From Actinomycetes bacterium (GTDB taxonomy: Bacteria; Actinomycetota; Thermoleophilia; Gaiellales; Gaiellaceae): 39,228 nt of DNA. The translations under genes were made by a program, and so were the position numbers. The DNA is taken from contig JAHEXT010000002.1 of the NCBI GenBank assembly GCA_023251945.1, forward strand, positions 1-39,228. Direction: 5' to 3'. Below, one piece after another: positions 1 to 39,228 of the stretch. The notes below the pieces were generated by a model. The model was given only the letters and a program-made list of their open reading frames with translations, was not told the DNA's origin and did not search any database. Position 1 is the first letter of the stretch; every line of letters begins with the position of its first letter.

Positions 1-222
1 CGTCGGCAGGGCGAGGACACCGTAGCGGGCCGGCACTCCGAGGTTCTCGTCGACGTTCATTCGCACGAGGCGAATGTGCCCTTCGTGCTGCTCCACGATG
101 CCGCGCAGGTGCGGCTCGATCGCGTCGCACGGCTTGCACCACGGCGCCCAGAAATCGACGATCACGGGCACGGGCGAGGCGAGGACCTCGTCGGCGAACG
201 TTGCGTCGGTCACATCGAGCAC
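1..222 (-). CDS. Thioredoxin family protein (partial, C-terminus outside window)
   Basis: The first 74 codons of a thioredoxin-fold protein are visible, and the gene runs off the window start. The translation shows the strand IVDFWAPWCKPC with the redox-active WCKPC motif, then the helix and strand RLVRMNVDEN, and stops at the cis-Pro region GVLALPT. It is expected to be a cytoplasmic disulfide reductase; there is no signal peptide. The GTG start overlaps the TAG stop of the upstream mannosyltransferase gene (TAGTG), so the two are probably translationally coupled. It is missing from the ORF track because it is open at the edge. WCKPC rather than WCGPC leaves room for a specialised thioredoxin-like protein. 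Confidence 0.88.
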   Translation of the reverse strand, partial: MLDVTDATFADEVLASPVPVIVDFWAPWCKPCDAIEPHLRGIVEQHEGHIRLVRMNVDENLGVPARYGVLALPT

Positions 223-944
223 TACAACCTCCCCGCGAGTGCGCGCAGGCGTAGCGCCGGCACCTTCCAGATCGCCTCGGCGACGATGGAGCGGGTCATC
301 TTCGACTCGCCCACCCGCCGGTCGACGAAGCGGATCGGGATCTCCTTGACACGCAGTCCGGCCCGCAGTACGCGGTACGTCGTCTCGATCTGGAACGCGT
401 ACCCGCGCGCTGCGAGCGCGTCGAGGTCGATCGCCTCGAGCGCCGAGCGCCGGAAGCACTTGAAGCCGCCCGTCAGATCGCGCACGCCCACTCCGAGGAT
501 GAGCCGAGCGTAGAGGGAACCGCCGCGCGAGACGAAGCGTCGTCCTAGCCCCCACCCTTCGGTTCCTCCGCCGTCCACGTAGCGCGACCCGAGGACGAGA
601 TCCGTCTCCTCGGCCGCGGCGATCAGCCGGGGAACATCTCTCGGATCGTGCGAGAAGTCGCAGTCGATCTCGAGGACGAGCTCGGCGCCCTCCGCGAGCG
701 CGCGGCGAAAGCCCGCAATGTAGGCTGGGCCGAGGCCGTCCTTGCGCTCCCGGTGCAAGACGGAGACCCAGGGGAGCTCTGCCACGAGCCGGTCGGCGAT
801 CTCGCCCGTTCCGTCCGGCGAGGCGTCGTCGATGACGAGAACGCGGTCGCGCGACGTTTCGAGCACCTCTGCGAGCGCGCGCACCATGGGCTCCAGGTTC
901 TCGTGCTCGTTGTAGGTCGGGAGGCAGACGACGGCTCTCGGCAC
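222..944 (-). CDS. Polyprenol monophosphomannose synthase (GT2, Dpm1/Ppm1-like)
   Basis: This 240-residue glycosyltransferase family 2 enzyme probably transfers mannose from GDP-mannose to polyprenyl phosphate at the inner face of the membrane, giving the lipid donor for mannosylated lipids or proteins. Dpm1-family signatures are visible in order: the nucleotide-binding start VCLPTYNEHENL, VIDDASPDGTG, the metal-binding DCDFSHDP (usually DADFSHDP), GSRYVDGG, DLTGGFKCFRR and RVGESKM. Full length for the single-domain form; there are no C-terminal membrane helices. The GTG start lies 17 bp from the divergent polX start, and the downstream thioredoxin gene overlaps its stop. A different polyprenyl-phosphate hexosyltransferase is possible, but the DFSHDP and TGGFKCFRR motifs favour mannose. 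Confidence 0.88.
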   Translation of the reverse strand: MPRAVVCLPTYNEHENLEPMVRALAEVLETSRDRVLVIDDASPDGTGEIADRLVAELPWVSVLHRERKDGLGPAYIAGFRRALAEGAELVLEIDCDFSHDPRDVPRLIAAAEETDLVLGSRYVDGGGTEGWGLGRRFVSRGGSLYARLILGVGVRDLTGGFKCFRRSALEAIDLDALAARGYAFQIETTYRVLRAGLRVKEIPIRFVDRRVGESKMTRSIVAEAIWKVPALRLRALAGRL

Positions 945-961
945 CGCCGTATCATCGCGGG
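945..961. promoter_or_regulatory. Putative bidirectional leaderless promoter between the mannosyltransferase and polX genes
   Basis: Only 17 bp separate the two divergent start codons. On the plus strand TATCAT (950-955) is followed by six bases and then ATG 962. On the minus strand GATGAT (956-951) is followed by six bases and then GTG 944. The two -10-like hexamers overlap by five bases, so one AT-rich patch could serve both genes, with transcripts starting at or very near the start codons. No Shine-Dalgarno sequence precedes either start. This is inference from spacing and similarity to TATAAT. Confidence 0.5.
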
Positions 962-2671
962 ATGGCGAAGCCCCTGCCCCGGAACGCGGAGCTCGCCGAC
1001 CAGCTCGACCTCCTCGCCGACCTCTCCGAGATTCTCGGAGAAGAGTCGTTCAAGGTGATCGCCTATCGCCGGGCAGCCACGCGCATCCGTGAGTCGCCGA
1101 GCCCGATCGCCGAGCTCGCGCTCGAGGGAAAGGCGAAGGAGCTTCCCGGGATCGGCAAGACGATCGAGCAGAAGGTGGTCGAGGTCGTCGAGGACGGCGA
1201 GATGTACGCGCTCCAGCGACGCCGAGAGCGAGTTCCCGTGGGAGTCGTCGACTTCCTGCGACTTCCCGGAGTCGGCCCGAAGACGGCGGCGCGGATCTGG
1301 ACCGAGCTCGGCGTGACGACGCTCGACGGGCTGCAGAAGGCGGCTGAAAGTGGCCGCCTGCGCGAGCTGTCCGGGCTCGGCGCAAGGAGCGAGGAGAAGA
1401 TCCTCACGGCGCTCGCCGCCGGTGCCGGGAGGAAGACGGAGTCACGCGGACTCCTCGGGAGAGGCTTGCCGGCGGTCCAGCGCGTGGTCGGCGAGCTCCG
1501 CGCTCACCCCGCTGCGATCGCCGTCTCCGAGGCGGGCAGCGTCCGCCGGCGGCGGGAGACGGTGCGCGACCTCGATCTGATCGCGACCTCCACCGACCCA
1601 CCCGCGCTGATCGCAGCCTTCTGCGAGGCGCCCTGGGTCGCGGAGATCGCCGCCCGCGGCGACACCAAGGCGACGGTCGTTGGCCACGACGGGCTCCGTT
1701 TCGACCTCCGGGTCGTGCCGCCGGAGTGCTACGGCAACGTCCTCCAGCACTTCACCGGGTCGAAGGACCACAACATCGCCCTGCGAGAGGACGCCGTGCG
1801 GCGCGGGCTCTCGATCTCCGAGTACGGGGTCACGATCGTCGAGACCGGCGAGGTCGTCACGCATGCGTCCGAGGAGGAGCTCTACTCGTATCTCGGATAC
1901 GCGTTCATCCCTCCTGAGTTGCGGGAGTCGAGCGGCGAGATCGCCGCTGCGCGCGAAGACCGGCTTCCCGAGCTCGTGGAGCTCTCCGATCTGCACGGAG
2001 AGATGCACTGCCACTCGACTTGGTCGACGGACGCAAGGAGCACGATCGAGGAGATGGCGGTCGCGGCGAAGGGCCGCGGCCACCGCTACCTCTGCCTGAC
2101 CGACCACTCGCACTACCTGCGCGACAGCCGGCTCGAGCGTCAGTGGGGGGAGATCGCCGCGGTCAATGCACGCGTGAAGCCGTTTCGGGTCTTGCGCGGG
2201 ATCGAGGTCAACATCCGCGCCGACGGCACGCTCGACGTGCCGGACGACATGCTCGCCGAGCTGGACTGGGTCATCGCCTCGCTCCACACGTCCTTCGAGC
2301 GGACCCCCACCGAGCGCGTCCTCGCCGCGATCGACAACCCTCACGTCGACTGCATCGGACACCTCACCGGGAGGCGGCTCACCCGGCGGGATGGCGCCCC
2401 GGTCGACGTGGAGCGCGTCATCGAGCGCGCGGCGGAAACGGGCACGGCCCTCGAGATCAACTCCCAGCCCGACCGGCTCGACCTGCGCGACACCCATGCG
2501 CGGCTCGCGGGCGAGGCGGGAGTGCCGATCCCGGTCACGACGGACGCCCACTCCGTGGACGCGCTCGCGAACATCGAGTTCGGCATCGCCCAAGCACGCC
2601 GCGCCTGGCTGACGAAGGAGCAGGTGCTGAACACGCGCTCGTGGAGGGAGATCGAGAGGCTGCGGCGGTGA
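962..2671 (+). CDS. polX: DNA polymerase/3'-5' exonuclease PolX
   Basis: A 569-residue bacterial family X polymerase, probably a gap-filling base-excision-repair enzyme in the cytoplasm. In order, it has an N-terminal helix-hairpin-helix region (residues about 1-150, with LPGIGKTIEQKV and LPGVGPKTAARI), the nucleotidyltransferase palm with catalytic aspartates in VRDLDLIA and RFDLRVV, and a C-terminal PHP phosphoesterase domain. The PHP metal-binding motifs HGEMHCHS, LTDHSHY, GIEVNI, SLHTSF, GHLTGR and TTDAHS are all present, so both domains look active. Length matches the family (about 570). ATG 962 has a TATCAT hexamer six bases upstream and no ribosome-binding site. The stop overlaps the next gene by GTGA. 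Confidence 0.95.
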   Translation: MAKPLPRNAELADQLDLLADLSEILGEESFKVIAYRRAATRIRESPSPIAELALEGKAKELPGIGKTIEQKVVEVVEDGEMYALQRRRERVPVGVVDFLRLPGVGPKTAARIWTELGVTTLDGLQKAAESGRLRELSGLGARSEEKILTALAAGAGRKTESRGLLGRGLPAVQRVVGELRAHPAAIAVSEAGSVRRRRETVRDLDLIATSTDPPALIAAFCEAPWVAEIAARGDTKATVVGHDGLRFDLRVVPPECYGNVLQHFTGSKDHNIALREDAVRRGLSISEYGVTIVETGEVVTHASEEELYSYLGYAFIPPELRESSGEIAAAREDRLPELVELSDLHGEMHCHSTWSTDARSTIEEMAVAAKGRGHRYLCLTDHSHYLRDSRLERQWGEIAAVNARVKPFRVLRGIEVNIRADGTLDVPDDMLAELDWVIASLHTSFERTPTERVLAAIDNPHVDCIGHLTGRRLTRRDGAPVDVERVIERAAETGTALEINSQPDRLDLRDTHARLAGEAGVPIPVTTDAHSVDALANIEFGIAQARRAWLTKEQVLNTRSWREIERLRR

Positions 2672-3975
2672 GCACGTTTCGCGACGACGGCGCGGCTGCG
2701 CTCGAGTGGGTCGCCTCGTACCTCGAGCGGGTGCGCGAGTACCCGGTTCTCTCGCAGGTGGAGCCGGGCGAGATCCGCGCCGCGCTTCCTGCCTCGCCGC
2801 CCGAGGAGCCTGAGCCGTTCGCGGCGGTGTTGCACGACCTCGACGCGGTGCTCATGCCTGGGATGACGCACTCCCAGAACCCGCGCTGGTTCGCGTACTT
2901 CTCGATCACGGGGTCCGAGCCGGGGATCCTCGCCGAGCTTCTCATTGCCGGGTTGAACCAGCTCGGGATCCTCTGGCGCACGTCGCCCGCGCTTCAGGAG
3001 CTCGAGGAGGTCACGCTCGACTGGTTGGCGCAGCTACTCGGCCTGCCCGAAGGCCTGCACGGCCACATCGAGGACACCGCCTCCACGAGCACGCTCGTCG
3101 CTCTTGCTGCGGCACGGTCGGCACGGCCCGACCGCCGCACGGTCGTCTGCTCCGAGCACGCTCATTCGTCGGTCGACAAGGCGGCGAAGCTGCTCGAGCT
3201 CGAGCTCAGGAAGATGCCCGTGGACGGCGCGTTTCGACTGCGGCCGGAATTGCTGCATCTCGACGGCGCATGTGCGGTCGTTGCGACGATCGGGACCACC
3301 GCATCCGCATCTGTCGATCCCGTCCCCGAGGTGGCGGACCGCTGCGAGGCCGAGGGTGTCTGGCTGCACATCGATGCCGCGTACGCCGGGGCGGCTGCGG
3401 TTTGTCCCGAGCTCCGCGCGCACTTCGCGGGCTGGGAGCGTGCAGACTCGGTCGTCGTCAACCCGCACAAGTGGCTCGGCGTGCCGCTGGACTGCTCGAC
3501 TCTGTGGACGCGCCGGCCTGATGCCCTCCGCGAGACGTTCAGCCTCGTGCCCGAGTACCTGCGCGTCGGACCAGAGGTCGCGAGCCTCAGCGAGTACACC
3601 GAGGTACTCGGCCGTCGGTTTCGCGCGCTCAAGCTGTGGGCGGTGCTGCGCTGCTACGGGCGCTTGGGGCTCCAGGAGCGGATCCGCGAGCATGTCAGGT
3701 TGGCGGCGCTCTTCGAGGGATGGGTGCGCGACGAGCCCGGCTGGGAGGTCGTCGCTCCGCGGCACTTCTCCCTCGTCTGCTTCCGCCGGGAGGGCTCCGA
3801 CGAGGACAACGAGCGGCTGCTCGAGCGAGTCGATGCCTCGGGCGAGGTCTTCCTGTCACACGCACGCCTCGGCGACCGGTACGCGCTTCGGCTCGCAATC
3901 GGCAACTTCCGTACGACCGAGGACGACGTGCGCCTCGCCTGGGACGTCCTCAGGCGCGAGGCGTCGCGGCTCTGA
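2668..3975 (+). CDS. PLP-dependent group II decarboxylase (aromatic-L-amino-acid decarboxylase family)
   Basis: A 435-residue fold-type I pyridoxal-phosphate enzyme of the DDC family. The PLP-binding lysine is in NPHKWL (Lys268), preceded by the cofactor-contacting HIDAAYAG. The N-terminal MTHSQNPRWFAYF and the SITGSEPGILAELL region are typical of this group, and length fits the roughly 430-480 family norm. The ORF track extends this frame upstream to 2020, inside polX. The real start is GTG 2668, overlapping the polX stop (GTGA), and the first residues align with the usual family N-terminus. The substrate (tyrosine, DOPA, tryptophan or phenylalanine) cannot be read from the sequence. The 3' end overlaps the convergent gene by 26 bp. 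Confidence 0.88.
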   Translation: MSTFRDDGAAALEWVASYLERVREYPVLSQVEPGEIRAALPASPPEEPEPFAAVLHDLDAVLMPGMTHSQNPRWFAYFSITGSEPGILAELLIAGLNQLGILWRTSPALQELEEVTLDWLAQLLGLPEGLHGHIEDTASTSTLVALAAARSARPDRRTVVCSEHAHSSVDKAAKLLELELRKMPVDGAFRLRPELLHLDGACAVVATIGTTASASVDPVPEVADRCEAEGVWLHIDAAYAGAAAVCPELRAHFAGWERADSVVVNPHKWLGVPLDCSTLWTRRPDALRETFSLVPEYLRVGPEVASLSEYTEVLGRRFRALKLWAVLRCYGRLGLQERIREHVRLAALFEGWVRDEPGWEVVAPRHFSLVCFRREGSDEDNERLLERVDASGEVFLSHARLGDRYALRLAIGNFRTTEDDVRLAWDVLRREASRL

Positions 3976-4633
3976 GGAAGACCTGCGAGGCTTCGAACAG
4001 GCGCCCGCCGTCGGCGGTGCGGGAGATGTGACCGGATGCGAGGAGGCCGCCGGGCGCGGCCAGCGCTGCCTCGGCTTGCCGCAGCGTGTCGGGAGTTGAA
4101 CGCGCCGGGCCGAGATCCACACCCGAGACGGTGACGCGGTAAGGCCTGTTCACCCGCCAGGCGCGGACCGAGAAGCACGGCGCGCGGATGCACCGCACGC
4201 CCGTGTCCCGCAGGCGATAGAAGTCGCCTGTTGGGGGCGCACGCCCGACGGGCTTCCAGACGTCTGCGACGAAGATCGCTCCCAGCTCCCCGAATCCCTC
4301 GAACGTCCAGGACCCGACCACGGCCCTCGCGAGTGCGTTTGCCGGCAACGCCGTTGTCAAGGGCTGTCGGGTCGACTCGTCGATTGCGATCGCGACATAG
4401 CAGCGGGGACGTAGCAGGCCGTCGTGGCAGCGAGTGCGTGCGTGGTTCGCGAGCGACACCCAGTAACCGCCGCAGAGCGGTGACGGGCAGAGCCGCCGGT
4501 CGGGTTGGACGACGTAGACGGAACGGGCGACGACGGGTGGCGGGAGAGCCGGGGCGGCCGTCGCTCTTACGACCGGCACGAGCATGACGATCAGTGCGCC
4601 GATCGCCGCCGTACGGACGAGAGTGATCCTCAT
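3950..4633 (-). CDS. Secreted protein of unknown function, resembling DUF6748-type proteins
   Basis: A 227-residue protein with an N-terminal signal-peptide-like segment (MRITLVRTAAIGALIVMLVPVV followed by RATAAPA). The mature part has a motif CPSPLCGGYWVS followed by NHARTRC and a CIRAPCF segment, so several cysteines could form disulfides outside the membrane. The CPSPLCGGYWV block recalls proteins annotated as DUF6748; I am only moderately sure of that match and propose no activity. The start is ATG 4633, immediately after an AAGGAGG that is too close to be a well-spaced ribosome-binding site. A TATCGT hexamer lies eight bases upstream, shared with the divergent gene. Its end overlaps the convergent decarboxylase. 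Confidence 0.75.
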   Translation of the reverse strand: MRITLVRTAAIGALIVMLVPVVRATAAPALPPPVVARSVYVVQPDRRLCPSPLCGGYWVSLANHARTRCHDGLLRPRCYVAIAIDESTRQPLTTALPANALARAVVGSWTFEGFGELGAIFVADVWKPVGRAPPTGDFYRLRDTGVRCIRAPCFSVRAWRVNRPYRVTVSGVDLGPARSTPDTLRQAEAALAAPGGLLASGHISRTADGGRLFEASQVFLRAATPRA

Positions 4634-4640
4634 GCCTCCT

Positions 4641-4647
4641 TACGATA
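4641..4647. promoter_or_regulatory. Putative shared -10 element (TACGATA) for two divergent genes
   Basis: The heptamer TACGATA reads TACGAT on the plus strand, six bases before GTG 4653, and TATCGT on the minus strand, eight bases before ATG 4633. Both match TANNNT -10-like elements. One symmetric -10 could therefore drive both the TauE-half gene and the secreted-protein gene, with essentially leaderless transcripts. Inference only. Confidence 0.45.
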
Positions 4648-4652
4648 CGCCC

Positions 4653-4997
4653 GTGCGCCTCGTCGCCATCGGCCTCGCGGCGGGGGTCTTCTCCGCGCTC
4701 TTCGGGGTCGGCGGCGGGATCGCCGCCGTTCCGCTGCTCATCCTGCTGACGCATCTCCCGGAGCGCGTGGCGACCGCGACGTCCCTCGGCGCGATTGGGA
4801 TCACCGCGTTCGCAGGGGTGATCGCGTATGCGGCTCGAGGAGAAGTCGACGTCGGCTACGCGGCGCTCGTGGGCCTTCCCGCAGCCGCGGGCGCGCTCAT
4901 GGGAACATCGCTGCAACAGCGGATCACGACGAGCATGCTGACCTACGGATTCGCCCTGCTCCTCACCGGTGTCGGCGTGCGGCTCCTCTGGCCGTGA
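4653..4997 (+). CDS. Half-size TauE/SafE (TSUP) membrane protein, N-terminal-type half
   Basis: A 114-residue integral membrane protein corresponding to one repeat of the TauE/SafE anion-permease family. It carries the hallmark first-helix motif ALFGVGGGIAAVPLL, then ATATSLGAIG and further hydrophobic segments ending VRLLWP. Normal family members are about 250 residues with two such repeats; here the second repeat is a separate gene overlapping by GTGA, so the two products probably assemble into one permease. Start choice: the track begins at 4584. ATG 4632 (121 aa) and GTG 4653 are both possible, and GTG is preferred because TACGAT sits six bases upstream. The substrate is unknown; sulfite, sulfonates or other organic anions are known in the family. 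Confidence 0.8.
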   Translation: MRLVAIGLAAGVFSALFGVGGGIAAVPLLILLTHLPERVATATSLGAIGITAFAGVIAYAARGEVDVGYAALVGLPAAAGALMGTSLQQRITTSMLTYGFALLLTGVGVRLLWP

Positions 4998-5389
4998 GCG
5001 CTTCGACGATTGCTCTTGCGCTCGCGCTCGGGCTGGCCACCGGCGTGCTCTCGGGCTTGTTCGGCGTCGGCGGCGGGATCCTGTTCGTCCCGATACTCCT
5101 CGCGCTCGGCCTCGGCCAACTCGAGGCCCAGGCCACGTCGCTTCTGGCCATCCTCCCGACCGTCGCCGCGGGCGCCTGGAACCAGCGCCGCTACGGCAAC
5201 CTGCGAGTCCGGACGGCGCTGATCGTCGGACTCGCGTCGGTCGTCGGGGTCGAGATCGGAGCCAGGATTGCAACCGCACTCCCGGAGGACACGTTGCGCC
5301 GCCTCTTCGCGGTGCTCCTGTTCGCGGTCGCGGCGCAGCTCGTCTGGCGCACGGTCCGGGCACGCCCACGCTACCCTGATTCGCCGTGA
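4994..5389 (+). CDS. Half-size TauE/SafE (TSUP) membrane protein, C-terminal-type half
   Basis: A 131-residue membrane protein with the same repeat signature (GLFGVGGGILFVPILL, then QATSLLAILPT) and a WNQRRYGNLR loop that in full-length relatives lies between helices of the second repeat. It is the natural partner of the preceding half. The GTG start overlaps the upstream stop (GTGA), so translation is probably coupled at equal stoichiometry. The ORF track extends this frame back to 4505 with non-homologous sequence, which I discard. The 3' end overlaps the M23 peptidase start by GTGA. No frameshift is needed to explain the split: each half has its own start and stop. Confidence 0.82.
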   Translation: MSASTIALALALGLATGVLSGLFGVGGGILFVPILLALGLGQLEAQATSLLAILPTVAAGAWNQRRYGNLRVRTALIVGLASVVGVEIGARIATALPEDTLRRLFAVLLFAVAAQLVWRTVRARPRYPDSP

Positions 5390-6786
5390 CACGTGTCGCC
5401 GCGCTCGCCGGCGCGGTCTTGGCCGTCTCGACGGCGCTGGCGGCGGCCGCCCCGCCGCCCCGCAGCGCCGTCACCGGATCCAATGCCGTCCTCGTGCGAA
5501 TCAGCGTCCCTGGGGAGAACACGGTCTCTCTCGGCGAGCTCACCTGGCCCCAGAGCACGAGCGCCGACGTGCAGTCGTTCTCCTACCCGGACGACGGGTC
5601 GATTCTCAGCCTCGGTCGATCTCGTGCGATCGTCTCCGCCCAGCCCGGCGAGGCGGCCGCGGCGCAGTCCTTCGCCGAGGCGATCGTGCTGTCGCTCTTC
5701 GGCGGCGACGTCGTCGCGGCTCAGGTGACCGCGTCGACGAGCGCCGGGGCGAGCCAGCGGTCTGCGGGGTCCGACGTGTCGGCCTCCGAGGTCAACGGGC
5801 TGCGGGCACTCGGGCAGGACGTCGCGACGACGCCCGGAACGACTGTGTCTCTGGGGGACTGGGGATCGCTGTCGGTTCTCTCGGAGGACAGCGGCAGCCG
5901 GCGCGAGCGGCCGCCGGCCGCGCAAGGAACGGTCGTAGCGCTTCGCGTCCGGCTGACCGCGGCGCACGGCGGGCTCCCCGCCGGAAGCGAGATCGTCGTC
6001 GGCAGCGCCCAGGCCACCGCGGTGGCGAAGCTTTCGGCGGCCCCTCGCCCGGGCCAAGGAAGCACGAGCCCGTCGTCGCCCGTGCGCCCGACGGGCCTGC
6101 GGGCGCCCGAGCCCGAGACCGCGGGAGAGACGATCCCGGGCGGCCCCGTGTTCGTGTCGCCCGAGGTCGTGGCGCCGCTTTCGGCGGGCGGGTACGTGTT
6201 CCCCGTGTACGGCACGGCCTCGTTCGGCGACAGCTTCGGGGCGCCGAGGCCCGACGTTCCGGGCGGCTGGCACCACGGCGAGGACATCTTCGCCCCGCTC
6301 GGGGCTCCTCTCCTGGCGGTCGCCGACGGCACGCTGTACTCCATCGGCTTCAACCGGATCGGCGGTTACCGCCTCTGGCTGCGCGACCGGGCCGGCAACC
6401 AGTTCTACTACGCGCACCTCTCGGCGTACTCGCCTCTCGCGATCGAGGGGAACGAGGTCGAGGCGGGGGACGTCATCGGCTTCGTCGGTGACACGGGCGA
6501 CGCAGACGGTGGTGCGCCGCACCTCCACTTCGAGATCCACCCGGCCGCCATGGTCGGCCTCGGCTACGACGGGGTCGTCGCGCCGTACCCGTTCCTCGTC
6601 GCCTGGCGCCGTGCGGACGACGTCTCCTTCGCAGCGGGCAGGGTGTACGTGCCGTCGCTTCCGGGCGTGACGAGCCTCCCGCCCCCCGGGGCGGTGCTCC
6701 TCGAGGCCGACGACATCGCGTCGACGAGCGGGCTCCAGCCGGGCGGGCTCGAGAGCGCACTCACGAGCCGCGTGGCGTTCCCTTAG
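5386..6786 (+). CDS. Secreted M23-family metallopeptidase
   Basis: A 466-residue exported protein with an Ala-rich signal peptide in the first 25 residues. An N-terminal half of unknown function (about 25-270, low-complexity near its end) precedes a LytM/M23 peptidase domain at about residues 285-395. Zinc-binding and catalytic motifs are visible as GWHHGEDIFAP (His296 and the following Asp) and the terminal HLHFEIHP (His379 and His381). It probably cleaves peptidoglycan cross-bridges during growth or division. The GTG start overlaps the TauE half gene (GTGA), although TACCCT eight bases upstream could also give its own leaderless transcript. It ends before two strong hairpins. Confidence 0.88.
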   Translation: MTRVAALAGAVLAVSTALAAAAPPPRSAVTGSNAVLVRISVPGENTVSLGELTWPQSTSADVQSFSYPDDGSILSLGRSRAIVSAQPGEAAAAQSFAEAIVLSLFGGDVVAAQVTASTSAGASQRSAGSDVSASEVNGLRALGQDVATTPGTTVSLGDWGSLSVLSEDSGSRRERPPAAQGTVVALRVRLTAAHGGLPAGSEIVVGSAQATAVAKLSAAPRPGQGSTSPSSPVRPTGLRAPEPETAGETIPGGPVFVSPEVVAPLSAGGYVFPVYGTASFGDSFGAPRPDVPGGWHHGEDIFAPLGAPLLAVADGTLYSIGFNRIGGYRLWLRDRAGNQFYYAHLSAYSPLAIEGNEVEAGDVIGFVGDTGDADGGAPHLHFEIHPAAMVGLGYDGVVAPYPFLVAWRRADDVSFAAGRVYVPSLPGVTSLPPPGAVLLEADDIASTSGLQPGGLESALTSRVAFP

Positions 6787-6798
6787 CCATCGCGCAAA

Positions 6799-6826
6799 AC
6801 CGGAATCCGCTAGCGCGGATTCCGGT
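6799..6826. terminator. Perfect 12-bp inverted repeat, likely terminator
   Basis: ACCGGAATCCGC and GCGGATTCCGGT form a perfect 12-bp stem with a four-base loop, 12 bases after the M23 stop codon. There is no clear T-run on either side, so it would be a stem-only terminator or an mRNA 3'-end stabiliser. It lies between convergent genes and could act in both directions. Confidence 0.65.
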
Positions 6827-6844
6827 CGCGCCGAAATCCCTAAG

Positions 6845-6863
6845 GCGGCCGCTTCGCGGCCGC
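6845..6863. terminator. Second GC hairpin between convergent genes
   Basis: GCGGCCGC, a three-base TTC loop, and GCGGCCGC form a fully GC 8-bp stem 18 bases after the first hairpin and 32 bases before the convergent gene's stop codon. It probably terminates the minus-strand transcript, forming a back-to-back pair with the preceding hairpin. Confidence 0.55.
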
Positions 6864-6895
6864 GGCGCTCTGTTTCGGATCAAGCCCCTTAGCGT

Positions 6896-7369
6896 CTACT
6901 CGGTCGGCGACTGGCCGCCGTCCTGCGTGGCCGCCTCGGCCTCGGCTGCGAGCTCGTCCGCAAGCTCCTCGAGACCGTCCCCGTCCTCGCCGGCAATGCG
7001 GCCCATGATCCACTCGCGCGTCGCCGAACCCGTCCACGGGTTGTAGAGGACGCCGAGCGTCACTCCCGTGAGGAAGACGACGCGGTTGCGGAGCTTGTGG
7101 CTCTTGCGCTTTTCCTTGCCCTGGAGCCGGTCGGTCGCCGTCGAGAGCTCGGAGACGAGCTCTTGGAGGTGCTTCTGGAAGTCCTTGTCGGAGACCTTCT
7201 CCGCCTTGCCCTTCACGCCCCGACCCTTGGCAACCTGTCCGTAGAGGCTCCGTGCAGCAATGAACGCCGCGAGCAGATCCGCGCGGAGCTGCGGGTCCGT
7301 CATCGCCCGCGTGACGTACGGCCGCAGCGTCTCGCTGGTCAGCACCGGCCTGTCCTTGACCTTCGCCAT
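6896..7369 (-). CDS. Hypothetical protein with one membrane-proximal hydrophobic segment
   Basis: A 157-residue protein without a family I can name. It begins with a charged region (TLRPYVTRAMTDPQLRADLL), has a Lys-rich middle (KGKAEKVSDKDFQKHL, KEKRKSHKLRN), a single hydrophobic stretch VVFLTGVTLGVLYNPW followed by TGSATREWIMGRI, and an acidic Ala-rich tail. The pattern of a hydrophobic segment with NPWTG just after it resembles YtxH-like small membrane-associated proteins, but this is weak. Start: ATG 7369 has AGGTGG about eight bases upstream, one of the few clear ribosome-binding sites here, which supports the start. Divergent from the MMPL transcription unit. Confidence 0.6.
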   Translation of the reverse strand: MAKVKDRPVLTSETLRPYVTRAMTDPQLRADLLAAFIAARSLYGQVAKGRGVKGKAEKVSDKDFQKHLQELVSELSTATDRLQGKEKRKSHKLRNRVVFLTGVTLGVLYNPWTGSATREWIMGRIAGEDGDGLEELADELAAEAEAATQDGGQSPTE

Positions 7370-7411
7370 TCGATCACCACCTCGGTTCGACTTCGCCTGA
7401 AGTATGTCGGC

Positions 7412-7417
7412 TACTGT
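7412..7417 (+). promoter_or_regulatory. Putative -10 element (TACTGT)
   Basis: TACTGT lies seven bases before GTG 7425 and would place a transcription start at or next to that codon, in line with the TANNNT pattern before other first genes in this window. No convincing -35 was seen. Inference only. Confidence 0.35.
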
Positions 7418-7424
7418 GAGCCGG

Positions 7425-7595
7425 GTGCGGGGGGTGCTGTTCTTCGTGCTCCATCCGAAGCGTCTGCTCGCTCTGGTCGGGGGTCTGACGGGTGCCGTGC
7501 TCTACGTCTGGTACGCGGCCGTCCGCGCGGTCCCGGGCGTGCGGAGGAGGAAGGCAGCGATGCGTGCGGGCCGCAAGAGGCCATGGAGCGCCTGA
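7425..7595 (+). CDS. Small single-span membrane protein preceding MMPL
   Basis: A 56-residue ORF (63 if ATG 7404 is used) with one strong hydrophobic helix, LLALVGGLTGAVLYVWYAAV, preceded by FFVLHPKRL and followed by a very basic tail. The positive-outside-helix arrangement suggests a real inserted peptide. The frame overlaps the MMPL start by 13 bases. GTG 7425 is preferred because of the TACTGT hexamer seven bases upstream. Function unknown; it could be an accessory peptide of the transporter or simply a leader ORF that couples MMPL translation. Short length limits confidence. Confidence 0.5.
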   Translation: MRGVLFFVLHPKRLLALVGGLTGAVLYVWYAAVRAVPGVRRRKAAMRAGRKRPWSA

Positions 7596-9754
7596 CCCGC
7601 TTCGTCCTCCGCCACCGCTGGCTCGTTCTCGCGGGATGGCTTGCGGTCTTCTTCGTTTCGGCCGTTGCCTCGTCTCGGCTCGCCGGCCTGCTGACGAACC
7701 GCTTCACCTTGCCCGGAACGGACACGCGCCGCGCCGAGGTGATCCTGGAGGACCAGTTCGGCCAGCGCTCCACGGGCTCGTTCACGATCGTCGTCCAGTC
7801 CGCCGGGAACGCCCACTCCCTCGTCCCGGAGGTACGCGCGGCGGCGCAGAGGGCGGCGGGCGAGCTGCCCACGGGTCGTCTGGTCGCCGTGACGCCGCTC
7901 ACGGAGGACGTCGTCAGCGCGCAGATCGTCTCCAAGCTCGAGCCGGCAGACTCCAAGGGCCACACGGACGACATGCGCGCGGCCATCGGCCCGATCCCGG
8001 GCGCGACCGTCTACGTCACCGGCCAGGCGGCGATCGAGCACGACCTGGACCCGGTCTTCGGCAACGATCTGATCAAGGGAGAGCTGATCGCGATCCCGAT
8101 CGCTCTGGCGATTCTCGTCTTCACGTTCGGGACGCTCGCCTTTCTGCTGCCGTTCATGTTTGCGCTCGTGACGATCCCGACCACGCTCGCGATCGTCTTC
8201 GTCTTCGCCAACTTCATGGAGCTCTCCACATACCTGCAGAACCTCGTCTCGCTCATCGGGCTCGGGATCGCGGTCGACTACTCGCTGCTGATCGTCTACC
8301 GCTTCCGCGAGGAGATGCGGCGCGGCGCCTCGCGCGACGATGCCATCGTCAAGACCATGGCGACCGCCGGCCGGGCCGTCGTCTTCAGCGGCACGGCTGT
8401 CGCCATCGGCCTCGCGATGCTCCTCTTCATGCCGCTGCCGTTCATGCGCGGGTTCGGCGTCGGAGGCCTCTTCATCCCCGCCGTGTCGGTTCTCGCGGCG
8501 ATCACGTTCCTCCCCGTCCTGCTCTCGCTGCTTGGGGAGCGGCTCGACCGTGGCCGGCTGATGCCGCGCAGCTGGCTCGAGCACCGCGCAGACCACGAGC
8601 GGGGGTTCTGGGCGGCTCTCGCGCGCTTCATCATGCGCTACCCGAAGCTCGTCGCCGGTGCGACGTCGGGCTTCCTCCTCCTGCTCACGCTCCCCTTCCT
8701 CAGCCTCCAGCTCGGGCCGGGTTCCAACGAGGGCATCCCGCGAAATCTCGAGGCGGTGCAGGGATACGACGTGCTCACCGCGGCCGTTGGGGCAGGAGCG
8801 GTCGCTCCGACGAACATCGTCGTCGACACCGGGCAAGCTGGAGGCGCCGGGGGTGCCGCGATCGGCACCGCCCTCGACACGTTGTCGCGGCGACTGCAGG
8901 CTGATCCCGAGGTCTCGGCCGTGCAGTTCGATCCCGACAGTGCGCAGTACGTCGACAAGACCGGCCGCTACCTGAACATCGAGGTGATCGGGAAGGACGA
9001 CTACGGAAAGCCCGCGAGCCTCGACTTCGTCACGCGACTCCGCGACGACATCATCCCCGCGTCGGACTTCCCCGGAAGCGCCGCGGTCTACGCGGGCGGG
9101 GGGCCGCCCGGCGGCAAGGACTTTCTCGATCTCACGTACAGCTGGTTCCCGTGGCTGCTTGCCGTCGTGCTGATGGCGACGTTCTTCTTGCTCATGCGCG
9201 CGTTCCGCTCCGTCGTTCTGCCGCTCAAGGCGATCATCCTCAACCTCCTGTCGATTGGAGCCGCGTACGGCCTGCTCGTCGTCGTCTTCAAGTGGGGGGC
9301 GGGCGAGTGGGTCGGCCTGATCGCGTACGACCAGATCGAAGGCTGGGTACCGGTCTTCCTGTTCGCAATGCTGTTCGGTCTCTCGATGGACTACGAGGTC
9401 TTCCTCGTCAGCCGCATGCGCGAGGAGTGGGACAACGGAGCCACGAACGAGGAGGCCATCGTGCTCGGCCTGACGAAGACGGGCAGGCTCGTCACCGCAG
9501 CCGGGCTCATCATGTTCGCCGCGTTCATGGGCTTCCTTGCCGGCTCGATCGTCGGTCTGCAGCAGTTCGGCTTCGGGCTCGCCGCCGCGATCCTGATCGA
9601 CGTGACGATCGTGCGGGCTCTGCTCGTCCCGAGCGCGATGAAGCTGTTCGGCAAGTGGAACTGGTGGATGCCGGAGGGCCTGGCTCGCGTCGTGCGGGTC
9701 GAGCCGTCCCCTCTCGGCGAGCACCACCCCGCGCTCCAGCCCGGCGGCCGGTAG
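7583..9754 (+). CDS. MMPL-family RND transporter
   Basis: A 723-residue RND-superfamily transporter of the MMPL type, which in actinobacteria exports lipids or other hydrophobic compounds across the inner membrane. It shows the two-fold internal repeat: an N-terminal helix (RWLVLAGWLAVFFVSAV), a periplasmic porter domain, a helix bundle with the proton-relay motif GIAVDYSLLIVYRFREE, then a second porter domain and second bundle with GLSMDYEVFLVSRMREE. Length is typical. The ORF track places the start at 7097, but homology begins at ATG 7583 (MERLTRFVLRHRW). The substrate is unknown. It is not followed by an obvious partner; the next gene starts the rhamnose operon. Confidence 0.93.
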   Translation: MERLTRFVLRHRWLVLAGWLAVFFVSAVASSRLAGLLTNRFTLPGTDTRRAEVILEDQFGQRSTGSFTIVVQSAGNAHSLVPEVRAAAQRAAGELPTGRLVAVTPLTEDVVSAQIVSKLEPADSKGHTDDMRAAIGPIPGATVYVTGQAAIEHDLDPVFGNDLIKGELIAIPIALAILVFTFGTLAFLLPFMFALVTIPTTLAIVFVFANFMELSTYLQNLVSLIGLGIAVDYSLLIVYRFREEMRRGASRDDAIVKTMATAGRAVVFSGTAVAIGLAMLLFMPLPFMRGFGVGGLFIPAVSVLAAITFLPVLLSLLGERLDRGRLMPRSWLEHRADHERGFWAALARFIMRYPKLVAGATSGFLLLLTLPFLSLQLGPGSNEGIPRNLEAVQGYDVLTAAVGAGAVAPTNIVVDTGQAGGAGGAAIGTALDTLSRRLQADPEVSAVQFDPDSAQYVDKTGRYLNIEVIGKDDYGKPASLDFVTRLRDDIIPASDFPGSAAVYAGGGPPGGKDFLDLTYSWFPWLLAVVLMATFFLLMRAFRSVVLPLKAIILNLLSIGAAYGLLVVVFKWGAGEWVGLIAYDQIEGWVPVFLFAMLFGLSMDYEVFLVSRMREEWDNGATNEEAIVLGLTKTGRLVTAAGLIMFAAFMGFLAGSIVGLQQFGFGLAAAILIDVTIVRALLVPSAMKLFGKWNWWMPEGLARVVRVEPSPLGEHHPALQPGGR

Positions 9755-9775
9755 AGCGTTCAGCCGGACCGCCGT

Positions 9776-9781
9776 TACAGT
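9776..9781 (+). promoter_or_regulatory. Putative -10 element of the rml operon (TACAGT)
   Basis: TACAGT is followed by six bases (CCCGGC) and then the GTG start of rmlA, in a 33-bp gap after the MMPL stop. This spacing predicts a leaderless rmlACDB mRNA beginning at the GTG. No Shine-Dalgarno sequence is present, which agrees. Inference only. Confidence 0.45.
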
Positions 9782-9787
9782 CCCGGC

Positions 9788-10582
9788 GTGCAGCCGAAGG
9801 GCCTGATCTGCGCCGGCGGGGAGGCGACGCGTCTCGGGGAGCTGACGCGGGTCGCGAACAAGCACCTCCTGCCGGTCGGCCGCTGGCCGATGATCTACTA
9901 CCCGCTCCAGCTTCTCCAGCTCGCGGGCATCCGCGACGTGCTCCTCGTCACCGGCAAGGGCCACGCAGGGCAGATGATCGACCTCCTCGGCGACGGGCGG
10001 CTTGCCCCCCGGGGCGGTGGTGACCCCATCCTGGAGCTCGATCTCACGTACAAGGTGCAGACGGAGCCGGGAGGAATCGCGCAGGTGGTCGGCATGGCCC
10101 GCGACTTCGCGGGAAGCGGCCCGCTCGTCGTCGTGCTCGGCGACAACATCTTCGAGTACGCGCAATCGGACGCGATCGTGGAGTGGGCGGAGGACGCTCG
10201 CGGTGCGCAGATCTTCGTCGCCCAGGTGCCCGACCCCGAGAACTTCGGCGTCGTCGTGTACGGGGAGGACGGGCGCGTGGCCGACATCGTCGAGAAGGCC
10301 GGAGTCGTCGACACCCGCTACGCGGAGCCGCCGACTGCGCATGCGGTCGTCGGTCTGTACTGCTACCCGGCGGACGTCTTCGGCGTGATCGCGTCGCTCG
10401 AGCCGTCGAGTCGCGGAGAGCTCGAGATCTCCGACGTCAACCGCCACTACGCGGTCGAGGGTCGCCTCGATGCCGTCGAGGTCGCGGGCTGGTGGGAGGA
10501 CGCCGGCAAGCACTGGCAGCACCTGGCCGACATCGGAAGCCGGATCGAGGAGACCGGGGCGAACAAGAGGAACCGCACGTGA
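9788..10582 (+). CDS. rmlA: Glucose-1-phosphate thymidylyltransferase (RmlA-type)
   Basis: A 264-residue nucleotidyltransferase that makes dTDP-glucose from dTTP and glucose-1-phosphate, the first step to dTDP-L-rhamnose. The N-terminal nucleotide-binding motif reads CAGGEATRLGELT instead of the usual GGxGTRLxPLT, followed by NKHLLPVG; the metal-binding region is VVLGDNIFE and the product-binding end is VAGWWEDAGKHW. Slightly shorter than typical RmlA (about 290). It is first of four rml genes, with a GTGA overlap to rmlC. The order and neighbours make the dTDP-sugar assignment firm; the GGEATRL variant is a lineage oddity, not evidence of inactivity. Confidence 0.9.
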   Translation: MQPKGLICAGGEATRLGELTRVANKHLLPVGRWPMIYYPLQLLQLAGIRDVLLVTGKGHAGQMIDLLGDGRLAPRGGGDPILELDLTYKVQTEPGGIAQVVGMARDFAGSGPLVVVLGDNIFEYAQSDAIVEWAEDARGAQIFVAQVPDPENFGVVVYGEDGRVADIVEKAGVVDTRYAEPPTAHAVVGLYCYPADVFGVIASLEPSSRGELEISDVNRHYAVEGRLDAVEVAGWWEDAGKHWQHLADIGSRIEETGANKRNRT

Positions 10583-11043
10583 TCGACGGCATCCTCCGGC
10601 TTCCGCTCGAGGTCTACGAGGACGAGCGCGGCTGGTTCTGCGAGCTCCGCCGAGACAGCGGCCTTCCCGCGCCGATGGTGCAGACGAACGTCTCGTTCTC
10701 GCGGGAGGGCGTGGTCCGAGGGCTCCACTACCACGAGCGGGGCCAGGACGACCTCTTCGTCTGTCTTCGAGGGACGGCCCGGGTGGTCGTCCTCGACCGG
10801 GAGACGGGTGAGACCTTCAGCGAGGACATCGGCGACGAGAATCGCGTCGCGCTCTACATCCCCGGAATCCATGCCCACGGGTTCGAGGCGCTGACGGACG
10901 TCCTCTTCTGCTACCACGTGACTGCCGAGTACGACCTAGCCGACCCCGACGAGCACACGATTCCCTGGAACGACCCGCGCGTCGCGCATCTGTGGAGCAC
11001 AACCGCCCCGATCCTGTCCGCGCGGGACGCCGTCGTGTCCTGA
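10579..11043 (+). CDS. rmlC: dTDP-4-dehydrorhamnose 3,5-epimerase
   Basis: A 154-residue cupin-fold epimerase converting dTDP-4-keto-6-deoxyglucose to the L-lyxo form. The motif SREGVVRGLHYHERGQDD carries the catalytic His region, then LRGTARVVVLDRETGETF and IPGIHAHGFEAL, typical of RmlC. Somewhat shorter than the common 180 residues, with the loss mostly at the C-terminus. The track frame starts at 10183, but the true start is GTG 10579, overlapping the rmlA stop (GTGA). Its last 52 bases overlap the rmlD frame. Confidence 0.92.
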   Translation: MIDGILRLPLEVYEDERGWFCELRRDSGLPAPMVQTNVSFSREGVVRGLHYHERGQDDLFVCLRGTARVVVLDRETGETFSEDIGDENRVALYIPGIHAHGFEALTDVLFCYHVTAEYDLADPDEHTIPWNDPRVAHLWSTTAPILSARDAVVS

Positions 11044-11831
11044 TCACGGGCGCCCGCGGCCAGCTCGGCCACGCGCTCGCCGATGCGTTCGCGGACGACG
11101 ACCTCGTTGCGCTGAGCCACGAGGACTGGGACGTGACCCTGCCCGCGCCGGCGGGGCTCCAGCCGCCGGACCTCGTGCTGCACGCTGCGGCCTGGACGGA
11201 CGTGGACGGCGCCGAGGCGGATCCGCAGGGAGCATCGGCCGTGAACGTAGGGGGCACCGCGAACGCCGCCGCGCTGGGCGCCCAGCTCGTCCTCTTCTCG
11301 ACCGACTACGTGTTCGACGGACGCAAGAGCGAGCCGTACGTCGAGTCGGACAGCGCGAACCCGCTCTCCGCGTATGGGCGGTCGAAGCTGCACGCCGAGG
11401 CCGTCGCCGGAGAGGACGCCTGGGTCGTCCGCTCCTCGTGGCTCTATGGCCCGACCGGGCACAACTTCCTGCGGACGATGCTCCGACTCGGCGCCGAGCG
11501 CGAGGAGGTTGCGGTCGTCGACGACCAGCGCGGCTGCCCGACCTACGTCGGCCATCTGGCGCCGGCCGTCCGCGAGCTAGTGGACGCGAACCGGCCGCGA
11601 GGGGTATGGCACGTCGCCGCGAGCGGGGATTGCACGTGGGCCGACTTCGCGGAGGCGATCTTCGCCGAGGCGAGCCTCGCATGCCGCGTGCGACGGATCA
11701 CGTCCGAAGAGCTCGGCCGCCCGGCACCGCGTCCCGCCTACGCGGTGCTCCGCAGCGAACGGCCTGACGCGCCCGTCCTCCCGCACTGGCGCAAGGGCCT
11801 GCGCGCGTGCCTCGCGGAGATGGGGCGCTAG
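10992..11831 (+). CDS. rmlD: dTDP-4-dehydrorhamnose reductase
   Basis: A 279-residue SDR-type reductase for the last step to dTDP-L-rhamnose. The dinucleotide-binding motif LITGARGQLG begins around residue 17, the family HAAAWTDVDGAE and FSTDYVFDG segments follow, and the catalytic Tyr/Lys pair is in SAYGRSKLHAE. The only standard start in frame upstream of the Rossmann strand is GTG 10992, giving a 52-base overlap with the end of rmlC; the first 15 residues are thus unusual, and a non-standard start nearer 11035 cannot be excluded. It ends 11 bases before rmlB. Confidence 0.9.
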   Translation: MEHNRPDPVRAGRRRVLITGARGQLGHALADAFADDDLVALSHEDWDVTLPAPAGLQPPDLVLHAAAWTDVDGAEADPQGASAVNVGGTANAAALGAQLVLFSTDYVFDGRKSEPYVESDSANPLSAYGRSKLHAEAVAGEDAWVVRSSWLYGPTGHNFLRTMLRLGAEREEVAVVDDQRGCPTYVGHLAPAVRELVDANRPRGVWHVAASGDCTWADFAEAIFAEASLACRVRRITSEELGRPAPRPAYAVLRSERPDAPVLPHWRKGLRACLAEMGR

Positions 11832-11842
11832 CCTTTCGCCAG

Positions 11843-12841
11843 ATGCGCCTTCTCGTCACCGGCGGAGCCGGGTTCATCGGCTCCAACTTCGTCCACTATT
11901 GGCTCGAGCGTCACCCCGACGACCACGTCGTCGTCTACGACCTCCTCACCTACGCGGGCAATCGGCCGAACCTCGCTGCCGTGGAGGACCGGATCGCCTT
12001 CGTCCAGGGCGACATCTGCGATCGGGACCTGGCCGAGCAGACGCTCCGCGTCGAGGAGATCGACGTCGTTGTCAACTTCGCGGCCGAGTCGCATAACAGC
12101 CTCGCCGTCGTCGATCCGACGCGGTTCTTCCGCACGAACGTCCTCGGGACTCAGACCCTGCTCGACGCGGCGCGAGCGGCGGGAGTCGAGCGCTTCCACC
12201 ACGTGTCCACGTGCGAGGTCTACGGCGACCTCCCGCTCGACTCCGAGGAGGTGTTCCACGAGGACTCGCCGTACCGGCCGCGGACGCCGTACAACGCGTC
12301 GAAGGCAGGAGCAGACCACGCCGTCCGCGCCTACTTCGAGACCTTCGGTCTGCCGGGGACGATCACGAACTGCTCGAACAACTACGGCTACTACCAGTTC
12401 CCCGAGAAGGTGATCCCGCTCTTCACGACCAACGCGCTCGACGACAAGCCGTTGCCCCTGTACGCGTCGACCGGGAACAGACGCGAGTGGCTGCACGTGC
12501 TCGACCACTGCGCGGCGATCGACCTCGTGCTCCGCGAGGGTCGGGCGGGGGAGACGTACAACGTCGGGTCGGGCCTCGAGGCCTCGATCGAGGAAATCGC
12601 CGACCTCGTGCTCGAGCTGACGGGAAAGCCGCAGTCGCTGAAGACGATCGTTCCCGACCGGCCGGGGCACGATCGCCGCTATCTGCTCGACGCGACGAAG
12701 ATCCGGCGCGAGCTCGGCTGGGAGCCCTCGCATGCCTGGCGCGAGGGGCTCGCCGAGACGGTTGCCTGGTACGCGGCCAACCGGCAGTGGTGGGAGCCGC
12801 TCAGGGAGCGCGCTCCGGTCGAAGAGACCGCCTGGCGCTAA
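11843..12841 (+). CDS. rmlB: dTDP-glucose 4,6-dehydratase
   Basis: A 332-residue extended SDR enzyme that converts dTDP-glucose to dTDP-4-keto-6-deoxyglucose, the second step of the rhamnose pathway. NAD-binding LLVTGGAGFIGSNF, the family segment YDLLTYAGNRPNL, the TCEVYGDL active-site strand and the YNASKAGADH Tyr/Lys pair are visible, with NNYGYYQFPEKVIP downstream. Length is normal. The track starts this frame at 11807, but ATG 11843 begins exactly at the Rossmann strand. TAGCCT lies eight bases upstream, so it may also have its own promoter inside the operon. It completes the four-gene rml set. Confidence 0.94.
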   Translation: MRLLVTGGAGFIGSNFVHYWLERHPDDHVVVYDLLTYAGNRPNLAAVEDRIAFVQGDICDRDLAEQTLRVEEIDVVVNFAAESHNSLAVVDPTRFFRTNVLGTQTLLDAARAAGVERFHHVSTCEVYGDLPLDSEEVFHEDSPYRPRTPYNASKAGADHAVRAYFETFGLPGTITNCSNNYGYYQFPEKVIPLFTTNALDDKPLPLYASTGNRREWLHVLDHCAAIDLVLREGRAGETYNVGSGLEASIEEIADLVLELTGKPQSLKTIVPDRPGHDRRYLLDATKIRRELGWEPSHAWREGLAETVAWYAANRQWWEPLRERAPVEETAWR

Positions 12842-12923
12842 GACCTCGGCTCATGCTGAACCGAACTCTGCCTCAAGGGCTGTGCCGATCTGCCGAGAAC
12901 ACAGACGGTTAACCAATCGGAGC

Positions 12924-12929
12924 TAGCCT
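12924..12929 (+). promoter_or_regulatory. Putative -10 element (TAGCCT) before the SpoIID-like gene
   Basis: TAGCCT stands ten bases before GTG 12940 in the 98-bp gap after rmlB. The same octamer GCTAGCCT precedes rmlB. A palindrome GGTTAACC (12907-12914) lies just upstream and could be a protein site. No terminator-like hairpin with a T-run was seen in this gap. Low-confidence inference. Confidence 0.3.
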
Positions 12930-12939
12930 GATTTCGGCC

Positions 12940-14547
12940 GTGCGTCTCTCATTCGCCCTCTCTGCTCTCGTCGCGCTAGCCGCCGCAACGGCGTCCGCTC
13001 AGTCGGTCCAACCCGCACCCGTGCCCGGCGAGGCCGTGTTCGTCGTCTCGGGGCGTGGCTACGGCCACGGCGTGGGGATGAGCCAGTACGGCGCCTTCGG
13101 CATGGCGAACGAGGGGTACACCTACGACGAGATCCTCGCCTACTACTACACGGGGACGAAGCTCGGCCGTGCCGCGGCAAAGGAGGTACGCGTGCTGCTC
13201 GCCGAGGGGAGGCGGGCCGTGACGATCTCCTCGACGGTGCCATACACCGCCGTCGACGCGGCTGGGACGACGTACCGGCTCCCGGCGGGGCCGCTCGAGC
13301 TCAGGGCCAACCTGAGCGTGCCGACGGCCGAAGGGCTCGCACAGGCCGTCTCTCCCCTCGTCCTTCGCCCCGGGAAGGGAGCACCCCTCTCGCTCGACGG
13401 GCGCCTCTACCGCGGCCGCCTTCAACTGACGGTCCAGAGCGCGTTCCTGCAGGTCGTCGACTTCGTCGAAGTCGAGGCCTATCTGCAAGGGGTCGTCGCC
13501 GGCGAGATGCCTTACAGGTGGCCGATGGAAGCTCTCCAGGCACAGGCGGTCGCCGCGCGCTCGTACGCGCTCGCGAACCTCGTCCAGGGCAAGGCCTTCG
13601 ACCTCTACGCCGACCAGCGAAGCCAGGTCTACGTGGGCGTCACCGGCGAGCAGACGCGAACCTCGGACGCGGTGCGAGCGACTGCAGGCGAGATCGTCAC
13701 CTACGGCGGGAGGGTGGCCTCGACTCTCTACTTCTCGTCCTCGGGCGGCAAGACTGCCAGCGCGGCCGACGTCTTCGGGGTTGCCATCCCGTACCTCCTC
13801 TCCCGGCCCGACCCGTGGGACACGGCATCTCCGTATCACCGCTGGGGTCCGGTCCTGATCGGCGCCCGCACGGTCCAGGCGAAGCTCGGGCTCGAGGCGC
13901 GGGTTCTCGACGCCGCCGGAGTGCCGACACCGTCCGGCCGGCTGCGTGCGCTCACTCTCCAGACCACCGGAGGATCGGAGACCGTTCCCTCCGGCCTCCT
14001 GCGCACCGGCCTCGGGCTGCGATCGACGTGGATCACGATCGGCGTCCTCCGACTCGACCGTCCGCGCGGCCCGGTCGTGTTCGGCTCGTCACTTCGGGTG
14101 AGCGGAGTCGCGCGTGGGCTCGCGTCACCGCTGCTCTCGGCGTCCCTCGACGGGTCCACCTGGACGCCGGTCGGCGAGCTCCAGCCGCAGACCGGCGGGA
14201 GCGTCTCTCTCCAGGTCAAGCCGGGACGGACCACGCGGTACCGGATCGAGGTCGAGGGAGCCGCGTCGCCCGCGCTCCTGGTTCGCGTCGCGCCCCGCGT
14301 GCGGTTGACCCAGCCGGCCGAGCCTCGTGTGCTTTCGGGAACCGTTCGCCCTCGGCTCGCAGGAGCGTTCGTGACGATCGAGCGTCAGGAGTCCGGTGCG
14401 TGGGCGGCTGTCGCCGAGGCTGTCGTGGACGATTCGGGAGCGTTTCGCGCCGAGCTCGATCTCGTCCCGGGCAGCTATCGCGCCCGCATAGCTCCCACGG
14501 ACGGCTTCGCCGAGGGCGTGACGGCCGTGCTCGCGGTCACGGGATGA
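12940..14547 (+). CDS. Secreted SpoIID/LytB-domain protein
   Basis: A 535-residue exported protein. The signal peptide is MRLSFALSALVALAAATASA. A motif GRGYGHGVGMSQYGAFGMA near residue 40 and the SpoIID core VEAYLQGVVAGEMPYRWPMEALQAQAVAARSYA with catalytic Glu follow, then YFSSSGGKT, all typical of SpoIID-like peptidoglycan lytic transglycosylases. The last roughly 200 residues look like beta-rich accessory domains. SpoIID acts in engulfment in Bacillus, but such proteins are common in non-sporulating actinobacteria, where they probably remodel the wall. No other sporulation gene is visible here. GTG start; overlaps the subtilase start by ATGA. Confidence 0.88.
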   Translation: MRLSFALSALVALAAATASAQSVQPAPVPGEAVFVVSGRGYGHGVGMSQYGAFGMANEGYTYDEILAYYYTGTKLGRAAAKEVRVLLAEGRRAVTISSTVPYTAVDAAGTTYRLPAGPLELRANLSVPTAEGLAQAVSPLVLRPGKGAPLSLDGRLYRGRLQLTVQSAFLQVVDFVEVEAYLQGVVAGEMPYRWPMEALQAQAVAARSYALANLVQGKAFDLYADQRSQVYVGVTGEQTRTSDAVRATAGEIVTYGGRVASTLYFSSSGGKTASAADVFGVAIPYLLSRPDPWDTASPYHRWGPVLIGARTVQAKLGLEARVLDAAGVPTPSGRLRALTLQTTGGSETVPSGLLRTGLGLRSTWITIGVLRLDRPRGPVVFGSSLRVSGVARGLASPLLSASLDGSTWTPVGELQPQTGGSVSLQVKPGRTTRYRIEVEGAASPALLVRVAPRVRLTQPAEPRVLSGTVRPRLAGAFVTIERQESGAWAAVAEAVVDDSGAFRAELDLVPGSYRARIAPTDGFAEGVTAVLAVTG

Positions 14548-16184
14548 GGCGCACGCTTGCCTGCGTCGCGGCGCTCGCCGCCTGGCTCGCCGTTCCCGCG
14601 AGCGCGGACGCCGCCCGGTTCGCGATCGGCCTTGCTCCCGGTGCGAAGACCTCGGCCGTCGCGGACGCCGTGGCCCGCCTGGCAGTATCCCGCCCCGAGC
14701 GTCTCGCACCGATTCCTGCGCTCGTCGTCGAGGCTCCCGCGGGGATGTCCTTCGCCGGAATCAGAGGGATCCGCTACGTGGAGCGTCTCGGTTCGCGGCA
14801 CCTCGCGCTCACACCGACGGATCCGTTCGTCTCCCGGCAGTGGTACCTGACGCAAAGCCGCTTCTACGAGCCCTGGCTGACACTTCCGGCGCTCGAGCCA
14901 ATCCCGGTCGCGGTGATCGATTCCGGCGTCGACGCAGGCCATCCGGAGCTCGCCGGGAAGGTTCTCGGCGCACGCAGCTTCGTCGGCGGATCCGCGCGAG
15001 TCGACACGCTCGGGCACGGCACGTTCGTTGCGGGGCTGATCGCGGCTGGCCTGGACAACGGCATCGGGATCGCGGGGCTCGCACCCTCGGCTGAGCTCCT
15101 GGTCGCCAAGGTCGTCACGGGCTCTCGAGCCATTCCTGTGGAGGCCGAGGCCCGCGCGGTCCGGTGGGCGGTCGAGAACGGCGCGCGGGTGATCAACATG
15201 AGCCTCGGCGGGCTGCGAGACCCGCTCGACCCGAGCCGCGACAGCTTCTCGCAGCTCGAGGCCGACGCCGTTTCCTACGCGGTCTCGAACGGTGTGGTCG
15301 TCGTGGCGGCCGTCGGAAACGCAGACCAGGCTCCGGTGAATCCGTGGCCGTACGCGAGCTATCCGGCGGCACTTCCGCACGTCCTCGGTGTCAGCGCGGT
15401 CGCTCAGAGCGGCGGCGTCCCGAAGTTCTCCAACCGCGATCGCATCTTCAACGACATGGCCGCGCCAGGGGAGCGGATTCTCTCGACATTCCCGCGCTCC
15501 CTGACCGCTCGCTTCCCCGCCTGCTCCGAGCAGGGCTACTCGAGCTGTGGGTCGGAGGACTACCGCGAAGCGCAGGGCACGTCGTTCGCCGCACCTCAGG
15601 TGAGCGCGGCCGCGGCGGTGCTCCTGAGCCTTCGCCCGGGGCTCCGGCCGGAGCAGGTCACCGCGATCCTCGAGCGCAGCGCGCAGGATCTCAGCCCCGC
15701 GACGGGTTGCGGCGGCTGCCCGCCCGGGCGCGACTACCTGTCCGGCTGGGGCCGGCTCGACGTGACGGCGGCAGTCGAGGCTCTCTCCCAGCCACTTCCG
15801 CTCAGCGACCGCTATGAGGCGAACGACGACGCGGGCTCACGAGCGTTCACCCTCTTCGGCGCCGACCGGCGGATCTACGCCACCGTGGACTTCTGGGACG
15901 ACCAGGACGACGTGTACGCGATCCGTCTCCGGGAGGGCCGCCGCGTGTACGTCGGCCTCACCGGCTCCGAGCCGAGCGCCGACCTGAGCCTCGCCCTCTG
16001 GCTTCCGGCTACGCGTTCGATCGAGAGCGTGAGCAGCTTCCGGCAGCGGGTTCGGGTCTCCGCACGCGCGGGCGGCCGCGAGTACTTCTCCTACCGGGCT
16101 CCAGCCACGGGCGATTACTTCGTGCAGGTCAGGATGTCCAATGCGGGGCTGACCCGCTATCGCCTGGCGATCGTCAAGGGCTGA
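14544..16184 (+). CDS. Secreted S8 subtilisin-like serine protease
   Basis: A 546-residue exported protease with signal peptide MRRTLACVAALAAWLAVPASADA. A short pro-region precedes the catalytic domain. The triad is intact: Asp126 in VAVIDSGVDAGHPEL, His158 in GHGTFVAGLIA and Ser347 in GTSFAAPQVSAAAAV; the oxyanion Asn is in AAVGNADQAP. A Cys pair (CGGCP) follows the domain. Residues about 415-546 form a beta-rich C-terminal domain (SDRYEANDDAGSRAF onwards), like prepeptidase C-terminal domains. The track start at 13518 is wrong-frame extension; ATG 14544 overlaps the SpoIID stop (ATGA), so the two secreted proteins are co-translated. Confidence 0.92.
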   Translation: MRRTLACVAALAAWLAVPASADAARFAIGLAPGAKTSAVADAVARLAVSRPERLAPIPALVVEAPAGMSFAGIRGIRYVERLGSRHLALTPTDPFVSRQWYLTQSRFYEPWLTLPALEPIPVAVIDSGVDAGHPELAGKVLGARSFVGGSARVDTLGHGTFVAGLIAAGLDNGIGIAGLAPSAELLVAKVVTGSRAIPVEAEARAVRWAVENGARVINMSLGGLRDPLDPSRDSFSQLEADAVSYAVSNGVVVVAAVGNADQAPVNPWPYASYPAALPHVLGVSAVAQSGGVPKFSNRDRIFNDMAAPGERILSTFPRSLTARFPACSEQGYSSCGSEDYREAQGTSFAAPQVSAAAAVLLSLRPGLRPEQVTAILERSAQDLSPATGCGGCPPGRDYLSGWGRLDVTAAVEALSQPLPLSDRYEANDDAGSRAFTLFGADRRIYATVDFWDDQDDVYAIRLREGRRVYVGLTGSEPSADLSLALWLPATRSIESVSSFRQRVRVSARAGGREYFSYRAPATGDYFVQVRMSNAGLTRYRLAIVKG

Positions 16185-16254
16185 GCCCGTTTCTTGAGCG
16201 CCTCTTGAGCGCGCTCGAGCACGCTCTCCGTGAAATCGATCGAAAGGAGAAATC

Positions 16255-16647
16255 GTGCACGCGCTCATCGTCGTCACCCCGCCGGCTGAGGGCGGCCATC
16301 CCAGAACCGGAGACCGCATCAGCATCTTCCCCGGGTCGGCCGCCCCGGCCATGTACCCGGCGGGAACGCCGTTCTGGATCGGCTACGGCTTCGCCGCGGG
16401 GCCCGCAGGAGGCGCGCACAAGCCCCCGACGCTCGGCGCTGAGACGCGCTTCGAGCTCGAGGTCGACGGCGAGCGGGTTCGTCTCGAGACGGACGTGGAG
16501 ATGGACGCCGACGTTGCCGTCAGCAAGCTGGAGATCGCGAACTTTCCCGCTGGGCTCGAGCCCGGCTGGCACCGTTTCCTGGGGCGCTGGTACGACGACG
16601 GTACCCTCGTCCTCTCGAGCGACAGGACGATCCAGTTCGTGGGCTAG
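16255..16647 (+). CDS. Hypothetical protein, small soluble
   Basis: A 130-residue protein with no signal peptide or membrane segment and no family I recognise. It reads as a single beta-rich domain: MHALIVVTPPAEGG, ISIFPGSAAPAMYPAGTPFWIGYGF, ETRFELEVDGERVRLETDV, and the end FLGRWYDDGTLVLSSDRTIQFVG. The GTG start has a clear AAGGAGA (16244-16250) four bases upstream, unlike most genes here, so it is leadered. The 70-bp gap from the subtilase contains a near-duplicate CTTGAGCGC sequence. It ends two bases before the convergent acetyltransferase stop. Confidence 0.65.
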   Translation: MHALIVVTPPAEGGHPRTGDRISIFPGSAAPAMYPAGTPFWIGYGFAAGPAGGAHKPPTLGAETRFELEVDGERVRLETDVEMDADVAVSKLEIANFPAGLEPGWHRFLGRWYDDGTLVLSSDRTIQFVG

Positions 16648-16649
16648 CG

Positions 16650-17297
16650 CTACTCCGGTAGCAGCTCGTCCGCGGGCACATCGCGCAGCACACGAGCGGG
16701 ATTCCCGACGACGATGACCCTGGGCGGCACGTCCTTCGTCACGACCGCCCCGGCGCCCACGAAGGCTTCCTCGCCGATCTCGACCCCCGGGCAGAGAATC
16801 GCGCCGCCCCCGACACGCGCCCCGCGGCGGATCGTCGGCCCTTTCATCAACTCGTGCCGCTGCTCCGTGCGGCCCATGTAGTTGTCGTTGGTCGTCACGA
16901 CGCGAGGGGCGATGAAGACGTGCTCCTCGAGCGTCGAGTACGCCGTGATGTACGCATCGGCCTGGATGCGCGTCATCGCTCCGACTGTCGTGTCGTTCTC
17001 GACGAGTGATCCCCTCCCGAGCACGACGTCGTCCCCGATCGTCACGCGCTCTCGGACGCACGACTGGTCGCCGAGGATGACCCTGGCGCCGATTCTGGAG
17101 CCGGCGAACACGATCGCGCCCGTCGAGACGACCGACCCCTCCCCGATCTCTGCAGGCGAGAGCGGCTCCCGCTTCGTCGTCGAACGGGGAGAGAGCGCGG
17201 GCTGCTTGCCAACGACGGCGTTCTCCATCACCTTCACGCCGTCGCCGAGCACCGTGCCCGGGTAGACGGTTGCCGAGGGGTGGACCTCAGTCGCCAT
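16650..17297 (-). CDS. Left-handed beta-helix acetyltransferase, probably of the WlbB/WbpD type
   Basis: A 215-residue hexapeptide-repeat acetyltransferase. Isoleucine-patch repeats run through most of it (for example PSATVYPGTVLGDGV, IGEGSVVSTGAIV, IGDDVVLGRGSLV), with the insertion TTNDNYMGRTEQRHEL that in WlbB/WbpD/FdtC-like enzymes contributes the active-site Asn/His region, and the C-terminal VGAGAVVTKDVPPRVIVVGNPAR. It probably N-acetylates the 3-amino group of a UDP-3-amino-2,3-dideoxyhexuronic acid. The track frame starts at 17474; the homologous start is ATG 17297, overlapping the oxidoreductase stop by 11 bases. The exact sugar is inferred from neighbours. Confidence 0.82.
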   Translation of the reverse strand: MATEVHPSATVYPGTVLGDGVKVMENAVVGKQPALSPRSTTKREPLSPAEIGEGSVVSTGAIVFAGSRIGARVILGDQSCVRERVTIGDDVVLGRGSLVENDTTVGAMTRIQADAYITAYSTLEEHVFIAPRVVTTNDNYMGRTEQRHELMKGPTIRRGARVGGGAILCPGVEIGEEAFVGAGAVVTKDVPPRVIVVGNPARVLRDVPADELLPE

Positions 17298-18261
17298 CGA
17301 GGGAGGCCGTGAGCATCTCGAGGGCGCGCACGACGCGCGCGCCGTCCTCTGCGACCTTCCGGCGGTCGCCCTCTCCTGCGACGAGCCGGAGGAACGCCGC
17401 GCACTCGAGCCGGAGAGGCTCGTCGTTCGGGATCTTGGGGCTGAAGATGTCGCCGGTTCGCGTTCGCCATTCACCGTAGGTCGAGCCGACCTCGGGCTCC
17501 TCCGGCGACTTGTCGTAGACGGTCACCTTCCGGTCGAGCTCCATGTCGTCGAAGACGGCCATCTTCTCGCGACCGACCACCGTCATCTTCCGCATCTTGT
17601 GCGGGTCGAGCCACGAGAGGTGCATGTGCGCGATCTTCCCCGACGGGAAGCGGAGATAGCAGAAGACGACGTCCTCGACGCCCTTCTGCAGGAAGGCGCG
17701 CCCGAGCGCCACCGCCTCTTCCGGCTCCTCGTCGAGGAGGTAGAGGATCACCGACAGGTCGTGGACCCCCAGCGACCAGAGCGCGTTCTCGTGCGAACGC
17801 ACGACGCCCAGGTTCTGCCGGTTGCCATAGATGCAGAGCACGTCTCCAAGCTCGCCTTCCTCGATGAGCTCCTTGAGCTTCTGGACACCCGGGTGGTAGA
17901 GCAACAGGTGGCCCGGCATGAGGGCGAGGTCGCGCTCGTCGGCCAGCGTGACGAGCTCGTCGATCTCTGCGCCGCGCATCGCCGGCGGCTTCTCGACGAA
18001 GACGTGCTTCCCCGCCTCGAGCGCTTGCTTGGCGAGGGCGTAGTGGGTCGGAACGTCGGTCGCGATGACGACGGCCTCGAGCCCGGCGTCGGCGAGCAGA
18101 TCGTCGAAGCTCTCGGTCAACCGCGCATTCGGGAGCCTTGGCCGGAGCTCTTCCCGGCGGTCGGCGCGCTTGTCGCAGAGCCAGATGAGATCGGCCAGCT
18201 CGTCGAAGTTCCGCGCGAGGTTCTTCCCCCACGGGCCGAGCCCGACCTGTCCTACCTTCAC
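17287..18261 (-). CDS. Gfo/Idh/MocA-family oxidoreductase, probably WlbA/WbpB-like
   Basis: A 324-residue NAD-dependent sugar oxidoreductase. The Rossmann start VGQVGLGPWGKNLARNF, the VVIATDVPTHYALAKQALEAG strand and the family signature HVFVEKPPAM with its catalytic lysine are clear. In the Wlb/Wbp pathway this enzyme oxidises C3 of UDP-N-acetylglucosaminuronic acid so that an aminotransferase can act. The adjacent acetyltransferase, UDP-sugar dehydrogenase and 2-epimerase support that role; a generic sugar dehydrogenase remains possible. The track frame begins at 18825; the true start is GTG 18261, overlapping the upstream stop by GTGA. Confidence 0.85.
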   Translation of the reverse strand: MKVGQVGLGPWGKNLARNFDELADLIWLCDKRADRREELRPRLPNARLTESFDDLLADAGLEAVVIATDVPTHYALAKQALEAGKHVFVEKPPAMRGAEIDELVTLADERDLALMPGHLLLYHPGVQKLKELIEEGELGDVLCIYGNRQNLGVVRSHENALWSLGVHDLSVILYLLDEEPEEAVALGRAFLQKGVEDVVFCYLRFPSGKIAHMHLSWLDPHKMRKMTVVGREKMAVFDDMELDRKVTVYDKSPEEPEVGSTYGEWRTRTGDIFSPKIPNDEPLRLECAAFLRLVAGEGDRRKVAEDGARVVRALEMLTASLDGD

Positions 18262-19529
18262 AGCTTCCAGACCTTGTCGGAGTGCCGGCCGTTCGCGCCG
18301 GTCGCATTCCGGAGGTCGACGACGAGCGCGGCCTCCTCGACGAGCCGGTCGTAGTCGATCCCGGAGTGGTTCGTCACGATCACGACGCAGTCGTACGCGC
18401 CCGGCTCGAGCGGAGACGAGCGCATGGCGATCCCGTTCTGCTCCAACTCCGGGACGTGCGGGTCGTGGTACGCGACCTCCGCGCCGGCGTTCTCGAGCAG
18501 CGCGATCAGCTTGACCGCAGGGGACTCGCGCGTGTCCGAGATGTCCGGCTTGTACGCAACCCCGAGGACGAGGATCCGCGATCCTTTGAGCGACCGCTGC
18601 CGCTCGTGGTTCAGCGCCTGCGAGACGAGGGAGCGGCAGAAGTACGGCATCGACTCGTTGACCTTCCCCGCCAGCTCGATGAACTCGGTGTAGAAGCCGT
18701 ACTCGCGTGCCTTCCAGGTGAGGTAGAAGGGGTCGATCGGGATGCAGTGCCCGCCGAGGCCCGGCCCGGGCTTGAAGGACATGAAGCCGAACGGCTTCGT
18801 CGCAGCCGCGTCGACGACTTCCCAAACGTCGATGCCCATTCGGTCGCAGAGCTGTGCGAGCTCGTTGACGAGGGCGATGTTGACGGACCGGAAGATGTTC
18901 TCGAGCAACTTCGTCAGCTCGGCTGCCTCCGGCGACGAGACGCGGTACACGTCGTCGATCGCGGCTCCGTAGAACGCTGCCGCGGCCTCGGTCTACGCCT
19001 CGTCGATGCCGCCGATGACCTTCGGGACGTTCCTCGTCGTCCAGTCGTCGCGCCCAGGGTCGACCCGCTCCGGGGAGAACGCGAGGTGGAAGTCCTTCCC
19101 CGCCCGGAGGTTGCTTCCCGCCTCGAGGACGGGCAGGAGCTGCTCGCGCGTCGTGCCGGGGTAGGTCGTCGACTCGAGCACGACGAGGTGTCCCTTTCGC
19201 AGGCGCTTCGCGATCTCCGCGGAGGCTGCGAGGAGGATCGAGAGATCAGGCTCGCGCTGTCGCGAGAGCGGCGTCGGGAGCGCGATCAGGATTGCGTCCG
19301 CTTCGCGGAGCTCGTCGTAGTCGGTGGTCGCCGAGAGCCGGCCGGCCTCGACGAGCGGCCGCAGGGTCTCAGGTGGAACGTCCTCGATGTAGCTCGAGCC
19401 GCGGTTCAGCTGCTCGACGCGCTCGGAATCGACGTCCACGAGGACGACGGTCTTCCCCGCCTCTGCGAAGGCCTTGGCGAGCGGCACGCCGACGTAGCCG
19501 GCGCCGACGATGGCGACATCGCGCTTCAT
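18258..19529 (-). pseudogene. UDP-sugar 6-dehydrogenase (WbpA/WecC-like) interrupted by one in-frame TAG
   Basis: A complete 424-codon nucleotide-sugar dehydrogenase frame is broken only by TAG at codon 179 (18995-18993). Before it lies the NAD domain: MKRDVAIVGAGYVGVPLAKAF, ALPTPLSRQREPDL, ESTTYPGTTREQL, FSPERVDPG, KVIGGIDEA. After it the same frame continues TEAAAAFYGAAIDDVYRVSS, EAAELTKLLENIFR, the catalytic-Cys motif GGHCIPIDPFYL and VLGVAYKPDISDTRESPA. No shift is needed, so a single base change explains it. ATG 19529 overlaps the epimerase stop (ATGA), and the end overlaps the oxidoreductase start (GTGA). The 3' part might restart at GTG 18950, but it would lack the NAD domain. Sequencing error is the main alternative. 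Confidence 0.88.
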
Positions 19530-20569
19530 CGGCCGGGCATCGTAGCGAGCAACACTTGCGCGATCCGCTCGGACGCGCAGCCGTCGCCGTAGAGGATGGG
19601 CCGGCCCTGTGGCATCGCGGCGCCCGTGACAGCCTCTGCGATGGCGTCTGGGTCGTCGTCGACGAGCACGTTGGCCCCGGCCTTGACGGTGTCCACCCAC
19701 TCCGTCGAGCGCCGAAGCGTCACGCAGGGGACGCCGTACCAGTACGCCTCCTTCTGGAGCCCTCCCGAGTCCGTGACGATCACGTGCGCCTGAGACGCAA
19801 GCGAGGCGAGCTCGAGGTAGCTCAGCGGCTCGGTCAGGCGCACGTTCGGCTCGAGCTCGAGCCCCTCCCGCTCGATCTGCGCTCGGGTGCGCGGGTGAGC
19901 GGGAAAAACCACGCGCTCGCCGAGACGGTTCAGTCCCGCGACGATCCGGCCGAGCCGCGGCTGGAAGACGTTTGCCTCGCGGTGCACCGTGGCGACCACG
20001 TAGGTCCTCGGCTCGAACGGGATCGGGAAGCGCTGCCGTGCGATCGGTGCGAAACGGAAGCACGCATCTGCCATGACGTCACCCACGACGTGGGCGATGC
20101 CCGGCACGCCTTCACCGGCGAGGATGGAGCGCGAGCGCTCGTCCGGGCAGAAGAGGAGCGTCGCGACCCCGTCGACCTCGATCCGCGTGTGCTCCTCGGG
20201 CATGGAGAGGTCTCCGCTCCGCAGCCCGGCCTCCACGTGTGCCAGCGGGACGCCCGCGTCGATCGCAGCGCGGGCGCCCGCGAGCGTGGAGTTCGTGTCG
20301 CCGTAGACGAGGACGAGGCCCGGCTTCTCCCTCGAGATGGTCTCTGCGATCCGGGGCTCCATGGCGTTCGGGTCGGAGGTGTGGAGGTCGAGGCGGTAGC
20401 GGGGCTCAGCGAGCTGCAGTTCCTCGACGAACACCTGCGACAGCTCCCGGTCGTAGTGCTGCCCGGTGTGGACGACGACCTCGTCGATCTCGACGGCTCG
20501 TAGCGCGGCCGAGAGCGGCGCCGACTTGACGAACTGCGGCCGGTTCCCGACGACGGAAAGGACCTTCAC
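19526..20569 (-). CDS. wecB: UDP-N-acetylglucosamine 2-epimerase, non-hydrolysing (WecB/WbpI family)
   Basis: A 347-residue epimerase of the GT-B-like WecB family, interconverting UDP-GlcNAc-type and UDP-ManNAc-type sugars. Visible signatures: VVGNRPQFVKSAPL, VVHTGQHYDRELSQVFVEEL, LVYGDTNSTLAGA, HVEAGLRSGDLSMPEE, TVHREANV, FPAHPRTR and the nucleotide-binding TDSGGLQKEAYWYGVPCVTLR. First gene of a four-gene minus-strand operon. In the Wbp pathway the homologue (WbpI) acts last on UDP-GlcNAc3NAcA, while in the Wec pathway it acts first on UDP-GlcNAc; the neighbours favour the former. GTG start with TAGGCT nine bases upstream. Confidence 0.92.
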   Translation of the reverse strand: MKVLSVVGNRPQFVKSAPLSAALRAVEIDEVVVHTGQHYDRELSQVFVEELQLAEPRYRLDLHTSDPNAMEPRIAETISREKPGLVLVYGDTNSTLAGARAAIDAGVPLAHVEAGLRSGDLSMPEEHTRIEVDGVATLLFCPDERSRSILAGEGVPGIAHVVGDVMADACFRFAPIARQRFPIPFEPRTYVVATVHREANVFQPRLGRIVAGLNRLGERVVFPAHPRTRAQIEREGLELEPNVRLTEPLSYLELASLASQAHVIVTDSGGLQKEAYWYGVPCVTLRRSTEWVDTVKAGANVLVDDDPDAIAEAVTGAAMPQGRPILYGDGCASERIAQVLLATMPGR

Positions 20570-20578
20570 CGAGCGAGG

Positions 20579-20584
20579 AGCCTA
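20579..20584 (-). promoter_or_regulatory. Putative -10 element (TAGGCT) of the nucleotide-sugar operon
   Basis: On the minus strand TAGGCT is followed by nine bases and the GTG start of the epimerase gene. The same GAGTAGGCTC decamer precedes the cytochrome oxidase operon. No Shine-Dalgarno sequence is present. Inference only. Confidence 0.35.
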
Positions 20585-20623
20585 CTCGGCCGCTGCGCGG
20601 TTGACGTCACCCTCGTCTCCGCC

Positions 20624-20629
20624 TAACGT
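20624..20629 (+). promoter_or_regulatory. Putative -10 element (TAACGT)
   Basis: TAACGT is followed by seven bases and GTG 20637 of the cytidylate-kinase-like gene. Together with the minus-strand TAGGCT it divides the 67-bp divergent gap into two facing promoters. Inference only. Confidence 0.35.
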
Positions 20630-20636
20630 CGTCGGC

Positions 20637-21280
20637 GTGAGCGTCGTCTGCATATCGGGAACCGACGGAGCAGGAGCCGGCGAGGTGGCTTCGGTCGTGG
20701 CCGGCAGGCTCGGCTCTCGGCTGATCAACGAGCACATCATCCTCCGAGCGGCGCGCGAGGCCGGCCTGGACCCGCACGTCATCGCCGACGTCGAGCTCCG
20801 CAAGTCATTCCTCAATCGGCTGCTGGAGGGCCTTGGCCCCACGGCGGGAGATACCGCCTTGGCGATGGGGGCGGTTCCGTCGCTCCGACGAGGGAGATTC
20901 CCACGAGCGCCGATCTCCGGGCTCTCATCCGCGCGGCGATCGAGGAGATCGCCGAGCAGGGGGACGCGGTGATCTACGCTCACGCGGCCTCGATTGCACT
21001 TGGCAAGCGTGACGACGTGGTTCGTGTGCTCATCACCGCTTCCCTGGAGACGCGTTGCGCCCGCGTTGCCTCCGACGGCCAGCTCGGGGAGAAGGAGGCC
21101 GCGAGGCTGGTCCGCGAGTCGGACGCCGCCCGAGCCGATTATCTCAGGCAGTTCTACCGCGTCGAGGAAGAGGTTCCGACCCTCTACGACCTCGTCGTCA
21201 ACACGGACCGGCTCTCTCCCGAGCAGGCCGCCGAGCTCGTCCTCGCGGCGGTTGGCTCGCCCCCGGACGCCGCACGCTAG
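20637..21280 (+). pseudogene. Cytidylate-kinase-like P-loop protein with a one-base frameshift
   Basis: Two consecutive frames together make one cytidylate-kinase-like protein. The first has VVCISGTDGAGAGEVASVVAGRLG (family-type P-loop lacking GKS/T), LINEHIILRAAREAG and FLNRLLEGLG, and goes out of frame near GCGATGGGGGCGG. The second frame continues SVAPTREIPTSADLRAL, AAIEEIAEQGDAVIYAHAAS, the arginine-rich LID-like ARLVRESDAARADYLRQFY and YDLVVNTDRLSPEQAAEL. Adding one G to the five-G run (20867-20871) restores a 214-residue ORF of exact length (215 codons including stop). Either a real deletion, a homopolymer sequencing error or, less likely, programmed frameshifting. Its TAG stop shares CTAG with the convergent sulfotransferase stop. 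Confidence 0.82.
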
Positions 21281-22218
21281 GACGTTCGAGCTCCAGGCTC
21301 GAGCACGGGCGCAGGTACCGCCGGCCGCGTCCACGGAAGCTGGCGGCCGAGCAGCTCCTCGAGCCGGCGGGTGTGCGGCTCGAACGTGCTAGCGAGCCGG
21401 TCGCGGATCTCGGCCACCATGGGCTCGTACTCGTTCACCGACCGCAGCGGGTAGGTCTCGGCCTGCCAGGCAGGGATGCCGAGGAAGGCTGCCACGACCG
21501 CCATCGTTTCCGCCGGATCATCGAGAAGGTCGTCACTCGTCAGGATCAGGAGCTGCTCGCGCGGGAAGAAGCGGAGCCAGCGCTCGAGCTGCTCCGCGTA
21601 CCGCCCCCGGGCGACATAGGACCGTTGAAGCCCGGTCGGCGAGATGTAGGCCGGGTCGGCGAGTAGACGTTCGAGCTCGCGAGGCCATTCCTCCTCCTCG
21701 CGCTCGAGCGCGTACTCGAAGGACCGCGTCTCGGTCCCGCCGCGCAGCTGCATCTGGTACTGGGAGTACGCCCGCTCGACGGGGTCACGCAGCACGCTGA
21801 TCAGCTTCAGCCCGGGATCGAAGGCGTAGACGCGCTCCGGAACGCGCGGGTGGAAGAGGTAGGCCGGCGTCACCTCGCCGACGGCAGGGTGGACGCCGAG
21901 CCTGCGGCGGACGGCCGCTCCACGGGTCGCGAGCGGGAAGTGCGCCAGGTACCAGCCGGGGCCGCGCTGGTACTCCACGTTGAAGTAGTGCACCTCTTTC
22001 GGCGTTGCGCACAGGGCGGCGGGATGCTCCCGCAGGTACCGATACAGGGCGGTCGTTCCTCCCTTCTGCGCCCCGATGACGAGGAAAGTAGGGCGCATTC
22101 GCGCACGCGCCGTCGCGCGACGGGCCGTCGGTGCCAACGGCGCGACCGCCCGGCCGAGACGCCAGGTGACGGATCGCTGCATGCGCGCAAGCAGCCGGCT
22201 CGTTTCCGGCTCCGCCAC
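21277..22218 (-). CDS. Sulfotransferase domain protein
   Basis: A 313-residue PAPS-dependent sulfotransferase of the type that sulfates carbohydrates or lipids. The 5'-phosphosulfate loop is FLVIGAQKGGTTALYRYL and the 3'-phosphate-binding strand-helix is ISVLRDPVERAYSQYQ; TPKEVHYFN and a late LTSDDLLDDP fit bacterial heparan-type relatives. The ORF starts at GTG 22218, only three bases after the 3' end of the tRNA-Lys gene, and the first 40 residues are basic and Arg-rich; ATG starts at MQRSVTW or MRPTFLV are possible. No own promoter is obvious, so it may be transcribed through the tRNA. Acceptor unknown; nearby sugar-synthesis genes suggest a surface glycan. Confidence 0.88.
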   Translation of the reverse strand: MAEPETSRLLARMQRSVTWRLGRAVAPLAPTARRATARARMRPTFLVIGAQKGGTTALYRYLREHPAALCATPKEVHYFNVEYQRGPGWYLAHFPLATRGAAVRRRLGVHPAVGEVTPAYLFHPRVPERVYAFDPGLKLISVLRDPVERAYSQYQMQLRGGTETRSFEYALEREEEEWPRELERLLADPAYISPTGLQRSYVARGRYAEQLERWLRFFPREQLLILTSDDLLDDPAETMAVVAAFLGIPAWQAETYPLRSVNEYEPMVAEIRDRLASTFEPHTRRLEELLGRQLPWTRPAVPAPVLEPGARTS

Positions 22219-22221
22219 GGA

Positions 22222-22294
22222 TGGGCCGTGAAGGATTCGAACCTTCGACCTTGGGATTAAGAGTCCCCTGCTCTACCAGCTGAGCTAACGGCCC
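22222..22294 (-). tRNA. tRNA-Lys (anticodon CTT)
   Basis: The minus strand folds as a standard 73-nt tRNA. The acceptor stem GGGCCGT pairs perfectly with ACGGCCC, the D arm contains GCTCAGCTGGTAGAGC, the anticodon arm GGGACTCTTAATCCC presents CTT, and the T arm is GAAGGTTCGAATCCTTC. The discriminator base is A. No CCA is encoded. It reads lysine AAG codons. Its 5' end is three bases from a nested RNA-like fold and its 3' end is three bases from the sulfotransferase GTG. Confidence 0.97.
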
Positions 22295-22297
22295 CTA

Positions 22298-22457
22298 AGA
22301 GCTCCTAACACACTAAGGAACGAGGGCGCCTGGCCGCACTGGCGATACGGCGTCCTCGGTCGCACCCATATCTACTTCGATATGGGCGCTCCCTGCGTCC
22401 TTGTCTCGCGCGACCCAGTGCGGCCAGTCACCGTGTCCCAAGTGTGTTAGAAGCTCT
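22298..22457 (-). ncRNA. Candidate structured RNA (nested three-helix rod) upstream of tRNA-Lys
   Basis: Three nested inverted repeats stack into one rod of 160 nt. The outer arms are 22298-22314 and 22441-22457 (16 of 17 paired), the middle arms 22330-22342 and 22415-22427 (13 of 13), and the inner arms 22362-22372 and 22379-22389 (10 of 11) with a six-base loop. The two mismatches are C-A on the plus strand but U-G and G-U on the minus strand, so the fold is complete only in minus-strand RNA. Internal loops of 14x15 and 25x19 bases separate the helices, recalling 6S-type RNAs, though no 6S consensus was identified. A -10-like TACACT predicts a start at 22457. Alternatives are a terminator of the upstream gene or a MITE-like remnant. 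Confidence 0.6.
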
Positions 22458-22463
22458 CGGCCA

Positions 22464-22469
22464 AGTGTA
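22464..22469 (-). promoter_or_regulatory. Putative -10 element (TACACT) for the structured RNA and tRNA-Lys
   Basis: On the minus strand TACACT (4 of 6 matches to TATAAT) is followed by six bases (TGGCCG), placing the transcription start on 22457, the first base of the outer helix. A convincing -35 is absent (GTTCGG at 17-bp spacing). Inference only. Confidence 0.4.
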
Positions 22470-22498
22470 GCCCTGCTCATCGCGACCCGAACGAGGGG

Positions 22499-24484
22499 CT
22501 AGGCAGCTTCGCGGGTCCCGTTCGAAAGCAGCGCGGCGGCCTCTTCGGCCGGCTGCGGGCGTCCGTAGAGGAACCCCTGTGCGTAGTCGCAGCCGAGCGC
22601 TCGCAACGCGTTGTGAACTTCGTGCGTCTCGACGCCCTCCGCAACGACGCGGAGCCCGAGACTCTGCGCGAGATGGATCGTCGCCAGCACGATCATCCGG
22701 TCCTGCCGGGACACCGTCATCCCGGATACGAAGCTCATGTCGATCTTCAGCTCGTGGGCGGGCAGGCTCTTCAGGTAGGTGAGCGACGAGTGACCCGTGC
22801 CGAAGTCGTCGATCGAGATGCGCACGCCGGTCGAAGCGATGCGCTCGAGGACGGACTGAGCTCGCTCGGGGTCTGCCATCACCGTGCTCTCGGTCAGCTC
22901 GATGCACAGACGGCTCGGATCGACGCCCTGCCTTCGGAGGAGAGCCTCGAGCCGTCTCGGAAGCTGGATGTCCAGAAGGTCGATCGCGGTCAGGTTCACC
23001 GCCAACGTGAACTCACCGTCGAGCGCGTCCCACTCCGCCAGCTGCCCGATCGCGCCGGACAGGACCGCGCGGGAGATGTGGCGGATCGCGCCGGTTCGCT
23101 CGGCCATCGGAACGAATGCGCCCGGAGGCAACAGCCCGCGAGTCGGATGCTGCCAGTACGCGAGCGTCTCGAAGCCGATGACGGCTCCGGTCGCGAGGTT
23201 CACCTTGGGCTGGTAGTGGAGGCGGAGCTCGCCGTTCTGGGCAGCAACTCGCAGGGCCGCGACCAGCCCGAGCTGCTCCGGGTCGTGAGGATCGACTGCA
23301 GGGCTGTACGCAAGCTTCGCCACGCGCCATTGCTTCGCCGTGTGCATGGCGACCTCTGCGTGCTTCAGCAGAGTCGCGGCATCGTTGCCGTCCTTCGGGA
23401 AGAACGAGATACCGACCGTCGCGTCCACTGCGATCTGAACGTCTCCGACGTTGAGGGGCGGCTCGACCGCGAGTCGGATCTCTTGTGTGAGCGCGTCGAC
23501 CTCCTCCTCGAGCGTGTAGCCGGTCACCACCGCGAACTCATCGCCTCCCAGGCGGGCAATGAGCCTCTCCCCTGCTACGACGGAATCCAACCTGACGGCG
23601 GTCGCCTCGAGCAGTGCGTCGCCGGCCTCGTGTCCCAGCGTTTCGTTGATCTCGCGGAACCGGTCGAGATCCAGCAGGAGGACGGCCAGCAGCTGTTCCT
23701 TCTCCGCGGCCCGACCGACGGCGAGCTGAAGCCGCTCGAAGAGATGCGCTCGGTTCGGCAGCCCCGTCAGCTCGTCGTAGAACGCCTGGAAGTGGATCCG
23801 CTCGATCTGTCGCCGGATCCGCCTCGTCACTCTGGCCAGAAGAGGAACGAAGACGAGGAAGAGCACGAGCAGCAGCCCCTCGAGAACGCCCCCGATCCGG
23901 ATCTGGGCGGCGCGGGCGGTGTGATCGATCGGTGCGTAGGACTGGGTGATCAGCGCCGATCCCCCGTGGACGTTCGGCCCAACGGGAGCGTAGGTCTCGA
24001 GCGACTTGCGACGCGCCGGCGTGCTCGCGGCTCGAGCCGTCGAGACCCTGCTCGCGATCGTTCCTGCTGCGGCTTCGGATGCGAGTGCACCGGAGACCGA
24101 GGTCCCGATCGCGCGGTGGTCTGTCGAGTACGTCACGAGGCCGTCGCGTCGCACGAGTGAGACGCCGAGGGTGTCCTCCGCGACCACGTACGTCGCGAAG
24201 AGAGCGTCGAGCTCCTCTCGGCGCGCGGGCGAGACCCGCTTGGCAAGGTCGCTCGGCCGCACCTCGCGCTGGAGGAGTGCGGATGCGACAAGACCCGCCT
24301 GCCGCGTGGCGGCCCGCTCCGCCTGCGAGAGAGCGAAGTGATGCACGACCACGAGGATCAGCGCCGACGCCAGCCCGAGCGTGAGCGACAGCACGAGCGC
24401 GAAGCGGAGGACGAGCCGGGGCGGTCGCTCGGCCGCGAAGAGCTCTGACCGCCGTGGGCGGCCTCGCAGCGACGGAGCCCTCAT
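22499..24484 (-). CDS. Membrane GGDEF-EAL cyclic-di-GMP protein
   Basis: A 661-residue signalling protein. The N-terminus has a first membrane helix (VLRFALVLSLTLGLASALILVVV), an extracytoplasmic sensor of about 150 residues and a second helix (VLEGLLLVLFLVFVPLLARV), followed by GGDEF (about 235-400) and EAL (about 420-655) domains. The diguanylate cyclase site is intact (ARLGGDEFAVV; substrate motif FYDELTGLPNR). The phosphodiesterase retains NLTAIDL, ELTEST, IDDFGTGHSS, ELKID, EGVET and QGFLYGRP, but its first motif is FETLAYW rather than the usual FEALxRW, so the Arg is Tyr. ATG overlaps the upstream gene (ATGA). It may make or degrade c-di-GMP depending on the sensor. Confidence 0.92.
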   Translation of the reverse strand: MRAPSLRGRPRRSELFAAERPPRLVLRFALVLSLTLGLASALILVVVHHFALSQAERAATRQAGLVASALLQREVRPSDLAKRVSPARREELDALFATYVVAEDTLGVSLVRRDGLVTYSTDHRAIGTSVSGALASEAAAGTIASRVSTARAASTPARRKSLETYAPVGPNVHGGSALITQSYAPIDHTARAAQIRIGGVLEGLLLVLFLVFVPLLARVTRRIRRQIERIHFQAFYDELTGLPNRAHLFERLQLAVGRAAEKEQLLAVLLLDLDRFREINETLGHEAGDALLEATAVRLDSVVAGERLIARLGGDEFAVVTGYTLEEEVDALTQEIRLAVEPPLNVGDVQIAVDATVGISFFPKDGNDAATLLKHAEVAMHTAKQWRVAKLAYSPAVDPHDPEQLGLVAALRVAAQNGELRLHYQPKVNLATGAVIGFETLAYWQHPTRGLLPPGAFVPMAERTGAIRHISRAVLSGAIGQLAEWDALDGEFTLAVNLTAIDLLDIQLPRRLEALLRRQGVDPSRLCIELTESTVMADPERAQSVLERIASTGVRISIDDFGTGHSSLTYLKSLPAHELKIDMSFVSGMTVSRQDRMIVLATIHLAQSLGLRVVAEGVETHEVHNALRALGCDYAQGFLYGRPQPAEEAAALLSNGTREAA

Positions 24485-25275
24485 GGACGACGGCCTCCGG
24501 CGCCGGGGGAAGCACCGCCGCCCGCGGGCGGTTCGGACTTGGGCGGCGCCCCTTGGCCGGAGCCGTTTCCGGACCCACCTGGGTTGCTGCCTCCCGTGTC
24601 TGACGGCGGCCCCGAGTCTCCCTGGCCGGGGGGAGTGCCGGCCTTGCCGTGACCCCTCGTCTGGCCCGGGGGATCGCCTGACGGCGTGCCGCCTGACGGC
24701 GTGCCGCCGGAACCGCTCGGGGCCGATGAGCCACCGGTGTCTCCGGCGGTCGGAACGTCGGCGGAAGGCTCCCCGGTGGGCGGAGTGGTCGGATGGGTCG
24801 GATCGGTGCCGGTGGGCGGCGACTGGCCCGGCTCGTCGGCGTCACCTGTCGGAGTCGGATCCGGGGTCCAGTTGCCTGGCTGGGTCGTCGGGTCCCCTGT
24901 GGGTGCGAGAGACGGCTCGAGCACATCTTGTGCTCCGCGCGTAAGGCCGCCGCGCGTAGGCGTGGTTCTGGGTGCGAGAGAGGCGACGCTCTGCTCGGAG
25001 GGACGGCGCACGATGCCGAGCGTGCCCACTGCCGATGCGCTCTCACGGGCGACCCGTCCCTCCTCGTCGCCGAGCGTCGGGGGGACGAAGGGGACGAACG
25101 TGGCCGCCGCTCGCTCGAGGATCCCGGGAAGGGGAACGACCGTCGCTGCGAGCGAGAGCAGCGGGATCGGAATGCACGTCAGGAGGGCGAGGACGACGAC
25201 CTGCGGGCGTGACAAGGCGACCGCCTCGGCCGCTCGAGGCGCAGCCCACCGTCGAGGTGTCGCGATGGTGTCCAT
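24481..25275 (-). CDS. Single-span membrane protein with long Pro/Gly/Ser/Thr-rich tail
   Basis: A 264-residue protein of unrecognised family. A short N-terminal segment is followed by one membrane helix (VVVLALLTCIPIPLLSLAATVVPL), a modest folded-looking stretch to about residue 95, then a disordered tail of about 140 residues rich in P, T, G and S, with repeated SGGTPSG and PPTG units. The tail is probably extracytoplasmic and wall-spanning. It overlaps the downstream GGDEF-EAL start (ATGA), so the pair is co-translated, which suggests a link to c-di-GMP signalling. The track frame begins at 26643; I choose ATG 25275, with GTG about 20 codons upstream as an alternative. Confidence 0.65.
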   Translation of the reverse strand: MDTIATPRRWAAPRAAEAVALSRPQVVVLALLTCIPIPLLSLAATVVPLPGILERAAATFVPFVPPTLGDEEGRVARESASAVGTLGIVRRPSEQSVASLAPRTTPTRGGLTRGAQDVLEPSLAPTGDPTTQPGNWTPDPTPTGDADEPGQSPPTGTDPTHPTTPPTGEPSADVPTAGDTGGSSAPSGSGGTPSGGTPSGDPPGQTRGHGKAGTPPGQGDSGPPSDTGGSNPGGSGNGSGQGAPPKSEPPAGGGASPGAGGRRP

Positions 25276-25394
25276 CCAGCCGCAGAACCCTTGTGCGCAC
25301 AGGATCAAGCTCTCCACCAAAAGGGCGTCCCCTGATCGGGGGTGGTTTCCGACCCTCGAACGAGTGAACACCCGGCCTCGTCTTGCCCGGTACG

Positions 25395-26483
25395 TCAGGG
25401 CTCGAGGCCCGTGCAGCCGCGCAACGAGCGCCACGACGCGAGCTCGCGCTGCCGCTTCGAGCCGGTGAGCGGGCGCGGGACCCCGCCGACGATGCGCGCC
25501 GGGACCAAGCGGTAGCCGTCGATGCGGCGGCCGGTCACGGTCACGAGCAGAACGCCCGTCTGCACGGAGAGCTCGCTTGTGCTGTACCAGACGAAGTTCC
25601 CGAGGCCATAGGAGACGAGCGCCTTGCCCATCCGTCCCGCGCCCAGAAGCCGGTGTGCGTGTCCGCCGACGACGACGTCCGCGCCGGCCGCGACGAGCTG
25701 CCGTGCGAGCTTGCGCTGGTCGGTCGTCGGGCAGCGCGCGCGCTCCTGCCCCCAGTGGAGGAAGACGACGACGGTATCGGCGGTCCGCCGAGCGCGGCGC
25801 ACCTCCTGGAGGAGGCGCGGGACGTCCTTCGCGGAGGCCAGACCCGGCTTGTCCGGCCCTGCCGTCCAGGCCTCGATCAGTTGATCGTCGAGGACCTGGG
25901 TCGCTCCGAGGATGGCGATGCGCTGTCCTTTCACGGTCGTCCGGTACGGAGCGTAGGCCTGCCTGCCGTCGCGACCGATTCCGATCACGGGGAACCGATA
26001 CCGCCTGGCCGCGGCGAGCGAGTCGCGGAGCCCCACGTCTCCGTAGTCGAGTCCGTGGTTGTTGGCCATCGATGCGACGTCCACGCCGCCGCCGCGCAGT
26101 GCCGCGAACGCCCTCGCAGGGGCTCGAAAGACGTACTGCTTCGGCTGAGGAGTCCCGCGCGTGGTCACCGCCGTCTCGAGGTTGACGACCGCGATGTCGG
26201 CCCTCTTCAACACCGGTGCAATCGGAGCGAGGACGCGCTGCGGCTCGGCCGCGAGCCTGGTCTCGAGGATCCCCTCGAAGTGGACATCCCCGCCGAAGGC
26301 GAGGACGACGGGCTTCCCGCTTCCGAGCGGCCCGCGAGCCGTGGCGGATGTCTCGCCGGCGGCGGTGACGGCTGCGCCGAGCAGCGCCGCGACCGACGCC
26401 GCGAGCGCGGCGACGACGAGCGGGAGCTTCGCGAATTTCGGCACGAGGAGCGGGCGGTGGGGCGGACTCGGGTTCCGTGGCAC
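25395..26483 (-). CDS. CapA-family (PGA_cap) metallophosphatase-fold protein
   Basis: A 362-residue exported or membrane-anchored protein with an N-terminal hydrophobic segment (LPLVVAALAASVAALLGAAVTAAG). The CapA/PGA_cap core shows VVLAFGGDVHFEG, IAVVNLETAVTTRG, VASMANNHGLDYGD, FLHWGQE, GADVVVGGHAHRL and LVSYGLGNFVW, the usual metal- and substrate-site motifs of this calcineurin-like group. CapA of Bacillus takes part in poly-gamma-glutamate synthesis, but many homologues have unknown substrates and no polymer ligase genes are here. GTG 26483 is given by the track; an in-frame GTG 42 bases downstream would put the start nearer the hydrophobic segment. Divergent from the cytochrome oxidase operon. 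Confidence 0.87.
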   Translation of the reverse strand: MPRNPSPPHRPLLVPKFAKLPLVVAALAASVAALLGAAVTAAGETSATARGPLGSGKPVVLAFGGDVHFEGILETRLAAEPQRVLAPIAPVLKRADIAVVNLETAVTTRGTPQPKQYVFRAPARAFAALRGGGVDVASMANNHGLDYGDVGLRDSLAAARRYRFPVIGIGRDGRQAYAPYRTTVKGQRIAILGATQVLDDQLIEAWTAGPDKPGLASAKDVPRLLQEVRRARRTADTVVVFLHWGQERARCPTTDQRKLARQLVAAGADVVVGGHAHRLLGAGRMGKALVSYGLGNFVWYSTSELSVQTGVLLVTVTGRRIDGYRLVPARIVGGVPRPLTGSKRQRELASWRSLRGCTGLEP

Positions 26484-26501
26484 GATAGCTCGCGCTTGGA
26501 G

Positions 26502-26507
26502 TAGGCT
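26502..26507 (+). promoter_or_regulatory. Putative -10 element (TAGGCT) of the cytochrome oxidase operon
   Basis: TAGGCT is followed by eight bases and GTG 26516 of ctaC, within the 32-bp divergent gap to the CapA-like gene. No ribosome-binding site precedes the GTG. Inference only. Confidence 0.4.
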
Positions 26508-26515
26508 CGAAGTCG

Positions 26516-27220
26516 GTGCGCAAGGGGATCGTCCAGCTCGTCGCGATCGCGGTCCTGATCGGCGTGCTCGTCACGCTGGTGGCCGTCCTGTTCCAGTGGC
26601 TCCCGACCTCCGCCTCCGAGGAGTTCGACCGGATCCAGGACATCTACTGGTTCGCGACGATCATCTCCATCGGCATCTTCGCCGTCGTCGCCGCGGTGGT
26701 CGTGTACTCGGTCTGGAAGTGGCGCGTGCCGTTGGACGACGACGCCGACGGGCCGCCGATCCACGGCCACACGGGCCTCGAGATCATCTGGACCGCGGTC
26801 CCGGCCATCCTCGTGATCGCGATCGGGATCGCGAGCGCCGTCGTTCTCTCGGAGAACGGCAGGGCGGGTGAGCGGCCCCTGCAGGTGAACGTGGTCGGCC
26901 AGCAGTTCACCTGGAAGTTCGTGTACTCGGACTACGGCGACCTGACGTCCGGTGAGCTCGTGCTCCCGGTCGGGCGGGAGGTGCGCTTCACGATGACGTC
27001 GGTGGACGTGATCCACTCGTTCTGGGTGCCCAACTTCGGACAGAAGCAGGATGCGGTCCCGGGTATCGAGACAACGATCCTCGTCACGCCGAAACGCACC
27101 GGCGAGTTCGCCGTCATCTGCGCCGAGCTCTGCGGGCTCGGCCACGCAACCATGCGGGCGAAGGCGCGTGTCGTGACGCAAAGCGAGTTCGACGCGTGGG
27201 TGAAGGAGCAGGCCGGGTGA
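26516..27220 (+). CDS. ctaC: Cytochrome c oxidase subunit II
   Basis: A 234-residue subunit of an aerobic haem-copper oxidase. Two transmembrane helices (IVQLVAIAVLIGVLVTLVAVLF and a second around FATIISIGIFAVVAAVVVYSVW, with a third hydrophobic stretch near AVPAILVIAIGIASAVVL) are followed by the periplasmic cupredoxin domain. All CuA ligands are visible: His in DVIHSFWVPNF and the block CAELCGLGHATM (Cys, Glu, Cys, His, Met). No fused cytochrome c domain is present; a separate dihaem cytochrome is encoded convergently. GTG start; the stop overlaps ctaD by GTGA. First gene of a five-gene operon. Confidence 0.95.
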   Translation: MRKGIVQLVAIAVLIGVLVTLVAVLFQWLPTSASEEFDRIQDIYWFATIISIGIFAVVAAVVVYSVWKWRVPLDDDADGPPIHGHTGLEIIWTAVPAILVIAIGIASAVVLSENGRAGERPLQVNVVGQQFTWKFVYSDYGDLTSGELVLPVGREVRFTMTSVDVIHSFWVPNFGQKQDAVPGIETTILVTPKRTGEFAVICAELCGLGHATMRAKARVVTQSEFDAWVKEQAG

Positions 27221-29166
27221 CGACGACCCAGCACGAGCCGGAACAGGTCGAGGCATACCCGGAGCACTTCGAGCCGCCGCACGGCCCCACGTGGCGGTTG
27301 ATCTTTGGGCCGGGCCTCGTCCGAGGCGTCTGGGTCGCCGGGCTCTTCTTCGTCCTCGGCATGCTTCTCGTCGCAGGCCTGCGGTTCTGGTGGGGTTGGG
27401 ATCCGGTCTGGCTGTGGGACGTCATCCTGCCCATCGCCGGGATGGTGACGGCGCCCATCGGCTTCCTCGGCGGGATCGGAGCCTTCGACTACTGGCTGCA
27501 CTACATCTCCGGCCGCCCTACGCGTCCCGAGGACCACTCGGGCCACGGAGCCCGCACCTGGAAGGACTACTTCCGGGTCAACACCGATCACAAGGTGATC
27601 GGGATCCAGTACCTGGTCACGACGTTCACGTTCTTCACGATCGGCGGCCTGATGGCGATGTTCTTCCGGGCGGAGCTTGCGCAGCCCGGGCTCCAGTTCC
27701 TCGACTCGCAGACGTTCAACGGGCTCGTCTCGGCGCACGCGACGCTGATGATCTTCCTCTTCATCATCCCGGCGTTCGCGGGCATCGCGAACTTCGTCGT
27801 GCCCCTCATGCTGGGGGCGCCGGACATGGCGTTCCCGCGCCTGAACGCGCTCTCCTACTGGCTGTTGCCGATCGCCGGGGTGTTGTTCCTCGCGAGCTTC
27901 CTCGCGCCCGGAGGCTCGTTCGCGACCGGATGGACAGGCTACGCGCCGCTCGCGGAGGGACAGCCGCTCGGCCAGACGTTCTTCAACATGGGCGTGCAGT
28001 GGGCGGGGGCGTCAAGCGTGATGACCGCCCTCAACTTCCTGGTGACCATCATCACCATGCGGGCGCCGGGGATGACGTTCTGGCGCATGCCGCTCCTCGT
28101 GTGGGCGAACTTCACGACCTCGCTCCTCGTCGTCATCGCGACGCCGTTCATCGCGGGCTCCCAGTTCTTCGTGATGTTCGACCGGATCATGCACACGAGC
28201 TTCTTCACCCCCGAGGGAGGCGGCTACGCGCTGGGCTACCAGCACATCTTCTGGTTCTACAGCCATCCGGCGGTCTACATCATGATGCTGCCCGGCTTCG
28301 GGATCGTCTCCGAGGTGATCTCGGCGAACGCGCGCAAACCGATCTTCGGATATCGCCTGATGGCGCTCTCGCTGGTCGGGATCCTCTTCCTCGGCTTCTC
28401 CGTGTGGGCCCATCACATGTTCGTCGCCGGCATGGCCGATTGGCTGCGTGTCCCGATGATGATCACCACCCTGCTGATCGCAATCCCGACGGGGATCAAG
28501 GTCTTCTCCTGGATCGCGACCCTGTGGAGGGGGAGGATCCACCTGACGACGCCGATGCTCTTCGCGCTCGGCTTCGTGACGATGTTCGTGATCGGCGGGC
28601 TCTCCGGCATCTACCTCGGCTCGGTTCCGATCGACATCGCCGCCTCGGACACGTACTTCATCGTGGCGCACATCCACTACGTGCTCTTCGGCGGCTCCGT
28701 GTTCACGATCTTCGCCGGGGTCTACTTCTGGTTCCCGAAGATGACCGGCCGCATGTACGACGAGCGGCTCGGGAAATTGCACTTCTGGCTCACGTTCGTG
28801 AGCTTCAACGCGACGTTCTTCCCGATGCACTACATCGGGCTGCGTGGGATGCCGCGCCGCGTGTTCGACTACGACGAGGCGTTCGGCGACCTGAACTTCG
28901 TCATCACCATCGCGTCGTTCGTGCTCGGGGCCTCGTTCGTCGTGTTCGTCTACAACGTCGTCCAGAGCTGGGTGCGCGGTCCCGTCGCCGACGCGAACCC
29001 GTGGCGCGCCCACTCGCTCGAGTGGCAGGTGTCCTCGCCGCCGCCCATCTTCAACTTCGACGAGATCCCGCAGGTCGTCGGCGGGCCGTACGAATACGGC
29101 GTCCCGGGAGCCAGGCACGCGGTGATGCGGTCGGGCGAGGCAGCTCGGGAGGTGCAACACGCATGA
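27217..29166 (+). CDS. ctaD: Cytochrome c oxidase subunit I (A2-type haem-copper oxidase)
   Basis: A 649-residue catalytic subunit, longer than minimal subunit I because of N-terminal hydrophobic segments before the core (WVAGLFFVLGMLLVAGLRFWW and others). Core ligands are intact: haem-a His in SAHATLMIFLF, CuB and cross-linked Tyr in FYSHPAVYIMMLPGFG, the His pair in WAHHMFVAGM and the two haem His in VAHIHYVLFGG. The usual proton-channel Glu (HPEVY) is replaced by Ala with a YS pair before HP, the signature of A2-type oxidases such as caa3 of Rhodothermus. It should pump protons with oxygen reduction. The track start 27196 is in ctaC; GTG 27217 overlaps its stop. Confidence 0.95.
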   Translation: MTTTQHEPEQVEAYPEHFEPPHGPTWRLIFGPGLVRGVWVAGLFFVLGMLLVAGLRFWWGWDPVWLWDVILPIAGMVTAPIGFLGGIGAFDYWLHYISGRPTRPEDHSGHGARTWKDYFRVNTDHKVIGIQYLVTTFTFFTIGGLMAMFFRAELAQPGLQFLDSQTFNGLVSAHATLMIFLFIIPAFAGIANFVVPLMLGAPDMAFPRLNALSYWLLPIAGVLFLASFLAPGGSFATGWTGYAPLAEGQPLGQTFFNMGVQWAGASSVMTALNFLVTIITMRAPGMTFWRMPLLVWANFTTSLLVVIATPFIAGSQFFVMFDRIMHTSFFTPEGGGYALGYQHIFWFYSHPAVYIMMLPGFGIVSEVISANARKPIFGYRLMALSLVGILFLGFSVWAHHMFVAGMADWLRVPMMITTLLIAIPTGIKVFSWIATLWRGRIHLTTPMLFALGFVTMFVIGGLSGIYLGSVPIDIAASDTYFIVAHIHYVLFGGSVFTIFAGVYFWFPKMTGRMYDERLGKLHFWLTFVSFNATFFPMHYIGLRGMPRRVFDYDEAFGDLNFVITIASFVLGASFVVFVYNVVQSWVRGPVADANPWRAHSLEWQVSSPPPIFNFDEIPQVVGGPYEYGVPGARHAVMRSGEAAREVQHA

Positions 29167-30005
29167 AGGAGGTCCGCCCGACCTCCGTGCTCGTCGTCGC
29201 CAACGAGACACTCATCGGCGAGGAGCTCGTCGACGCCGTGCGGGAGCGAGCCGCGCGGGGACCGATACGCGTTGCCGTCGTCGCTCCCGTGAACCTGCCC
29301 CGCGAGGGTTACATCGTCTACCGCGACTCGCGGCGGGCGGCCGCGGGACGAAGGCTCGAGAGGGCGCTCTCGGCGCTGCGCGAGGCAGGGATCGCCGCCC
29401 ACGGCGGCGTCTTCGACGACGACCCGCTCGCGGCCGTCACGGACATTCTGGCCTCGGAGGAGATCGACGAGATCATCGTCTCCACGCACCCCGAGACGAA
29501 GTCTGGCTGGCTCCGAAGGAACCTCGTGGACGAGATCCGGAAGGCAGCGGGCGAGCGGCCGGTGGAGCACGTCGTCTCCGACGTCGCCGTCCATGCCGGC
29601 GCCAACGTCCTCGTCGTGGCGAACGAGACCGTTCTCGGCGAGGCCCTCCTCGACCGCATCCGGACACGTGCACGCGAAGGTGGCGCCAGCTTCCTCATCG
29701 TCTGTCCCCAGAGCGATCCGAACCGCGGGGATCACCCGGAGGCCGAGCGCCGGCTTCGGACGGCGCTCTCGGCTCTTCGCTCCGAGGGCATCGACGTCCA
29801 CGGCCAGATCGCTCACCCCGACCCGTTCACCGCCGCCATGCAGGCGGTCGAGGACGAGCGCACCGACGAGATCATCGTCTCGACGTACACCGGCGAGCGC
29901 TCCGGATGGCTCCGGCGTGACCTCGTCGGCCGCCTGCGTTCGGAGAGTGGGCTACCGGTGGAGCACGTCGTCGCGGAGCTCGCCGGTGTGGAGGCGACGG
30001 CATGA
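29163..30005 (+). CDS. Tandem-domain protein with two VLVVANET repeats (universal-stress-like fold)
   Basis: A 280-residue soluble protein made of two homologous domains of about 140 residues. Each begins VLVVANETxxGEEL/AL, then a hydrophobic strand (IRVAVVAPVN, SFLIVCPQS), a helix with RRLRTALSALR, the GI-AHG strand, and ends DEIIVSTHP/YTGERSGWLRR followed by VEHVV. The alternating strand-helix pattern resembles the universal-stress or HUP fold, but I cannot name the family. A third copy is fused to membrane helices two genes on. It sits between ctaD and ctaE with ATGA overlaps at both ends, implying a role tied to oxidase assembly, redox sensing or regulation. Start ATG 29163. Confidence 0.78.
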   Translation: MKEVRPTSVLVVANETLIGEELVDAVRERAARGPIRVAVVAPVNLPREGYIVYRDSRRAAAGRRLERALSALREAGIAAHGGVFDDDPLAAVTDILASEEIDEIIVSTHPETKSGWLRRNLVDEIRKAAGERPVEHVVSDVAVHAGANVLVVANETVLGEALLDRIRTRAREGGASFLIVCPQSDPNRGDHPEAERRLRTALSALRSEGIDVHGQIAHPDPFTAAMQAVEDERTDEIIVSTYTGERSGWLRRDLVGRLRSESGLPVEHVVAELAGVEATA

Positions 30006-30622
30006 CCAGCCACGCCGAAGCGGTCCACGGCGGCCACGAGCACCACGGGCCCCCACCAGCTCACAAGAGCTCGCGCGTCGATGCGCGCGTCCTGGGGATG
30101 CTCCTCTTCATCGGGTCGGAGATCATGCTCTTCGGCTCGTTCTTCACGGTCTACTTCTTCGTCCGCGTCGTGAATCCGGACGCACCCTCGGAATGGCCGC
30201 CGCCGCCGTACGAGTTCCCGGTCTTCGTCGCCGGCATCAACACCGCGATCCTCGTGACCTCGAGCTTCACGATGCATTGGGCGCTCCAGTCCATCAAGCG
30301 CGGTCAGCGCTCCGCCTTCCTGGCGGGAATGGTCATCACGTTCGTGATGGGGCTCGCCTTCCTGCTCACGCAGGTCATCGAGTACCTGCACGTCGGCTTC
30401 AACACGGGCGACGGTGCCTTCGCCTCCGTCTTCTTCGGCCTCACCGGCCTGCACGGGGCGCACGTGGCCGTCGGGCTGACGCTGCTCGGGATGGTGATCA
30501 TCCGGGGGTTCCGCGGCCACTTCTCGCCCGAGCATCACCACGGGGTCGAGCTGCCCGGGATCTACTGGCACTTCGTGGACATCATGTGGATCGTCGTCTA
30601 CTCGACCGTCTACCTCCTCTAG
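30002..30622 (+). CDS. ctaE: Cytochrome c oxidase subunit III
   Basis: A 206-residue membrane subunit of the oxidase with a His-rich N-terminus (HGGHEHHGPPPAHK) and five predicted helices starting LGMLLFIGSEIMLFGSFFTVYFF. Subunit III hallmarks are SEIMLFGSFF, INTAILVTSSFTMHWAL, FFGLTGLHGAHVAVGL and the C-terminal GIYWHFVDIMWIVVYSTVYLL. The roughly 200-residue five-helix form is normal for bacterial caa3-type oxidases. ATG start overlaps the upstream VANET protein stop (ATGA). 13 bases separate it from the next gene. Confidence 0.95.
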   Translation: MTSHAEAVHGGHEHHGPPPAHKSSRVDARVLGMLLFIGSEIMLFGSFFTVYFFVRVVNPDAPSEWPPPPYEFPVFVAGINTAILVTSSFTMHWALQSIKRGQRSAFLAGMVITFVMGLAFLLTQVIEYLHVGFNTGDGAFASVFFGLTGLHGAHVAVGLTLLGMVIIRGFRGHFSPEHHHGVELPGIYWHFVDIMWIVVYSTVYLL

Positions 30623-30635
30623 GAAGTGCCAGGCC

Positions 30636-31274
30636 ATGGAGAGTCCCTTCCGCAGCGAGGCTGCGGCCTTCCGGTTCCTGCTGATCACGATCGGCGCGTT
30701 CGCGCTCATCGTCGCCGCGTCGTGGATCGACCCCTGGCTCGGCTTCGTCGTCTGGGTGCTGCTCACGGCTGGCGCGGTGCTGGTGTACCTACGGCAGCGG
30801 GGGCCGCGCGCGCCCCAGGAGCACGTCGAGCACATCGGCCCGGCCGAGGAGCGCCGGGTCCTCGTCGTCGCGAACGAGACCGTGGGCGGTAAGGAGCTGC
30901 TGAGCGCGATCAGCGAGCGCGCTCTCCAGCTAGGTCACGTGCGGTTCCACGTCGTCTGCCCCGCCCTGAACTCCCGGTTGAAGACGTGGACCTCGGACGA
31001 AGATCCTGCCCGGGCGGCCGCACAGAAGCGGCTCGACGCGACGATCGCGCGTCTCGCCTCCGTCGGGATCGAGGCGGGAGGAGAGGTCGGGGATGTCGAT
31101 CCTCTCGTGGCAATCGAGGACAGCGTGAGGACGTTCCACCCGGACGAGGTCGTCATCTCCACGCACCCCGAAGGCCGCTCGAACTGGCTCGAGCGCGGAG
31201 TCGTTTCCGCGGCCCGTGAGCGGTTCGACGTGCCGGTGACGCACGTCGTCGTGGATCTGGATCGCGCCCCGTAG
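30636..31274 (+). CDS. Membrane-anchored VLVVANET-domain protein
   Basis: A 212-residue protein. Two N-terminal membrane helices (FRFLLITIGAFALIVAASWI and LGFVVWVLLTAGAVLVYL) anchor a single cytoplasmic copy of the domain duplicated in the gene at 29163: RVLVVANETVGGKELLSAI, ASVGIEAGGEVG, DEVVISTHPEGRSNWLERG and VPVTHVVVDL. The membrane part looks like a small subunit IV of cytochrome oxidases, and the first residues (SPFRSEAAAF) fit that idea, which would make this a CtaF-like subunit fused to a sensor domain. That fusion is inference. It ends the operon; its TAG stop forms part of the terminator stem. Confidence 0.75.
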   Translation: MESPFRSEAAAFRFLLITIGAFALIVAASWIDPWLGFVVWVLLTAGAVLVYLRQRGPRAPQEHVEHIGPAEERRVLVVANETVGGKELLSAISERALQLGHVRFHVVCPALNSRLKTWTSDEDPARAAAQKRLDATIARLASVGIEAGGEVGDVDPLVAIEDSVRTFHPDEVVISTHPEGRSNWLERGVVSAARERFDVPVTHVVVDLDRAP

Positions 31275-31297
31275 GGGCGAGATATTTCCTGCCCCTA
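31272..31297. terminator. Bidirectional hairpin containing both convergent stop codons
   Basis: TAGGGGC (31272-31278) and GCCCCTA (31291-31297) form a perfect 7-bp stem with a 12-base AT-rich loop. The left arm contains the TAG stop of the plus-strand VANET gene and the right arm, read on the minus strand, the TAG of the cytochrome c gene. It probably acts in both directions, though it is short. Confidence 0.5.
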
Positions 31298-31972
31298 GCG
31301 GCCCGCCGCCGACGAGACGTAGTCGGCGACGGCCTGGATCTGCTGCGGGTCGAGCGACGAGGAGAACGAGGGCATCGCCCCCTTCCCGTTGGTCACGCGG
31401 TCGATGACGCGCTCCTTCGACGGCTTCGCGTCGTCGAGATTCGGTCCCACCGTTCCCGTCGTGCCGGCGTCCGCGAGCGTATGGCAGCCGGCGCAACCGA
31501 CGGTCTGGAAGATGGCCTTTCCGCTCGTCGGCTTCTCGGCGCTCTTGCCGGTGCCCGCAACCGCTCCGACGTAGGCCGCGATGTCGTCGGACGCAGCGCC
31601 CTGGTCCTCGACGCAGAACGAGCCGGGCTTCGCATCCGCGCAGAGCGGCAGCGTCGTGTCGATCTTGGGCATCCCCGGCGCGCCCGTCGAGGTCGTGGTG
31701 ATCGGGTACCAGATCTGGTCGTGCACGACCTGTGTGAAGGTCTCCGACGTCATCCCCACTGCGCGGGCCTGCGCGAACGCATCATCGAGATTCGGCCCGA
31801 TCGTTCCCGCGGTGCCGGCGTCGGTAAGCGTGTGGCAGCCACCGCACGCTTTGGTGAAGAGCTGCTTCCCAGCTCCCTGGCTCCCTCCGCTCGTGTAACC
31901 GCCCGTTCCGCACCCCGCGAGGACGAGCGTCAGCGCGGCCGCGCACGCGGCGCTGAGAGCGGCGGACCTCAC
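31295..31972 (-). CDS. Dihaem cytochrome c lipoprotein
   Basis: A 225-residue exported cytochrome. The signal sequence ends in a lipobox (LTLVLAGC), so the protein should be anchored by lipid on the outer face of the membrane. Two class I haem sites are visible: CGGCH near residue 43 with later Met ligand candidates (GMTSETF), and CAGCH near residue 160 with MPSFSSSLDPQQIQAV. Each site is followed by LxDAGTxGTxGPNLDDA, showing that the two halves arose by duplication. It is a plausible electron donor to the CuA site of the adjacent, convergent oxidase, which lacks its own haem-c domain. The GTG start has TAGACT eight bases upstream. Confidence 0.88.
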   Translation of the reverse strand: MRSAALSAACAAALTLVLAGCGTGGYTSGGSQGAGKQLFTKACGGCHTLTDAGTAGTIGPNLDDAFAQARAVGMTSETFTQVVHDQIWYPITTTSTGAPGMPKIDTTLPLCADAKPGSFCVEDQGAASDDIAAYVGAVAGTGKSAEKPTSGKAIFQTVGCAGCHTLADAGTTGTVGPNLDDAKPSKERVIDRVTNGKGAMPSFSSSLDPQQIQAVADYVSSAAGR

Positions 31973-31980
31973 GGTGGGCG

Positions 31981-31986
31981 AGTCTA
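31981..31986 (-). promoter_or_regulatory. Putative -10 element (TAGACT) of the cytochrome c gene
   Basis: On the minus strand TAGACT is followed by eight bases and GTG 31972. The hexamer overlaps the TAG stop of the upstream TPR gene. This would give the cytochrome a leaderless transcript of its own. Inference only. Confidence 0.4.
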
Positions 31987-32733
31987 ACCCGTCGACCCGG
32001 CTTGGGCGCGCAGCTGCTTGAGCCGCCGCTTGACATCCGGTGCGGTCGGATCTTCGGGCGCCAGATCCAGGAACGTCTCGTAGGCGACGATCGCCGTCGA
32101 GAGATCCCCGATCTGCTCTGCCGCCTGAGCGAGCTCGATCTGGCCATCTGGCTTGCTCGTAGCCGCTGCAGCGATCCTCTTATAGGTGTCGATGTACTTG
32201 CCGGCCGCCTCCTGGGTATCCGCGAAGGCGGCGGAGGAGCCCTCCGAGATGACCGACGAGACCGCGCTCGAGATCGGGTCGACGTCGAGCGGCTTGCCTC
32301 CGAGCTGAATGAAGCCGGCGACGGTTGCCCCGGTCGCGAGGTAGGAAGCCCGAAGCTCGGCCAGCTGTGCTCGCCGTTGCGCGTCGGTGGCCTGCGTCAA
32401 GTAGAGACCTGCCAGGTCGCGGAGCGCAGCAACGTCCTTCGGGCGAAGCGCGACGAAGCTCTCGAGTGCCTCGATCGCCGCGTCCGTCTTCTCGTCGGTC
32501 TGGAGGGCGGTCGCCAGGTCGCGAAACGCCTGGGCGTCTTTCGGGTTCTCGTCGATGCGCTTCTGCGCGTCGGAGGCCGACGGGACGCCGGAGCTTCCGC
32601 CGGTCCCTCGGAGGACGTCTCCGAAGCCGATTCCCCCGGCCCCGACGCCGAAGCCGACGAAGCCGAGCCCGAAGGCGACCGCGAGAAAGAGGAACACCCA
32701 CTTCGCGTGCCGGCGAAGCCGCGGGAAGAACAT
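31984..32733 (-). CDS. Membrane-anchored TPR-repeat protein
   Basis: A 249-residue protein. It begins MFFPRLRRHAKWVFLFLAVAFGLGF, one membrane anchor, followed by a Gly-rich linker and TPR-like helical repeats (ENPKDAQAFRDLATALQTD, ALRDLAGLYLTQ, QIELAQAAEQIGDLSTAIVAYETFL, APEDPTAPDVKRRL), typical of protein-protein scaffolds. The track starts at 32817, but that overlaps the upstream amidohydrolase by 73 bases; ATG 32733 has GAGGA about eight bases upstream and starts at the natural N-terminus, so I use it. A role in cytochrome c maturation (CcmH/NrfG-like) is possible next to a cytochrome gene but not shown. Confidence 0.75.
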   Translation of the reverse strand: MFFPRLRRHAKWVFLFLAVAFGLGFVGFGVGAGGIGFGDVLRGTGGSSGVPSASDAQKRIDENPKDAQAFRDLATALQTDEKTDAAIEALESFVALRPKDVAALRDLAGLYLTQATDAQRRAQLAELRASYLATGATVAGFIQLGGKPLDVDPISSAVSSVISEGSSAAFADTQEAAGKYIDTYKRIAAAATSKPDGQIELAQAAEQIGDLSTAIVAYETFLDLAPEDPTAPDVKRRLKQLRAQAGSTG

Positions 32734-32744
32734 GGTGTCCTCGA

Positions 32745-34040
32745 CTACGACGTCTGCGCGGCGTGTGACAGCAGCCGGCTTCGTGCGCTGCGCGCGGCGT
32801 CGATCAGCTCGAGCCATGTCTCCCCTCCTCTCCGGAAGCGGGTCTCACCGGACACGAGGGTAGCGAGGACGCGATCCGGGGAGCCCCCGAGAACCGTCGC
32901 CGTAACGGGATCTTCCCACGGCAGGAAGGGCGAATCCGCGAGGGACAGCACCGTGATGTCGGCCTGCTTTCCCGGAGCGATCGAGCCTGTCTCGTGCTCG
33001 AGCCCAAGCGCTCGAGCACCTCCGAGCGTCGCCAGCTCGAGCGCTTCCGCGGCGGTGAGCGCGTCGGGACGTCGCTCGCGCGCACGCGCTCCCGCGATCG
33101 CGGCCCGCATCTCCTCGAACATGTCGAAGGACGGCGTCGAGGCGGGGCTGTCGGTGGCGATGCAGACGCGCACGCCGGCCTCCCGAAGAGCCGCGAGCGG
33201 AGCGACGCCGCACCCGAGCAGCGCATTCGAGCGCGGGCAGTGGGCGACCGCGACGTCCATGGCGGCAAGGAGTGCGATCTCTTCGGCGTCGGCCTGGACG
33301 CAGTGCGCGGCGATCACGTGGGATCCCAGCAACCCTGCCTCCGCGAGCGCCCGGATTCCGGTCGTCCCCGGCGGCTCGACGAGCAGGTCGGAGAACGCGC
33401 GCCACGGCCCGGAGCCGGTCCGGAGCCACTCCGTCTCGGCCTCGCTCTCCGCGAGGTGGGTGGCGACCGGAAGCCCGAGCTCACCACACGCGCGATAGAG
33501 GTCGAGTGAGCACGAATACGGAGCGTGTGGGGAGACGCCGAGCCTGACGCGCGTGGAGAATGCCTCCTCGACGCGGGCCCGGTTCGGCTCGAACCACGTC
33601 TCGAGTCCGGTCCCGTCGGCTCCGAACACCTCGAGATAGATCACCGCTCTGAGCCCGAGCTCCGCGCACGCGGTCGCGGCCGCCCCAGTGAAGCTCGCGT
33701 CTCCGACCGTCGTGATTCCCGAACGCAGGCACTCGAGCGCTCCGAGCCGGGCGATCGCCTCCATCTCCTCGATGCCGAGCTGCCGCTTCCGCTCGACGTG
33801 GAGCATGAGCCAGGGGCCGAACGGGAGCCCGTCTCCGAAGCCCGCATAGACCGCGTACTCGAGGTGCGAGTGGGCGTTGACGAAGCCGGGGAGGATGACG
33901 GAGTCGGGAAAGCGCTCGCCCTCGCCGAGCTCGGCTGCCGTTGCCACGGCGGCGATCCGTCCATCCGAGATCGCAACGGCCCCGTCGCGGATCGGGGGCC
34001 CCTCCACGGGGACCACCCAGTCCGCCGCCAGCACCCTCAC
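32745..34040 (-). CDS. Amidohydrolase-family deaminase (possibly aminofutalosine or SAH/MTA deaminase)
   Basis: A 431-residue cytoplasmic metal-dependent hydrolase. Subtype-III amidohydrolase metal motifs are clear: NAHSHLEYAVYAGFGDGLPF, the HAPYSCS region, HLAESEAETEW, IAAHCVQ and ATDSPASTPSFDMF; the end ITVLSL and the later GSIAPGKQADI are classic. The N-terminal AHSHLE and overall length match the cluster that includes guanine, SAH and 6-amino-6-deoxyfutalosine deaminases; the last (MqnX) would fit menaquinone synthesis in this lineage, but no other mqn gene is in view, so the substrate stays open. GTG start overlaps the tatC stop (GTGA). Confidence 0.82.
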   Translation of the reverse strand: MRVLAADWVVPVEGPPIRDGAVAISDGRIAAVATAAELGEGERFPDSVILPGFVNAHSHLEYAVYAGFGDGLPFGPWLMLHVERKRQLGIEEMEAIARLGALECLRSGITTVGDASFTGAAATACAELGLRAVIYLEVFGADGTGLETWFEPNRARVEEAFSTRVRLGVSPHAPYSCSLDLYRACGELGLPVATHLAESEAETEWLRTGSGPWRAFSDLLVEPPGTTGIRALAEAGLLGSHVIAAHCVQADAEEIALLAAMDVAVAHCPRSNALLGCGVAPLAALREAGVRVCIATDSPASTPSFDMFEEMRAAIAGARARERRPDALTAAEALELATLGGARALGLEHETGSIAPGKQADITVLSLADSPFLPWEDPVTATVLGGSPDRVLATLVSGETRFRRGGETWLELIDAARSARSRLLSHAAQTS

Positions 34041-34816
34041 GAGCTTCCGGCCTCCGCGAACTCCTCGTCCCAGGCTCGTTGCCAGCGCCGCTCCATGAGC
34101 ACGGAGATCCAGATCGACGCTTCGTAGAGAAGGACAAGGGGTACCACTTCGAACGCGAGCGAGACGGGATCCACCGTCGGGAGCAGCGCAGCGAAGACGA
34201 GCAGGACGATGAACGCGATTCCACGGTTACGCCGCAGCTGATCCGAGCTCACGACGCGCAACCGGACGAGTGCGAGCAGGAAGATCGGTAGCAGGAAGGC
34301 GAGCCCGCCGCCGAACAGAAGCAGGGCGACGAACGAGTAGTAGTAGCTGGCACGGATCTGGATGTTGTAGAGCTCCTCGTCGTACGTCGTCAGGAACTGG
34401 AGAGCTCGGGGCAGCGCGACGTAGTACATGAAGACGACGCCGCACGCGAAGAGCACCGTGGCGATGAGCACGGAGACGAGGACGATGCGCTGGGCATGCG
34501 ACTCGACCGCGGGTGCCAGGAAGGACCAGACCTGCCAGAGCACCACCGGCAGCGCGAGGGCGAGCGCTGCGATCAGGCTCACCTTGACCGAGACCGTGAA
34601 CGGCTCGGCAACGCCGAGCGTGACGAGCTTCTTGTTGCCGGGAAGCGGGCCCGTCAGCCACTCCATGATCTGCTCGTGGAAGGCGAAGGCCAGGAGGAAC
34701 GCCGGGACGATCACGACGAGGCTGATGATCAGCCGCGAGCGGAGCTCGTCGAGGTGCTCGACGAGCGTCGCCTCCTCACCGTGGCTGAGGCGGCGCGGCA
34801 GCCACCGGCGCACCAT
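34037..34816 (-). CDS. tatC: Sec-independent protein translocase TatC
   Basis: A 259-residue six-helix membrane protein that recognises twin-arginine signal peptides in the Tat export system. The conserved N-terminal cytoplasmic motif VEHLDELRSRL is intact, followed by helix 1 (IISLVVIVPAFLLAFAF), the periplasmic LVTLGVAEPFTVSVKVS segment with its key Glu-Pro, WSFLAPAVESHAQR and the last helices ALLPTVDPVSLAFEVVPLVLLYE. Length is normal. It lies 15 bases after tatA. ATG start with AGGGGG 12 or so bases upstream, partly in the tatA stop region. No tatB-like second small gene is seen. Confidence 0.95.
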   Translation of the reverse strand: MVRRWLPRRLSHGEEATLVEHLDELRSRLIISLVVIVPAFLLAFAFHEQIMEWLTGPLPGNKKLVTLGVAEPFTVSVKVSLIAALALALPVVLWQVWSFLAPAVESHAQRIVLVSVLIATVLFACGVVFMYYVALPRALQFLTTYDEELYNIQIRASYYYSFVALLLFGGGLAFLLPIFLLALVRLRVVSSDQLRRNRGIAFIVLLVFAALLPTVDPVSLAFEVVPLVLLYEASIWISVLMERRWQRAWDEEFAEAGSS

Positions 34817-34831
34817 GGAGCGGCGTTCCCC

Positions 34832-35098
34832 CTAGGAGACGGTCTCCCGCTCGCTCTCCTCGGCCGGCGCCGTCTCGGGCGGCGCGTACTGGCTCGGCTC
34901 CGAGGGAGCGGAGGGAAGCTCGGCCGACGGAGGCGTGGGCGTCGTCACCTTCTCCTCGACGCCGGTGACTCCGTCTTTGAACTCGCGCATTCCCTTGCCG
35001 AGCGAGCGGCCCATCTCCGGCAGTCGCTTCGCGCCGAAGATGAGGAGCACGGCGAGGAGAATGATCATGAGCTCCGGGACCGAGAGACCGAAAGGCAT
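34832..35098 (-). CDS. tatA: Twin-arginine translocase TatA/TatE family protein
   Basis: An 88-residue Tat pore subunit. One N-terminal membrane helix (GLSVPELMIILLAVLLIFGAK) with the family FGAKRLPEMGRSLGKGMREFK amphipathic helix, then a disordered acidic Pro-rich tail. The longer track ORF starts at 35203, but TatA N-termini begin right at the helix, matching ATG 35098; TATCGT lies six bases upstream. Next to tatC on the same strand, so the pair forms a minimal Tat system. Divergent from the suf operon across 116 bp. Confidence 0.94.
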   Translation of the reverse strand: MPFGLSVPELMIILLAVLLIFGAKRLPEMGRSLGKGMREFKDGVTGVEEKVTTPTPPSAELPSAPSEPSQYAPPETAPAEESERETVS

Positions 35099-35104
35099 GG
35101 ACGC

Positions 35105-35110
35105 ACGATA
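35105..35110 (-). promoter_or_regulatory. Putative -10 element (TATCGT) of the tat operon
   Basis: On the minus strand TATCGT is followed by six bases (GCGTCC) and ATG 35098 of tatA, predicting a leaderless tatA transcript. The same hexamer lies before the secreted-protein gene at 4633. In the rest of the tatA-sufC gap (to 35214) I see no strong promoter for sufC; TACCAT at 35140-35145 is a weak -10 candidate. No IscR/SufR site was recognised. Confidence 0.45.
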
Positions 35111-35214
35111 CCACCGGCCGACGCGGGAACGGGTCCGGCTACCATGCGACGAGGCGGCGTTGCGCTGCCGGTCCACGCTCGACCAAGTCCTGTCACAAGG
35201 CAAGCCCTTCCAAA

Positions 35215-35997
35215 ATGGCTCTACTCGAGATCAAGAACCTGCACGTCACGCTGGAGGACGGCACGGAGATCGTCAAGGGCGTCGACCTCTCCGTCGACCT
35301 GAACCAGAAGCACGCGATGATGGGCCCGAACGGCTCCGGCAAGTCCACGCTCGCATACGCGCTCATGGGCCACCCCGCGTACCGGATCAGCGAGGGGCAG
35401 ATCCTCCTCGCCGGGGAGGACGTGACCGAGCTCGGCGCGGACGAACGTGCGCAGCGCGGTCTCTTCCTCGCCTTCCAGTATCCGCACGCGATCCCCGGGG
35501 TGACGGTCACGAGCTTCCTGCGGAGCGCGATCAACGCAATCCGGAAGGCCCGGGCAGGCGGCGAGGACGACCCGATCCCGATCCCGCAGTTCCGCGACGA
35601 GCTGAAGGACGCGATGGAGCAGCTCAAGGTCTCGCGGGAGCTTGCCTCCCGCTACGTCAACGACGGGTTCTCGGGCGGGGAGCGGAAGCGAATCGAGGTG
35701 CTGCAGCTCGCGATGCTCAAGCCGCGCATCGCGGTCCTGGACGAGACCGACACGGGCCTCGACATCGACGCGCTCAAGATCGTGGCCGGCGGCGTGAACA
35801 CGCTCGTGGGCCCCGATATGGGGGCGCTCCTGATCACGCACTACCAGCGGATTCTCAGCTACGTCGAGCCCGACTTCGTGCACGTCTTCACGGACGGCCG
35901 GATCGTCGCCCAGGGCGGCCCTGAGTTGGCGCATACTTTGGAGGCTGAAGGCTACGAGGCGTTCGCCCCGGCGGGCGTCGGAGGAGGCGAGGCATGA
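35215..35997 (+). CDS. sufC: Fe-S cluster assembly ATPase SufC
   Basis: A 260-residue ABC-type ATPase that powers the SufBCD Fe-S scaffold. Walker A is GPNGSGKST, the Q-loop region is [11 protein letters not shown], the signature is [10 protein letters not shown] and Walker B reads [14 protein letters not shown]; the H-motif LLITHYQR follows. Length is normal. ATG start; an upstream AAGG is about 16 bases away, so the ribosome-binding site is unclear. Stop overlaps sufB by ATGA. First gene of the suf transcription unit seen here, with sufC before sufB. Confidence 0.96.
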
Positions 35998-37406
35998 GCA
36001 CGCACGAGACAGAGGTCGTCCGCGGGATCCGTTCCGACTACGAGTACGGCTTCTCCGTCCCTGAGGACTACTTCTTCAAGTCCGGACGAGGGCTGTCGCA
36101 CGAGCTCGTCGAGGCGATCTCCGAGCACAAGAGCGAGCCGGAGTGGATGAGGAAGTTCCGGCACAAGAGCCTCGACTACTTCCTCGCCCGGCCCATGCCG
36201 AGCTGGGGCGCCGATCTCTCGGGGATCGACTTCGACAACATCTACTACTACATCAAGCCCACAGAGAAGCAGGCGGACTCGTGGGAAGACCTGCCCGCCG
36301 ACATCAAGGACACGTGGGACCGGCTCGGGATTCCCGAGGCGGAGAAGAAGTACCTCGCCGGCGTCGGCGCGCAATACGAGTCCGAGGTCGTCTACCACAA
36401 GCTTCAGGCCGACCTCGAGGCAAAGGGCGTTCTCTTCCTCGACATGGACTCGGGCCTCCGTGAGCACGAGGAGATCGTCAAGCAGCACATCGGAACGATC
36501 ATCCCGCAGAACGACAACAAGTTCGCTGCTCTCAACTCGGCTGTCTGGTCGGGCGGCTCCTTCATCTACGTGCCGCCGGGCGTCAAGATCGAGATGCCGC
36601 TCCAGGCCTACTTCCGCATCAACGCGGAGAACATGGGCCAGTTCGAGCGCACGCTGATCATCGTCGACGAGGGCGCGTATGTGCATTACGTCGAGGGCTG
36701 CACGGCGCCGATCTACTCGTCCGACTCGCTCCACTCGGCGGTCGTCGAGATCATCGTGAAGAAGGACGCGCGCTGCCGGTATACGACCATCCAGAACTGG
36801 TCGAACAACGTCTACAACCTCGTCACGAAGCGCGCCGTCGCGTACGAGGGCGCGACCATGGAGTGGGTGGACGGAAACCTCGGCTCGAAGGTGACGATGA
36901 AGTACCCGGCGATCTGGCTCATGGGGGAGCGCGCGCACGGCGAGGTGCTCTCGATCGCCTTCGGGGGCAAGGGCCAGCACCAGGACGCGGGCGGCAAGGT
37001 CGTCCATGTCGCGCCGCGGACGTCGTCCGTCATCACCTCGAAGTCGATCTCGAAGGACGGCGGCCGGGCCGGCTACCGCGGCCTGCTGCAGGTGGCGAAG
37101 GGCGCGGTCGGCTCGAAGTCGAAGGTCGTCTGCGACGCGCTGATCCTCGACGAGGAGTCGCGCTCGGATACGTACCCGTACATCCAGGTGGACGAGTCGG
37201 ACGTCGAGCTCGGACACGAGGCGACCGTGTCGAAGATCGGCGAGGAGCAGCTCTTCTACCTGATGAGCCGCGGCCTCTCCGAGGCGGAGGCCTCGGCGAT
37301 GATCGTGTCGGGCTTCGTCGAGCCCATCACGAAGGAGCTTCCGCTCGAGTACGCGGTCGAGATGAACCGCCTCATCCAACTGCAGATGGAAGGCTCCGTC
37401 GGCTAG
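35994..37406 (+). CDS. sufB: Fe-S cluster scaffold protein SufB
   Basis: A 470-residue scaffold on which nascent Fe-S clusters form together with SufD and SufC. Family features are obvious: the N-terminal [73 protein letters not shown] with a candidate cluster Cys, and the C-terminal [31 protein letters not shown]. Length agrees with the family. ATG start overlaps sufC (ATGA). It is followed by three VOC genes instead of directly by sufD. Confidence 0.97.
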
Positions 37407-37432
37407 CGCCCTCCGGAGCGAAGAGGAGCCTC

Positions 37433-37813
37433 ATGGAGATCACGAAGCTCGACTTCGTCGCCGTGCCGTCGACCGACTGGCGGCGGTCGCGCGCGTTCTA
37501 CGTCGAGACGCTCGGGCTGCGGCCCGACCAGACCGGGGACGCCGAGTTCTGGGTCGGCGACACGTGCTTCGGGATCTACGAGCCTGCGAGCTACGGGATG
37601 GAGTTCGCGCCGCAGCGGAACGCCCACCTCGCGCTCCACGTCGCTGACGTCGCCGCCGCGCGGGCGGAGCTCGCGGCGAAGGGCGTGGAGTTCTCCGGCG
37701 AGACGTTCGACACCGGCGTCTGCCACATGGCGTTCTTCCAGGATCCCGACGGCAACGACCTGATGCTCCACCACCGCTACTCCCCGCGCGAGCAGGGACG
37801 CGCAGACTCGTGA
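37433..37813 (+). CDS. VOC-fold (glyoxalase/bleomycin-resistance family) protein 1
   Basis: A 126-residue vicinal-oxygen-chelate-fold protein of one pair of beta-alpha-beta-beta-beta units: LDFVAVPSTDWRRSRAFYVETLGL, FWVGDTCFGIYE, NAHLALHVADVAAARAELAAKG and DPDGNDLMLHHRY. The first strand has Val where glyoxalases carry a metal-binding His, so the metal set is incomplete or shared in a dimer. Activity cannot be predicted. ATG 37433 has GAGGAG about five bases upstream, and the gene starts 26 bases after sufB. Its stop overlaps the next gene by GTGA. The DNA around GETFDTGVCHMA is nearly duplicated in the next gene, indicating tandem duplication. Confidence 0.85.
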   Translation: MEITKLDFVAVPSTDWRRSRAFYVETLGLRPDQTGDAEFWVGDTCFGIYEPASYGMEFAPQRNAHLALHVADVAAARAELAAKGVEFSGETFDTGVCHMAFFQDPDGNDLMLHHRYSPREQGRADS

Positions 37814-38184
37814 TCACCGTCTAGCGGACGGACTTCGTCTCCGTCCCGGTGACCGACCTGGAGCGCTCGACGCGGTTCTACGGCGACACCCCCGGCCTGC
37901 CGCGCGCCTCGGAGGACGCGGGCTGGCCCGAGTTCCAGCTCGGGGAGAACGTCAGCCTCTACTTGATCGATCCCACCAATATCGGCCAGCAGTTCGAGGG
38001 CCCGCACACGGCGTCCATCGCCCTCCGCGTCGCCGACGTCGAGGCGACCCGCGCGGAGCTCGCCGAGAGGGGCGTCGCCTTCCACGGCGAGACCTTCGAC
38101 ACGGGTGTCTGCCACATGGCGCACTTCACCGATCCCGACGGCAACGTCTTCATGCTCCACCGCAGGTACGCGCCCCGTGATTGA
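37810..38184 (+). pseudogene. VOC-fold protein 2 with in-frame TAG at codon 5
   Basis: The GTG at 37810 overlaps the previous stop by GTGA, like nearly every other junction here, and begins VITV-stop-RTDFVSVPVTDLERSTRFYGD. The TAG at 37822-37824 stands where the third VOC protein has Glu (VIDVERVDYIRVPV), so GAG to TAG is the simplest change. The rest is intact to residue 124 (FQLGENVSLYLIDP, HTASIALRVADVEATRAEL, GETFDTGVCHMAHFTDPDGN). The ORF track starts at GTG 37849, which would remove the first beta strand. It may therefore yield a truncated product, or the codon may be a sequencing error. Related to VOC 1 by duplication. Confidence 0.8.
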
Positions 38185-38566
38185 CGTCGAGCGCGTCGAC
38201 TACATCCGTGTCCCGGTGACGGACATCGAGGAGGCCAACCACTTCTACGGAGAGGTGTTGGGCCTCGAGCGGAATCCGAACTCGCCCGGCGACGACTGGG
38301 TCGAGTACGAGGTCGGCAACCTCACGCTAGCCGTCATGACGCCGCACACACACGAGTACGAGTTCGCGCCGCTTCCGCCCGCGACGATCGCGCTGCGCGT
38401 CCCCGACCTCGAGGCGGCGAAGGCGGAGCTCGAGTCCGCAGGGCTCGAGGTGACGGAGATCTGGGATTCGGGTGTCTGCCGCGGCATGGGAGTGAGCGAT
38501 CCCGCCGGCAACCGCATCCTGCTGCACCATCGCTACGCGCCGTACCCGGACGGGACGACTCCGTGA
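38177..38566 (+). CDS. VOC-fold (glyoxalase/bleomycin-resistance family) protein 3
   Basis: A 129-residue VOC protein, the most diverged of the three: VERVDYIRVPVTDIEEANHFYGEVLGLERN, WVEYEVGNLTLAVMTP, ATIALRVPDLEAAKAELESAGLEV and DPAGNRILLHHRY. A WDSGVCRGMGVSDP segment replaces the FDTGVCHMAHFTDP of its neighbours. The track starts the frame at 38105; GTG 38177 overlaps the preceding gene by eight bases and the sufD start by GTGA. Function unknown, but its position inside the suf operon, directly coupled to sufD, implies a link to Fe-S metabolism or its oxidative damage. Confidence 0.85.
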   Translation: MIDVERVDYIRVPVTDIEEANHFYGEVLGLERNPNSPGDDWVEYEVGNLTLAVMTPHTHEYEFAPLPPATIALRVPDLEAAKAELESAGLEVTEIWDSGVCRGMGVSDPAGNRILLHHRYAPYPDGTTP

Positions 38567-39228
38567 CGGCGACGAGAGCCGAGCTTCGCGAGCGTTACGC
38601 TGCGCTCCCCCTTCCGACGACGAAGGACGAGCACTGGCGCTTCACCGACCTTGCCGGGTTCGATCCCGACGCCTGGACGGCGAACGGCGCCGCGCAGGTC
38701 GCCGCGCCGCCGTCGCTGCTCGAGCTCGATGCCGCCGGTGTCGCGTACGTCGGCGAATCCGGCGTCGAGATCGAGCGGGCTCCCGGCGGGGTGCGCTTCG
38801 AGCCGCTCCCCGAAGATCACGAGCTCCTCTACTCGCTCGTCGGCTGGGACGAGAAGTTCGCCGCGCACAACGCGGCGTTGTGGAAGAACGGGCTCCTCGT
38901 CCAGGTGCCGCGCGGTGCCGTCGTCGACAAGCCCCTCTACGTGCGCATCGCGAACGGCGTCGAGGGCGGCTCGCTCTTCTGGCGTCTCCTCGTGGTCGCC
39001 GAGCCGGAGAGCCGGTTTGCAGTCGTCGAGGAGTACGCCTCGTCCTCGACCGAGCTCACTTCCTACTCGAATGCGGCGGTCGAGATCGTCGTCCAGGACG
39101 GCGCGAAAGTGGAGTACGTGTCCGTTCAGAACCTCTCCCGCGGGACGTGGCACTTCGCCTCGCACCATGCGCGCGTCGAGCGCGATGCCGAGCTCGACTG
39201 GGTGGCGGGTGGCTTCGGCTCCTCGAAG
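38563..39228 (+). CDS. sufD: Fe-S cluster assembly protein SufD (partial, C-terminus outside window)
   Basis: The first 222 codons of SufD are present and open at the window end; the frame is absent from the ORF track because it has no stop. The N-terminus reads LPLPTTKDEHWRFTDLAGFD, the typical SufD opening, then HNAALWKNGLLVQVPRGAVV and VVAEPESRFAVVEEYASSS, YSNAAVEIVVQDGAKVEYVSVQNL and GTWHFASHHARVERDAELDW, matching the SufB/SufD beta-helix. It partners SufB and SufC. GTG 38563 overlaps the third VOC gene by GTGA. The N-terminus places it clearly as SufD and not a second SufB. Confidence 0.93.
   Translation, partial: MTATRAELRERYAALPLPTTKDEHWRFTDLAGFDPDAWTANGAAQVAAPPSLLELDAAGVAYVGESGVEIERAPGGVRFEPLPEDHELLYSLVGWDEKFAAHNAALWKNGLLVQVPRGAVVDKPLYVRIANGVEGGSLFWRLLVVAEPESRFAVVEEYASSSTELTSYSNAAVEIVVQDGAKVEYVSVQNLSRGTWHFASHHARVERDAELDWVAGGFGSSK

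What the first reader, a model, noticed from the sequence alone, without database searches (positions are those of the whole stretch)
22298..22457. Undescribed 160-nt nested RNA fold fused to the 5' side of tRNA-Lys
Seen: three nested helices (16/17, 13/13 and 10/11 base pairs) form one rod on a common axis. Both imperfect positions (22304/22451 and 22364/22387) are C-A or A-C on the plus strand but G-U on the minus strand, which supports selection on minus-strand RNA. The minus-strand -10-like TACACT predicts a start at 22457, the exact first base of the outer helix, and the fold ends three bases before the tRNA 5' end, so RNase P cleavage would release its 3' end. Inference: a stable regulatory or polymerase-binding RNA (6S-like rod with internal bulges) co-transcribed with tRNA-Lys, not just a terminator.
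Basis: partly seen in the sequence, partly recalled or inferred. Interest (0 to 1): 0.78.

Follow-up and report, generated by a model that had tools for sequence, protein, structure and literature searches.

The report
Mobile palindrome in a tRNA leader
The long hairpin next to the lysine tRNA gene is one of many scattered copies of an undescribed 160-base mobile palindrome found across a poorly studied class of soil and water bacteria; it jumped in between this tRNA's promoter and the tRNA, so it is not a conserved regulatory RNA, although its folding on one particular strand has clearly been selected.

Summary
The fold is real: 160 nt on the minus strand, -99.1 kcal/mol, z = -9.9. It is not a conserved 6S-like RNA of the tRNA-Lys locus. 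It is one member of a dispersed family found in Thermoleophilia metagenome-assembled genomes (MAGs) and absent from Rfam: about 57-nt arm, 47-nt core, 57-nt arm. There are 14 copies in this 1.28-Mb MAG. I estimate about 240 in a 4.6-Mb single-contig genome, and only 1 in two near-complete congeners. The core (GGACGCAGGGAG-hairpin-CGACCGAGGACG) is near-invariant; the arms differ from copy to copy yet stay complementary. Two relatives with the same upstream gene have empty sites: the window carries exactly one palindrome inserted between the tRNA promoter's -10 and the tRNA. Elsewhere, copies fill stop/start junctions of operons (for example rplN-rplX) and often supply the TAG stop. G-U pairs exceed A-C mismatches about 5:1 on the core strand whichever way neighbouring genes run. 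The strand signal is real but belongs to the element, not to this locus. Likeliest reading: a non-autonomous REP/ERIC-like mobile palindrome that propagates through its folded core strand. The mobilising enzyme is unknown: neither Y1 transposases nor reverse transcriptases track copy number.

The parts
22298..22457 (-). whole mobile palindromic element (160 nt), core strand = minus
   Evidence: fold z -9.9; dispersed copies; exact extent shown by empty sites in two relatives
22441..22457 (-). outer helix, 5' arm (element left end)
   Evidence: pairs with 22298-22314
22298..22314 (-). outer helix, 3' arm (element right end)
22415..22427 (-). middle helix 5' arm (CTGGCCGCACTGG)
   Evidence: locus-specific sequence, pairing kept in other copies
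22330..22342 (-). middle helix 3' arm (CCAGTGCGGCCAG)
22389..22400 (-). core, 5' half GGACGCAGGGAG (near-invariant in the family)
22362..22389 (-). apical hairpin of the core (sequence variable between copies, pairing kept)
22351..22362 (-). core, 3' half CGACCGAGGACG (invariant in the aligned copies)
22464..22469 (-). inferred -10 box TACACT of the ancestral tRNA-Lys promoter (TAGACT in relatives)
   Evidence: alignment with L180 and L182; no full sigma-70 consensus match
22222..22294 (-). tRNA-Lys(CTT)
22499..24484 (-). upstream GGDEF-EAL gene, conserved neighbour that supports orthology of the empty sites

Best explanation
The fold is a recent insertion of a dispersed, non-autonomous mobile palindrome (REP/ERIC-like in behaviour, unrelated in sequence as far as tested). 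Shown: the family is multi-copy and restricted mostly to Thermoleophilia. The unit is about 160 nt with a near-invariant purine-rich core inside variable but complementary arms. It inserts as one exact palindrome, mostly in stop/start junctions, where its termini often supply the stop codon. In the window it sits between the tRNA-Lys promoter and the tRNA. Inferred: the core strand must fold, as RNA or less likely as single-stranded DNA, for the element to be copied or inserted by a factor acting in trans that recognises the invariant core. At this locus the element is simply carried as the 5' leader of pre-tRNA-Lys, transcribed from the old tRNA promoter, and removed by RNase P.
For: Dispersed copies in the own MAG (14 hits) and in 41 of 61 relatives; copy number varies sharply within the genus (1 in near-complete G004 and G007, 30-33 in G010). 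Empty sites: G008 and G006 share the GGDEF-EAL neighbour and read ..TAGACTTGGCCGTCCC|tRNA, whereas the window reads ..TACACTTGGCCG[160 nt]TAG|tRNA. The rplN-rplX junction carries a recognised copy in the own MAG and in G091 but in none of the roughly 28 other relatives. 143 distinct copies: arms of about 57 nt pair in each copy although all four Watson-Crick pair types occur across copies. Covariation far above shuffles and slid controls. Core-strand mismatches are G-U, not A-C (520:106; 84 copies against 9), also in copies antisense to both neighbours (190:20). 61 of 82 facing gene 3' ends lie within 12 nt of an element and only 1 of 81 copies lies inside a gene; stops next to copies are enriched in TAG and poor in TGA.
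Against: No mobilising enzyme was found: Y1_Tnp and RVT_1 do not track copy number, and no split or gene-bearing copy was seen in the parts of FR_37 read. No target-site duplication is evident. Copies share ancestry, so mismatch counts are not independent events. Orthology of empty sites was checked at two loci only. No expression data.
Confidence: 0.85

Rival explanations
1. A conserved stand-alone regulatory or polymerase-binding RNA (6S-like) made from the tRNA-Lys promoter.
For: Strong fold with strand-specific wobble pairs; a tRNA promoter just upstream and RNase P site just downstream.
Against: Absent from the orthologous tRNA-Lys loci of the genus that were read; the same core occurs at many unrelated sites in both orientations; no Rfam match at all in the fold, even at E <= 5.
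Confidence: 0.04
2. An in-place mRNA element: copies are kept because they act in transcripts as terminators, 3' stabilisers or RNase III processing sites between genes.
For: Precise placement at gene ends and operon junctions, strong stems, conserved core, known precedent for ERIC and Correia elements changing mRNA decay (review PMC10969869).
Against: Orientation to neighbouring genes is mixed (22 sense, 34 antisense, p = 0.14), yet the fold is optimised on the core strand in both; every spc-operon copy recognised by its core motif was antisense (6 of 6), so the mRNA there carries the weaker fold; positions are not conserved; no U-tract terminator; recent private changes in FR_37 show no G-U excess.
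Confidence: 0.12
3. A DNA-level signal (replication, segregation or nucleoid protein site) that needs an extruded or single-stranded DNA hairpin on one strand.
For: Strand-specific fold independent of host transcription.
Against: No bias relative to the leading strand in FR_37 (49 against 46, from positions and skew); copy number ranges from 0 or 1 to hundreds among relatives; G-T pairs stabilise DNA far less than G-U stabilises RNA (established knowledge).
Confidence: 0.06
4. A classical MITE: internal deletion of a DDE insertion sequence, recognised by its terminal inverted repeats.
For: Long palindrome, high copy number, intergenic, patchy distribution.
Against: Termini vary while the centre is near-invariant, the reverse of a transposase-recognised TIR; no target-site duplication at the two empty sites examined; a DDE mechanism gives no reason for a strand-specific G-U excess.
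Confidence: 0.12

Closest known systems
REP / GTAG-tagged repetitive extragenic palindromes and BIMEs
   Same: Dispersed intergenic palindromes in high copy, abutting coding regions; GTAG REP termini are reported to supply TAG stop codons to flanking ORFs (PMC3733652), as here.
   Different: REPs are 20-40 bp; this unit is about 160 bp with a long internal-loop core. Y1 (RAYT-type) transposase genes do not track copy number and are absent from FR_37, which carries at least 150 copies.
ERIC sequences (enterobacterial repetitive intergenic consensus)
   Same: About 127-bp imperfect palindromes in gene spacers, up to 711 copies in one genome, reported to insert at 3' ends of genes and affect transcripts (PMC10969869; the 127-bp size from PMC2759123).
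   Different: Different phylum; no sequence comparison was made; ERIC duplicates a TA target (own knowledge), not seen here; the strand-specific wobble bias has not to my knowledge been described for ERIC.
QMITE2 of Coxiella, Correia elements, RUP/BOX and other bacterial MITEs
   Same: Non-autonomous, palindromic, fold when transcribed, found in 3' untranslated regions; insertion sequences target them (PMC10969869), and an unknown insert sits in the loop of several copies here.
   Different: MITEs keep terminal inverted repeats conserved; here the ends vary and the centre is near-invariant.
6S RNA (RF00013)
   Same: A long rod-like fold with internal loops.
   Different: No match; a separate 6S candidate lies elsewhere in a relative (L061:2860-2987).

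Membership tests
6S RNA / any Rfam family | covariance-model score at or above gathering | tested here: not met
   window at gathering: only tRNA; 22200-22560 at E <= 5: nothing on the fold; 16 loci with copies: none on the element
6S RNA / any Rfam family | conserved single locus across relatives | tested here: not met
   orthologous tRNA-Lys loci lack it; many copies per genome
REP element | 20-40 bp palindrome tagged by GTAG or CGTC | tested here: not met
   full-length class about 160 nt, short class about 100 nt; termini often CTAG or CTAA but not a constant GTAG tag
REP element | associated RAYT / Y1 transposase | tested here: not met
   PF01797 absent from FR_37 and G091 and from copy-rich G020, G035 and G027; present with 1 copy in G004 and G007
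REP element | termini supply TAG stops to neighbouring ORFs | tested here: met
   TAG 37 of 61 against 165 of 443 background; TGA 13 of 61 against 238 of 443
ERIC / MITE | multi-copy, intergenic, non-coding palindrome, polymorphic between related genomes | tested here: met
ERIC / MITE | conserved terminal inverted repeats | tested here: not met
   outer arms vary between copies, centre near-invariant
ERIC / MITE | target-site duplication | tested here: inconclusive
   none evident at tRNA-Lys or rplN-rplX, only two sites compared
ERIC / MITE | cognate autonomous insertion sequence | tested here: inconclusive
   no split copy with cargo in the FR_37 sequence read or in other loci; other transposase families not tested
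Intrinsic terminator | GC-rich stem followed by U-tract | tested here: not met
   none found in 22200-22600

The most novel reading that the evidence does not exclude
A selfish element whose unit of selection is a folded single strand: a 160-nt rod with an invariant tandem G-A core that is copied or inserted through its RNA (or ssDNA) form by a machinery not based on known Y1 transposases or reverse transcriptases, and that targets the stop codon of gene junctions (T^GA becoming T-AG) so that it can settle even inside ribosomal-protein operons without damage.
Probability: 0.3. Interest if true: 0.8.

Novelty: new variant of a known kind. Interest (0 to 1): 0.58.

Why it matters
It shows that a very significant, strand-biased, covarying RNA fold beside a tRNA can be a mobile repeat, a trap for structured-RNA discovery. 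It also adds a large undescribed repeat family to a class of uncultured actinobacteria. The family reverses the usual design (invariant centre, variable but complementary ends) and keeps wobble pairs on one strand regardless of host transcription. That makes testable the old question of whether some bacterial palindromic repeats spread through RNA or single-stranded DNA.

Tried and rejected
(1) Rfam: no family. (2) Y1/RAYT transposase as mobiliser: no correlation. (3) Reverse transcriptase: 41 copies in 98%-complete G022 with no RVT_1 match. (4) Replication-strand signal: orientation 49:46, hand-counted from the list with skew. (5) Autonomous copies with cargo: none found. (6) Contrast of private and shared mutations within FR_37: a first set looked significant (21:18 against 28:7), but the larger set did not confirm it (p 0.10-0.70). 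I do not rely on the contrast; what holds is that private changes show no G-U excess and that shared changes are mostly compensated. (7) My first gene caller produced antisense ORFs and was replaced by one trained on codon-position bias and checked on ribosomal operons; contexts cited are. (8) The insert in the loop of four copies could not be identified because contigs end there. (9) Shine-Dalgarno supply by the element: 14 of 33 starts against 154 of 473 background, not clearly different. (10) Literature: no paper on such repeats in Thermoleophilia found among those held.

Full report
OBSERVATION. The stretch 22298-22457 folds on the minus strand into a nested rod of -99.1 kcal/mol (z = -9.9), three bases upstream of tRNA-Lys(CTT) at 22222-22294. 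Rfam finds only the tRNA.

IT IS A DISPERSED REPEAT. A BLAST search of the window's own MAG (73 contigs, 1.28 Mb, 63% complete) finds about a dozen further partial copies of the inner part at 81-94% identity on other contigs. A strict core pattern, GGACGCAGG-N15-45-CCGAGGACGC, occurs 6 times and its reversed control 0 times. Most records are labelled Thermoleophilia, Solirubrobacterales or Gaiellaceae, or only Actinobacteria/Actinomycetota; one is labelled Streptosporangiaceae. In 61 relatives, 41 have copies: nearly all of family f1, most of f2, 0 of f3, 2 of f4. Across the phylum 7 of 120 genomes have a match, including three in one other family. In 1.2 Mb of contiguously tiled FR_37 sequence there are 62 hits, which extrapolates to roughly 240 per genome. 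Tandem arrays with periods of about 163 and 107 bp occur.

ANATOMY. The dominant class has arms of about 55-66 nt around a core of about 47 nt, so about 160 nt, exactly the size in the window; a short class has arms of about 23-30 nt. In the 66-copy alignment the two core halves are invariant or nearly so: GGACGCAGG(G)AG and CGACCGAGGACG, separated by a variable hairpin. Read as a helix, the halves alternate G-C pairs with tandem G-A/A-G pairs (inference). The arms pair in each copy while across 99 copies nearly every position uses all four Watson-Crick pair types, up to the sharp end near position 57. For the core plus inner arms, covariation is 0.412 against 0.128 +/- 0.011 for shuffles and at most 0.093 for slid controls.

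STRAND. Among arm mismatches on the core strand G-U outnumbers A-C 520 to 106 and G-A outnumbers C-T 320 to 62. Per copy, G-U exceeds A-C in 84 and the reverse holds in 9; in FR_37 in 85 and 0 of 86. Copies share ancestry, so these are not independent events. The excess is the same for copies antisense to both flanking genes (190:20) and sense (119:22). It therefore cannot come from selection on host read-through transcripts. Orientation is unbiased to replication in FR_37 (49 leading, 46 lagging, hand-counted from the list with GC-skew). The simplest reading is that the folded core strand matters for the element's own propagation; RNA is favoured over ssDNA because so many wobble pairs are tolerated (inference).

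WHERE IT SITS. With a gene caller checked on ribosomal operons, only 1 of 81 full-length copies lies inside a gene. 61 of 82 facing gene 3' ends and 33 of 71 facing 5' ends lie within 12 nt, and in 23 co-directional pairs the element fills the entire spacer. Stops abutting copies are TAG 37, TAA 11, TGA 13 against a background of TAG 165, TAA 40, TGA 238 (p = 7e-4 for TAG, 2e-6 for TGA), so the termini, often CTAG or CTAA, supply stops. The same is reported for GTAG REPs (PMC3733652).

MOBILITY AND THE WINDOW'S COPY. Two congeners, G008 and G006, have the same GGDEF-EAL gene (64% identical) upstream of tRNA-Lys and no element. They read GGCTAGACTTGGCCGTCCC|GGGCCGTTAGC and GGCTAGACTTGGGCGTCCC|GGGCCGTTAGC; the window reads GGCTACACTTGGCCG[160-nt palindrome]TAG|GGGCCGTTAGC. 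One exact palindrome has entered between the tRNA promoter's -10 and the tRNA. Second case: rplN and rplX are separated by 175 nt, an element, in the own MAG (the second copy is in the rplX-rplE gap), and by -4 to 18 nt in most relatives. All spc-operon copies recognised by their core (own MAG two, G008, G077, G091 two) are antisense to the operon. By eye, diverged copies in other relatives are antisense too, and the antisense (core) strand folds about 20-32 kcal/mol more stably than the mRNA strand. This suggests that the sense orientation is costly in highly expressed mRNAs (inference).

MECHANISM. Shown: dispersal, exact insertion of the palindrome, variable but complementary arms, near-invariant core, strand-specific fold, placement at gene junctions. 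Inferred: a trans-acting factor recognises the folded core strand. Y1 transposases (absent from FR_37 and G091, present in G004 and G007 that have one copy each) and reverse transcriptases (RVT_1 in 5 of 61) do not fit, and no gene-bearing copy was found. Within FR_37 recent private changes show no G-U excess while shared changes are mostly compensated, which is consistent with selection during propagation; a sharper contrast seen in a smaller set was not confirmed.

COMPARISON. In behaviour it resembles REP/BIME and ERIC repeats (reviewed in PMC10969869). It fails REP size, tag and RAYT association and the MITE feature of conserved termini, so I do not file it in either family. No paper describing it was found in the held library, which lacks most subscription journals.

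LIMITS. MAG assemblies; gene calls are mine; related copies inflate counts; two empty-site loci only; no expression data.

Noticed in passing
L006:1501-1666, L009:1-175, L011 (C45 contig end), L012 (C5 contig end): Something is inserted exactly in the apical loop of several copies (end AAGGCGTATGC...; apparent 8-bp duplication CGAAGTAG at C9/C28); contigs break about 120 bp in, so it is probably an insertion sequence that targets this palindrome.
   Followed up: partly
L004 and L008, inside the element core: Two copies carry a second palindrome, CCCCAGAAAGTGCTGGCGCACTTTCTGGGG, nested between the apical hairpin and the 3' core half: another repeat family inserted in the first.
   Followed up: no
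L014:240-335 (C47 of the window's genome): A simple hairpin GAGCTCCTAACACGGTG...CATCGTGTTAGGAGCTC shares the outer ends of the window element but has no core; it may be a related or deleted form.
   Followed up: no
L061:2860-2987: 6S RNA (RF00013) match at gathering score in a relative, about 900 bp from an element copy but not part of it.
   Followed up: no
L227:15576-16114 and other FR_37 loci: Head-to-tail arrays of the element with 163-bp and about 107-bp periods, suggesting slippage or rolling-type amplification.
   Followed up: partly
spc ribosomal operon: L193, L194, L201, L164: All recognised copies in rplN-rplX, rplX-rplE and neighbouring junctions are antisense to the operon; the mRNA carries the weaker-folding strand.
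   Followed up: partly
L212 (G022), after rplN stop: A different perfect hairpin, GCCGTGGAAATGC...GCATTTCCACGGC, directly follows the rplN stop, so other palindromes use the same junction.
   Followed up: no
L347 (IMGVR_UViG_3300026300_000009): One copy of the strict core pattern lies on a contig of the viral collection, so carriage by a phage or a mis-assigned host contig is possible.
   Followed up: no
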